DNA from: Candidatus Marinimicrobia bacterium CG08_land_8_20_14_0_20_45_22
GTDB lineage: Bacteria; Fidelibacterota; UBA2242
Assembly: GCA_002774355.1 (NCBI GenBank)
Contig: PEYN01000022.1
Span: forward strand, 1-42,821
Reading direction: 5' to 3'
DNA: 42,821 nucleotides
In this document: positions 1-42,821 of the stretch, piece by piece
How positions within the stretch are numbered: position 1 is the stretch's first letter
Layout of the letters: every line of letters begins with the position of its first letter
The notes under the pieces: model-generated
What the model saw: the letters and a program-made list of their open reading frames with translations, nothing else
What the model was told of the DNA's origin: nothing
Databases searched by the model: none
Position numbers and translations under genes: made by a program

Positions 1-114
1 GCCGGTCATTATACTGTCGTCTGGGACGCCCAAAACGTGAGCTCGGGAATTTATCTCATCCGCCTGAATGCCGGTGACTTTACGGCGGTGAAGAAATGCG
101 TCAAGTTAAAATAA
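1..114 (+). CDS. C-terminal tail of a type IX secreted protein (5' end outside window)
   Basis: Frame 1 is open from the window edge to a TAA at 112-114, giving 37 residues. The tail has the shape of a Por secretion (type IX, TIGR04183-like) sorting domain: a beta-strand, then SSGIYLIRL, a short turn, and a lysine-rich end (VKKCVKLK). In the family this domain directs cargo through the type IX outer-membrane translocon and is removed on export. The passenger domain lies outside the window, so its function is unknown. The tail is the main evidence in the window for an FCB-type host. Confidence 0.75.
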   Translation, partial: AGHYTVVWDAQNVSSGIYLIRLNAGDFTAVKKCVKLK

Positions 115-130
115 GGATGCGAATCTAATC

Positions 131-2638
131 ATGCATAAAACGCATATATTATTACCGATGTCATTCTGCTCCTTCTCGACCCTGACCTTGGCCTTAGCCT
201 TAACCTTATTCTCCAATTGTTCCCATGAAAATAGCATTGAACAAAACAAACTATCCGTCAATTTCAAAGGTGATGCCGAGATCGAGGTCGGCGGGCCATT
301 CGTCGGGGCGGAATTCCATCACAGTTACATGATTCCCCAGCGCATCAGTTTTTTCTATCCGGTGGCGAACAGCATCGATCGCAGTCAGGATTACTGGAAG
401 CGCGACACCTCCTTTGTGGCGGAATGGTTTTTGAAAATCGGCGCTGGTCAGCCTGAAGCCATTGGTCGGAAACCGGTGGAATTCAATCTGACGCCCTACT
501 CGGTCGAGTTTTTCGATCGGAAATCTGCCCGGGATATTAATGTCGCTTATCATTTTTGCAGTGAAAAACCAGCGATGGTCGTCACCTACCGAATTGTCAA
601 TCGTCTGAATAAAAACGAAGTGTTCGAGTTTGATACCCGTCTGTTCACTTCAATCCGAACTTGCCATACTTTTCGGGTGGTCGATCGGGCTGAAGTTATT
701 GGCGATTCAGCGAGCGGGACGATCTTTACCAATTTTGCGGAGGCTGATGCGCGCATGGCTCAGGTTTTTATTACCAACGCCGGCGAGAAGCCGGTCGCGG
801 TTATCCTGGGCGAAAGCGGTTTGCCGTATGCGCGTTTCGTTTACCGGCGGGCAATGGTGCCCGGTGATACCCTGAACATTGTTCAGATTATCGGCTCGGC
901 GAAGCAAAAGGAAAGCCAGGCATTGGTCGGTTACCTTCTGGAAAATTTTCAGACTGAAATAGAGCAATATGAAAAATTTGTGAATGAACAGGCTTTCCAA
1001 AACAACGTCTTGAAAACCGGAGATACTCGTACAGATCATTCTATCGCCTGGGCTAGAGCCGAGATGGAAGCAAATGCACATTACTTAGACGGCGAAATTG
1101 TGCCGATGCCATGTCCGGCGGAATATAATTTCTATTTTACCCATGATGTGCAAGTCTCCGATCTGGCGGCGGTGAATTACGATTTGCCACGGGTCCGGCG
1201 CGATCTGGATTACATCATCCGCCACGCCGATAAGGACCTGGTAATTCCGCACGCCTATTACTGGAAAGACGGAAAATACGTGACGGAATTTGCCAGTTCC
1301 GACAACTGGAACAATTTCTGGTTCGTGCAGGTTACGGCTAAATATCTGCGTCATTCCGGCGAAACCGACTTTGTTGCAAAACTTTATCCTTATCTGTCGG
1401 TTTGCGTCGAACGGGCGCTGTTGACACAAGAAGCCGACAATCTGATGTGGTCATACCGGCCGGATTGGTGGGACATCGGGCATAATTACGGTTCACGTTC
1501 ATATATGACGATCCTGGCGATCAAAACCCTGCGTGATTACAATTTTATCTCGACCGTGTTAGGTAAAAACCCCGAAAAAGTTACTGAATATGTGATTTTA
1601 GCCGACAGTATGCAGACGGCGCTGGTTGATAAACTCTGGAGTGACGAACTGAACTATCTGATCAATTATAATGACGATGGTTCACAGGACCGGCATTATT
1701 ACATTGGTTCACTGCTGGCGGCGCATTACGGATTGCTTGACGCTGAAAAACAAAATCAACTGGTTCAAACGGCCAAAGCCAAGCTGGTTGATGAAAAAGT
1801 TGGTATCTACAATGCCTTCCCGATGGACTTTCACCTGTTGGGCGATTTTTACAAATTCGTCGGTAATGAAGTCGGGGCTGAATATTATTACGCCAATGGC
1901 GGCGTTTGGCCGCAGGGTAATGCCTGGTATGCGATGGCGCTAATGGCTAATGGCGAAAGACAGGCCGCGGCTGAATTCATCGTCCGGACAATGTCACTTC
2001 ATGGTATCATGAACGGCCCGAACGGGCAACCGGCATACTACGAAGTGCGGAATGCCAACAAGGAAAATCCGGCCGAGTATGGAACCGTTGATAAACCAAA
2101 TTTTCTGTGGGCTGGCGCCTGGTACCTGAACAGTCTCTATCAACTCTACGGAGTCACGGAGAATGACTGGAATATCAGCCTTGATCCGTATCTGACGACC
2201 GGACAGGAGAAATGTAGTTTTACACTTTTTGTAAATGGTTATCCGGTTTTGATAAATATCAAAGGTCGTGGAGAAAACTTACGCTCAATAGAATTTGACG
2301 GTCGGAAGGTCAACTCGGCGGTATTTCCGGCTGAAATGCCGGCTGTCAAAGTAGCCGAGTTTGTTCTCGGTCAACCTGAGGAGCCATATCTCAAGAGTAC
2401 AACTGCTATACTTAATTTTTGCCAATACAGTGATAATAACCTGATCATTAATCTCCGCGGGATTGTATCACAACCAAATAAAACCGTTGTTATCAGTCAT
2501 GGGCGACCCAAAAAGGTGTCACTAAACGGTCAGCCGTTAACTGAAGGTTTGAAAATTGAAAAAGGAAACGGCGGTTATTGCACTACGATTACATTCAACC
2601 TTAAATTTTCTGAGAATAAACTGAATGTACAATTTTAA
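131..2638 (+). CDS. Lipoprotein glycoside hydrolase/phosphorylase-like protein, (alpha/alpha)6 barrel
   Basis: An 835-residue exported protein. The N-terminus has a long hydrophobic stretch ending at Cys29 (LFSNC), so it is probably a lipoprotein, although Asn before the Cys is not a classical lipobox. Residues about 50-280 look like a beta-sandwich. Residues about 300-690 resemble the (alpha/alpha)6 toroid of GH63/GH94/MGH1-like glycosidases, with aromatic signatures such as RPDWWDIGHNYGSRSY and GGVWPQGNAWYAMAL. A small beta domain closes the protein. It is the first gene of the sugar operon and sits 13 nt before the binding-protein start. It most likely trims an oligosaccharide in the periplasm or at the cell surface before import. 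The exact family and substrate cannot be fixed by eye; a GH94-like or amylo-1,6-glucosidase-like role is also possible. Confidence 0.7.
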   Translation: MHKTHILLPMSFCSFSTLTLALALTLFSNCSHENSIEQNKLSVNFKGDAEIEVGGPFVGAEFHHSYMIPQRISFFYPVANSIDRSQDYWKRDTSFVAEWFLKIGAGQPEAIGRKPVEFNLTPYSVEFFDRKSARDINVAYHFCSEKPAMVVTYRIVNRLNKNEVFEFDTRLFTSIRTCHTFRVVDRAEVIGDSASGTIFTNFAEADARMAQVFITNAGEKPVAVILGESGLPYARFVYRRAMVPGDTLNIVQIIGSAKQKESQALVGYLLENFQTEIEQYEKFVNEQAFQNNVLKTGDTRTDHSIAWARAEMEANAHYLDGEIVPMPCPAEYNFYFTHDVQVSDLAAVNYDLPRVRRDLDYIIRHADKDLVIPHAYYWKDGKYVTEFASSDNWNNFWFVQVTAKYLRHSGETDFVAKLYPYLSVCVERALLTQEADNLMWSYRPDWWDIGHNYGSRSYMTILAIKTLRDYNFISTVLGKNPEKVTEYVILADSMQTALVDKLWSDELNYLINYNDDGSQDRHYYIGSLLAAHYGLLDAEKQNQLVQTAKAKLVDEKVGIYNAFPMDFHLLGDFYKFVGNEVGAEYYYANGGVWPQGNAWYAMALMANGERQAAAEFIVRTMSLHGIMNGPNGQPAYYEVRNANKENPAEYGTVDKPNFLWAGAWYLNSLYQLYGVTENDWNISLDPYLTTGQEKCSFTLFVNGYPVLINIKGRGENLRSIEFDGRKVNSAVFPAEMPAVKVAEFVLGQPEEPYLKSTTAILNFCQYSDNNLIINLRGIVSQPNKTVVISHGRPKKVSLNGQPLTEGLKIEKGNGGYCTTITFNLKFSENKLNVQF

Positions 2639-2651
2639 GACAGGAAATACG

Positions 2652-3968
2652 ATGCGAATCCAAGCAACGATCACTCTTTTTCTCCTTTTGGGGGTTGTTT
2701 GTATTTCCTGCGGAAAAAAACGGACGGCGCAAACTGTAGCCGCGCAGGGCGCCGTCCGATTGACTTACTGGTGTGCTTCCAATCAGAGCGAAATTGACCT
2801 GGCAACGGAGTTGGTGAGTAAATGGAATGCAAGTCATCCGAAAATCCAGGTGGCCTTGCAGCCAATTCCAGCCAGTCAATCGTCAGAGGAAGCCCTTTTA
2901 GCGGCAATCGCGGGCAAAACGACACCGGACATTTGTGCGAATATGTGGCCGGGTGCGATGGACGATTTTACTTCATCGGGCGGATTGGTGCGGCTCGACC
3001 AATTTCCGGATTTTATGGATTACCTGACAGAACGAATACCGACGGAATTGCTAGAATCGTTTCGGTCTCCGGATGGGCATTATTACCAGATTCCATGGAA
3101 AACTAATCCGATCATGATCATGTACAATAAGCGGATGTTCCGGAAAGCCGGTATTCTAAAACCGCCGCGCACCTACAGCGAATATTTGGCGGCGGCGAAG
3201 TCAATCACGAAAGATTTGAACGGAGATGGGCGGGCAGATCAATGGATGGGCTATCAGGACATCCGTCCGATTTGGTGGCAGAGATTTTTCGACTATTACA
3301 CCCATTACATCGCGGCCTCTGGCGGCCAGACACTTTTTGATAGTATGGGTATTTGCTTCGAGAACGACGCGTCGATCAAAGTTTTTAGTTTTTTCCAGGA
3401 AATCTACCGCAACGGCTATTTTCCCCGAACGACTTTCCAAGGTGACAATTTCCTGGCCGGAAAGTTCGCGACCGTTATTACCGGTCCGTGGAATATTACC
3501 CATGTGGAAAAATTCAAAAAGCCTGAGTTCGAATACGACATTTTTCCAATCCCGGTGCCGGACGATTACCACGGTCCGGTTTACACCTACGGCGATCACA
3601 AAAACATATCCATTTTCAGCACTACAAAAAATCCTGAAGCTGTTTGGAAATTCGCCAGGTTTTTAATCTCGGCGCAGGCCGATCTGAGGTTGCTGGAAGT
3701 CTGCAGTCAGATTCCTTTGCGGAAAAACCTAACGAAAAATCCGCTCTATCAGTCCTACTTCCGTGAAAATCCGATGATGACGAAATTCGCCGAACAGGCG
3801 CCATTTACGCGTGGAGTGGACGGTTCATCCGTTCTGAAAGAAATTTTCGATGCTATTTCGCAGGAGTACGAAGCCTGCTCAATCTATGGCAAACGCACGC
3901 CGGAAGAAGCCGTCGCCAACGCCGCCAAACGCGCCCGGGTTATCATTGAGTGGAGCCGTCCGCAATGA
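2652..3968 (+). CDS. ABC transporter sugar-binding lipoprotein (SBP family 1)
   Basis: A 438-residue extracellular solute-binding protein of the MalE/UgpB type. I prefer the ATG at 2652 over the upstream in-frame ATG at 2625, because it begins a clean lipoprotein signal (MRIQATITLFLLLG, lipobox cysteine in CISCGKK) and avoids overlap with the preceding gene. The mature part starts with the family's first beta strand (VRLTYWCA). It carries an acidic DLNGDGRAD loop typical of calcium-binding sites in these proteins, and a Trp/Tyr-rich stretch (WWQRFFDYY) fit for stacking on sugars. Its TGA overlaps the ATG of the first permease. It delivers the substrate to the two permeases downstream; the context suggests a beta-manno-oligosaccharide. 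Confidence 0.9.
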   Translation: MRIQATITLFLLLGVVCISCGKKRTAQTVAAQGAVRLTYWCASNQSEIDLATELVSKWNASHPKIQVALQPIPASQSSEEALLAAIAGKTTPDICANMWPGAMDDFTSSGGLVRLDQFPDFMDYLTERIPTELLESFRSPDGHYYQIPWKTNPIMIMYNKRMFRKAGILKPPRTYSEYLAAAKSITKDLNGDGRADQWMGYQDIRPIWWQRFFDYYTHYIAASGGQTLFDSMGICFENDASIKVFSFFQEIYRNGYFPRTTFQGDNFLAGKFATVITGPWNITHVEKFKKPEFEYDIFPIPVPDDYHGPVYTYGDHKNISIFSTTKNPEAVWKFARFLISAQADLRLLEVCSQIPLRKNLTKNPLYQSYFRENPMMTKFAEQAPFTRGVDGSSVLKEIFDAISQEYEACSIYGKRTPEEAVANAAKRARVIIEWSRPQ

Positions 3969-4843
3969 AATCAGCCCAATTGAAAACAAAAAGCAGCGAC
4001 AAGACCGGTTATCTTATGAGCCTGCCGTATGTCATTTATTTCGGCTTGTTCATCGGCTTTCCGCTGGTCTTTTCCTTCATTTTGATTTTTCATAAATGGA
4101 ATATTGTTACGCCGATGCAATGGATCGGTCTACGGAATTTTTACCGGCTTTTTCACGATGTGCAATTTTTTATCGCGATCCGTAATACGCTCGTTTTCCT
4201 GGTGATTCATATTCCGTTGCAAATCTTCACGGCGCTTTTACTGGCGATTTTATTGAATCAGAAGATCAAATTGAAAGGTTTTTTCCGGGCGCTCTACTTT
4301 TTACCGGTAATTGTGTCGGGTGTTGTCATTACGATTCTCTGGCAACAACTTTTCGCCTACGAAACCGGGCTTCTGAACCTGCTGTTGACAAAACTCGGTT
4401 TGTCGAAAATTCCGTGGCTGATCAATATAAAATGGGCAATGCCGTCGATCGCGATCATGGCAACCTGGAAAAATGTCGGACTTTATATTGTACTTTTCTT
4501 AGTCGGTTTGCAGGGCATTCCGCGCTATTTGTACGAAGCCGCCGAAATTGATGGCGCGCGACCGGTTCAACAGTTTTTCCATATTACCATACCGGCATTA
4601 AATAGTACGATGGTGCTAGTAGTAATTCTTTCGACAATCGGCGGATTTTCATTATTCATCGAACCATTCGTAATGACCGGCGGCGGGCCGATGAACAGCA
4701 CGCTGTCCGTGATGCTTTATATTTACAATCAGGCGTTCTATTTCGGACACATGGGTTATGCGGCGACACTCGGATTTTTCTTCGCTTTTATCATCCTGAT
4801 TGTCGTTTTGATCCAGAAAAAATTCGTTGAGAGAAAAGACTGA
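3965..4843 (+). CDS. Sugar ABC transporter permease (MalF/UgpA type)
   Basis: A 292-residue inner-membrane permease with about six transmembrane helices. The cytoplasmic EAA loop reads EAAEIDGARPVQQFFHITIP and would dock on the ATPase encoded at 8794-9882. The ATG at 3965 overlaps the TGA of the binding-protein gene (ATGA) and has a GGAG ribosome site about 9 nt upstream, so I prefer it to the longer frame from 3950. It forms a heterodimer with the next gene's product. Confidence 0.92.
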   Translation: MKSAQLKTKSSDKTGYLMSLPYVIYFGLFIGFPLVFSFILIFHKWNIVTPMQWIGLRNFYRLFHDVQFFIAIRNTLVFLVIHIPLQIFTALLLAILLNQKIKLKGFFRALYFLPVIVSGVVITILWQQLFAYETGLLNLLLTKLGLSKIPWLINIKWAMPSIAIMATWKNVGLYIVLFLVGLQGIPRYLYEAAEIDGARPVQQFFHITIPALNSTMVLVVILSTIGGFSLFIEPFVMTGGGPMNSTLSVMLYIYNQAFYFGHMGYAATLGFFFAFIILIVVLIQKKFVERKD

Positions 4844-5652
4844 TGAAGAAAAGCTTAATCTACATTTTACTGATTGTGGGCGGCCTGATGTTCGCTTATC
4901 CGTTTTTATGGATGATTTCGGCGACGTTCAAGCCGGAAGCCGAGATCGGCTCGATCGGGCTCTGGTCGGCTAATTTTTCCATGCGCAATTACACCGCCGT
5001 TTTCCAGAAAATTCCGATCAGCCGGGCATTTCTGAATAGTATTTTTGTCTCGGCGTGTGTCACATTTTCGGTGATCCTTTTTGGTTCGATCGTGGGCTAT
5101 GCTTTGTCGCGTCTGCGTTTTTTCGGCCGCGATTTTCTGCTCGGATTAATTCTCTTTACAATGGTAATTCCGTTCCAGATCACTCTGATACCCATGTACA
5201 TTTTAATGGTCAAATTCGGCTGGGTTGACAGTTATATGGCCCTGATCGTGCCGGGTATGATCAGCGCCTTCGGAATTCTGCTTTTCAGACAATTTTTTAT
5301 GGATATTCCCCAGGATCTGATTGACGCCGCCAAAATTGATGGCTGTAATGATTTCGGAATACTTTTCAAGATTATATATCCGCTCTCCAAACCGGTCATT
5401 ATAACGGTTGGGATTGTATCATTTATGGGTAGCTGGAATGACGTTCTCTGGCCGTTGATTGTCATTCGCCTGCAGAAGCTGATGACTCTGCCGCAAATGG
5501 TGACGATCTTCGCGGTCGGCGGTCAGGCGGACGGACAACTGGGAGCCCAGCTTGCCGCGGCGACGCTTCTGGCAGTGCCGATCGTGTTGGTTTACACTTT
5601 CTTCCAGCGTTATTTCATCGAAAGTATGGCAACGACGGGTTTGAAGAATTGA
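4843..5652 (+). CDS. Sugar ABC transporter permease (MalG/UgpE type)
   Basis: A 269-residue permease, the second half of the transport channel. It starts with MKKSLIYILLIVGG, a first transmembrane helix, and has an EAA loop (DAAKIDGCNDFGILFKIIYP) near residue 165. It ends in the usual short C-terminal tail of the MalG class. The ATG shares a base with the preceding TGA (TGATG), so the two permeases are translationally coupled. Confidence 0.92.
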   Translation: MKKSLIYILLIVGGLMFAYPFLWMISATFKPEAEIGSIGLWSANFSMRNYTAVFQKIPISRAFLNSIFVSACVTFSVILFGSIVGYALSRLRFFGRDFLLGLILFTMVIPFQITLIPMYILMVKFGWVDSYMALIVPGMISAFGILLFRQFFMDIPQDLIDAAKIDGCNDFGILFKIIYPLSKPVIITVGIVSFMGSWNDVLWPLIVIRLQKLMTLPQMVTIFAVGGQADGQLGAQLAAATLLAVPIVLVYTFFQRYFIESMATTGLKN

Positions 5653-6644
5653 TGATTAAATACGATGTTATATGTCTTGGTGAAGCGCTGGTTGACCTGA
5701 TATCCCAGGAACCCGGCAAGAATCTGGCCGATGTCAATCTTTTTAAAAAATTCGCCGGTGGCGATCCGGCTAATGTCGCTGTCGGATTAGCCCGACTGGG
5801 CTGTAAGACCGGTTTCGCTGGAAAGATTGGCCGGGATGCCTTTGGCCGTTTCCTGCAGAAATTCTTAATTGACAATGGCGTCAATACCGAAGCGTTGTAT
5901 ACAGATTCGGTACACAAGACGCGACTGGCGTTCGTCGAAGTAGCCAATGACGGCGAGCGTAATTTTGAATTCAGTGAGAAACATCCGGCCGATTCGGCGC
6001 TGAAGGATGAAGATTTTTCCATGGAATTTTTAAAACAAGCCAGCATCGTCCACTTTGGCTCTTTACCCTTGCCGGCGCCTTCTAATGGAGAATTATTCAG
6101 CCAATTAATAACCAGACTCAATCACGATAATATTCTAACATCGTTCGATCCGAATTATCGGACGGCGTTGTGGAAAACATCCCAACATGCCAGGAGGGTT
6201 TTAGGATCAATTGCTTCGCTATGCCGGATTCTAAAAGTGAATTTGGAAGAGGCCCGATTGCTGGGCGGAACGGAACGTATCGAAGAACTATTATCTAACA
6301 TATTTTTCCCCAATACTTTACTTTTAGCCATTACTCTTGGTGAAGACGGTTGTATTTTGAAAAACCGGCGCTGTGTGGTAAAAATTCACAGCTTCAGAGT
6401 AAAAGTGGTTGATACGACTGGTTGCGGGGATGCCTTTACTGCCGGCTTACTGGCGGGATTGATTAGATCTGGAGAAAATATAGACGAGTTGGATGAACTT
6501 GATTTAAATGCTATCGGTCAACGAGCTTATGCCATGGCCGCGTTGACTGCAACCCGCTTTGGCGCGGCCGAAGCGTTACCAATAAACCAAGAAATTGAAA
6601 TATTTATTAAATCACATATTCACAAAAGAGGTATAAAGAAATGA
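5652..6644 (+). CDS. PfkB-family carbohydrate kinase (fructokinase-like)
   Basis: A 330-residue ribokinase-fold sugar kinase. The N-terminal signature is present (GEALVDLI; FKKFAGGDPANVAVGLARLG). The C-terminal PfkB signature at about residues 254-260 reads DTTGCGD, with the catalytic Asp kept and the usual GAGD alanine replaced by Cys, which occurs in some members. The start is the ATG at 5652, overlapping the permease stop (TGATG). It probably phosphorylates the free hexose (for example fructose or mannose) produced in the pathway. Which sugar cannot be read from sequence alone. Confidence 0.9.
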   Translation: MIKYDVICLGEALVDLISQEPGKNLADVNLFKKFAGGDPANVAVGLARLGCKTGFAGKIGRDAFGRFLQKFLIDNGVNTEALYTDSVHKTRLAFVEVANDGERNFEFSEKHPADSALKDEDFSMEFLKQASIVHFGSLPLPAPSNGELFSQLITRLNHDNILTSFDPNYRTALWKTSQHARRVLGSIASLCRILKVNLEEARLLGGTERIEELLSNIFFPNTLLLAITLGEDGCILKNRRCVVKIHSFRVKVVDTTGCGDAFTAGLLAGLIRSGENIDELDELDLNAIGQRAYAMAALTATRFGAAEALPINQEIEIFIKSHIHKRGIKK

Positions 6645-7552
6645 TCAAATTAATTCGTGTCTCACAGGAACCGATTTTAAGACCTATCCCGGAACATAGC
6701 TGGGAGCGCGCCGCGGTCTTCAACGCCGGCGCGGTCTATGACAAAGGATTGTACCACATGATCTATCGGGCGACCGATATAGGAGGACACGAGAATTACG
6801 GTAATTATATTAATTGCTTCGGTTATGCCGTCAGTAAGGATTTATTGCAGTGGCATCGTCTCGCGGAACCGATCATGAAAAATAATGTGCCGCAGGAATT
6901 GCGCGGGCCGGAAGATCCGCGCGTTGTTAAAATCGGCGACACGTTTTATATGACTTATGTCGGATTTGCCAATCGCTTTCCGGGTGACTACCGGATTTGT
7001 CTGGCGACGAGTTACGATCTGGTAAACTGGGAACGCCATGGGATCTTACTCGATGAAGAAAATAAAAACTCGTCACTTTTTCCGGAAAAGATTAAAGGTG
7101 AATTCCTGCTCCTGCATCGTCGTCATCCCGACATCTGGATAGCTTCTTCCCCGGATCTGAAAACTTTTACCGATCATACTCGCATAATGACAACAATAGA
7201 CGATGACTGGCAATCAACTCGCATCGGTATCGCCGGTCCGCCGGTCAGGCATCCGCAAGGCTGGCTCTTGTTCTATCATGCCGTTGATAAAATCAATGCT
7301 TATAGGCTCGGGGTCGCTCTGCTGGATTACGATAATCCGCGCCGCGTTCTGGCCCGTCAATCCCGCCCGGTGATCGAACCGGAAATGCCCTGGGAGATCA
7401 ATGGTTTTGTACCCAACGTCATTTTCAGTTGTGCCACGGTTGAAAACGATGACAAATACGTTGTGATTTATGCCGGAGCCGATACGGTTATCGGGGCCGC
7501 CTATGTCAAAAAAAGCGACGTTGTTTTCGATAAAAAGGACTGGCTGGTTTAG
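6641..7552 (+). CDS. GH130 family glycoside phosphorylase (beta-mannoside phosphorylase)
   Basis: A 303-residue five-bladed propeller enzyme with no signal peptide, hence cytoplasmic. GH130 hallmarks are visible: LRGPEDPRVVKIGDTFYM around residues 87-104 with the presumed general-acid Asp92, LLHRRHPDIW around 150-159 with basic residues fit for phosphate, and GPPVRHPQGWLLFYHAVD. The known family phosphorolyses beta-mannosidic bonds to alpha-mannose-1-phosphate plus a shorter sugar. The gene overlaps the kinase stop (ATGA) and has an AGAGG ribosome site. Its place beside a sugar ABC importer and a hexose kinase fits import followed by phosphorolysis. Whether the bond is beta-1,4 or beta-1,2, and the acceptor sugar, are not determined. 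Confidence 0.9.
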   Translation: MIKLIRVSQEPILRPIPEHSWERAAVFNAGAVYDKGLYHMIYRATDIGGHENYGNYINCFGYAVSKDLLQWHRLAEPIMKNNVPQELRGPEDPRVVKIGDTFYMTYVGFANRFPGDYRICLATSYDLVNWERHGILLDEENKNSSLFPEKIKGEFLLLHRRHPDIWIASSPDLKTFTDHTRIMTTIDDDWQSTRIGIAGPPVRHPQGWLLFYHAVDKINAYRLGVALLDYDNPRRVLARQSRPVIEPEMPWEINGFVPNVIFSCATVENDDKYVVIYAGADTVIGAAYVKKSDVVFDKKDWLV

Positions 7553-8776
7553 ATGAGAAATCTCGGATTTTCAGTTATAATTTTCAGTCTACTGGTGGTA
7601 GCCTGTAATAAATCCGAGAGGAAATCACCGATCAATTTGAGTCACGCTCTCAGTTTGATCGATTCCGTCGCAGTCAACGGCGAACAACTCTACTATATTG
7701 CGATTTATGCCGACTATCCGGAGTATAAACCGGTTGCTGCCAAAGGTGAAGGAATTGCCTGCGTGGATGACGCCGGGCGCTTTCTGGAGGTGTTGGAAAG
7801 TGAAATCTTATTATCCGGGAATCGGACTTTGCTACCAACCGCCAAAGGTTTGACGAAATTCCTGCTGTATATGTGTCGCGATGATGGCCGCTGGTATAAT
7901 TTTCTTGAATCTGACGGCCAAATCAATACTGAGCATGTCAATAGTCAGGCCGATTTCGGCTGGTGGGCTGTACGCGGAATTCGCGGTCTGACGGCGGCTT
8001 ACTTGATTTTAAAACAATTCCCGGAAGAGGCGGAATTGCTGAATCAGGTGGAAAAGTGTCTAAGGACTACTTTGAGGCAAATGGATGCTGATTTGGCGCA
8101 GTATCCGCTAAAAGTTGCGGGCAATTTCGGCTCGGTACCGGCCTGGCTGATAAAATCGGCACCCGATATGAACAGCGAACTTTTGATGGCACTCTGTAAA
8201 CTCCAACTTACCGGCGATTTTAACTTTAAAGTGGAAATCCGAAAAATTGCGGAAGGGTTGGTCGGATTTCAATTTCGGCGCGATGGCCATCCGTTAAACG
8301 GCATGTATTTCTGTTGGCAAAATTCCTGGCATGACTGGGGCGCCAAACAGCCTTTGGCATTGGTAGAGGCATTTAAAATCACCGGCGATTCAACCTTCTA
8401 TAAAAGTGTAGAAATCTGGGCCGATAATTTCGTGCCATTCCTGATCGCGAATGACCTACCGCGCGAGATCACTCTAAATCAAGACGGAAGTTACCGGCTG
8501 GTAGCTTTGCCCCAGATTGCATATGGCATCAATGCCCTTTACAGCGGCATTCAAGCCTTTGCCGATCTGAGCGGCAAAAATCGCTATCATCAATTTGCCG
8601 CGCGAATTTTCAACTGGTTTGGCGGTGGTAATCTAGCCCGAGCGCAGATGTATTGGCCGGAGACTGGAGTCACGTCTGACGGTATAGACGAAGATAAAAA
8701 AGTCAATCGCAACTCCGGGGCGGAGTCAACCATAGAAGGCTTATTGGCACAACAGAGAAAATTTTATCGCAATTAA
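7553..8776 (+). CDS. Lipoprotein with six-hairpin glycosidase-like fold
   Basis: A 407-residue protein starting immediately after the GH130 stop. The signal (MRNLGFSVIIFSLLVVAC) has a good lipobox, LVVAC. The mature part is alpha-helical, with repeated Trp/Gly-rich helix ends (DGRWYNFLESDGQINTEHVN, then SQADFGWWAVRGIRGLTAAY, and WQNSWHDWGAKQPLALVEA). This pattern belongs to six-hairpin (alpha/alpha toroid) glycosidase-like domains. I do not recognise a specific family. By position it is likely a second surface or periplasmic enzyme that processes the imported glycan. Confidence 0.65.
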   Translation: MRNLGFSVIIFSLLVVACNKSERKSPINLSHALSLIDSVAVNGEQLYYIAIYADYPEYKPVAAKGEGIACVDDAGRFLEVLESEILLSGNRTLLPTAKGLTKFLLYMCRDDGRWYNFLESDGQINTEHVNSQADFGWWAVRGIRGLTAAYLILKQFPEEAELLNQVEKCLRTTLRQMDADLAQYPLKVAGNFGSVPAWLIKSAPDMNSELLMALCKLQLTGDFNFKVEIRKIAEGLVGFQFRRDGHPLNGMYFCWQNSWHDWGAKQPLALVEAFKITGDSTFYKSVEIWADNFVPFLIANDLPREITLNQDGSYRLVALPQIAYGINALYSGIQAFADLSGKNRYHQFAARIFNWFGGGNLARAQMYWPETGVTSDGIDEDKKVNRNSGAESTIEGLLAQQRKFYRN

Positions 8777-8793
8777 TCCTATAAAGGAAAATG

Positions 8794-9882
8794 ATGGCAC
8801 AGATTACATTGAATCATATAACCAAAGAATTCGATAAAGGGGTAAAAATCATTGATGACCTGAATCTGAACATAAATGATGGTGAATTTTTAGTTCTGGT
8901 AGGTCCATCAGGTTGCGGTAAATCAACTACTCTGCGCATGATCGCCGGGCTGGAAAGTGTCACTGCCGGTGATATTTTCATCGGAGATAGACGAGTCAAT
9001 GACGTTCCACCCAAAGATCGCGATATTGCCATGGTTTTCCAGAATTATGCGCTCTATCCGCATATGACGGTATACGAGAATCTGTCTTTTGGCCTCAAGT
9101 TGCGGAAAATGCCGAAAGCCGAGATTAAGCAACGTGTCATTGAAACCGCCGCTATTTTGGAAATTGAGGAGTTGCTGAACCGCAAACCGCGTCAACTTTC
9201 AGGAGGTCAGCGCCAGCGCGTAGCCCTCGGCCGGGCGATTGTGCGCAAGCCGAAAGTGTTCCTTTTTGATGAACCGCTTTCGAATCTGGATGCTAAACTG
9301 CGCTTGCAGATGCGGACCGAAATAAAAAGATTACATCAGCGATTGAAAACGACTATGGTGTACGTTACCCATGATCAGGTGGAAGCCATGACCATGGGTG
9401 ATCGGATCGTAGTCATGAAATCCGGCCTGATCCATCAAATTGATACCCCGGTTAACCTATACAACTCACCGGTTGATATGTTCGTGGCCGGATTTATCGG
9501 TTCGCCGCCCATGAATTTTATTTCCGTTACACTCCGGCAGGAAGATTTTCTTATTGCCGATGAAGGCAATGTCCGCCTAAAAATACCGGCCGAACACACC
9601 GAAAAGCTTAGAGCATATATTGGTAAAAACTTGGTGATAGGAATTCGTCCGGAAAATATCCTGATGCAACCGTCAGATTCGAACCACGTAAAGATTCGTG
9701 TTAAACTCGATATTTGTGAACCAATGGGCAACGAAACCTATCTTTATCTGACAACCGGTAAGACCAATCTAGTAGCCCGCAGTAATACTGTACCTTCTGA
9801 AAAACCTGGGTCGGATATTACAGTATTTCTCAATCTGCAAGATGACCATTATTTTAATCCACAGACCGAGAAAGTAATCTGA
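8794..9882 (+). CDS. Sugar ABC transporter ATP-binding protein (MalK/UgpC/MsmX type)
   Basis: A 362-residue ATPase. It has Walker A GPSGCGKST (37-45), a Q-loop in FQNYALYPHMTVYEN, signature LSGGQRQRVALGRA (from 135), Walker B VFLFDEP (about 155-161), a D-loop SNLDAKL, and H-loop His193 in YVTHDQ. A C-terminal OB/TOBE region follows, as in MalK-type subunits. Two ATGs stand in tandem at 8791 and 8794. The second is better spaced from the AAAGGA at 8784-8789. It energises the importer encoded at 2652-5652 and is the last gene of the operon. Confidence 0.94.
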   Translation: MAQITLNHITKEFDKGVKIIDDLNLNINDGEFLVLVGPSGCGKSTTLRMIAGLESVTAGDIFIGDRRVNDVPPKDRDIAMVFQNYALYPHMTVYENLSFGLKLRKMPKAEIKQRVIETAAILEIEELLNRKPRQLSGGQRQRVALGRAIVRKPKVFLFDEPLSNLDAKLRLQMRTEIKRLHQRLKTTMVYVTHDQVEAMTMGDRIVVMKSGLIHQIDTPVNLYNSPVDMFVAGFIGSPPMNFISVTLRQEDFLIADEGNVRLKIPAEHTEKLRAYIGKNLVIGIRPENILMQPSDSNHVKIRVKLDICEPMGNETYLYLTTGKTNLVARSNTVPSEKPGSDITVFLNLQDDHYFNPQTEKVI

Positions 9883-10077
9883 AATAATCTCCATTTGATT
9901 ACTATAAATATCCAAGACTACCTGCACTACGCTGAAATACCGTGATTATCAGAAACTTATCAGATCAGATGTTGTTCCGGAGATAACCCGTTACGGTACC
10001 GACTTGAAATAAATCTCGTTTTTTTGCCTCTGTGTTTTAAATTAAGAACGATTTGGGGTAGAAGTGACGAGGATTAT
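9883..10077. other. Intergenic region after the sugar operon
   Basis: 195 bases without a convincing gene. I see no strong hairpin with a T-tract to end the sugar operon and no promoter matching the form found elsewhere in this window. A TAAATT lies near 10038, but nothing like TTGACA stands 17 nt upstream of it. Confidence 0.5.
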
Positions 10078-10899
10078 TTGGGAAAAGTAAAAAATCTGAC
10101 AACTAGCTGGCGGCAATTGGCAATCGCTACCTACGCGGCGCCTAAAGATAGCCGTATTTACGGGACATACGAGGTGGATGTAACTAACCTACTGAAATAT
10201 ATTGAAAATAGAAGGCGCGCCGGGGTGCGCATAACGATTACCCATTTTGTGGCGGCCGCTTTGGCGCGGACGCTGTATGAGGATATTCCGGATATTAACT
10301 GTTTTGTGCGGCGTGGACATGTAGTTGCGCGTCAGGACGCCAATGTCTTCGTTACTGTGAATGTTGCAGGGTCTTCCATGACCGGATTAGTATTGAAAAA
10401 GTGCCAGGAGTTATCGGCTACCGAAATCGGTCAAATTGTCCAGAAAGTTGTCGAGAAAAAGCGGAGCGGCGAGGAAGAGAGCGGGGCTTTTGCCGCCAAG
10501 AACAAGATTACTAAAATTCCCTGGCCATTCCGACGTCCGGTATTTCTGTTAGTCAAGTGGTGGATTTTCGACATGGGGCTTTCCTTTCCCTTTTTGAAAA
10601 TTCCACCGGATCCATTTGGCAGTATTATGCTGACGAATATAGGCACATTTGGTCTTCATACTGGGATGGTGGCACTCTTTCCAATTGGCAAACTGCCGGC
10701 AGTTGTCACGATGGGTAAGATCGAAAAAAAACCGGTTGTGATTGATAATCAAATCGTCATTCGCGATATGTTGCCGTTAACCGGAACCTTTGATCACCGG
10801 ATTGTTGGCGGTTACCAGGCCGGGATGCTGGCTAATGGAGCCGTGCGGCGCCTACAGGATCCGGAAGCCCTGGACCGCCCGAACATTTCATCCGAATAA
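10078..10899 (+). CDS. Stand-alone 2-oxoacid dehydrogenase E2-type acyltransferase domain
   Basis: A protein of about 273 residues related to the catalytic (chloramphenicol acetyltransferase-like) domain of E2 subunits. It lacks any lipoyl or E3-binding domain. Family features include THFVAAALARTL, DANVFVTVNV, a GSIMLTNIGTFGL segment and the C-terminal active-site region. That region reads DHRIVGG (239-245) instead of the canonical DHRxxDG: His240 is kept but the Asp is Gly. There is no usable ATG. I chose the TTG at 10078, preceded by GACGAGG (10066-10072); an upstream TTG at 10024 is also in frame. It is unlikely to be part of a normal PDH-type complex and may be an acyltransferase for another thiol or amine acceptor. 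Confidence 0.75.
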   Translation: MGKVKNLTTSWRQLAIATYAAPKDSRIYGTYEVDVTNLLKYIENRRRAGVRITITHFVAAALARTLYEDIPDINCFVRRGHVVARQDANVFVTVNVAGSSMTGLVLKKCQELSATEIGQIVQKVVEKKRSGEEESGAFAAKNKITKIPWPFRRPVFLLVKWWIFDMGLSFPFLKIPPDPFGSIMLTNIGTFGLHTGMVALFPIGKLPAVVTMGKIEKKPVVIDNQIVIRDMLPLTGTFDHRIVGGYQAGMLANGAVRRLQDPEALDRPNISSE

Positions 10900-11262
10900 T
10901 GGAACTATTGCAAGTAAAATCCTGAATATTGAAAGAGGAAATTGAGCATACCTGAAGAAAAGACCACGATTCTGACCGCGTTGAATAAGGCCGGTAAAAT
11001 CAAGGGAGCGGACTGGTTTCCTAAAGACGGAATCGTTAAGGTCATCGCCGCATTGAGAAAACGGAGCTGTGTTAAGGCCCCCAGCATATTATTACCAAAC
11101 CACGAAAGCTTAGCGGGTTAGAGAACCAAGCTTTTTCTAAAACTAACCAGTAACAAGTGGAGATTTCTCATGAGTCGGTAATTTTAACTGGCTGTCAGGG
11201 TGAATAAAGATATATTACTGATTTATGTTAAACACAATACAGTAAACTAATAAGGGGATAAT
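10900..11262. other. 363-base region between the E2-like gene and gltS
   Basis: Contains one small possible ORF (10942-11121, listed separately). After it there is an imperfect inverted repeat (TTAGAGAA / TTTTCTAA at about 11118-11140) too weak to call a terminator. An AT-rich leader runs up to the gltS ribosome site (AAGGGG before 11263). No clear promoter is visible. Confidence 0.4.
10942..11121 (+). CDS. Possible small protein, 59 residues, TTG start
   Basis: An open frame from TTG at 10942 to TAG at 11119-11121. An AGAGGAA ribosome-like site lies at 10934-10940, rather close to the start. The predicted peptide begins MSIPEEKTTILTAL and is rich in Lys, Ala and Ile, with a helical amphipathic look (IVKVIAALRKR). 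I recognise no family. It could be a real small cytoplasmic protein, a degraded remnant, or chance. Confidence 0.3.
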   Translation: MSIPEEKTTILTALNKAGKIKGADWFPKDGIVKVIAALRKRSCVKAPSILLPNHESLAG

Positions 11263-12669
11263 ATGGAACTGTGGAATTTCACATTAAATTTCAAAGATTT
11301 GGTACTCGATCTTTCATTTATGAGTGTCTTCCTGATCCTGGGGACTGTTTTTCGTCGGTACGGACTATTTTTCCAGAAATATTTGGTACCCAACAACCTG
11401 ATAGCCGGATTTCCGGGGCTGATTTTAGGTATGCAGGTGCTGAATATTGTTCCGATTTCCGGGGGACGGATGGGATTATACGTCTATCATTTACTGGCGC
11501 TGACGTTCGTGGCAATGGGATTGCGACAAGAAAAATCTCATTGGGGGAAAGGCCCGCTGAGTTTCGGGCTGGCAATGCTTTCCAGTTATATCGTGCAGGG
11601 AGTCATCGGTTTGCTGGTCGCGTTTGTTTTCATTTACACGACGATGCCAAGCTTATCGCCATCGATCGGATTACTTTTACCGATGGGATTCGGAATGGGT
11701 CCGGGACAAGCCTTCACGATGGGGAAAGCATGGGAAAGCTTCGGACTGGAAGGCGGCGCGGCGACCGGATTGACTATTGCGGCGATCGGCTATTTAATTG
11801 CCTACTTCGGTGGTATTATCATCATTAATCGCGGAATTAAAAACAGAGAAACGAATTTCATCAAAGGAATGGAAGGCATTACGGAAGATATGCGAACCGG
11901 TGTCATCAAACGCGGAAAACCGGCGATCGGCTCTTTCTTGACTCTTTCGCAGGAAGCGATCGAGCCGCTCGCCTTTCACGTCGGACTCATTGGTGTCGTT
12001 TATTGGCTGACATGGGTGTTGACGTCGAATCTTGTGGGATTCATGGAAGCGCACGGCGCGGCGAAATTTGTCGCAACCGTTTGGGCATTTCACTTTGTCT
12101 TAGCTTTGTTGGTTTCGATAGCTGTTCGGAAAGTGCTGGATTTAATTAAGAAGAGTTATATGATCGATACCGGTTTGATGAATCGCACCGCTGGACTTTT
12201 TGTCGATTATTTGGTTGTCGGATCGATTGCCGCTATTAGTTTGACGGTTGTTTGGAAATATTGGGCGCCGCTCTTGTTTATGTCGATCTTCGGGACAATC
12301 GCTACGTATATCTTGCTTCGCTATGTTTGTCGCCGCGCTTTCGACGATTATCACTTCGAACGTTTCGTCGGCATTTTCGGCGAAATGACCGGCACATTGA
12401 ATTCGGGTCTTGTACTTGTTCGGGTGACCGATCCGGATTTCAAAACGCCTGTCGCAGAAGACTTAGTTTATTCCAGCGGAGTCGCGCTATTCCTTGGTTT
12501 GCCACTTCTGATCTTACTCAATGCGCCGATGAATTTCTTCGGTAATACCTATAGAGGTTACTGGATTACGATGGGGTTGCTTATTCTTTATATGGTTATC
12601 CTCTGGGTTTTCTGGAGACTTATCGGCTTTATCAAATTGACTAAGCCAAACCTGAAAAGAACCAAATAA
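11263..12669 (+). CDS. gltS: Sodium/glutamate symporter family (GltS-like) transporter
   Basis: A 468-residue inner-membrane protein with about 11-12 hydrophobic segments. The pattern matches the GltS (ESS) family: an N-terminal helix pair with the VPNNLIAGF loop, a glycine-rich re-entrant segment (GMGPGQAFTMGKAWESFG) near residue 150, and a related FGEMTGTLNSGLVLVRV segment in the second half. It is longer than E. coli GltS (about 400). The ATG at 11263 has an AAGGGG site 8 nt upstream. The likely role is Na+-coupled uptake of glutamate or a related anion, but substrate assignment within the family is not secure. Confidence 0.8.
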   Translation: MELWNFTLNFKDLVLDLSFMSVFLILGTVFRRYGLFFQKYLVPNNLIAGFPGLILGMQVLNIVPISGGRMGLYVYHLLALTFVAMGLRQEKSHWGKGPLSFGLAMLSSYIVQGVIGLLVAFVFIYTTMPSLSPSIGLLLPMGFGMGPGQAFTMGKAWESFGLEGGAATGLTIAAIGYLIAYFGGIIIINRGIKNRETNFIKGMEGITEDMRTGVIKRGKPAIGSFLTLSQEAIEPLAFHVGLIGVVYWLTWVLTSNLVGFMEAHGAAKFVATVWAFHFVLALLVSIAVRKVLDLIKKSYMIDTGLMNRTAGLFVDYLVVGSIAAISLTVVWKYWAPLLFMSIFGTIATYILLRYVCRRAFDDYHFERFVGIFGEMTGTLNSGLVLVRVTDPDFKTPVAEDLVYSSGVALFLGLPLLILLNAPMNFFGNTYRGYWITMGLLILYMVILWVFWRLIGFIKLTKPNLKRTK

Positions 12670-12694
12670 AGAATCGTCTTCTGGGCGATATTGA

Positions 12695-12742
12695 AACAAA
12701 TCATTTTCCGCTGAACATTCTTTCAACGGAAAATGATTTGTT
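12695..12742. terminator. Bidirectional rho-independent terminator
   Basis: A 16-bp perfect inverted repeat (12695-12710 and 12727-12742, arm AACAAATCATTTTCCG). The pairing continues inside the loop by four more pairs after a C/A mismatch (TGAA / TTCA). It lies between the convergent gltS and spmB genes. T-rich flanks follow on the plus side, and the arm itself supplies A/T runs for the minus side, so it can serve both. Confidence 0.85.
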
Positions 12743-12754
12743 ATTTAATGATTT

Positions 12755-13378
12755 TTAGATTCCAAATACGATGATGCAGAGAATCACGGCCATGATCAAC
12801 CCAACGGTGTCGCCGATCAGTCCGGCGGGAATTGCATGGCGGGTTTTTTTGATGCCGACCGCGCCGAAATAAACCGCGACAACATAGAATGTCGTTTCCG
12901 AACTTCCCCACATCGTCGAGGCGATTCGACCGATGAGGCTGTCCGGGCCGTGCTCTTTCATCAACTCGGTTACGATTCCCAGCGCGCCGCTTCCCGAAAG
13001 AGGTCGCATGAGGGCAACGGGCAACGTCTCGGCGGGCATTCCGATGAGATTGGTGATCGGCGAAAGAATGGCGACGAAATAGTCCATGGCGCCTGAAGCG
13101 CGAAACATACCAATTGCCACGAGTACGGCGACTAAGTACGGAATGATCCGGACAGCGGTGTTAAATCCCTCTTTGGCGCCGTCAATAAACGACTCGTAAA
13201 CCTTGACTTTCTTGATATAGCCGAGAACCGGGATGACCAAGAGTAAAAACGGAATGGCGTAGTTCGAGAAACCTTTCATGATCGTGACGAACGTCGTTTC
13301 GTGAGGGATGGTTGCCGCAGTTTGTGCGACCTGTTTCAGCGTGTCGAAAATGGCGGTTGCCGTTAGCGTGTCGGTCAT
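12755..13378 (-). CDS. spmB: SpmB-like nucleoside-recognition (Gate) domain membrane protein
   Basis: A 207-residue protein with about five membrane segments. It carries the Gate/nucleoside-recognition family pattern (a FRASGAMDYFV segment, then PLSGSGALGI and TMWGSSETTFYVVAVYFGAVG). In Bacillus, SpmB works with SpmA in spore core dehydration. Homologous pairs are common in non-spore-formers, where the role is unclear, possibly transport. It follows spmA with a one-base gap and has an AGAGGAAA ribosome site. Confidence 0.85.
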   Translation of the reverse strand: MTDTLTATAIFDTLKQVAQTAATIPHETTFVTIMKGFSNYAIPFLLLVIPVLGYIKKVKVYESFIDGAKEGFNTAVRIIPYLVAVLVAIGMFRASGAMDYFVAILSPITNLIGMPAETLPVALMRPLSGSGALGIVTELMKEHGPDSLIGRIASTMWGSSETTFYVVAVYFGAVGIKKTRHAIPAGLIGDTVGLIMAVILCIIVFGI

Positions 13379-13379
13379 A

Positions 13380-14009
13380 TTATTTTTCCTCTTTCTCGCT
13401 CGTCTCAGAAACCCGGTTCGGGTTTGATTTTCTCATTGACGGGAAGCGCTGGAGCAATTTCGCCGCCGTGACGCCCGCGATCGTCGCGCAAGTCGATGCA
13501 ACGACCGTTGTACTGATAATCTCGAACGGATTTGCAGAACCGAGTTTCGCGCGAACGGCTATGACGGTCATCGGGATCAGACAAATGCTGGCGGTGTTCA
13601 GCGCCAGAAAAGTGACCATCGAGTTTGTTGCGGTGTCTTTTTCCGGATTCAGACTTTGCAGTTCGTCCATCGCTTTCAAACCCAGAGGCGTGGCGGCGTT
13701 GCCGAGACCAAGCCAATTGGCGATGATGTTCATCAGCATTGCGCCGATGGCGGGATGATCCGACGGAATGTCAGGGAATAGCCATTTGGCGACAGGACGG
13801 ATCGCGCGGGAAAGAATTTTAATGATTCCGCCGTTTTCGGCAATTTTCATGATGCCCAGCCAAAAGGTCATAATGCCGATCAGCCCGAGCGCAATATCAA
13901 CCGCCGATGCCGCGTAAGTCACTGCCGCATTGGTCACTTCTTCCAATCGTCCGTTGATAGCGCCGACGACAATGGAAATTACCATCAATCCTAGCCAGAT
14001 ATAATTCAT
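13380..14009 (-). CDS. spmA: SpmA-like nucleoside-recognition domain membrane protein
   Basis: A 209-residue membrane protein, partner of the adjacent SpmB-like protein. The family segments are clear: an N-terminal hydrophobic helix, TFWLGIMKIAENGGI, PDIPSDHPAIGAMLMNIIAN with WLGLGNAATPLGLKAM, and a helix near the C-terminus with VVASTCATIAG. The start is ATG at 14009 with an AGAGAGGAA site. The host shows Gram-negative traits, so sporulation is unlikely to be the role. Confidence 0.85.
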   Translation of the reverse strand: MNYIWLGLMVISIVVGAINGRLEEVTNAAVTYAASAVDIALGLIGIMTFWLGIMKIAENGGIIKILSRAIRPVAKWLFPDIPSDHPAIGAMLMNIIANWLGLGNAATPLGLKAMDELQSLNPEKDTATNSMVTFLALNTASICLIPMTVIAVRAKLGSANPFEIISTTVVASTCATIAGVTAAKLLQRFPSMRKSNPNRVSETSEKEEK

Positions 14010-14072
14010 AAGCCATTCCTCTCTTCTTGAATGATTCTCTGCAAGCCTGTCGGTGAGTGACAGCCACGGAGT

Positions 14073-15269
14073 TCAGTTTTTATTTCGATATGTGATAAAG
14101 CGATTTTGGAGAACAATACCGATGACCCAGCCGTTTTCCGAAGTTAGCAAGCGACCGGTGTAAGAATAGTCGCTTGAAAATTTCTCATGGAACAGCACGT
14201 CACCGCGAAACGAATAAACCAAGATTTCCGGACGGTTGTAAATCCGATCGTCGTTATTGAACGATTTCGATCCGGTAACGACGGCGAATCTGTTTTCCGG
14301 AAGAAACCTAACGTCTGTAATCATGCGATTTGCGCTGACTGATTTTTTGAGGAAATATGTTTTTTTAGTTATGATCGATATCAGTCGAAGCGAATTTTCT
14401 TCTGCGAATATAATCCAGGAACCTTTTTCGTCAATATCGCACAAGCGAAACCCAAACGGGAAAACCTCGAGAACAGTTCCTTTTTCGTCAAGCAATATCG
14501 TTTGGCGGGCGACTCCGGGCGGGGTGGTATTTTCTAACTTGAGGCTGATCAAGGAAAATTTTCCGGAGGATGAAGTGGCAAAAGACCGAACCGCTCCTGT
14601 CTGCGGTTTAAAATTCCATAATATTTCTCCGATGGGCGTGAACATAAACAGTTCGGGTGAAAGAGGTTCGAGCGGCGACCGGCTAACGAACGAGAAGAAT
14701 AGGAAACGCAAACCGTCGCCGCAAAATTGTCCACGCGACTCGTTGGTGTTAATGACAGTTTCTTGCAAAAAGGTGACACTTCCGGTTTCCTTATTTTGAA
14801 AATTGAAAAATCGCAGATGATCTCCTGTGGGAAAAATGCCGGCGATCATTCGACAATTTTCCGAGAAAGCAAAAGATGGTGAACTTCGGTTCGGGATAAA
14901 TGTGCCTTTGATTGGAAGAGACGCGGAATCCCGGCTGCAAATCGTTTGGAGAATGAAATCCTGTCGTTCCGTCGGATTCTTGGGTGGGTTTCCGAAAAAT
15001 AAAACGCCGAGCGACCGTCCGTCTTCCGATTCAAACAGTTTTTCTGTGTCTGTCCACTTTAAAAGAATACGGTTTTTCAAATCCCGAATACAGTTCGAAT
15101 AGACAAAAGCCACCGGCTCCAGCGAATCGGAATTAGTGGAGACAATAACTGAATGCAATTCTTTTTCAGAAGGGAAGATGTTTAAAAGGTTATAACTTTG
15201 CCCAGAAAGCGCCACAACAAATCCGAAGACCGGGATTAGCGCACATTTCATTTTCAGGAGTAAATTCAT
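14073..15269 (-). CDS. Secreted beta-propeller-like protein of unknown function
   Basis: A 398-residue protein with an N-terminal signal sequence (KMKCALIPVFGFVVALSGQ). The rest is built of repeated beta-strand pairs with aromatic ends (for example GSWIIFAEENSLRLISI, NRFAVVTGSKSFNNDDRIY), resembling WD40/NHL-type propellers but without a clear repeat signature. A promoter sits directly upstream (15279-15307). If the ATG at 15269 is used, the message has almost no leader; the in-frame ATG at 15251 also begins a good signal peptide. I do not recognise the family. Confidence 0.6.
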   Translation of the reverse strand: MNLLLKMKCALIPVFGFVVALSGQSYNLLNIFPSEKELHSVIVSTNSDSLEPVAFVYSNCIRDLKNRILLKWTDTEKLFESEDGRSLGVLFFGNPPKNPTERQDFILQTICSRDSASLPIKGTFIPNRSSPSFAFSENCRMIAGIFPTGDHLRFFNFQNKETGSVTFLQETVINTNESRGQFCGDGLRFLFFSFVSRSPLEPLSPELFMFTPIGEILWNFKPQTGAVRSFATSSSGKFSLISLKLENTTPPGVARQTILLDEKGTVLEVFPFGFRLCDIDEKGSWIIFAEENSLRLISIITKKTYFLKKSVSANRMITDVRFLPENRFAVVTGSKSFNNDDRIYNRPEILVYSFRGDVLFHEKFSSDYSYTGRLLTSENGWVIGIVLQNRFITYRNKN

Positions 15270-15278
15270 CTGACAGTT

Positions 15279-15307
15279 AATTTATTTCTAGATAGAGTGA
15301 ATGTCAA
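15279..15307 (-). promoter_or_regulatory. Sigma-70-type promoter for the 14073-15269 gene
   Basis: On the minus strand, TTGACA (15307-15302), a 17-nt spacer, then TAAATT (15284-15279). The predicted start of transcription is near 15272, about three bases before the ATG at 15269. It has the same form as the promoters before ruvB and secD. Confidence 0.7.
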
Positions 15308-15373
15308 TGTAGTTGATGCGGAAATTCCGTGATTAGTGACGATATTTTTTGTAAACTTGCGCGGAGAATTTTT

Positions 15374-16429
15374 ATGAACGCCGATTTGGTTACCAAACGA
15401 AACATCAAAGGCTTGACACTTGATCAATTGACGGCATTAATGTTGGAAATCGGCGAAAAGCCATTTCATGCACGGCAAATTTATCAATGGATGTATCAAA
15501 AAGGCGTCCGCGATTTTCAGGAGATGACAAATCTGTCTAATGATTTGAGAAACCTTCTTTCTGAATCGTTTTCACTGAACGCAGTAACGCTCAAGGCGAA
15601 GGAATCGTCTCGGATTGATGAAACGGTGAAATATCTGTTCGCGATGGAAGATGGATTATTCGTGGAATCGGTGTACATGGTAGAAGAAAAACGCGTAACG
15701 GTCTGTCTTTCGACGATGATTGGCTGTCCGATCGGCTGTTCTTATTGCGCGACGGCTCTGATGGGTTTTTCCCGGAATCTGACCGCCGGTGAAATCGTCG
15801 ATCAACTGACGCTAATCAATTCTCTTGGGAAAAAGCCGGTCACCAATGTCGTCTTCATGGGAATGGGCGAGCCGTTTTTGAATTATGAGAACGTTATCTC
15901 CGCCGCGAATATCTTGAACAGCGAATTAGGTCCGGCAATTGCCGCTAAGAAGATTACGATATCGACCTGTGGGATCGTCCCGGCAATTTATCGGTTTGCC
16001 GACGATGGACATCGCTTCAAACTGGCGGTTTCTCTCAGTGCCGCAGACGATTCAAAGCGAAACAAACTGATTCCGATTAATCGGAAATACCCGTTGAAAG
16101 AATTAATGAAAGCGATTGAATATTACACGCGCAAGTCGAAACGCCGAGTTACATTCGAATATATTTTGATCAAAGGTTTTAACGATTCGCCGGAAGATGC
16201 ACACCGGATCATTTCACTACTGGGTTCGCTTCCTTGTAAATTGAACCTGATTCCCTATAATCCCAACGAGTATATTGGATATAAACCGCCCGATGAAAGC
16301 GTTGTGGATCGTTTTATTCAGGAAGTCTATCAGTCGCCGTTTACCGTGACCGTTAGGCGCAGTAAAGGATCGGATATTTCTGCCGCCTGTGGCCAGTTGT
16401 ATGTCCGGGAACAGAAATCGAACGGATAA
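15374..16429 (+). CDS. rlmN: 23S rRNA (adenine-C2)-methyltransferase RlmN, radical SAM
   Basis: A 351-residue enzyme that methylates C2 of A2503 in 23S rRNA, and usually A37 of some tRNAs. The radical-SAM cluster motif is CPIGCSYC (Cys118, 122, 125). A GMGEP motif follows, and the C-terminal Cys339 (SAACGQLY) matches the catalytic cysteine of the family. The start is ATG 15374 with GGAG at 15363-15366, preferred to the GTG at 15329, which would add 15 residues. It ends three bases before the end of the convergent GGCT-like gene. Confidence 0.95.
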   Translation: MNADLVTKRNIKGLTLDQLTALMLEIGEKPFHARQIYQWMYQKGVRDFQEMTNLSNDLRNLLSESFSLNAVTLKAKESSRIDETVKYLFAMEDGLFVESVYMVEEKRVTVCLSTMIGCPIGCSYCATALMGFSRNLTAGEIVDQLTLINSLGKKPVTNVVFMGMGEPFLNYENVISAANILNSELGPAIAAKKITISTCGIVPAIYRFADDGHRFKLAVSLSAADDSKRNKLIPINRKYPLKELMKAIEYYTRKSKRRVTFEYILIKGFNDSPEDAHRIISLLGSLPCKLNLIPYNPNEYIGYKPPDESVVDRFIQEVYQSPFTVTVRRSKGSDISAACGQLYVREQKSNG

Positions 16430-16432
16430 AAT

Positions 16433-16873
16433 TTACTTCTCCAGACCCTTTAGCGATTTTATGTAGGATACGTACGAACGGGGAAGTGACCAATAGTCCG
16501 CTTGTTCAACGATATCGTTAATACATGAAACCCGATAGATCGGAGTGCCGGTTTCATTTGGCAGGCAGATGAATGCATCGACATCTCGGTTACCTTCGAT
16601 CCAAACCGGCAATTTTACTTTGGAATGTTTCCCAAACTTTCTGGTTTCTTTTTCATCCAAAAGTGCTATATCGCGCACCGAAAGACACCAAACGATTCCC
16701 CAAACCGAATGTTGGCAGTCCATGATGACGACCGGCTGGCCTTTTTCATTGAAATCCAACCGATACTCCCTTAATTCTGCCACGCCTTCGAACTCTGCCC
16801 CGGGACAAATAGATCGGATCAATTCCTCATTCATATTGTCCGCGTAAGCGAAATACAAACGGTCACGCTCCAT
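16433..16873 (-). CDS. Gamma-glutamylcyclotransferase-like (GGCT/AIG2) protein
   Basis: A 146-residue cytoplasmic protein. The N-terminal YFAYADNM corresponds to the YFAYGSNM substrate loop of the GGCT fold. The LDEKE segment near residue 75 holds the usual catalytic Glu. The rest (VWGIVWCLSVRDIALLDE) matches the beta-barrel core. Family members cyclise gamma-glutamyl amines or peptides to 5-oxoproline. The Gly-Ser of the loop is Ala-Asp here, so the substrate may differ. Confidence 0.75.
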   Translation of the reverse strand: MERDRLYFAYADNMNEELIRSICPGAEFEGVAELREYRLDFNEKGQPVVIMDCQHSVWGIVWCLSVRDIALLDEKETRKFGKHSKVKLPVWIEGNRDVDAFICLPNETGTPIYRVSCINDIVEQADYWSLPRSYVSYIKSLKGLEK

Positions 16874-16982
16874 ATCACGACTCCTACCTGCATTAGACCT
16901 TTATCGCCATGTCAAATTTCACCCGAAATTTTTGCAAATATTCAGGCAAATGCAAGGTGAATGTTTAGCGAAATTGAAAAGT

Positions 16983-17900
16983 CTATTCTTGTTCGATGGG
17001 GAGTTCGGATGGATGTTTCCAATTTGAATAAATGTGATGACCGAAAAGATAACACAAATAACCCGATACAATTCCTGCCAGCGCGTCAATCGCATAATGG
17101 TAACTGCAATAAACGGTCGCGATAATAATTCCGACTGTCACCGGTATGGTCAGCCAAAGACTTTTTCGATTGAATTTTGCGGTGAATATCGTAATGATAA
17201 CCATCGTGCTGACATGCGTGCTGGGAAAAGCGCCGCCGCCCTGTTGTCCGCTGGTCTGATAAATAAAATCCATCAATGGAATAAAAAGGGAGCCTTTTTC
17301 AAACAATTGAGAGTGGAGGTCGATAGGACCGTCAGAGGGAAAGAGCATGAAGAAAATGTAATGCAGATAAGCCATCGTTGCAATCGTGAAAAACATTTCA
17401 AAAATCAGCGGATTTCGCCTAAGCATCATCATCAATCCGGACGCGAACAACATGAAATAGTAGGAAAAATAAAAAGCGTGCATTATTTCATTGAGAAGCG
17501 AACTGTTCGCTAAAGGTGCCAATTTGGTGTTGAGCGCAACGCTGAATACCGCCTTGTCCCATTTTTGCAACAACGGATCGAACGTTTGCGAAAACACAAG
17601 ATTATCAAACACAGTGCTTTGGGTATAAAAAAGCGCCAGCGTCAGGATTGGTATCCAGACGTGAATCCAGTAAATCTGAGATTGATAATCGCGCCGCTCA
17701 AAATAGATGCAAACGGATAAAATCACCAAAACACCGAAATCAAGAGTTAAAAAAGATGCCCCTTCTCCGCTCCGACTACCGAAAAAGAGAGCGATCAGTG
17801 TGAGGTAAGCGCCATAAATAAGGACAAGATAATCGGTCGGGAAAATTCGGGCTCTAACATGCTCGAAAAAAGATGCTTTATCGTCTATTTCTAAATCCAT
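16983..17900 (-). CDS. PAP2/Aur1-like membrane lipid phosphotransferase or phosphatase
   Basis: A 305-residue membrane protein with several transmembrane helices. It carries the PAP2 catalytic motifs GGGAFPSTHV (His229) and SYHYAID (His268, Asp272). The overall layout, with a long N-terminal membrane part and the active site in the C-terminal third, resembles the Aur1/Ipt1 inositol-phosphoceramide synthase branch more than short soluble-type PAP2 phosphatases. The ATG at 17900 overlaps the SDR gene stop by 10 bases and has an AAAGAG site; a GTG at 17918 is the alternative. Given its neighbours, a role in phospho- or sphingolipid headgroup exchange or dephosphorylation is inferred, not shown. 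Confidence 0.75.
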   Translation of the reverse strand: MDLEIDDKASFFEHVRARIFPTDYLVLIYGAYLTLIALFFGSRSGEGASFLTLDFGVLVILSVCIYFERRDYQSQIYWIHVWIPILTLALFYTQSTVFDNLVFSQTFDPLLQKWDKAVFSVALNTKLAPLANSSLLNEIMHAFYFSYYFMLFASGLMMMLRRNPLIFEMFFTIATMAYLHYIFFMLFPSDGPIDLHSQLFEKGSLFIPLMDFIYQTSGQQGGGAFPSTHVSTMVIITIFTAKFNRKSLWLTIPVTVGIIIATVYCSYHYAIDALAGIVSGYLCYLFGHHIYSNWKHPSELPIEQE

Positions 17901-18877
17901 TTGTTCTCTTTGTACCACGCGATGCTTTTTTCGAGACCGTCGCGCAATCCAACTTCGGGTTTGAAATTCAGAAGCCGCCTGGCTTTTTCGGATGTACAGA
18001 CCCAGTATTCCTGAGTCATCTCCCGGTATTTATCCGAATTAAAAATGCTGAGTTTTCCGACGATCCGCGAAAAAAAGCTGGAAATGACGGACATTAACCA
18101 CACGATCGATTTGGGAAAATAAAGAGTGATCGTCCATTCGCCGAGGATTTTAGCGGAAGTTTCAATTACCTCGCTTTGTGAATACCCTTCGTCATTAGAG
18201 TCGGCGGCATAAAATATTTCTCCCGAAGCGAGCGGATTGTTCATCAAAAGAATCAGGAGACGAACCAGATCGTCCACATAAATCATACTGAAATAATTTT
18301 TCCTCAGTCCAATTCGTGGGCTGATGTGTTTTTGCGCCAGTTCATAAAACCACAATGTTTCGCGATCGCCCGGGCCGTAAACGATCGCTGGACGGATGAT
18401 CGTGACGTGAATATTCTCTTTTTGTTTTAATACTGCGATCTCAGCGGCTAATTTGCTATTGCCGTATGCCGAGACCGGGAACACCGGTTCGTCTTCATGT
18501 TTGGGCTTGAGTGCGTCAGATGCGCCACCGGCGGACAATGAACTGATATAGATCAGCCGAACGTCTTTCTTTCCGTAGTCCAAAATGGCGTTTAACAGAT
18601 TTTCAGTTCCGTAAAAATTGATCTGGAGAAATTCAAACGCGTTTTGTGCTTTGACGGCGCCGGCCAGATGAAAAATGATATCAATGTCATCAACGGCTTT
18701 ATTCAGCGAATCCTTATCCTGAAGATCGCCAATAACCCATTCCACTTTATCGGCAAATTCTTCCGGGCGGACACTTTCGTTCCGCGCCATACAGCGAATA
18801 TTTTGGTTTTCAGCCAGAAGCCGATTAACGAGGTGTTTTCCAATAAAACCGGTCGCGCCGGTGACAAGACATTTCAT
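17891..18877 (-). CDS. NAD-dependent epimerase/dehydratase (extended SDR), CerR-like candidate
   Basis: A 328-residue extended short-chain dehydrogenase. The dinucleotide motif is GATGFIG (7-13), and the catalytic pair YGNSK is at 138-142 with SSLSAGG as the Ser region. A VIGDLQD motif follows strand 3. The C-terminal part has an unusual hydrophobic stretch (SIVWLMSVISSFFSRIVG) around residue 265, suggesting membrane association or a lipid substrate. It is coupled to the PAP2-like gene and follows the acyltransferase by 83 bases. SDRs of this class include the bacterial ceramide reductase CerR as well as 3-beta-HSD-like enzymes. Confidence 0.8.
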   Translation of the reverse strand: MKCLVTGATGFIGKHLVNRLLAENQNIRCMARNESVRPEEFADKVEWVIGDLQDKDSLNKAVDDIDIIFHLAGAVKAQNAFEFLQINFYGTENLLNAILDYGKKDVRLIYISSLSAGGASDALKPKHEDEPVFPVSAYGNSKLAAEIAVLKQKENIHVTIIRPAIVYGPGDRETLWFYELAQKHISPRIGLRKNYFSMIYVDDLVRLLILLMNNPLASGEIFYAADSNDEGYSQSEVIETSAKILGEWTITLYFPKSIVWLMSVISSFFSRIVGKLSIFNSDKYREMTQEYWVCTSEKARRLLNFKPEVGLRDGLEKSIAWYKENKWI

Positions 18878-18960
18878 TTTTTCCTCAAACTAAGATAAAA
18901 AAACCGGCAGAATTTAAAGTATTTATCAAACAATTCACGGAAATAATCCGGGCGACTCTC

Positions 18961-20082
18961 TCAAGCGATCGGCTTTTCATAAAGACGATAAGTTTTGTCG
19001 ATTTTTGTGCCGTAGATTTTTTCCAGAGCGCGGCGCATCGGCGCATTATTTTCCAGAATCCACGACATCTCGCCACAATTAAATCCGTGTTTCAAGCCAT
19101 TATGAAATGTCTTGTAATAAAACAGGATGTCGATTCCTTTGTGACGGTGTTCCTTCATAACGCCCATAATGATAACGCGCGCCTTGTTGATCCGGCGGCT
19201 GTGCCAAAGCAATTTAAAAATTCCGAATGGGAAAAGCCGTCCATTCAGATGAATCAGCGCTTGATTGATATCGGGAATTGTGAGCGATACACCAACCGGT
19301 TCGCCCTTGATCTCGGCGATAAAAACCATATCAGGCACGACGATCTGTTTGAGAGAATTTTTCAGATGTTCGACTTCTTTGTCGGTAAACGGAACCGCGC
19401 TCCAATTTTCAGACCAAGCGGCGTTATAGACTTTTTTAATTTTTTCGACTTCTTCGTCCAGTTTTTTCATATCGATATTCCGAACGGTAAAGTCAGCATT
19501 TTTTCGAATATCCGCGACGGCGGTCACCAATCTCTCTGGTATCTTTTCGGCACCTTCAATTGCATAGGCGTACATATCGATGACTTTTTTAAATCCCGCC
19601 GCTTCGATCAATTTTGGATAATAAGGCGGATTGTAGGTCATCATCAAAACCGGCGGCTTGTCATAGGCGTCCATCAGCAATCCGCACTCTTCGTTCTGCG
19701 AATAATTTTCCGGTCCGCGAATGCGTTTCAAACCATGATATTTCAGCCAATCTTCTGCCGCCGCAAAAAGCGCATTGGCGACGCTTTGATCGTCAATGGA
19801 TTCGAAAAATCCGAAAAATCCGGTATCGTCGTGGTATATTTTCAAATGATTGTTGTTTCGGATAGCCGCGATACGACCGACAATGCGCCGGGTTTGATAC
19901 GCCAGAAAGAATTCCGCTTCCGAATGCTCGAAGAAAGGGAATTTTGTTCGATCAAACATTGCTTTCTGTTCGGAAATCAACGGTGGAACCCATGAGGCAT
20001 TTCCGCGATAAATTTTCCACGGGAATCGGATGAACCGTTGCATTTCTCTCTTCGACCTTACCGGAATGATACGTGTTTCCAT
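18961..20082 (-). CDS. GNAT-like acyltransferase, bacterial ceramide synthase (bCerS) candidate
   Basis: A 373-residue cytoplasmic protein with no signal. It begins METRIIPVRSKREMQRFIRF, then has conserved stretches such as NASWVPPLI, FPFFEHSEAEFFLAY and GFFGFFES. RGPENYSQNEECGLLMDAYD follows, then PPVLMMTYNPPYYPKLIEAAGF and, in the last third, a GNAT-like acyl-CoA fold with GVSLTIPDINQAL and GVMKEHRHKGID. This build matches the large GNAT-related family that, from memory, includes the Caulobacter ceramide synthase. The start is ATG 20082 after GGAGG. With the SDR and PAP2 genes it forms a lipid-synthesis unit. A generic N-acyltransferase role is the fallback. Confidence 0.7.
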   Translation of the reverse strand: METRIIPVRSKREMQRFIRFPWKIYRGNASWVPPLISEQKAMFDRTKFPFFEHSEAEFFLAYQTRRIVGRIAAIRNNNHLKIYHDDTGFFGFFESIDDQSVANALFAAAEDWLKYHGLKRIRGPENYSQNEECGLLMDAYDKPPVLMMTYNPPYYPKLIEAAGFKKVIDMYAYAIEGAEKIPERLVTAVADIRKNADFTVRNIDMKKLDEEVEKIKKVYNAAWSENWSAVPFTDKEVEHLKNSLKQIVVPDMVFIAEIKGEPVGVSLTIPDINQALIHLNGRLFPFGIFKLLWHSRRINKARVIIMGVMKEHRHKGIDILFYYKTFHNGLKHGFNCGEMSWILENNAPMRRALEKIYGTKIDKTYRLYEKPIA

Positions 20083-20123
20083 TCAACCTCCATTTTGAAG
20101 AAATTTATAAAAATCAGTCGAAA

Positions 20124-20146
20124 ACCGATAAGAATTTTTTATCGGT
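20124..20146. repeat. Perfect 8-bp inverted repeat between divergent genes
   Basis: ACCGATAA (20124-20131), a 7-nt loop, then TTATCGGT (20139-20146). It lies in the 155-base region between the divergent acyltransferase and YchF-like genes, next to a TTGACA at 20152-20157. It may be an operator or only a local hairpin. Confidence 0.4.
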
Positions 20147-20169
20147 GCTGATTGACAATAATTTTCAGT

Positions 20170-20198
20170 TTGGGCGTCTATCAGAATAAATTTAAATT
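20170..20198 (+). promoter_or_regulatory. Possible promoter for the YchF-like gene
   Basis: TTGGGC (20170-20175), a 17-nt spacer, and TAAATT (20193-20198). The -10 element and spacing match the clear promoters of this window but the -35 element is weak. The better -35 TTGACA at 20152 has no suitable -10. Confidence 0.35.
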
Positions 20199-20237
20199 TC
20201 GCCGCGTTGAATTGGAAATTGAATTTGGAGTAATATT

Positions 20238-21323
20238 ATGCAGATCGGAATTGCTGGACTTCCGTATTCCGGGAAGAGCGCGCTCTTTTCCACATTGCTT
20301 TGCCATAAATCGGCGGACGATTCTTTCAAGGGGAAAATCGAATCAGAGCGCGGCGTCGTCAAAGTTCCCGATGAACGGTTGGAGCGATTAGCGGCAGTGT
20401 TCAATCCGAAAAGTAAGGTCAATTCGACCGTCGAATACCTGAAAGTCCCCGGTCTGGAAAGCGATCAAAAGAGTTCTCACGGATTGCCGCCGCAGTTTCT
20501 GGCAAACATGAAAACTGTCGATGCTATTTTACTTGTCGTTCGCTCGTTTGAGAATGAAATGTTTCCACACCCGTTCAACCGCATCGATCCCAAATCTGAC
20601 ATCGCGTTTGCAAATTCGGAGTTTCTTTTAGCGGATTTGACGATTATCGAAACGCGTGTCGAGCGGCTTGAGAAGCAACTCCGGAAAATTCAAAACGAGG
20701 CGGATAAAAAAGAACTCGACCTGTTGATCAAATGTCGTTCGTGGCTTGAATCGGAAAAGCCGCTGAGGGAATTTGTCGTCAATCCTGAAGAGGAAAAAAT
20801 CCTGCGCGGATTCCAGTTTTTAACCGCAAAACCAATTCTCTACGTAATCAATATCGGTGAAAGTCAGATTCCTGAGACAGAATTGATCATTCATCAATTT
20901 GACGATTTGAAATCAGAAAACGCGACCGTCACAGCGCTATGTGCGTCGATTGAAAAGGAAATCGCCGAACTTGAACCGGAAGATCAGGCGGCTTTTTTGA
21001 AGGATATGGGCATTCGGGAACCAGCGCTGTTCAATTTAATTTATCGTTCTTACGAATTGCTGGGATTGATCTCATTTTTCACCGTCGGTGAGGACGAGTG
21101 TCGGGCGTGGACGATTCGGCGCGGATCAAACGCGCAGAAAGCCGCGGGCGCGATTCATACCGACCTCGAACGCGGATTCATCCGGGCGGAAGTCGTCGCC
21201 TATGAAGATATGATCGCCAACGGCAATTATGCCGCCTGCCGCGCCAAAGGATTGGTTCGCCTCGAAGGGAAAGAGTATGTTGTGAAAGACGGCGACATTC
21301 TGGAAATTCGGTTTAATATCTGA
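20238..21323 (+). CDS. ychF: YchF-related TGS-domain GTPase/ATPase, divergent
   Basis: A 361-residue P-loop protein of the Obg/YchF family. The G1 loop is GLPYSGKS (7-14). The position of the G3 motif reads KVPG (69-72) where typical YchF has DxAG, so the magnesium/water-contacting Asp is missing. The base-recognition segment is NIGE, which fits the NxxE of ATP-preferring YchF proteins. A helical region (about 140-200) and the TGS-like C-terminus (FFTVGEDECRAWTIRRGSNA, ending VVKDGDILEIRFNI) are intact. In the family these proteins bind ribosomes and respond to redox stress. The start is ATG 20238 with GGAG. It is probably a paralog rather than the canonical ychF. Confidence 0.8.
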   Translation: MQIGIAGLPYSGKSALFSTLLCHKSADDSFKGKIESERGVVKVPDERLERLAAVFNPKSKVNSTVEYLKVPGLESDQKSSHGLPPQFLANMKTVDAILLVVRSFENEMFPHPFNRIDPKSDIAFANSEFLLADLTIIETRVERLEKQLRKIQNEADKKELDLLIKCRSWLESEKPLREFVVNPEEEKILRGFQFLTAKPILYVINIGESQIPETELIIHQFDDLKSENATVTALCASIEKEIAELEPEDQAAFLKDMGIREPALFNLIYRSYELLGLISFFTVGEDECRAWTIRRGSNAQKAAGAIHTDLERGFIRAEVVAYEDMIANGNYAACRAKGLVRLEGKEYVVKDGDILEIRFNI

Positions 21324-21578
21324 TTTCATTTTTGCACTCGTTCTCCAATTGAACCAAAACGAGAGAATCATCAGGAAGATGATGATCAGCGAGACGACAA
21401 CCTTTTTCTTACCGTTTAGAGTCAAATTTTCAGCCTTTCCGATTCAATGCAACAGAGTTTAACACCGAGAGGAGAAAAAGATTGTGCGCGGTTCCACTTT
21501 CGAGATTCTGATTGTCCGCCGCTTGCCTGCGGTCACATCTTTTATTGTTTCTGTCGATAAACCCGCTTATTTTAGGAC
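21324..21578. other. Intergenic region between the ychF-like and aroQ-like genes
   Basis: 255 bases with no supported gene. A minus-strand frame from a TTG at 21425 encodes a hydrophobic N-terminus but runs into the ychF-like CDS, and I rejected it. Just before the aroQ-like ATG there is TTGTTT, a 17-nt spacer, TATTTT and then only AGGAC. This would give a nearly leaderless message. Confidence 0.4.
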
Positions 21579-22019
21579 ATGAAAATCCTGATAATTCACG
21601 GAACCAACCTGCCGCTGATCGGAAAAATCTCGGCGAAGAACGGCACGCGGTTGACGCTTGATAAAATCAATACCGGATTACGCCGAAAAGCAAAAGAACT
21701 TGGCGTCGAGATCAAAATCTTTCAATTCGCCGACGAAGCGCGAATCGTAAAAACCATTAGCCGATCCCGAAATGAAATCCAGGGCGTTCTGGTCGATCCG
21801 TGCGCGCTGGCGCGAACCTGTTTTTTACTTCGGGAATTGCTGGCGATCGTCCGAATTCCGACCGTTGAAATTTGTCCGGAAGAGATGCCATATTCACGCG
21901 AGAGTTTCGATAATTCGGTTTTGAAAGATGCCGTTCAGGCAAGATTGATCGGTCCGGCGATTTCGGTTTATTCCGAGGGATTGGAAACATTATTCCGGAT
22001 CATCGGTTCCCAGCATTAA
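21579..22019 (+). CDS. Type II 3-dehydroquinate dehydratase-like protein lacking active-site residues
   Basis: A 146-residue flavodoxin-like protein with the length and order of motifs of AroQ. It has GTNLPLIG for GPNLNLLG, FQFADEARIVKTI, VDPCALARTC for the INPGALTHTS-type loop, and a VEICPEEMPYSRE segment for EVHLSNxxxRE. Asn10, Glu97 and Arg107 appear kept. The catalytic Tyr is Asn21, the substrate Asn is Asp73, and the active-site His is Cys99. The THTS His is Arg79. It is unlikely to be a working dehydroquinase and may bind another ligand. It is followed after 25 bases by the transglutaminase gene. Confidence 0.7.
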   Translation: MKILIIHGTNLPLIGKISAKNGTRLTLDKINTGLRRKAKELGVEIKIFQFADEARIVKTISRSRNEIQGVLVDPCALARTCFLLRELLAIVRIPTVEICPEEMPYSRESFDNSVLKDAVQARLIGPAISVYSEGLETLFRIIGSQH

Positions 22020-22044
22020 ACGCATCGTCAAAAGGAGGCAAAAC

Positions 22045-23643
22045 ATGAATAAGTCGTCTGCATTTTTTCTTCTTGTCTTTTTATTCGTTTTTCCGGCGGT
22101 TTTAACGCCTTTTACTGGCGAAGTTGTTACATCATTTGCAACGCCTGCCGGTTGCCCTACCGGCCTGGAATTCGACGGGAAAAATCTCTGGTTGGCGGAT
22201 CGTAAAACCGATACGCTGTATTGTATCAATCCCGATCATGGAAAAGTCATTCAGAAAATCGCCTCACCCGGCTACTGGCCGATGGGTCTGGCGTGGGATG
22301 GCAAGGCGCTCTGGTGTTCGGATAATCACGACGGAAAAATCTATCAGATCAGTCCCAAAGACGGAACGATTCATCGAACCGTCGATGCGCCGGGAGGCTC
22401 TCCGCGTGACATTGCTTGGGATGGGAAATATCTCTGGTGTGTTGACGATGGCTTGGACGAAATCATCCAATTCGATCCCGAAGACGGCACGACGATCAAG
22501 TCGTTGAAATCTCCAGCGGGAGAACCGCGCGGACTGGCTTTCGATGGGAAATATTTATGGGTCTCCGATCGAGTCAAAGACGAAATTTATATGGTCGATC
22601 CGGCAAGCGGTTCGGTTGTACTCATCGCCGACGCGCCCGGCCCATACACAAAAGGACTTGCGTTCGACGGCAAGTGGCTTTGGGCTGTGGATTACCAGAA
22701 CGATAAAATCTACAAGTTAAAAATCCGTGACGGTGAGAAGTTCAAATTAGCGGATGCCCGCAAGGCAAAAGTCACTTTTACGCATCAGGTCAGAAATTTC
22801 GGTCCGGGAAATATAAGATCGCTCGACGTTCACATTGCGATTCCCGAAAAACGCGATAATCAGACGCTGAATACAGAGTTGATGTTCAATCTGAAGCCGA
22901 TGGACTTTGTCACCGATCGCTGGGGACAAAAAACGGCGCATTTCGTTTATAAAAACATCAAGCCGGGAAAACCGATTGAAACCGTGATGACCGCTGATGC
23001 GACTGTTTACAAAATCCGTTATTTTCTGTATCCTGAACTTGCCGGAAGTCTCGATGAAATCCCGTCGGATATTTCCGAAAAATATCTCGAAAATAACGAA
23101 AAATATCAGTTCGATCATCCGACTATCCAAAACGCCGCTCGAGAAGCAGTCGGTGAAGAGAAGAACACTTACTGGATTGCGCGCCGGATTTTCGACTACA
23201 TCAACCAAAAAATGTTTTACGAGCGCGTCGGTGGATGGAATACGGCACCGACCGTTTTGGCGCGCGGGAACGGTTCCTGTTCGGAATATACGTTTGTTTA
23301 CATTGCGATGTGCCGGGCGGCGGGACTTCCGGCGCGGTATGTTGGCTCAGCCGTCGTGCGAGGCGATGATGCCAGCATGGACGACGTTTTCCATCGGTGG
23401 GCTGAAGTGTATTTCCCCGGATATGGCTGGATTCCGGTTGATCCGAGCGGTGGCGACAATGAACTTCCACGAGATCAGGCGGTATATTTCGGCGCGCTGG
23501 CGAACCGGTTTTTGATCACGACGCAGAGCGGCGGCGGCTCTGAAACGATGGGCTGGACATACAATTCAAACGAGTTTTGGTCAACTGAACCGCAGACGAA
23601 GGTCGTCATCGAAACCATCGCAGAATGGGAGCCGGAAAAGTAG
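22045..23643 (+). CDS. Secreted beta-propeller plus transglutaminase-like protein
   Basis: A 532-residue exported protein. The signal peptide covers about residues 1-24. Five repeats of about 42 residues follow (about 34-250), each with a core GLAFDGKYLWVSD and an IYMVDP-type strand, forming a five-bladed NHL-like propeller. Residues about 260-350 are a beta linker. Residues about 380-480 are a transglutaminase-like cysteine-protease domain with the triad Cys412 (GNGSCSEYT), His450 (VFHRWAEVY) and Asp466 (IPVDPSGGD). A strong AAAGGAGG site precedes the ATG. It may act as a peptidase, amidase or crosslinker in the periplasm; the substrate is unknown. Confidence 0.85.
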   Translation: MNKSSAFFLLVFLFVFPAVLTPFTGEVVTSFATPAGCPTGLEFDGKNLWLADRKTDTLYCINPDHGKVIQKIASPGYWPMGLAWDGKALWCSDNHDGKIYQISPKDGTIHRTVDAPGGSPRDIAWDGKYLWCVDDGLDEIIQFDPEDGTTIKSLKSPAGEPRGLAFDGKYLWVSDRVKDEIYMVDPASGSVVLIADAPGPYTKGLAFDGKWLWAVDYQNDKIYKLKIRDGEKFKLADARKAKVTFTHQVRNFGPGNIRSLDVHIAIPEKRDNQTLNTELMFNLKPMDFVTDRWGQKTAHFVYKNIKPGKPIETVMTADATVYKIRYFLYPELAGSLDEIPSDISEKYLENNEKYQFDHPTIQNAAREAVGEEKNTYWIARRIFDYINQKMFYERVGGWNTAPTVLARGNGSCSEYTFVYIAMCRAAGLPARYVGSAVVRGDDASMDDVFHRWAEVYFPGYGWIPVDPSGGDNELPRDQAVYFGALANRFLITTQSGGGSETMGWTYNSNEFWSTEPQTKVVIETIAEWEPEK

Positions 23644-23682
23644 AGAATCGCAGACGGTTTTCAATAACAGAAATATTAACAA

Positions 23683-23714
23683 CGCCTGAACAGCCGGTTT
23701 TGGCTATTCAGGCG
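23683..23714. terminator. Terminator hairpin between the transglutaminase gene and rplI
   Basis: CGCCTGAA-c-AGCC (23683-23695), a GGTTTT loop, then GGCT-a-TTCAGGCG (23702-23714): twelve pairs with one mismatch. It lies between convergent genes. The T-rich sequence follows on the minus strand (GTTGTTAATATTT), so it most likely ends the ribosomal-protein unit and may also act on the plus strand. Confidence 0.75.
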
Positions 23715-23791
23715 AACGATAATGAGCGCCGGAAAAAAGTAAGGAGAGCCATTTTTTAATTCAATAACGCATCAGAAAACAAGAGATAAAA

Positions 23792-24235
23792 TCAGGCTTT
23801 GACAACCCAGACTTTGACGGTGGCGGTAACTTCCGGATGAAGTTTTACCGGCACATCAAAAACGCCCAATGTTTTAATTGGTTCTTCGAGTAGAATTTGC
23901 CGTTTGTCGATTTCGTAACCTTTTTCCTGAAGTTGCTCAGCGATGGACTGCGAAGTGACGGCTCCGAAGAGGCGGTCTTCTTCGCCAACCTGAACGGGAA
24001 TCGTCAGAGAAAGCGCCTTGAGTTTGTCGGCGAGTTCGTTGACTTTTTTCATTTCACGCTTCTTGGCGGAATCTTTTAAGCGATTGATCTCTTGAAAACG
24101 TTTGATATTGACCGGGCTTGCCTTCAGAGCAAATCCTCGTGGAATGAGGTAATTGCGGGCGTAGCCGTCTTTAACGTCACACAGACTACCGGTTTTTCCC
24201 AATGTTTCTATATCCTGAAGTAAAATAATACGCAT
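23792..24235 (-). CDS. rplI: 50S ribosomal protein bL9
   Basis: A 147-residue protein of normal bL9 length. The N-terminal RNA-binding domain (MRIILLQDIETLGKTGSLCDVKDG...) has the classic GYARNYLIPRGFA motif. A lysine-rich connecting helix and the C-terminal domain ending VTATVKVWVVKA follow. It stabilises the L1-stalk base of the large subunit. It is the last gene of the long minus-strand unit and has a GGAG site before ATG 24235. Confidence 0.97.
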   Translation of the reverse strand: MRIILLQDIETLGKTGSLCDVKDGYARNYLIPRGFALKASPVNIKRFQEINRLKDSAKKREMKKVNELADKLKALSLTIPVQVGEEDRLFGAVTSQSIAEQLQEKGYEIDKRQILLEEPIKTLGVFDVPVKLHPEVTATVKVWVVKA

Positions 24236-24258
24236 GTAAATCTCCTGTGGGTCGAAGT

Positions 24259-24495
24259 TTATTTAAACGACTGGGTAACATCGAATGTGTAGGGCAAAAG
24301 CGCGATGTTGCGGGCGCGTTTGATCGCCTTCGTCAATTCTCTCTGATGTTTTGCGCAGGTGCCGGTGATGCGGCTGGGAATTATTTTTCCCTGTTCGGTG
24401 ACGAACCGTCTCAGCATCCGGTAATTTTTATAATCAATTTTTTCCTGAGGATTTTCGCAAAATTTGCAGATTTTTCTTTTGCTGATTAATGTCAT
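24259..24495 (-). CDS. rpsR: 30S ribosomal protein bS18
   Basis: A 78-residue protein. The core [20 protein letters not shown] and [22 protein letters not shown] are diagnostic. It keeps the zinc-binding form: CKFC near residues 10-13 and CAKH near 47-50 make a Cys-x2-Cys / Cys-x2-His site. It sits between rpsF and rplI, the common S6-S18-L9 order. Confidence 0.97.
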
Positions 24496-24555
24496 AAGTT
24501 TCCCTTTCTATTCTATATTTTTATCGCTGACAGCATTGTTCGGATAAGTATCGGG

Positions 24556-24903
24556 TTAAATTATCTCTTCGGCTGGTTTTAGTGCAATCTCGGATTCCGG
24601 TTTCGGAGCCGGCTTTTCTTCCAACTGAACCGTTATGCAGGATAAAATCCCAGCGGTCAAACCCATCCACGCCTCGATCTCATTATTCAGTTTGGAATTT
24701 TCTGTCTCGTACTGAACGAGGATATAATTGCCGTAGCGATGTTTTTCAATCGGATAGGCCAGTCTTCTTTTTCCCCAATCTTCCAGATAGAGGACGATGC
24801 CGTTTAAGCGGGTGATCTCGGCATTGACGGCTTCGACAATCTGGCTCAGTTTGTCATGCTCATAATTCGGATTGACGATGAATAAATTTTCGTAGTACCT
24901 CAC
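24556..24903 (-). CDS. rpsF: 30S ribosomal protein bS6
   Basis: A 115-residue protein. The N-terminus (MRYYENLFIVNPNYE) and the central LEDWGKRRLAYPIEKHRYGNY are typical, with a C-terminal tail rich in Glu, Pro and Ala. It begins with GTG at 24903, whose last bases overlap the TGA of pth (GTGA), so its translation is coupled to pth. It pairs with bS18 on the small subunit platform. Confidence 0.96.
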   Translation of the reverse strand: MRYYENLFIVNPNYEHDKLSQIVEAVNAEITRLNGIVLYLEDWGKRRLAYPIEKHRYGNYILVQYETENSKLNNEIEAWMGLTAGILSCITVQLEEKPAPKPESEIALKPAEEII

Positions 24904-25550
24904 TCGTTGAACTCCTTATGTTTAGTTTGGTTATACTTGTTCATGATCCAGTAAATATCATGTTCTGCGTAATCGTTGATCGCGTTGACACTTGTTTCGA
25001 TTACGTCGTTTACTGATGGCAATTCTTCTTTCTTGAAATTCGTCAGGACGAAATCTTCGGAAGCGAGATTTCCCTGCGGTCCGATTCCGAGTCTGAGCCG
25101 TGGAAATTCATCTGTGCCGATCTGATCGATGATAGACTTTATTCCGCGATGACCGCCGGCAGAACCGTTCGTGCGGATGCGTAAAGCGCCCAATGGCAAG
25201 TCGATATCGTCATAGACGACAAAAATCTGCGCCGGTTCCGCATCGAAGTATTTCAGCATTTGCTTCACGGCGACTCCGGATGCATTCATGTATGTCATTG
25301 GTTTGCACAGCCGAAATGACGTTGATGAAGAGGCGGGATAAACAGAAGATTTCCGAGTATCAGCGAAAACAAAAGAACTCTTGGCTGGAGTGAATTGAAT
25401 TTGATGTTGATCTGCCAACCGGTCGACAACCATAAATCCGAAATTGTGTCGGTTTCTCGTGTACTTCATGCCGGGATTTCCCAAACCAACGATGATTTTG
25501 GGTTGTGTCGTTTGAGTGTCTTCATGCTGACGTTTTTTAAAGAAGAACAA
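24900..25550 (-). CDS. pth: Peptidyl-tRNA hydrolase
   Basis: A protein of about 216 residues that frees tRNA from stalled peptidyl-tRNA. Motifs are KIIVGLGNPG, the catalytic His in RHNFGF, Asn in MTYMNASGVAV, and Asp in YDDIDLPLGALRIR, plus the GSAGGHRGIKSII loop. No ATG exists in a sensible place. An in-frame start inside rplY would add a Lys/Arg-rich leader read from rplY's tail. I prefer the TTG at 25550, four bases after the rplY stop, which allows reinitiation. The initiation site is uncertain by up to 25 codons. Confidence 0.93.
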   Translation of the reverse strand: MFFFKKRQHEDTQTTQPKIIVGLGNPGMKYTRNRHNFGFMVVDRLADQHQIQFTPAKSSFVFADTRKSSVYPASSSTSFRLCKPMTYMNASGVAVKQMLKYFDAEPAQIFVVYDDIDLPLGALRIRTNGSAGGHRGIKSIIDQIGTDEFPRLRLGIGPQGNLASEDFVLTNFKKEELPSVNDVIETSVNAINDYAEHDIYWIMNKYNQTKHKEFNE

Positions 25551-25554
25551 TGCA

Positions 25555-26199
25555 TTATTCTTTCTTTTTCTTAGTCTTCTCTTCTTTTTCTTCTTCTTTT
25601 TCTTCGCCTTCGGCCGTTTCTTCAACTTCAGCTGGTTTTTCTTCTTCAGCCACGCCAGAGGGTTTCACGACGGAAACGATCGATGCGGAAATAACGTTTT
25701 GTATTTCTGCGTTGGGGATTTGAATGTCTTTGACGCCGATTGAATCCCCGAGATTCAAAGCGCTTACGTCAATTGTAACGCCATCCGGAATTTCTGCGGC
25801 TTTGCATTTGACTTCAAGTTCCCAAAGATGCTGGGCTAAAATGCCGCCGAATGTTTTTACGCCGATGGCAATCCCAACCAATTTGATCGGAATGGAGACA
25901 ACGATCTTTTCTTCGAGATTGACGCCCATAAAGTCGGCGTGGATGATCATCTCGCTGATTGGATTGTGCTGAAGATTTCTAACAATGCACGGGTAGGATT
26001 TTCTGCCGATCTGCAGATTGATGATGTGCGCTCCGGAATGGAGAGCCGCATTCAAATCTTTCACGTCGATACAGAGCGGAATCGGATTTTCTACGTGATA
26101 ATAGTACACCGACGGAATTTTTCCGTCGCGACGCAATTTCTTGGTGTCGCGTTTCGTCAGTGCGGTTCTGGCTTCTGCTGATAACTTGTACTCAAGCAT
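25555..26199 (-). CDS. rplY: 50S ribosomal protein bL25 (Ctc form)
   Basis: A 214-residue long-form bL25. The N-terminal 5S rRNA-binding domain is present (YKLSAEARTALTKRDTKKLR, then GKIPSVYYYH), followed by the C-terminal beta domain of the CTC type (IPIKLVGIAIGVKTFGGILA...VDVSALNLGDSI). It ends in a highly charged Glu/Lys tail of about 30 residues, common in this form. It lies between prs and pth, an arrangement seen in many bacteria. Confidence 0.96.
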   Translation of the reverse strand: MLEYKLSAEARTALTKRDTKKLRRDGKIPSVYYYHVENPIPLCIDVKDLNAALHSGAHIINLQIGRKSYPCIVRNLQHNPISEMIIHADFMGVNLEEKIVVSIPIKLVGIAIGVKTFGGILAQHLWELEVKCKAAEIPDGVTIDVSALNLGDSIGVKDIQIPNAEIQNVISASIVSVVKPSGVAEEEKPAEVEETAEGEEKEEEKEEKTKKKKE

Positions 26200-26216
26200 T
26201 CATATACTCCTTATGA

Positions 26217-27158
26217 TTAAAATTCAAACAGTGAACTGATGGATTCTTCGTTATGGATTCGTTTGATGGCTTCCGCAAACATCGGCGCGGCAGTTAGAAT
26301 CTCCAGTTTCTCAAATTGTCTTTCTGGTGGGATGGCAATAGAATTTGTGACGATAACTTTATCGATCGGCGATTCTATGATCAGCCGGACGCAATTGCCG
26401 GAAAAAAGTCCATGCGTGGCGACGACGATGATAGATTCAGCGCCGTTATTTTTAAGCAAACGCGCGGCCTGCGAAATAGTGCCGCCGGTGTCGATCATAT
26501 CGTCGATAATGAGCGCATTTCTTATTTGAGATTCGCCGATGATATTCATTATCTCCGCTTTATTCGGACTGGGACGACGTTTGTCAATGATGATGAGCGG
26601 AGCTCCTAGGATTTTTGCGTAAGAACGCGCGAACTTGATACCGCCGACATCCGGAGCAATGATAGAAAAATCGCCCGACTTTACTATTTCTTTGATCTTA
26701 TCAGCAAAAATCGACTTCGCATACAGATGGTCGAACGGAATGTTGACGAATCCCTGAATCTGCGTCGAATGTAAATCCATCGCCACGATGCGATTAGCGC
26801 CAGCAGAGACGATGGTGTCCAAGATCAAGCGGGATGAAATGGGAACGCGCGGCTGGTCTTTTCTATCCTGACGCGCATAGCCGTAATAGGGAATGACCGC
26901 CGTGATGCGTCGGGCAGAAGCGCGCCGGGCGGCGTCGATGATCAATAAAAGCTCAAGCAAATTGTCTGCCGGTGGATTCGTGGACTGTACGATGAAGACG
27001 TCTTCGCCGCGGATGTTCTCTTCAAAGCGAAGTCGGATTTCTCCGTCGCTGAAATTGGAAATGGAAATCTGTCCGGGCGTCGTTTTGAGAAATGTGTTGA
27101 TCTCGGACGTTAGCGCCGGGTTTGATCTGCCGGAAAAGATTCTTGCATTAAATTTCAT
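26217..27158 (-). CDS. prs: Ribose-phosphate pyrophosphokinase
   Basis: A 313-residue enzyme making PRPP from ribose-5-phosphate and ATP. The flexible-loop sequence is YGYARQDRKDQPRVPISSRL. The ribose/ATP motif is MDLHSTQIQGFVNIPFDHLYA, and the PRPP-binding loop is LIIDDMIDTGGT. The length is normal. PRPP feeds nucleotide synthesis; purA lies upstream in the next unit. Confidence 0.97.
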   Translation of the reverse strand: MKFNARIFSGRSNPALTSEINTFLKTTPGQISISNFSDGEIRLRFEENIRGEDVFIVQSTNPPADNLLELLLIIDAARRASARRITAVIPYYGYARQDRKDQPRVPISSRLILDTIVSAGANRIVAMDLHSTQIQGFVNIPFDHLYAKSIFADKIKEIVKSGDFSIIAPDVGGIKFARSYAKILGAPLIIIDKRRPSPNKAEIMNIIGESQIRNALIIDDMIDTGGTISQAARLLKNNGAESIIVVATHGLFSGNCVRLIIESPIDKVIVTNSIAIPPERQFEKLEILTAAPMFAEAIKRIHNEESISSLFEF

Positions 27159-27194
27159 AGTTATCGCTTCTACTTAAAATGGTTCAAAAACCTG

Positions 27195-27265
27195 CTCGGG
27201 GACCAGGATTCGAACCTAGATTCACGGCTCCAAAGGCCGCTGTCCTGCCGTTGGACGATCCCCGA
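27195..27265 (-). tRNA. tRNA-Gln (anticodon TTG)
   Basis: A cloverleaf folds on the minus strand. The acceptor stem pairs TCGGGGA (27265-27259) with TCCCCGA (27202-27196), the D arm is GTCC-AACGGCA-GGAC, and the anticodon loop is CTTTGGA with anticodon TTG. The T arm loop is TTCGAAT. The discriminator base is G, as expected for Gln. CCA is not encoded, so it must be added. It lies inside the operon between ispE and prs, a known arrangement, and needs processing out of the message. Confidence 0.95.
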
Positions 27266-27286
27266 ATGTCTCATGGCGTTTTTCTG

Positions 27287-28126
27287 TTAAAATTTGGGAA
27301 GAGTTAGAAAGGTTGGATAATTCTGGAAGCGTTTCTGCGCCGTCGCGGCTTCCGTTTCGTTGCGAAAAATTCCAAACACAGTCGAGCCGCTTCCCGACAG
27401 ACCGGCGTATAAAACTGGTTCGCGCTTCATTTCCTCGCGTATCGCGCCGATCTCTGGATATGATGGAAAAACTACCGATTCAAATTGATTTTCAAACAGC
27501 GTCCAAAAAACTCTCTTTTCATCAAAAAGAGAATCAAATTTATATTCCTTTTTGCAATTAACCAAGTCGAATTCTCTGTATGCCCAAGCAGTTGAGATGG
27601 AAATCGGCGGACAAACGAGTAAGATGACAAATGATTCCGGCAGTTTCACCGGTGTCAAAATCTCTCCGACACCGTTGGCGATCTGCGCCTTTCCGCGTAG
27701 ATAGAATGGAACATCGCTTCCCAGACCGACGGCGATCTGTACGAGTGTCGAATCCGGCAGATTCGCCTCCCAATTTTGATTGAGAAATTTAAGAACCGTC
27801 GCCGCGTTAGAACTTCCGCCGCCGAGTCCCGCTCCTGTTGGAATATTTTTAATGAGATGTATATGCCATTCACTGCTGACTTTTGCGACAGGGCGCATCG
27901 CCTCGTAGGCTTTAAAACAAAGATTGGTCGAATCTGTCGGCAGTTTCGGATCAGAACAGGTTAGTTGAAATTGGTCGGTAGGGCTAAAATGTAATTCGTC
28001 GTGCAGATCGATTTCCTGGAAAAGCGAACTGATCGTATGGTAGCCGTTCGGCAATACGCCGGTGATCCGCAAGGTCAGATTGACTTTGGCGTTGGATTTA
28101 ATTACGATCGATTTGTCGTTTAGCAT
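27287..28126 (-). CDS. ispE: 4-diphosphocytidyl-2-C-methyl-D-erythritol kinase
   Basis: A 279-residue GHMP kinase of the non-mevalonate (MEP) isoprenoid pathway. It has the substrate motif SNAKVNLTLRI, the ATP loop PTGAGLGGGSSNAATVLK and the C-terminal GLSGSGSTVFGIF loop. I chose the ATG at 28126, which overlaps the end of gltX by 29 bases. The earlier in-frame start at 28165 would overlap more and add 13 residues not typical of the family. The upstream unit also holds ispD and ispF. Confidence 0.95.
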   Translation of the reverse strand: MLNDKSIVIKSNAKVNLTLRITGVLPNGYHTISSLFQEIDLHDELHFSPTDQFQLTCSDPKLPTDSTNLCFKAYEAMRPVAKVSSEWHIHLIKNIPTGAGLGGGSSNAATVLKFLNQNWEANLPDSTLVQIAVGLGSDVPFYLRGKAQIANGVGEILTPVKLPESFVILLVCPPISISTAWAYREFDLVNCKKEYKFDSLFDEKRVFWTLFENQFESVVFPSYPEIGAIREEMKREPVLYAGLSGSGSTVFGIFRNETEAATAQKRFQNYPTFLTLPKF

Positions 28127-29549
28127 ATTCGAGAGCTGATTGCAAACGGCGGACGCAAATTTCACGGCTGAGGATATGGGTAATGACGTGAATTTCCGGG
28201 CCGTGAGTTTCGCCGGTCAGCGCCGCGCGAATTGTCATCCAGAGCGGTTTTCCCTTGATGCCGGTCGTTTTCTGGACGGTTTTAGTTGCCGCGACGAAGG
28301 AATCAGCGTCGAAATTCTGAATCACTTCTATTTGAGAAATGAGAGATTGGAGAATTGTTACCGCTTCCGGCTTGGCAAGATATTCCTGAATATCAGGGAA
28401 GTCGTAATTTAGAGGATCGGTGAAGAATAACCGCGTCTTCTCTGGTATTTCTGAAAATGTCGTCAAACTTTCCTGAATTGCCTTTAAAATAGAAATCGTT
28501 TGGTTATCGTCCCAGCCGTTTCGGTCAGGTAAAAAGTCGAATGATAACTGAAATAGTTTTTCGGGCGACAATTTTCGGATATAATGTCCGTTCATCCAGT
28601 CAAGTTTTTCCACGTTGAAAATGGCGCCGCTCTTTCCGATTCTTTCCAGCGAAAACTCGCGGATTAGTTCGTCCATCGAAAAGATTTCCTGATCGGTGCC
28701 GGGGTTCCAGCCGAGCAGAGCCAGAAAATTGATCAGCGCTTCGGGCAAGTAACCTTTTCTTCGATAATCTTCAGCGGCGACGTCGCCCTGACGCTTCGAC
28801 AATTTGCTTTTATTGGGATTTAATAACAACGAAAGATGCGCGAACTGCGGCGAATCCCAGCCGAAATAATTGTAAAGCAATTGGTGTTTCGGCGTGCTGG
28901 GCAACCACTCTTCGCCACGAATAACGTGCGATATTTGCATCAGGTGGTCATCCACGACGTTTGCTAAATGATATGTCGGGAAACCGTCCGATTTCATCAA
29001 CACCTGATCGTCCAACTGATCGGCGGGAAATGACACGTCGCCGCGAATCAGATCGTGGACTTCGACGATTCCGGTTTCCGGCGTTTTCATACGAATTACA
29101 TACGGTTCGTTGTTTGCAAGACGCTGACGGACTTCAGAATCTGAAAGGTTGCGGCAATGATTGTCATAGCGAGGCTGTTTGTGTTCGGCGATTTGCTGTT
29201 TGCGTAGGGCATCCAAGCGAGCGGTCGAACAGAAACAGTGATAGGCATGACCTTTTTCGATCAGCGATTGAACGTGTTGGCGATAAAATTCCAGACGCTG
29301 AGATTGAATGTATGGACCTAAATCGCCGCCGAACTCCGGTCCTTCGTCCGGAATCACCTTTGCCCATTTAAGAGTCTCGATGAGGTTTTCGACAGCGCCC
29401 GGAACTCGTCGGTTTTGGTCAGTATCTTCAATTCTCAGGATAAACCGACCCGCTTGGCTTTTGGCGAAAAGATAATTGTACAGAGCTGTCCGTAAGCCAC
29501 CGACATGGAGAAAACCGGTCGGACTGGGTGCGAATCGGGTTCTAATCAA
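28098..29549 (-). CDS. gltX: Glutamyl-tRNA synthetase
   Basis: A 483-residue class I synthetase. The HIGH motif is HVGG (residues 15-18, in PSPTGFLHVGGLRTALYN) and the KMSKS motif is KLSKRQGD. A C-x-C pair (YHCFCS) near residue 105 is only part of a zinc knuckle. The start is TTG 29549, with GGAG about 10 nt upstream, overlapping the end of the DedA gene by 8 bases. No nearby genes for a GatCAB amidotransferase are in the window. Confidence 0.97.
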   Translation of the reverse strand: MIRTRFAPSPTGFLHVGGLRTALYNYLFAKSQAGRFILRIEDTDQNRRVPGAVENLIETLKWAKVIPDEGPEFGGDLGPYIQSQRLEFYRQHVQSLIEKGHAYHCFCSTARLDALRKQQIAEHKQPRYDNHCRNLSDSEVRQRLANNEPYVIRMKTPETGIVEVHDLIRGDVSFPADQLDDQVLMKSDGFPTYHLANVVDDHLMQISHVIRGEEWLPSTPKHQLLYNYFGWDSPQFAHLSLLLNPNKSKLSKRQGDVAAEDYRRKGYLPEALINFLALLGWNPGTDQEIFSMDELIREFSLERIGKSGAIFNVEKLDWMNGHYIRKLSPEKLFQLSFDFLPDRNGWDDNQTISILKAIQESLTTFSEIPEKTRLFFTDPLNYDFPDIQEYLAKPEAVTILQSLISQIEVIQNFDADSFVAATKTVQKTTGIKGKPLWMTIRAALTGETHGPEIHVITHILSREICVRRLQSALEYAKRQIDRN

Positions 29550-30165
29550 TTTCTGTGGTCTCCTTTGAATTTTTTTTCTTTCTTATTCGATAAACGATGA
29601 ATAGTATGAGTAGAATAATCAGCGCAATGTTGAGAATCGTGCTATATTCCCGCAAGAACACCTTGATTTCTTCCCAATTATCGCCGAGTATAATCGCGAG
29701 TCCATATATAAGCCCGTTCCAGATAAGGATTCCGCACAATGTTAACAGAATCGCTTTGACAAGACGAATTTTGGTAAAACCGGCGATCATAGCAATCATA
29801 AGCCGGGTGCCCGGAATGAGTCGGCTTATTATCAGCACCCAATTTCCAAATTTGTGAAAGTAATGATCGGTTCTTTTAATGCGCCTGGATGGGAAAAAAG
29901 AAAATTGTCGTCGTTCAAAAAAGTCTCTTCCCCAATGATGACTGATAAGATAAATGACGATAAAACCGCTGATGCTGCCAGTGACAGTAATGAGATAAGC
30001 CGCGAGCGGATTTAGCGCGTTATTTCCGGCAAGATAGGCGGAAAAGATCAAAATCGCGTCGCCAGGCAGAATCGGAAGCGTGTTTTCCATAAAAATTAAA
30101 ATAAAAAGAATGAGGTAAGTGTACCAGAAAGATTGGTTTGCGATGAATTGAAGGACGTTTTCCAT
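29542..30165 (-). CDS. DedA family membrane protein
   Basis: A 207-residue inner-membrane protein of the DedA/SNARE-associated (VTT) family. It has FMENTLPILPGDAIL (the ExxxPxPG-type motif) and the RxxPGxR motif in ISRLIPGTRLMIAMIAGF. Family members act as lipid scramblases, for example of undecaprenyl phosphate. Its ATG shares a base with the ispF stop. Its place among MEP-pathway genes fits a role with an isoprenoid lipid carrier, by inference. Confidence 0.92.
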   Translation of the reverse strand: MENVLQFIANQSFWYTYLILFILIFMENTLPILPGDAILIFSAYLAGNNALNPLAAYLITVTGSISGFIVIYLISHHWGRDFFERRQFSFFPSRRIKRTDHYFHKFGNWVLIISRLIPGTRLMIAMIAGFTKIRLVKAILLTLCGILIWNGLIYGLAIILGDNWEEIKVFLREYSTILNIALIILLILFIVYRIRKKKNSKETTEID

Positions 30166-30650
30166 TATAGATAAATCAATGCGGTTGCTAACGCCGCGAT
30201 TCCTTCTTCTCTGCCGGTGAACCCCATTTTCTCGGTAGTCGTTGCTTTAATCGAGACGTTTTCTTCGGGAATTTCGAGAACGGCGGCGAGAGTATTCCGC
30301 ATTTCGTGGACGTATGGCCGGATTTTAGGCTGTTCGGCGATGATCGTTGCATCGATATTGCCAATCTGTATCTGGTGTGTTTTTAACAGTAAAACCACAT
30401 TTTGAAGCAGTGAAATGCTGGAGATGTTTTTGTAGGCGGCGTCCGAATCGGGGAAGTGAGTCCCGATGTCGTCGAATCCGGCGGCTCCAAGCAACGCGTC
30501 GATGATTGCGTGAACGAGAACATCAGCATCCGAATGACCTTTTAAGCCGCGGTCGTAAGGAATCGTCAATCCGCCGAGAACCAAGGGTCGACCTTCAACA
30601 AAAGGATGCGCATCGAATCCGCTCCCAATTTTAAATTTCATACCGTTCAT
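30165..30650 (-). CDS. ispF: 2-C-methyl-D-erythritol 2,4-cyclodiphosphate synthase
   Basis: A 161-residue MEP-pathway enzyme. The zinc ligands lie in GFDAHPF (Asp, His) and in SDADVLVHAIIDALLGAA (His). The motifs DIGTHFPDSD and IGNIDATIIAEQPKI are also present. I chose ATG 30650, which overlaps the ispD stop (ATGA) and follows a GGCGG site; the ATG at 30641 is possible. It acts right after IspE. Confidence 0.96.
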   Translation of the reverse strand: MNGMKFKIGSGFDAHPFVEGRPLVLGGLTIPYDRGLKGHSDADVLVHAIIDALLGAAGFDDIGTHFPDSDAAYKNISSISLLQNVVLLLKTHQIQIGNIDATIIAEQPKIRPYVHEMRNTLAAVLEIPEENVSIKATTTEKMGFTGREEGIAALATALIYL

Positions 30651-31348
30651 ATTGACCGCCATTCAAGGATGGATTTTGCGATATTTAAGTCGTATTGGCA
30701 AGTGATTTTTATGTTTTCTGGATGTCCGTTCAAAACGGAAATTTTTCCGCCAATTTTCTCGACAAGCGAGGCTTCATCTGTGCCGGTAAATCCGTTAGCA
30801 AAAGCGGTTTCAAATGCGCGCAAAAGGATCGATTTTCGGAAAGTTTGCGGTGTTTGCGCCTGCCAGATATTTGAACGGTCGATTGTCCGAATGATCGTAG
30901 CGTCTTTGACTTCCTTTAATGTATCGACGGTAGGAATCGCCAAAATCGAACCGTCAAAAGAATCGCACATCAGAATGGTTTCGTTAATTTCTTTGAGAGT
31001 GACAAAGGGTCGGACGCCATCATGGACGATGATGATTTCTACGGATTCTGAAGTAGCGGAAATCCCATTATAGACGGAATCTTGGCGTCTTTCTCCACCT
31101 GGAACGATACGAATCGGTTTGTCAGACTTGTCCGGCAGACAGTTTTTCACCTCCTGACGATTCAGCCAGTCTGGGTGTACGACGACGATGATTTCATTTA
31201 CAAATGTCGCGGTAAGAAACGGTTGTAATGTATGAAAGAGAACCGGACGGTCGTTCAGCAGCAGAAATTGCTTGGGAAGCGATGCGTTCATTCGCGCACC
31301 GGTCCCGGCGGCAACGATAACGGCGGCGGCTGATCGATTGGTGCTCAA
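30647..31348 (-). CDS. ispD: 2-C-methyl-D-erythritol 4-phosphate cytidylyltransferase
   Basis: A 233-residue nucleotidyltransferase. The CTP-binding loop is VAAGTGARMNASLPKQFLLL with its basic residues, and HDGVRPFV supports substrate binding. It begins with TTG at 31348, eight bases after the queA stop, with no good ribosome site, so reinitiation is likely. The ispD-ispF order is common. Confidence 0.95.
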   Translation of the reverse strand: MSTNRSAAAVIVAAGTGARMNASLPKQFLLLNDRPVLFHTLQPFLTATFVNEIIVVVHPDWLNRQEVKNCLPDKSDKPIRIVPGGERRQDSVYNGISATSESVEIIIVHDGVRPFVTLKEINETILMCDSFDGSILAIPTVDTLKEVKDATIIRTIDRSNIWQAQTPQTFRKSILLRAFETAFANGFTGTDEASLVEKIGGKISVLNGHPENIKITCQYDLNIAKSILEWRSI

Positions 31349-31356
31349 TGTTTAGA

Positions 31357-32391
31357 TTAGATGATAATCATGGCGTCGCCATAACTAAAGAAGCGGTATT
31401 TTTTCTTCACGGCTTCTTTATAGGCTTTCATGATGAGTGGATGATTGGCAAATGCGCATACCAGCATGAGTAATGTTGACTTAGGTTGGTGGAAGTTGCT
31501 GATTAACACATCAATCATTTTAAAATCGTATGGCGGATGGATGAACTTATCCGTCCAGCCGCGTCGAGGACTGATTTGAAAGCCGGAGACGGTTACGGTT
31601 TCCAATGTCCTGGCAACTGAAGTGCCGACGCCAATGATTCGTTTGCCTTTGGCTTTTGCCTCGTTAATGGCAATTGCGGTTTCGGCGGAAACCTCAAAAT
31701 ATTCAGAATCCATTCGGTGGCGAGTCAGGTCTTCGACAGTAACGGGTCGAAAAGTTCCCAACCCAATGTGGAGAACGATTGGATAAATTTTCACGCCTTT
31801 GTCGCGGATTTTTTGTAGCAATGCTTCGGTAAAATGCAGACCGGCGGTTGGCGCCGCGACGGCTCCGCGTCTCTTGGCGTACACGGTTTGGTATTTGATC
31901 TTGTCTTCGTCAGTTGGTTCACGGTCGATATAAGGCGGAAGTGGCGATTGCCCGATTTCATCGATCAGTTTGTAAAGCGTTTCCTGCGGAATTCCGTTAA
32001 AACGAACGACTCGCCCGCCGGAAACTGTATTATCGATCACGTCGCATTGTACGCCGTCGGCAATGGTTAGCTTGTTTCCGATTCGGACTTTGCGCGCCGG
32101 CTTAACCATCACTTCCCAGAGAGAATTTTCAAGTTCGCGTAGTAGAAAGACTTCGACTTTAGCGTCACTGCGATCTTTAACCGCCCAAAGACGGGCAGGA
32201 TATACACGGGTTTCGTTGACAACCAACAGATCCCCGGGATTAAAATAATCGACGATATCGTAAAAATGTTTGTGTGTTATCGATTCATCTTTGCGGTTGA
32301 TGACCATCAGTTTCGAGTGGTCGCGCTCCTTGATTGGGAAGTTCGCTATCAATTCCTTTGGGAAAGAATAGTCGAAATTGGATAGTCTCAT
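31357..32391 (-). CDS. queA: S-adenosylmethionine:tRNA ribosyltransferase-isomerase
   Basis: A 344-residue enzyme making epoxyqueuosine in tRNA anticodons. Diagnostic stretches are MRLSNFDYSFPKELIAN, GAVAAPTAGLHFTEALL, VLHIGLGTFRPV and SNFHQPKSTLLMLV. An AAAGGAG site lies before ATG 32391. It sits directly after ruvB, as in many bacteria. Confidence 0.97.
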   Translation of the reverse strand: MRLSNFDYSFPKELIANFPIKERDHSKLMVINRKDESITHKHFYDIVDYFNPGDLLVVNETRVYPARLWAVKDRSDAKVEVFLLRELENSLWEVMVKPARKVRIGNKLTIADGVQCDVIDNTVSGGRVVRFNGIPQETLYKLIDEIGQSPLPPYIDREPTDEDKIKYQTVYAKRRGAVAAPTAGLHFTEALLQKIRDKGVKIYPIVLHIGLGTFRPVTVEDLTRHRMDSEYFEVSAETAIAINEAKAKGKRIIGVGTSVARTLETVTVSGFQISPRRGWTDKFIHPPYDFKMIDVLISNFHQPKSTLLMLVCAFANHPLIMKAYKEAVKKKYRFFSYGDAMIII

Positions 32392-32403
32392 AGGTTTTCT
32401 CCT

Positions 32404-33423
32404 TTATTCAAATAAAGTTGCTTGTTGTTCGGTTTTGCTAACGCCGAAATATTTGTGCGTTTCTGGAGTCGCTTGCCTTCCACGAGATGTGCGGTGTAAA
32501 AGCCCTTTTTGGATCAGGAACGGCTCATAGACATCCTCGATTGTTTCAGCCTCTTCGCCGACTGCAACCGCCAGGCTGTTGAGTCCGACAGGCCCGCCGG
32601 AAAATTTATATAGGATTGTTGACAGAATCATTCGGTCCATGTTGTCTAATCCGTATGAGTCAATTTCCAGCATTTTTAGTGATTCCGAAGCCACATTTCG
32701 GGTAATCTTTCCATTAGCTTTAATCTGTGCATAATCGCGGGTACGGCGCAAAATACGATTGGCGATTCTGGGCGTTCCACGTGAACGGTGCGCGATCTCT
32801 TCCGCTCCTTCGGAATCGATCTCAATATTGAGGATATCCGCCGTCCGCCTGACGATCTGGTACAGATCTCCGGGTTCGTAATAGTCCATCCGCAAGACAA
32901 CGCCGAATCGATCGCGAAGCGGCGAGGTCAGATGCCCCAGCCGCGTTGTTGCGCCGATCATCGTAAAACCGTCCAAATTCAGCTGAATACTCCGCGCGTT
33001 CGGTCCTTTATCGATGACGATGTCGATGGTGAAATCTTCCATCGCAGAATAGAGATATTCTTCGACGACGCTGTTGAGCCGATGAATTTCATCGATAAAA
33101 AATACGTCCCGGAACGAAAGATTGGTTAGCATTCCGGCTAGGTCGCCCGCTTTTTCGATTACGGGACCGGAAGAGGTCTTGATATTAACATCGAGTTCTT
33201 TGGCGACGATGTGGGCGAGTGTGGTTTTGCCTAAACCGGGTGGTCCAAATAGGAGAACATGATCGAGCGGCTCGCCGCGTTTCTTTGCGGCGGTGATGTA
33301 TAATTTGAGGTTTTCAACGACAGACGTTTGACCGATAAAGTCGGAAAATGCAGACGGTCGTATCTTTTTCTCGGCTTCGAGTTCATCCGTCAATTTCTTT
33401 GGATCGGTGACTTCAGACCGCAA
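32404..33423 (-). CDS. ruvB: Holliday junction branch-migration ATPase RuvB
   Basis: A 339-residue AAA+ motor. It has Walker [10 protein letters not shown], Walker [10 protein letters not shown], sensor 1 GATTR, the arginine-finger region PLRDRFG, and a C-terminal winged helix ending QRxATPxTHKYFG-like. The start is TTG 33423 with a strong GGAGG about 7 nt upstream. It is the first gene of the long minus-strand unit and is driven by the promoter at 33579-33607. ruvA and ruvC are not in the window. Confidence 0.97.
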
Positions 33424-33682
33424 CGAATCCTCCGTCTTTAGGACAAACCGATCTCATGCGATGAAAAACAATCATCGCAAAGACGATGGAAAGGCAATTG
33501 TTGTAGATATTTGTTGTCAAGAAATATTTTGATTGAAAGTTCAATATTCTAAACTCACCCTAGAACAAAACGCGCCGGAATTTAACACAAACTTTCCTCT
33601 AAGTCAATGAAAATCTGCTGGTTATCTTGACTGTCTTTAGTTTTATTAAGGCAATATGCGCGCGTATGAGTTGCCGGGTGGA
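33424..33682. other. Region between purA and ruvB: promoter and about 150-nt leader
   Basis: 259 bases holding no gene. It carries the ruvB promoter (33579-33607), and downstream of that a leader of about 150 nt. Near the ruvB start the leader can form one of two exclusive hairpins: 33458-33463 with 33473-33478, or 33473-33477 with 33484-33488. No strong terminator for purA is visible; GGCAA/TTGCC near 33635-33680 is weak. Confidence 0.5.
33579..33607 (-). promoter_or_regulatory. Sigma-70-type promoter for the ruvB-rplI unit
   Basis: On the minus strand, TTGACT (33607-33602), a 17-nt spacer, then TAAATT (33584-33579), with TG just before the -10 as TGTTAAATT. The form is the same as before secD. 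Transcription would start near 33572. Confidence 0.75.
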
Positions 33683-34933
33683 TCAAATCTTGATAATCTG
33701 AGATCGGTCTTTTCCAACAGAAACGTGAGAGATTTTCGTTTCGAGTAATTCGGAGATAGTTTCTAAATATACTTTAGCATTGTTCGGCAAAATTTCGTAT
33801 CGGTTGCATTGAGTAATGTCGGTTTTCCAACCTTTTAGGGTTATGAAGTGGGGGATGGCATCCAAAAGATCAATTTCAGGGATTGAGCCATTTTCATAGC
33901 CGGTGCATATTTTGATTTCGTCCAGTTCGTCGAGCACATCGAGTTTGGTTATGGCAATAGATGAAAAACCGTTAATCCGGCAAGAGTATTTTCCAACGGC
34001 GGCATCAAACCAACCGCACCGGCGTTTGCGCCGTGTCGTTGCGCCGATTTCACCGCCACGTTGCTGGAGAAAATCGCCGGTTGCATCGAAGAGTTCTGTT
34101 GGAAAAGGACCGGCGCCGACGCGGGTGGTGTAGGCTTTGAAAATGCCGATAATCTTGTCGATATGACGTGGACTAATACCGAGTCCGGTGCAAATGCCGC
34201 CTGCGGTTGTGCTGGAAGAAGTAACGAACGGATAACTGCCGAAATCGACGTCCAGCATGGTTCCTTGCGCTCCTTCAACGAGAATCCGTTTGTTTTCATG
34301 AATATACCGATCCAGCAAGGAAATAGTGTCTTCGGAATATTGGGCAATGCGTTCAGCGGCGGTGAAAAACTCGGGTAATTGCGATTCCAGTTCCGGAAGG
34401 ATTTCTTTCGTAACAACACCTGCTTGCCCAGCGCGGAAGATTTTTTCCGCCATGTTCATCTTGAGATGTGAGATATCTTTCAGGTCTTTGATCTGTATTC
34501 CCGTACGGTTGATTTTATCGGAATAACAGGGTCCGATGCCGCGTTTGGTCGTGCCGATGGCTTTTTTCCCCAAAGATAATTCCGAGTATGCGTCGTATGC
34601 TTTGTGTAAAGGTGTGACGACATGCGCCAGTAAGGAGATGTGAATACGGTTTTGGGTCTCAATTCCGCGTCGTTGAAGGTGATCGATTTCGTTTGATAGC
34701 CCAATTGGGTCGATAACCATGCCGTTTCCGAGAATGCACTCGGATTTTGGGTGAAGAATTCCGCTGGGGACCTGATGCAAAATCGTTTCCTCGTTTCCGA
34801 CGAGGATCGTGTGTCCCGCGTTGGCGCCGCCTTGATAACGAGCAACGACTTCCGAGGATTTACACAGTGCGTCAACAATCTTGCCTTTTCCCTCATCGCC
34901 CCATTGACCGCCGATTACTGCCGTTACTGACAT
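33683..34933 (-). CDS. purA: Adenylosuccinate synthetase
   Basis: A 416-residue enzyme joining IMP and aspartate with GTP, the first step to AMP. It has the P-loop GGQWGDEGKGKIVDALC with the catalytic Asp, GPCYSDKINRTGIQ, VEGAQGTMLDVDFGSYPFVTSS, and TTRRKRRCGWFD for IMP/aspartate binding, then KLDVLD for guanine. The length is slightly short but complete. The AGGG site and ATG lie only 17 bases after a terminator-like hairpin. Confidence 0.97.
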   Translation of the reverse strand: MSVTAVIGGQWGDEGKGKIVDALCKSSEVVARYQGGANAGHTILVGNEETILHQVPSGILHPKSECILGNGMVIDPIGLSNEIDHLQRRGIETQNRIHISLLAHVVTPLHKAYDAYSELSLGKKAIGTTKRGIGPCYSDKINRTGIQIKDLKDISHLKMNMAEKIFRAGQAGVVTKEILPELESQLPEFFTAAERIAQYSEDTISLLDRYIHENKRILVEGAQGTMLDVDFGSYPFVTSSSTTAGGICTGLGISPRHIDKIIGIFKAYTTRVGAGPFPTELFDATGDFLQQRGGEIGATTRRKRRCGWFDAAVGKYSCRINGFSSIAITKLDVLDELDEIKICTGYENGSIPEIDLLDAIPHFITLKGWKTDITQCNRYEILPNNAKVYLETISELLETKISHVSVGKDRSQIIKI

Positions 34934-34950
34934 GATATTTCCCTAAAATA

Positions 34951-34978
34951 TAAAATGCTCCCGGATGGGAGCACTTTA
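34951..34978 (-). terminator. Terminator-like hairpin between secF and purA
   Basis: TGCTCCC (34956-34962), a GGAT loop, then GGGAGCA (34967-34973). The stem is extended by four A/T pairs beyond one mismatch. On the minus strand it is followed by TTTTATATTTTAG, so it looks like an intrinsic terminator for secDF. The purA start codon follows 17 bases later. Confidence 0.75.
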
Positions 34979-34997
34979 TGATTACGGTTAGAAATGA

Positions 34998-35879
34998 TCA
35001 TTTCTTGGTGGGTTTGAATTTACGCGCCCAGAAAACGACGACGGGTCCGGCAATGTAAATCGTCGAATAAGTTCCGGCGATACTTCCGACTGTCATCGCA
35101 ATGGCGAAAATGCGAACTTCACCCGGTACAAACAAGAGGCAAAGCACAACGAAGAAAACGGTCAAGTCGGTGATGATCGTCCGTGCGAGTGTCTCGTTGA
35201 TGCTGACGTCCATAATACGCTCGTAGTTCTCGTTGCGCAGAACTTTCAGATTCTCGCGGACGCGGTCGAAAATGACGATCGTGTCATTCAGCGAGTAACC
35301 GATGATTGTCAGGAAAGCCGCGATCGTTGTCAGCGATACCTCCAGACGGAAAACGGTGAAAACCGTCAGCGTGATGAGTACGTCATGCAGAAGAGAGAGA
35401 ATCGCTCCAATGGCGTATTGAAATTCAAACCGAACGGCAATGTAAATCCCGATCACGATGAACGAGAAAAAGATCGCCAGTAGTGCGTCGCCGCGCAATT
35501 CCTTTCCGATTTTCGGTCCGACTTGCTCAATTTTTAGAATGTCGGTGTCGGTGATGCCGAATGTCGATTTGAAGACTTCCCGGATATTTCCTTTGTCGTC
35601 GCTTTGTGGAATGCGGATGATGAATTCGTTTCGGCCGGATTTTTGGATCATGCTGTTTGCCAAGCCAACCGTTGCGAGCGCTCCGCGAACGTCAGCGACC
35701 TCCATCGGTTTTTGAAATTGTACCTGCACCAACGTGCCACCGGTAAAATCGATTCCGAAGTTCAAACCGCGGAATATCAGTGAAACCAATCCGATCGCGA
35801 TGATAATGAGCGAGATCGATATAGCTGTCTTGCTGTATTTAATGAAAGGAAAATCAGTTTTTTTTATAATTCTTATCAT
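34998..35879 (-). CDS. secF: Protein translocase subunit SecF
   Basis: A 293-residue RND-type membrane protein with six helices. Helix 1 (SISLIIIAIGLVSLIF) is followed by FGIDFTGGTLVQVQF in the periplasmic domain. The membrane core ends with GYSLNDTIVIFDRVREN and a final GPVVVFWARKF. With SecD it uses proton flow to help pull proteins through SecYEG. Confidence 0.96.
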   Translation of the reverse strand: MIRIIKKTDFPFIKYSKTAISISLIIIAIGLVSLIFRGLNFGIDFTGGTLVQVQFQKPMEVADVRGALATVGLANSMIQKSGRNEFIIRIPQSDDKGNIREVFKSTFGITDTDILKIEQVGPKIGKELRGDALLAIFFSFIVIGIYIAVRFEFQYAIGAILSLLHDVLITLTVFTVFRLEVSLTTIAAFLTIIGYSLNDTIVIFDRVRENLKVLRNENYERIMDVSINETLARTIITDLTVFFVVLCLLFVPGEVRIFAIAMTVGSIAGTYSTIYIAGPVVVFWARKFKPTKK

Positions 35880-35894
35880 ATTCGTACATCCTGA

Positions 35895-37805
35895 TTATAT
35901 GCTGAGTGTTTTGAGCACGTGGCGGTCGGTTCTCCAGTTATAGAACGTGCGCGTCACGAAAATCGCCGTAAACATGCTGGATGTGATGCCCCAGAAAAGC
36001 GTCACGGCGAAACCTTTGACCGGCCCTGTTCCGAACTGCATGAGAATAAGAGCCGTCAAAAGCGTCGTGATGTTCGAATCCAGAATTGCGGACAATGCGC
36101 GGCTGTAACCAGTTTCGATGGCGGCTTTCACCGTTTTGCCACGTTCGAGTTCTTCTCTAATACGTTCGAAAATCAGAACGTTCGCATCGACCGCCATACC
36201 GATTGTGAGAACCAAACCGGCGATACCGGGCAATGTCAGAGTAGCGCGAAGCATTGCCATAATTGCCATTGTAAATATCATGTTCAGTATCAGCGCCATG
36301 TTGGCCAGCAGTCCAGAATTCCGATAGTAAAAGAACATAAAAATCATCACAATGAGAAGTGCAAGGGCGCCGATTTGCGTTCCGATCACGATGGAGTCTT
36401 TTCCGAGAGATGGTCCGATGGTTCTTTCTTCGATCACGTCCACCTGCGCGGGTAGCGCCCCGGCGCGGAGAACGATGGCAATATTCTTGGCTTCATTCAT
36501 ATCTTCCAAACCTTCGATGTATCCGGAGCCGTTCGGAATTTTGGAGCGGATGGAAGGAGCCATATAGACTTTTTCATCGAGTACGATGGCGAGGCGTTTG
36601 CCAATGTTGGAACCCGTCAGGCGCGAGAAAATTTTAGCGCCTTCGTTATTCATTCCAAAGTTGACGATTGGCTGACCCGCGGTCTGTGCGCCCGCGCCGC
36701 CAACGGTCGCTGATGCTTTGGTAATATATTTTCCTTGAAGGCCTGCTTCGTTATTGAGATGATAAAGAATATAAAAGCTTTCCGTTTTTCCATCCTGCAT
36801 TGTCATCTTTTCAGGTTTAGCCGACCATAGAAACTTGGAGTCGTACGGTCTTAACTTGTCGACTGCAGGATTTCCAAGAATTTTTTTAACGGCAAAGACA
36901 TTACGCTCCGGAACGCCGATCATTCCATTGACATTGCGTAACAAGGAAGAGAACGGTTTGTCTGCGAACATTGCTTCATCGACGATGACAGATGAATCAG
37001 TCGTTTCAGATTGCTTCGAAGTGCCAACCGAGGTTCTGCCAAGCAATTCGTTGACGCTGACTGATTTGTCTTTGGATTCTTTAAAAGCAACGGTCGAATC
37101 ATTAGCGGCGACGGCTTCTTTGACGATGTCCGTTTTGCCCGTTTTTAGGTAATTGTCAACAGAGGCGATGAAAGATTGCGTGACTTCCGGTTCTTTGAGG
37201 AGGTTGAATTCCATCAAAGCGGTGCTCTGGATGAGTTGGCGCGCCCTCGCGGCATCCTGAATGCCGGCTAGCTCGACGATGATCCTATATTCGCCCGCCT
37301 TTTGAATCGTCGGTTCGGAAACGCCGAACTGATCGACGCGGTTGCGGATGATTTCCAGCGCACGGCGCATGGCGTCTTTGGATTCGTCTTTCAGGCTTTG
37401 AACAATGTCAGAATTCTTGTAGCCACGGTTCGTAAAATAGCGGACAAGTCTGAAATTGTTTTTCTCGACGTTTCTTTCAAATACAGAAAAGAAATCTTCA
37501 TTAGTCGCTTTTGCTTCCTGTGTTGTAGCCTGAAGGATTGTATAGAATTCAGACGTTTTGTTAGAAGCGATCGTCTCGACTAATTTGGGGAGATTTAGTT
37601 CGAGAACGACATGCATGCCGCCCTGAAGGTCTAATCCCAGCCGGATGATCCGGCTCTCGTATTTATCCAAATTGCCGGCGGTTTTTAAACTCTCCATTTT
37701 GGCTGGAGACATCAAGTTGTACGCAAAAGTCCAGTATAGCGAATAAAGCGCCAGTACAACTGCTACGCCGATGATTATGAATCGAATGTTTGTCTTTTTG
37801 AACAT
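35895..37805 (-). CDS. secD: Protein translocase subunit SecD
   Basis: A 636-residue protein. The N-terminal helix is followed by LGLDLQGGMHVVLELNL, then a large periplasmic domain with RNRVDQFGVSEPTIQKAGEY-type core. The membrane part has IGMAVDANVLIFERIREELE. An insert of Ser/Thr/Asp-rich sequence lies around residues 215-280. A GAGGTG site precedes ATG 37805. No yajC is adjacent. Confidence 0.96.
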   Translation of the reverse strand: MFKKTNIRFIIIGVAVVLALYSLYWTFAYNLMSPAKMESLKTAGNLDKYESRIIRLGLDLQGGMHVVLELNLPKLVETIASNKTSEFYTILQATTQEAKATNEDFFSVFERNVEKNNFRLVRYFTNRGYKNSDIVQSLKDESKDAMRRALEIIRNRVDQFGVSEPTIQKAGEYRIIVELAGIQDAARARQLIQSTALMEFNLLKEPEVTQSFIASVDNYLKTGKTDIVKEAVAANDSTVAFKESKDKSVSVNELLGRTSVGTSKQSETTDSSVIVDEAMFADKPFSSLLRNVNGMIGVPERNVFAVKKILGNPAVDKLRPYDSKFLWSAKPEKMTMQDGKTESFYILYHLNNEAGLQGKYITKASATVGGAGAQTAGQPIVNFGMNNEGAKIFSRLTGSNIGKRLAIVLDEKVYMAPSIRSKIPNGSGYIEGLEDMNEAKNIAIVLRAGALPAQVDVIEERTIGPSLGKDSIVIGTQIGALALLIVMIFMFFYYRNSGLLANMALILNMIFTMAIMAMLRATLTLPGIAGLVLTIGMAVDANVLIFERIREELERGKTVKAAIETGYSRALSAILDSNITTLLTALILMQFGTGPVKGFAVTLFWGITSSMFTAIFVTRTFYNWRTDRHVLKTLSI

Positions 37806-37857
37806 TTATTTTCACCTCAATAAAAATGCGCATTCAACGTTTTATAAAAAGCGGTTG

Positions 37858-37886
37858 AATTTAACAGAGATAAGGACTTAAGTCAA
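37858..37886 (-). promoter_or_regulatory. Sigma-70-type promoter for secD-secF
   Basis: On the minus strand, TTGACT (37886-37881), a 17-nt spacer, and TAAATT (37863-37858), again within TGTTAAATTC. Transcription would start near 37851, giving a leader of about 46 nt before the secD ATG. Confidence 0.75.
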
Positions 37887-37931
37887 CGAAAAAGCCAAGA
37901 AGGGACATACTTTTTATGCCGTATGAATCAT

Positions 37932-39371
37932 TCAGTCCTGAATAAATATGTAGGCACGGGTCAATTCCCTGTCGCCGCGAGTTACGACAATTGGATACTT
38001 TTTGCCGTTGCCATCTATGGAATACTTATTCCAATTTAGCCGGCGGATATCGATCAAACTATTGCGGTCTTCTCCATCGTTAACAGCATTTCGCGGTACA
38101 TAACCTTTTAAATTGACTTTCAGTTCAGAACTTGTTTCTCCCGGAATAGAAACGTCTATAATTTTGATTTTATCACTGCGCCGTACGCTCAGCGTCTGGT
38201 CGCTGACAATTCGCTTTTGAGAGCCGTTGACTTCGATCAGATAAGTGATATTATCAATTGGTTTTCCAATAGCTTCTACATGTACGTTACCAATTACCTG
38301 ATTATCCCGCCGGACAATGATGGATGTTGGTTTCTGAATCAAAATCGGCTTTTGAAAATCTTGCTCCGAGCCGGCGCCGATTACGTCGCAAGTGATACCG
38401 CGGTTATAATTGGACTCGATATGAGTTATTTGTAGGACGTCACCAACATTGACTTGTATAGAGCCTTTGTTTTCGACGAGTTTGGTTTCGGCGTTATGGA
38501 TTGAAACCAGCATGTAAATCAACTTCGGCGGTTCAAATAAAACGGCCGGTTGCTCTGGCTCTACGCCAATAAGTTTAAAAAATTCATTGATGGCGTAATT
38601 GTGATAGCGAATTTTCAGATCGACACTTTTCAGGCTCTTAGACGATTCAATGCCGAAAGCCGGGATGTGAAGATTTGTCACGGCGTAATAGGTTGCCGAC
38701 TTTCTTTGTTCCGGAAACTTGGTGTCTTTTGCCAGCGTATTGGTATTCATAAAGTGGAAAGCGTGCTCCGGAATCTCGACCCGTTCATTGATACGCTCGA
38801 TGACTTTTCTGGCCATTTCCTCGAGCTTTAGAGTATCATTTCCGAAAATCAGTTGACTGGCGTCTGCGATGATCGATTGGCCGTAACGACGTGGATTGCG
38901 GTTTTCATCAATGTAGGTGTCGCTGTAGAAGCCACTGCCATCGTGCAGATTCAGAAAAAGATCACATTCGGACATTAATTCCTTGACGATTTCCACGATA
39001 TGATCTTCAACGTCTTGGGGCGTATCTCGATCAAAGCGCCTGTTCATATCTCCATTGACGCCCCGGTTATTCAAAATGATAGAGCGAAAATTAGCGCGCG
39101 GGATAATGATCAGATTCCCCCGGTCAAGTACAAGGTCTGGATAAAGATCGGCTGATAAATAACCACCCGGTTCGTCGCCCTGAATCCCGCCCAAAATGAA
39201 GATAGTCTTGCCATCGAAACGCCCATATAATTTATAGACACACAGTTCGTTGGATGTGTTTTCAAAATAGACTTTATATTCGCGCGACGGACGTTTGACT
39301 TCAGCCGATATGTTTCCAATAGCCAAGCAGAGAATTACTCCCAGAATAAGAAATATTTTTGTGTGTTTAAT
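37932..39371 (-). CDS. Csd4/Pgp1-like M14 peptidoglycan DL-carboxypeptidase
   Basis: A protein of 479 residues if it starts at the ATT at 39371. The M14-type zinc site has the Csd4 form: GGIQGDEPGG gives Gln64 and Glu67 where other carboxypeptidases have His and Glu, and NLHDGSGFY gives His143. Glu242 in FGIESSK fits the catalytic Glu. GDMNRRF matches the family arginine region. Two beta domains follow, as in Csd4. In Helicobacter, Csd4 cuts peptidoglycan tripeptides to dipeptides. The ATG/GTG/TTG rule would start at a TTG at 39326 and cut the signal peptide in half. Starting at ATT restores KHTKIFLILGVILCLAIG-NISA, with GGAG 8 nt upstream. The gene overlaps the LDT-type gene by one to three bases. 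Confidence 0.85.
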   Translation of the reverse strand: MKHTKIFLILGVILCLAIGNISAEVKRPSREYKVYFENTSNELCVYKLYGRFDGKTIFILGGIQGDEPGGYLSADLYPDLVLDRGNLIIIPRANFRSIILNNRGVNGDMNRRFDRDTPQDVEDHIVEIVKELMSECDLFLNLHDGSGFYSDTYIDENRNPRRYGQSIIADASQLIFGNDTLKLEEMARKVIERINERVEIPEHAFHFMNTNTLAKDTKFPEQRKSATYYAVTNLHIPAFGIESSKSLKSVDLKIRYHNYAINEFFKLIGVEPEQPAVLFEPPKLIYMLVSIHNAETKLVENKGSIQVNVGDVLQITHIESNYNRGITCDVIGAGSEQDFQKPILIQKPTSIIVRRDNQVIGNVHVEAIGKPIDNITYLIEVNGSQKRIVSDQTLSVRRSDKIKIIDVSIPGETSSELKVNLKGYVPRNAVNDGEDRNSLIDIRRLNWNKYSIDGNGKKYPIVVTRGDRELTRAYIFIQD

Positions 39372-40629
39372 TGTCTTTTCTCCATTCTTCTTTAATGATT
39401 TTTAAATCGCCGGGAAAGCCCTTGATCGTCATCGTTTTCACTCCGGCATCGCGATAATTGTCAGCCTGATAAATCTGAAGGAAAGAAACATTCCAAACCT
39501 GTTTTTCGGTTGATTGAACCTTCAAAGCGCTTCGTTCAACGCTGACTTTTTTACCAGATTGAAACAATTCTGACTTATATTTTCGCCAACCGCCCAGATC
39601 ATATTCACCGGTAGAAAAATTCGGATCGTAAAATGCCAAATAGGCTTCAATGCCCTGTTTTTCCCATGCATTTTCCCAGCTCTTTAGAAATTGCTCAATC
39701 ATTTCCTCGGTCGAAATCCGCGCTGAAGACGGTTTAAAGTTTTCCTGCATGATCTTCCATTGGGATTTGAACGGTATTAAAATTAGCTGCTTCTGGCCTT
39801 CACTGTAAAAGGTCAGGCTTAGATAGCGCTGGCGGAATTTCAAGTGGGTTTCCTTGTCGGAAATTAGAACATAAACCTTGTCAATTATGACCGGTTTCCA
39901 TTTGTAAGTTTTTTCAAGTCCGGACTTGTATTCCTTGAACTTCGCCAAATTGCGTCCACTTCCATCAATGTATTTGGGATCATAGTATGAACAATAAGCA
40001 GATATATCTCCGCTGTCCCAGCTTTGTGCCCAGCCGTTGGTAAATTCTGACCAATGGTTGGTTGCAGATACATAATCTGTTTGATCGACAGAATATGCGG
40101 ATAAATTGTCCAGAATTATGACGGGTGTTTGATCGATATCGATATATTTTTTGAGGCCGAGAATTTGGCTGTTTTCCATCGAAATACAGCCTTCGGTGAT
40201 AAAATCCTTGAAGGCTTCGTCGCGACCGTGAATCCAGATGTTCGATCCGTTTCTCTTTTGGAGACGATCGACGAAGTTTGGATAATCAATGATAAAAGCG
40301 ATCGGACCAAACTTTGCGGTCAGTTTATTGTCCGGAACCCGCCCGTTAATATAATAAATTCCTTCGGGCGTTCTTAAATCGCCGCGGTGTTCCTTATCCC
40401 CGCTCCGACGGCCGGTTGTGATTTTGTATTCTTTCACAATTTTTATAGTGCCAGGTGCATCGCTATTGATGATGAAAATCTTTTGGTGAGTTTTGTCCGC
40501 TACCAAAACATAACCAGTCGAATCGGCGGAAATGTTGATCACGTTAGAAATCAGATTCTCGGCAAAAGTAGTGAGCGGTAAAAAAAGCAATGTTATTGCA
40601 ATAAATATTTGTCGAGGTATCATCAGCAT
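39367..40629 (-). CDS. Csd6/Pgp2-like YkuD-domain peptidoglycan peptidase with two NTF2-like domains
   Basis: A 420-residue exported protein. I chose the ATG at 40629 (AGGA 8 nt upstream), which begins a good signal peptide (MLMIPRQIFIAITLLFLPL...FAEN); ATG 40662 adds 11 residues. The YkuD (L,D-transpeptidase fold) domain is residues about 35-180, with RTPEGIYYI, catalytic His134 (WIHG) and Cys148 (TEGCISM). Two NTF2-like domains follow (about 190-300 and 307-420), each with the pattern W...AY...YDP...G.....YKS. Helicobacter Csd6 has the same YkuD plus NTF2 design, with one NTF2 domain, and acts as an L,D-carboxypeptidase. It is coupled to the Csd4-like gene. Confidence 0.82.
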   Translation of the reverse strand: MLMIPRQIFIAITLLFLPLTTFAENLISNVINISADSTGYVLVADKTHQKIFIINSDAPGTIKIVKEYKITTGRRSGDKEHRGDLRTPEGIYYINGRVPDNKLTAKFGPIAFIIDYPNFVDRLQKRNGSNIWIHGRDEAFKDFITEGCISMENSQILGLKKYIDIDQTPVIILDNLSAYSVDQTDYVSATNHWSEFTNGWAQSWDSGDISAYCSYYDPKYIDGSGRNLAKFKEYKSGLEKTYKWKPVIIDKVYVLISDKETHLKFRQRYLSLTFYSEGQKQLILIPFKSQWKIMQENFKPSSARISTEEMIEQFLKSWENAWEKQGIEAYLAFYDPNFSTGEYDLGGWRKYKSELFQSGKKVSVERSALKVQSTEKQVWNVSFLQIYQADNYRDAGVKTMTIKGFPGDLKIIKEEWRKDN

Positions 40630-40743
40630 CCAGAATTTCCTATTTATCTCATATTTATTCATCTTTAGAACATGCCAAAGTTAGGAAGCAAAAAGGTTTT
40701 TTGAAATAGATTATCACGGTCTGGCATCAAATTCTGGCAGATT

Positions 40744-41697
40744 TTACTTCCGCGAACGAGCAATTCCTTTCAGTAGCGCAGATGCCATAAGTAACCGAAT
40801 AATGCCACTTGATAAAGGAAATGGCGTCAAGGAAAACAATCTTCTCAAGCAAGAACTAAAGATTTTTTGCCGCAGAACAATTCCAGCAAAAAGTTTAAAA
40901 GGATTTTTCTGCCGACTTTCGGTTGGAAAACGTTGCACGATATAATCGGCGCCGTACAGTTTTGACATTTCAGGGTGTTTTTGAATTAGATACGGAACGA
41001 CTTTACGTCCAAATATTTCTAAAATTTTCAACGCATCATTCAGCGAACGAAAATGATGATGGAGCACTGTAATTTTCGGATCGTGAAATAGTCTGTCCGG
41101 ATATTTTTGGTAAATGCGAAAAGCAAGTTCGGCATCCTCGCCGCCATACAAACGGAGATTTTCATCGAAGTATCCGACTTCTTCCAAAACTCGACGTCGA
41201 ACAGAGGTGTTGTTGAACAGAAAGACCTGAAACGGCATCGGCGCGCCGGAAGGATATTTTGTTGCGCCGCGCTTTCCGAAATAGAGGTAGTGCTGGTATT
41301 TATCGAGCGGAATCTCCGGCGCCGGGCGGATCGATCCAATGATTCCCATAATGTCGGTTTTGTCAAAGTGCGCGACGTGTCTGGCGATGAAATCCGACGC
41401 GACTTCCATATCGGCGTCGAGAAAGATGAGAATTTCACCGGTTGATCGTCGAATCCCGGTATTTCGTGTCACAGCGCGGTCTTGATTCTCTGAATGACTA
41501 ACGATCTGAAAGTTTTGTGGAAACGCCGATGTTTTTAAAAAATCGAGTGTACCATCTGTCGAGCAGTCATCGACAACGATTACTTCGTATTGACTTTCCG
41601 GATAAGTTTGGTTTGCCAGTGCCTTGAGAACAGCCGGTAGGGTCTGGACGGCATTAAAGGCGGGAACGATGACGGATACTTTTAACGGTTGATTCAT
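40744..41697 (-). CDS. Glycosyltransferase family 2 protein
   Basis: A 317-residue GT-A enzyme. The N-terminus is VSVIVPAFNAVQTLPAVLKAL, then VIVVDDCSTDGT, and the metal motif is LIFLDADMEV. GGEDAELAFRIYQ holds the acceptor-site ED. A C-terminal hydrophobic helix is present. It probably adds a sugar to a lipid-linked surface glycan. The ATG overlaps the methyltransferase stop (ATGA). Confidence 0.93.
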   Translation of the reverse strand: MNQPLKVSVIVPAFNAVQTLPAVLKALANQTYPESQYEVIVVDDCSTDGTLDFLKTSAFPQNFQIVSHSENQDRAVTRNTGIRRSTGEILIFLDADMEVASDFIARHVAHFDKTDIMGIIGSIRPAPEIPLDKYQHYLYFGKRGATKYPSGAPMPFQVFLFNNTSVRRRVLEEVGYFDENLRLYGGEDAELAFRIYQKYPDRLFHDPKITVLHHHFRSLNDALKILEIFGRKVVPYLIQKHPEMSKLYGADYIVQRFPTESRQKNPFKLFAGIVLRQKIFSSCLRRLFSLTPFPLSSGIIRLLMASALLKGIARSRK

Positions 41698-42428
41698 ACC
41701 GACAACTCCACTTTTTTAGCGACGATGACGGAGTGGTGGAATACATCAAAAATTTTCGGTAAAAGAATAGAGAAAAGTGCTCCCATCAGATTAGTTGGAA
41801 CAATCAGAAATGGAATGATAACAAACCGGAGAAAGGCAAATCGACGGAAGAGTTTTTTAAAAAGGTACAAATTCCAGAGTTGGGCAAGGACCTCGATGAA
41901 ATTCCCATACTTTTCGTAATGGAGAATCTCAAAATGATGTCGTGCAAGAAGTTCTCGCAATCCGAATTCAGTATATCGTCCGAAATCATAAGGTTGTTCG
42001 TGCTCTTCCCAGAAAAATGGTGTCGTAAGGAGCAAATAGCCGCCGATTTTTAAAACACGCCGGATTTCGGAGAGCGATTTCTCACAATCGAACAAGTGTT
42101 CAAATACTTCGGCGCACAGTACGCTATCGAAACATTCCGCTTGGAAGGGAATCATCTTCCCGTCGTAAAATACATCAATCGGTTCGTCCGTATGATCATG
42201 TCCTGCGTGAAAAACATCCAGACCGATGTGTTCTTTGACTCTGAACAAATAACTGTACGATTTGTTTCCGCATCCGAAATCCAGCATTCTGCCGGAAAGA
42301 AATTGGGCGTAACTCTCTAATCCACGATAAATTCCTTTTTTAACAAAATAGTAGGGATTTGTCAAAAGCGAGATAATTCCCGGTTCCAGTTTCTTTTGTC
42401 TGATATATTGTTTAATGGGACTCTGCAT
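41694..42428 (-). CDS. Class I SAM-dependent methyltransferase
   Basis: A 244-residue protein of the methyltransferase-11 type. The SAM loop is RMLDFGCGNKSYSYLF, the motif III-V region is FDSVLCAEVFEHLFDCEKSL and VLKIGGYLLLTTPFFWEEH. The C-terminal part has hydrophobic stretches that may touch the membrane. Between two glycosyltransferases it likely methylates a sugar or caps a polysaccharide; the target is unknown. Confidence 0.9.
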   Translation of the reverse strand: MQSPIKQYIRQKKLEPGIISLLTNPYYFVKKGIYRGLESYAQFLSGRMLDFGCGNKSYSYLFRVKEHIGLDVFHAGHDHTDEPIDVFYDGKMIPFQAECFDSVLCAEVFEHLFDCEKSLSEIRRVLKIGGYLLLTTPFFWEEHEQPYDFGRYTEFGLRELLARHHFEILHYEKYGNFIEVLAQLWNLYLFKKLFRRFAFLRFVIIPFLIVPTNLMGALFSILLPKIFDVFHHSVIVAKKVELSV

Positions 42429-42435
42429 GTGGATC

Positions 42436-42821
42436 TCAGATTTCCGTTGTTAATATTTTTTCGATCGTGTCGCAACACGAATCCCAATGATAATTTTGAG
42501 CCGTTTTATGACTATTCTCCGCTAATTTTTTCGATAAAGTAAAGTCGGAAATGACCCGGATTAGATTTTCAAGCAGTACTTTTTTATCGCCGATGGGAAC
42601 AATAAGCGCGTCTTCTTGGTTAGTAAGAAATTCACAAACACCGCGATTACCGACGGAAACGATAGCGCACCCGCAAGCCATGGCTTCCATCGGCGGCAAC
42701 GGCCAGCCTTCCCAATGGCTGGTGTGCAGAAATATCTTGCTCGAATTATACAACTGTCTTAGTTCATCAATTGATGGACGAATAATGACCTCGATCCAAG
42801 ACGGAATCCGATGGATTGGTT
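42436..42821 (-). CDS. Glycosyltransferase family 4 protein, C-terminal part (runs off window)
   Basis: The frame is open from the window edge to TGA at 42436-42438, about 127 residues. The GT-B nucleotide-sugar site is visible: FLHTSHWEGWPLPPMEAMA, with the E-x7-E pair, then CGCAIVSVGNRGVCEFL. Upstream of residue TTG 42753 the frame continues into the edge (IDELRQLYNSSK), so the true start lies beyond the window. It is the first visible gene of the surface-glycan operon. Confidence 0.9.
   Translation of the reverse strand, partial: PIHRIPSWIEVIIRPSIDELRQLYNSSKIFLHTSHWEGWPLPPMEAMACGCAIVSVGNRGVCEFLTNQEDALIVPIGDKKVLLENLIRVISDFTLSKKLAENSHKTAQNYHWDSCCDTIEKILTTEI

Follow-up and report, generated by a model that had tools for sequence, protein, structure and literature searches.

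An overlapping gene pair in Fidelibacterota encoding a Bd1075-like YkuD-NTF2 protein and a Peptidase_M99 protein, with a predicted role in two-step peptidoglycan trimming

Introduction

What would two overlapping genes for exported proteins of the peptidoglycan-trimming families do in a bacterium of the phylum Fidelibacterota (Marinimicrobia)? Such a pair lies in the window analysed here, the whole stretch of 42,821 nucleotides from Candidatus Marinimicrobia bacterium CG08_land_8_20_14_0_20_45_22. Bd1075 is the LD-carboxypeptidase that curves Bdellovibrio. In the Pgp1/Pgp2 system of Campylobacter jejuni, whose counterparts in Helicobacter pylori are Csd4 and Csd6, Pgp2 supplies the tripeptide to Pgp1, and helical shape needs both (PMC3961634). 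An earlier note on this DNA had read the two genes as a Csd6/Csd4-like pair outside Campylobacterota that trims peptidoglycan in two steps, perhaps for curved cells.

The gene pair and its start codons

As that note had described, two coupled exported genes are found here: they form overlapping open reading frames on the minus strand, the YkuD gene first and the M14 gene after it, and both proteins begin with a signal-peptide-like sequence (Table 1). In the YkuD frame, 40662 is the first ATG; 40629, the start chosen in the earlier note, is an ATG further inside and just as plausible, and 40623 is another possible start. A search of the M14 frame upstream of the signal peptide for ATG, GTG or TTG found none, and the ATT at 39369-39371, which has one base in common with the YkuD TAA and a GGAG eight bases upstream, is the sole start that retains the signal sequence. 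This ATT, unusual as it is, is the apparent start codon of the M14 gene. The ATT and the GGAG recur in a sister species (L009/L029), whose M14 protein is 78% identical, so a sequencing error at this position is unlikely; in the rest of the order, M14 start codons are mostly usual ones, with a similar overlap. Across the order both genes are retained, at 49-78% identity for the M14 protein and 36-77% for the YkuD protein, and the pair is therefore far beyond chance. Translational coupling of the two genes in one operon is part of the explanation set out below, which we judge likely as a whole.

The gene order purA-secF-secD-M14-YkuD-glycosyltransferase is common to the window and UBA2242 (L126). 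At the other end of the window (131-9882) lies a sugar-uptake cluster comprising a solute-binding protein, two permeases, a PfkB kinase, a GH130 phosphorylase and a MalK-type ATPase.

Table 1. Features of the gene pair in the window
Feature	Coordinates	Strand	Remarks
YkuD-type LD-carboxypeptidase gene (predicted)	39367..40662	-	431 aa from first ATG; signal peptide, YkuD domain, two NTF2-like domains
YkuD catalytic domain	40114..40512	-	Pfam PF03734, residues 51-183
YkuD catalytic domain residues			His145, Gly146, Cys159; D-Ala pocket Phe118/Trp143; Lys90
NTF2-like domain 1 (Cds6_C)	39739..40038	-	Profile match
NTF2-like domain 2 (Cds6_C)	39382..39699	-	Model match 39385-39699; terminal Glu425-x-Trp427
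Gene overlap	39367..39371	-	YkuD TAA stop 39367-39369, apparent M14 ATT start 39369-39371
M99 (Csd4/Pgp1-like) DL-carboxypeptidase gene (predicted)	37932..39371	-	479 aa including signal peptide
M99 catalytic domain	38559..39212	-	Gln64, Glu67, His143 (metal); Arg103, Arg111, Glu242 (catalysis)
C-terminal beta domains, corresponding to Csd4 domains 2 and 3	37935..38558	-	Csd4 profile match 55-476; AlphaFold model

The M14 protein belongs to the Csd4 family

Against Pfam, the M14 protein matches Peptidase_M99 (PF17033) with E=1.1e-38 and 133.7 bits, the cut-off being 27; a search of NCBIfam with the same protein gave zero matches. The motifs GGIQGDEPGG, NLHDGSG and GIESSK are each present in the reading frame, and Gln64, Glu67, His143 and Glu242 align with Csd4 Gln46, Glu49, His128 and Glu222, which bears out the Gln/Glu/His zinc site and the GIESSK glutamate recognised earlier. 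The roles of the metal and active-site residues of Csd4, including Arg86, Arg94 and Glu222, have been described (PMC4220969). Gln64, Glu67, His143, Arg103, Arg111 and Glu242 are invariant in our alignment (28/28), a count to be read with the caveat that Gln64 and Glu67 sit inside one of the two search patterns that collected the loci; in an HMM-based set, the Gln of the metal site is kept in 18 of 19 sequences.

The sole strong solved relatives of the protein are Csd4 entries (1e-29 with the single sequence, 4.2e-66 with a profile), and the profile match covers the full three-domain Csd4 (residues 55-476 against Csd4 37-436). With an AlphaFold model (pLDDT 88.6), the top five Foldseek matches are all Csd4 (4e-29), desuccinylases following at 1.5e-11. 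Identity to Csd4 is low (21% in the structural alignment). The global TM is only 0.50-0.57, which may reflect a different arrangement of the domains or an error in its prediction. Assignment to the succinylglutamate desuccinylases/aspartoacylases (AstE/AspA), the placement that the earlier note had named as speaking against its reading, was rejected: the score of 24.2 bits is below the cut-off of 25 and compares with 133.7 for M99.

In a quick maximum-likelihood tree of M99 proteins, Csd4 and a copy from another Fidelibacterota genome, G025 (L002), fall on one side and all others on the opposite side (SH-aLRT 99), although the exact placement of Csd4 is unsure because its row is a fragment on a long branch. 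This split indicates two versions in Fidelibacterota, the window type and a Campylobacterota-like type. Fidelibacterota M99 proteins can form one group, at a support of only 44, with a Nitrospirota/Deferribacterota clade and a Desulfobacterota-type clade next to them. Judged by this tree, the window M14 protein is a member of an M99 subfamily separate from Csd4/Pgp1 proper. The Csd4-like label thus holds at the level of the Peptidase_M99 family and not within it, the truly Csd4-like pair of this phylum being that of G025.

The G025 locus (L128 4056-6346) carries a Campylobacterota-like Csd6-Csd4 pair. In its M14 protein, the metal-site Gln is replaced by His (GGVHGDEPGG), and its Csd6-like copy carries an N-terminal extension.

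Bd1075 is the nearest solved relative of the YkuD protein

The YkuD protein matches YkuD at 4.6e-15 and Cds6_C at 8.8e-33, the latter in two tandem copies, in agreement with the YkuD-type architecture with NTF2-like domains that had been read from the sequence. Among solved structures, Bd1075 of Bdellovibrio bacteriovorus (PDB 7o21) comes first in sequence (3.8e-36), in profile (5.6e-74) and in fold (a TM of 0.90 on the target with an rmsd of 2.3-2.6 A, for a window model of pLDDT 89.8), followed by Csd6 and Pgp2. Structure prediction, which had been proposed as a check, therefore sets Csd4 at the top for the M14 model and Bd1075, Csd6 and Pgp2 at the top for the YkuD model.

His145, Gly146 and Cys159 correspond to the Csd6 triad H160, G161 and C176, and the LD-carboxypeptidase type of pocket is likewise present: Lys90, Trp143, an aromatic residue at 118 (Phe in the window) and the catalytic His and Cys are found in 24/24 sequences, the Csd6 counterparts of the first three being Lys107, Trp158 and Tyr133. 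The residues that make Csd6 a carboxypeptidase have been established (PMC4599014, PMC10653827). At the Cys+2 position, where most transpeptidases have Arg (PMC8938487), all 24 sequences have Ser, Ala, Thr or Val, and never Arg. Two residues that Csd6 needs for mDAP recognition are exchanged in the window, Glu110 for Arg93 and His155 for Ser140. Per alignment, both exchanges (Arg and Ser) are also found in Bd1075, which is active, so Glu110 and His155 mark Csd6/Pgp2 and not the wider type that includes Bd1075.

The N-terminal dimerisation domain of Csd6 and Pgp2 is absent, as it is from Bd1075, the YkuD domain starting at residue 51, soon after the signal peptide. Trp427, at the end of the second NTF2-like domain, aligns with the pocket residue Trp303 in which the NTF2 domain of Bd1075 ends; Csd6 and Pgp2 lack this terminal Trp. 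Trp303 has been described as present in Bdellovibrio homologues of Bd1075 and absent from other LD-carboxypeptidases (PMC8938487), whereas an equivalent of Trp427 occurs here in 23/24 sequences, from Fidelibacterota, Nitrospirota, Deferribacterota, Desulfobacterota-type and gammaproteobacterial loci. Unlike the window protein with its two NTF2-like domains, Bd1075 has one, as do Csd6 and Pgp2. It further differs in having Val at Cys+2 (Ser in the window) and Ala after the catalytic His (Gly in the window). On the window side, the gene overlaps an M99 gene. The Csd6-like label therefore stands for the NTF2 type and the carboxypeptidase pocket, which also set the protein apart from ordinary L,D-transpeptidases; it needs amending in that the protein is closer to Bd1075, lacks the dimerisation domain and has two NTF2-like domains.

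The DpaA/YafK amidases were rejected as an assignment, at 33.4 bits against an NCBIfam equivalog cut-off of 365; DpaA has Met instead of the D-Ala-pocket Trp (PMC10653827), and Trp143 is invariant here (24/24).

NTF2-like domains seem to differ in copy number and arrangement among related loci (L045 1088-2944, L065, L084, L087 and L100), with apparently three or more in L045, which is from the order of the window. YkuD-NTF2 paralogues apparently without catalytic residues occur at L119 (2567-3748, minus strand), L123 (871-2058) and L124 (369-1640), the last with QN where the catalytic HG is expected; the L119 paralogue, in genome G018, adjoins flagellin genes.

Occurrence and linkage

In 100 Fidelibacterota genomes, with a strong match defined as E below 1e-30, M99 was found in 24 and Cds6_C in 21: the co-occurrence survey proposed earlier gave 21 genomes with both families, 3 with M99 only, 0 with NTF2 only and 76 with neither (Fisher p 1e-18, for genomes that are related and not independent). 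Two of the M99-only cases (G013 and G062) are contig ends, and in the third (G033, L122) the YkuD gene ends abruptly in the first NTF2 domain through deletion or misassembly. Neither M99 nor Cds6_C was found by the genome scan in G002 and G011, which belong to the family of the window.

A scan of GTDB genomes yielded 360 related places, of which the best 80 were considered, in Nitrospirota, Deferribacterota, Desulfobacterota-type lineages, Methylomirabilota and Balneatrix; the best named relatives among these 80 are MAGs of Candidatus Neomarinimicrobiota (Fidelibacterota). In 16/16 assessable Fidelibacterota loci and in 50/57 loci of other phyla, the YkuD and M14 genes are neighbours. Within the Nitrospirota/Deferribacterota clade, the pair is adjacent in 10/11 loci, with overlapping open frames as in Fidelibacterota. 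The two genes are linked in 40/46 loci of the Desulfobacterota-type clade, usually with a gene for a single-pass membrane protein of about 180-310 aa between them. This coiled-coil protein, exemplified by L048 1993-2850, L059 2179-2865 and L082 2200-2937, among others, matched no Pfam family above cut-off.

The existence of such pairs outside Campylobacterota, as the earlier note proposed, is thus real and widespread, and it is already known, as occurrence since 2012 and as neighbouring genes since 2014. Pgp1 was reported from epsilon- and delta-proteobacteria and a few extremophiles (PMC3310789; also PMC3310797), and the adjacency of pgp1 and pgp2 was noted through STRING in Desulfococcus, Persephonella, Nautilia and Nitratiruptor, the same gene pairing as here (PMC3961634); in C. 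jejuni itself, a long distance separates the two genes (locus tags 1344 and 0915). In the parts of PMC3961634 available to us, Fidelibacterota, overlap or coupling, tandem NTF2 domains and bactofilin linkage do not appear. The additions made here are modest: the occurrence in Fidelibacterota, the double NTF2 domain, an M99 subfamily distinct from Csd4/Pgp1 proper and the finding that the "Bd1075-unique" Trp is widespread.

Bactofilin context

Among Desulfobacterota-type loci, a bactofilin gene lies within 3 kb of the pair in 31/47 assessable cases, sometimes together with an M23 peptidase gene. In a genus of the window's family (g4; L120 and L121), the pair is divergent from a parA-parB-M23-bactofilin set, and the window genome has this set on a different contig (G000:C91, L125). 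The sets span 3079-5874 in L120 and 990-3827 in L121, the two loci from G004/G010, and 1442-4277 in L125. The presence of bactofilin was rejected as a discriminating mark inside Fidelibacterota, where it is near universal (97/100). A bactofilin-Csd4 operon linkage is not described in the titles and abstracts of the full-text literature matches, and the eLife paper on bactofilin and M23 mentions neither carboxypeptidases nor Csd4; on this weak evidence, the linkage of bactofilin with the pair may be undescribed so far.

A wider proposal, offered tentatively and as a single whole, is that the pair could be the core of an ancient shape operon common to several phyla. It would comprise a Bd1075-type LD-carboxypeptidase with NTF2 targeting domains and an M99 DL-carboxypeptidase, in many lineages with a single-pass membrane protein and bactofilin and sometimes with M23; a bactofilin track in the cytoplasm would thereby be linked with two trimming enzymes in the periplasm, and the scattered csd genes of Helicobacter might be its broken-up remains.

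Proposed function and alternatives

We consider it likely that the pair carries out a coupled, two-step periplasmic trimming of the cell's own wall that bends the cell, with activity, reaction order, targeting and curvature all inferred. The YkuD protein would remove D-Ala from tetrapeptide stems (tetra to tri), Cys159 acting as the nucleophile with His145 and Gly146 as the rest of the triad, and its two NTF2 domains may anchor it at, or guide it towards, certain places in the wall. Next, the M99 protein would take meso-DAP off the free tripeptides (tri to di), with the metal on Gln64, Glu67 and His143 and with Glu242 as the general base. The local loss of cross-linkable stems would make part of the wall grow differently, and the cell would bend. 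With neither desuccinylases nor ordinary transpeptidases proving to be the place of the two proteins, two-step trimming, as suggested earlier, is well supported by homology, and residues, fold and linkage make it very probable that the pair acts in this way. That trimming serves curvature, as the families, the shape of Desulfocarbo and the bactofilin link suggest, seems to us only somewhat better than an even prospect. Desulfocarbo indianensis (L093), an isolate carrying this subfamily, is vibrio-shaped (PMC4559730).

Pair-bearing genomes have Mur ligases and MreB; the window genome has MreB and five Mur-ligase matches, two of them adjacent, and a search of it for S11 DD-carboxypeptidases found none, in line with the proposed trimming. 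Fidelibacter, a cultured member of the same phylum but of a different class, is an irregular rod, which may count against curvature. With no flagellin found in the window genome (97% complete) or in that of its genus mate, curvature would have no evident advantage for swimming. Other families of the window's order have flagellin, which is missing in the genus of the window.

Trimming might instead serve turnover, recycling or wall maturation, setting stem length and cross-linking without S11 DD-carboxypeptidases, which were searched for in 23 genomes of the window's group and not found. The missing flagellin, which removes the usual gain of curvature for swimming, fits this alternative as well, but the vibrio-shaped Desulfocarbo among the carriers of the subfamily, the bactofilin linkage in other phyla and the parAB-M23-bactofilin linkage in the same family argue for shape, and we regard turnover as possible though rather unlikely. 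Action on imported exogenous muropeptides would recall Fidelibacter multiformis, which lives on them (PMC11652737), and would suit two proteins that are both predicted to be exported. The five Mur-ligase matches of the window genome speak against it, and such scavenging is further disfavoured because G086 and G093, at least 94% complete and with only two Mur-ligase matches, carry neither M99 nor Cds6_C; we hold it to be improbable.

Other activities for the proteins themselves receive still less credit. One such reading makes the YkuD protein a genuine L,D-transpeptidase or DpaA-like amidase and places the M14 protein among relatives of the succinylglutamate desuccinylases/aspartoacylases. It would accord with the weak DpaA/YafK and AstE/AspA scores given above, yet it is highly improbable in view of the pocket Trp that DpaA lacks, the Ser, Ala, Thr or Val at Cys+2 in place of the transpeptidase Arg, and a fold search that ranks Csd4 ahead of desuccinylases by 17-18 orders of magnitude. 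An action of the YkuD protein mainly on flagellin glycosylation would follow a second activity proposed for Csd6 (PMC4599014) and recalls the G018 paralogue beside flagellin genes; that paralogue is apparently catalytically dead, and the pair is kept in the window genome and its genus mate, both without flagellin, which makes this account scarcely credible.

Significance

Coupled trimming of the cell's own wall thus being the preferred reading, the locus bears on a form of curvature, through peptide trimming, that has so far been studied in a few Campylobacterota and Bdellovibrio. The pocket Trp of the NTF2 domain (W303) is not peculiar to Bdellovibrio, since nearly all relatives sampled across several phyla have it. 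The presence of a coupled pair in a phylum that is largely uncultured, together with bactofilin linkage elsewhere, directs attention to cultivable species such as the vibrio-shaped Desulfocarbo, where trimming could be tested jointly with targeting and the cytoskeleton.
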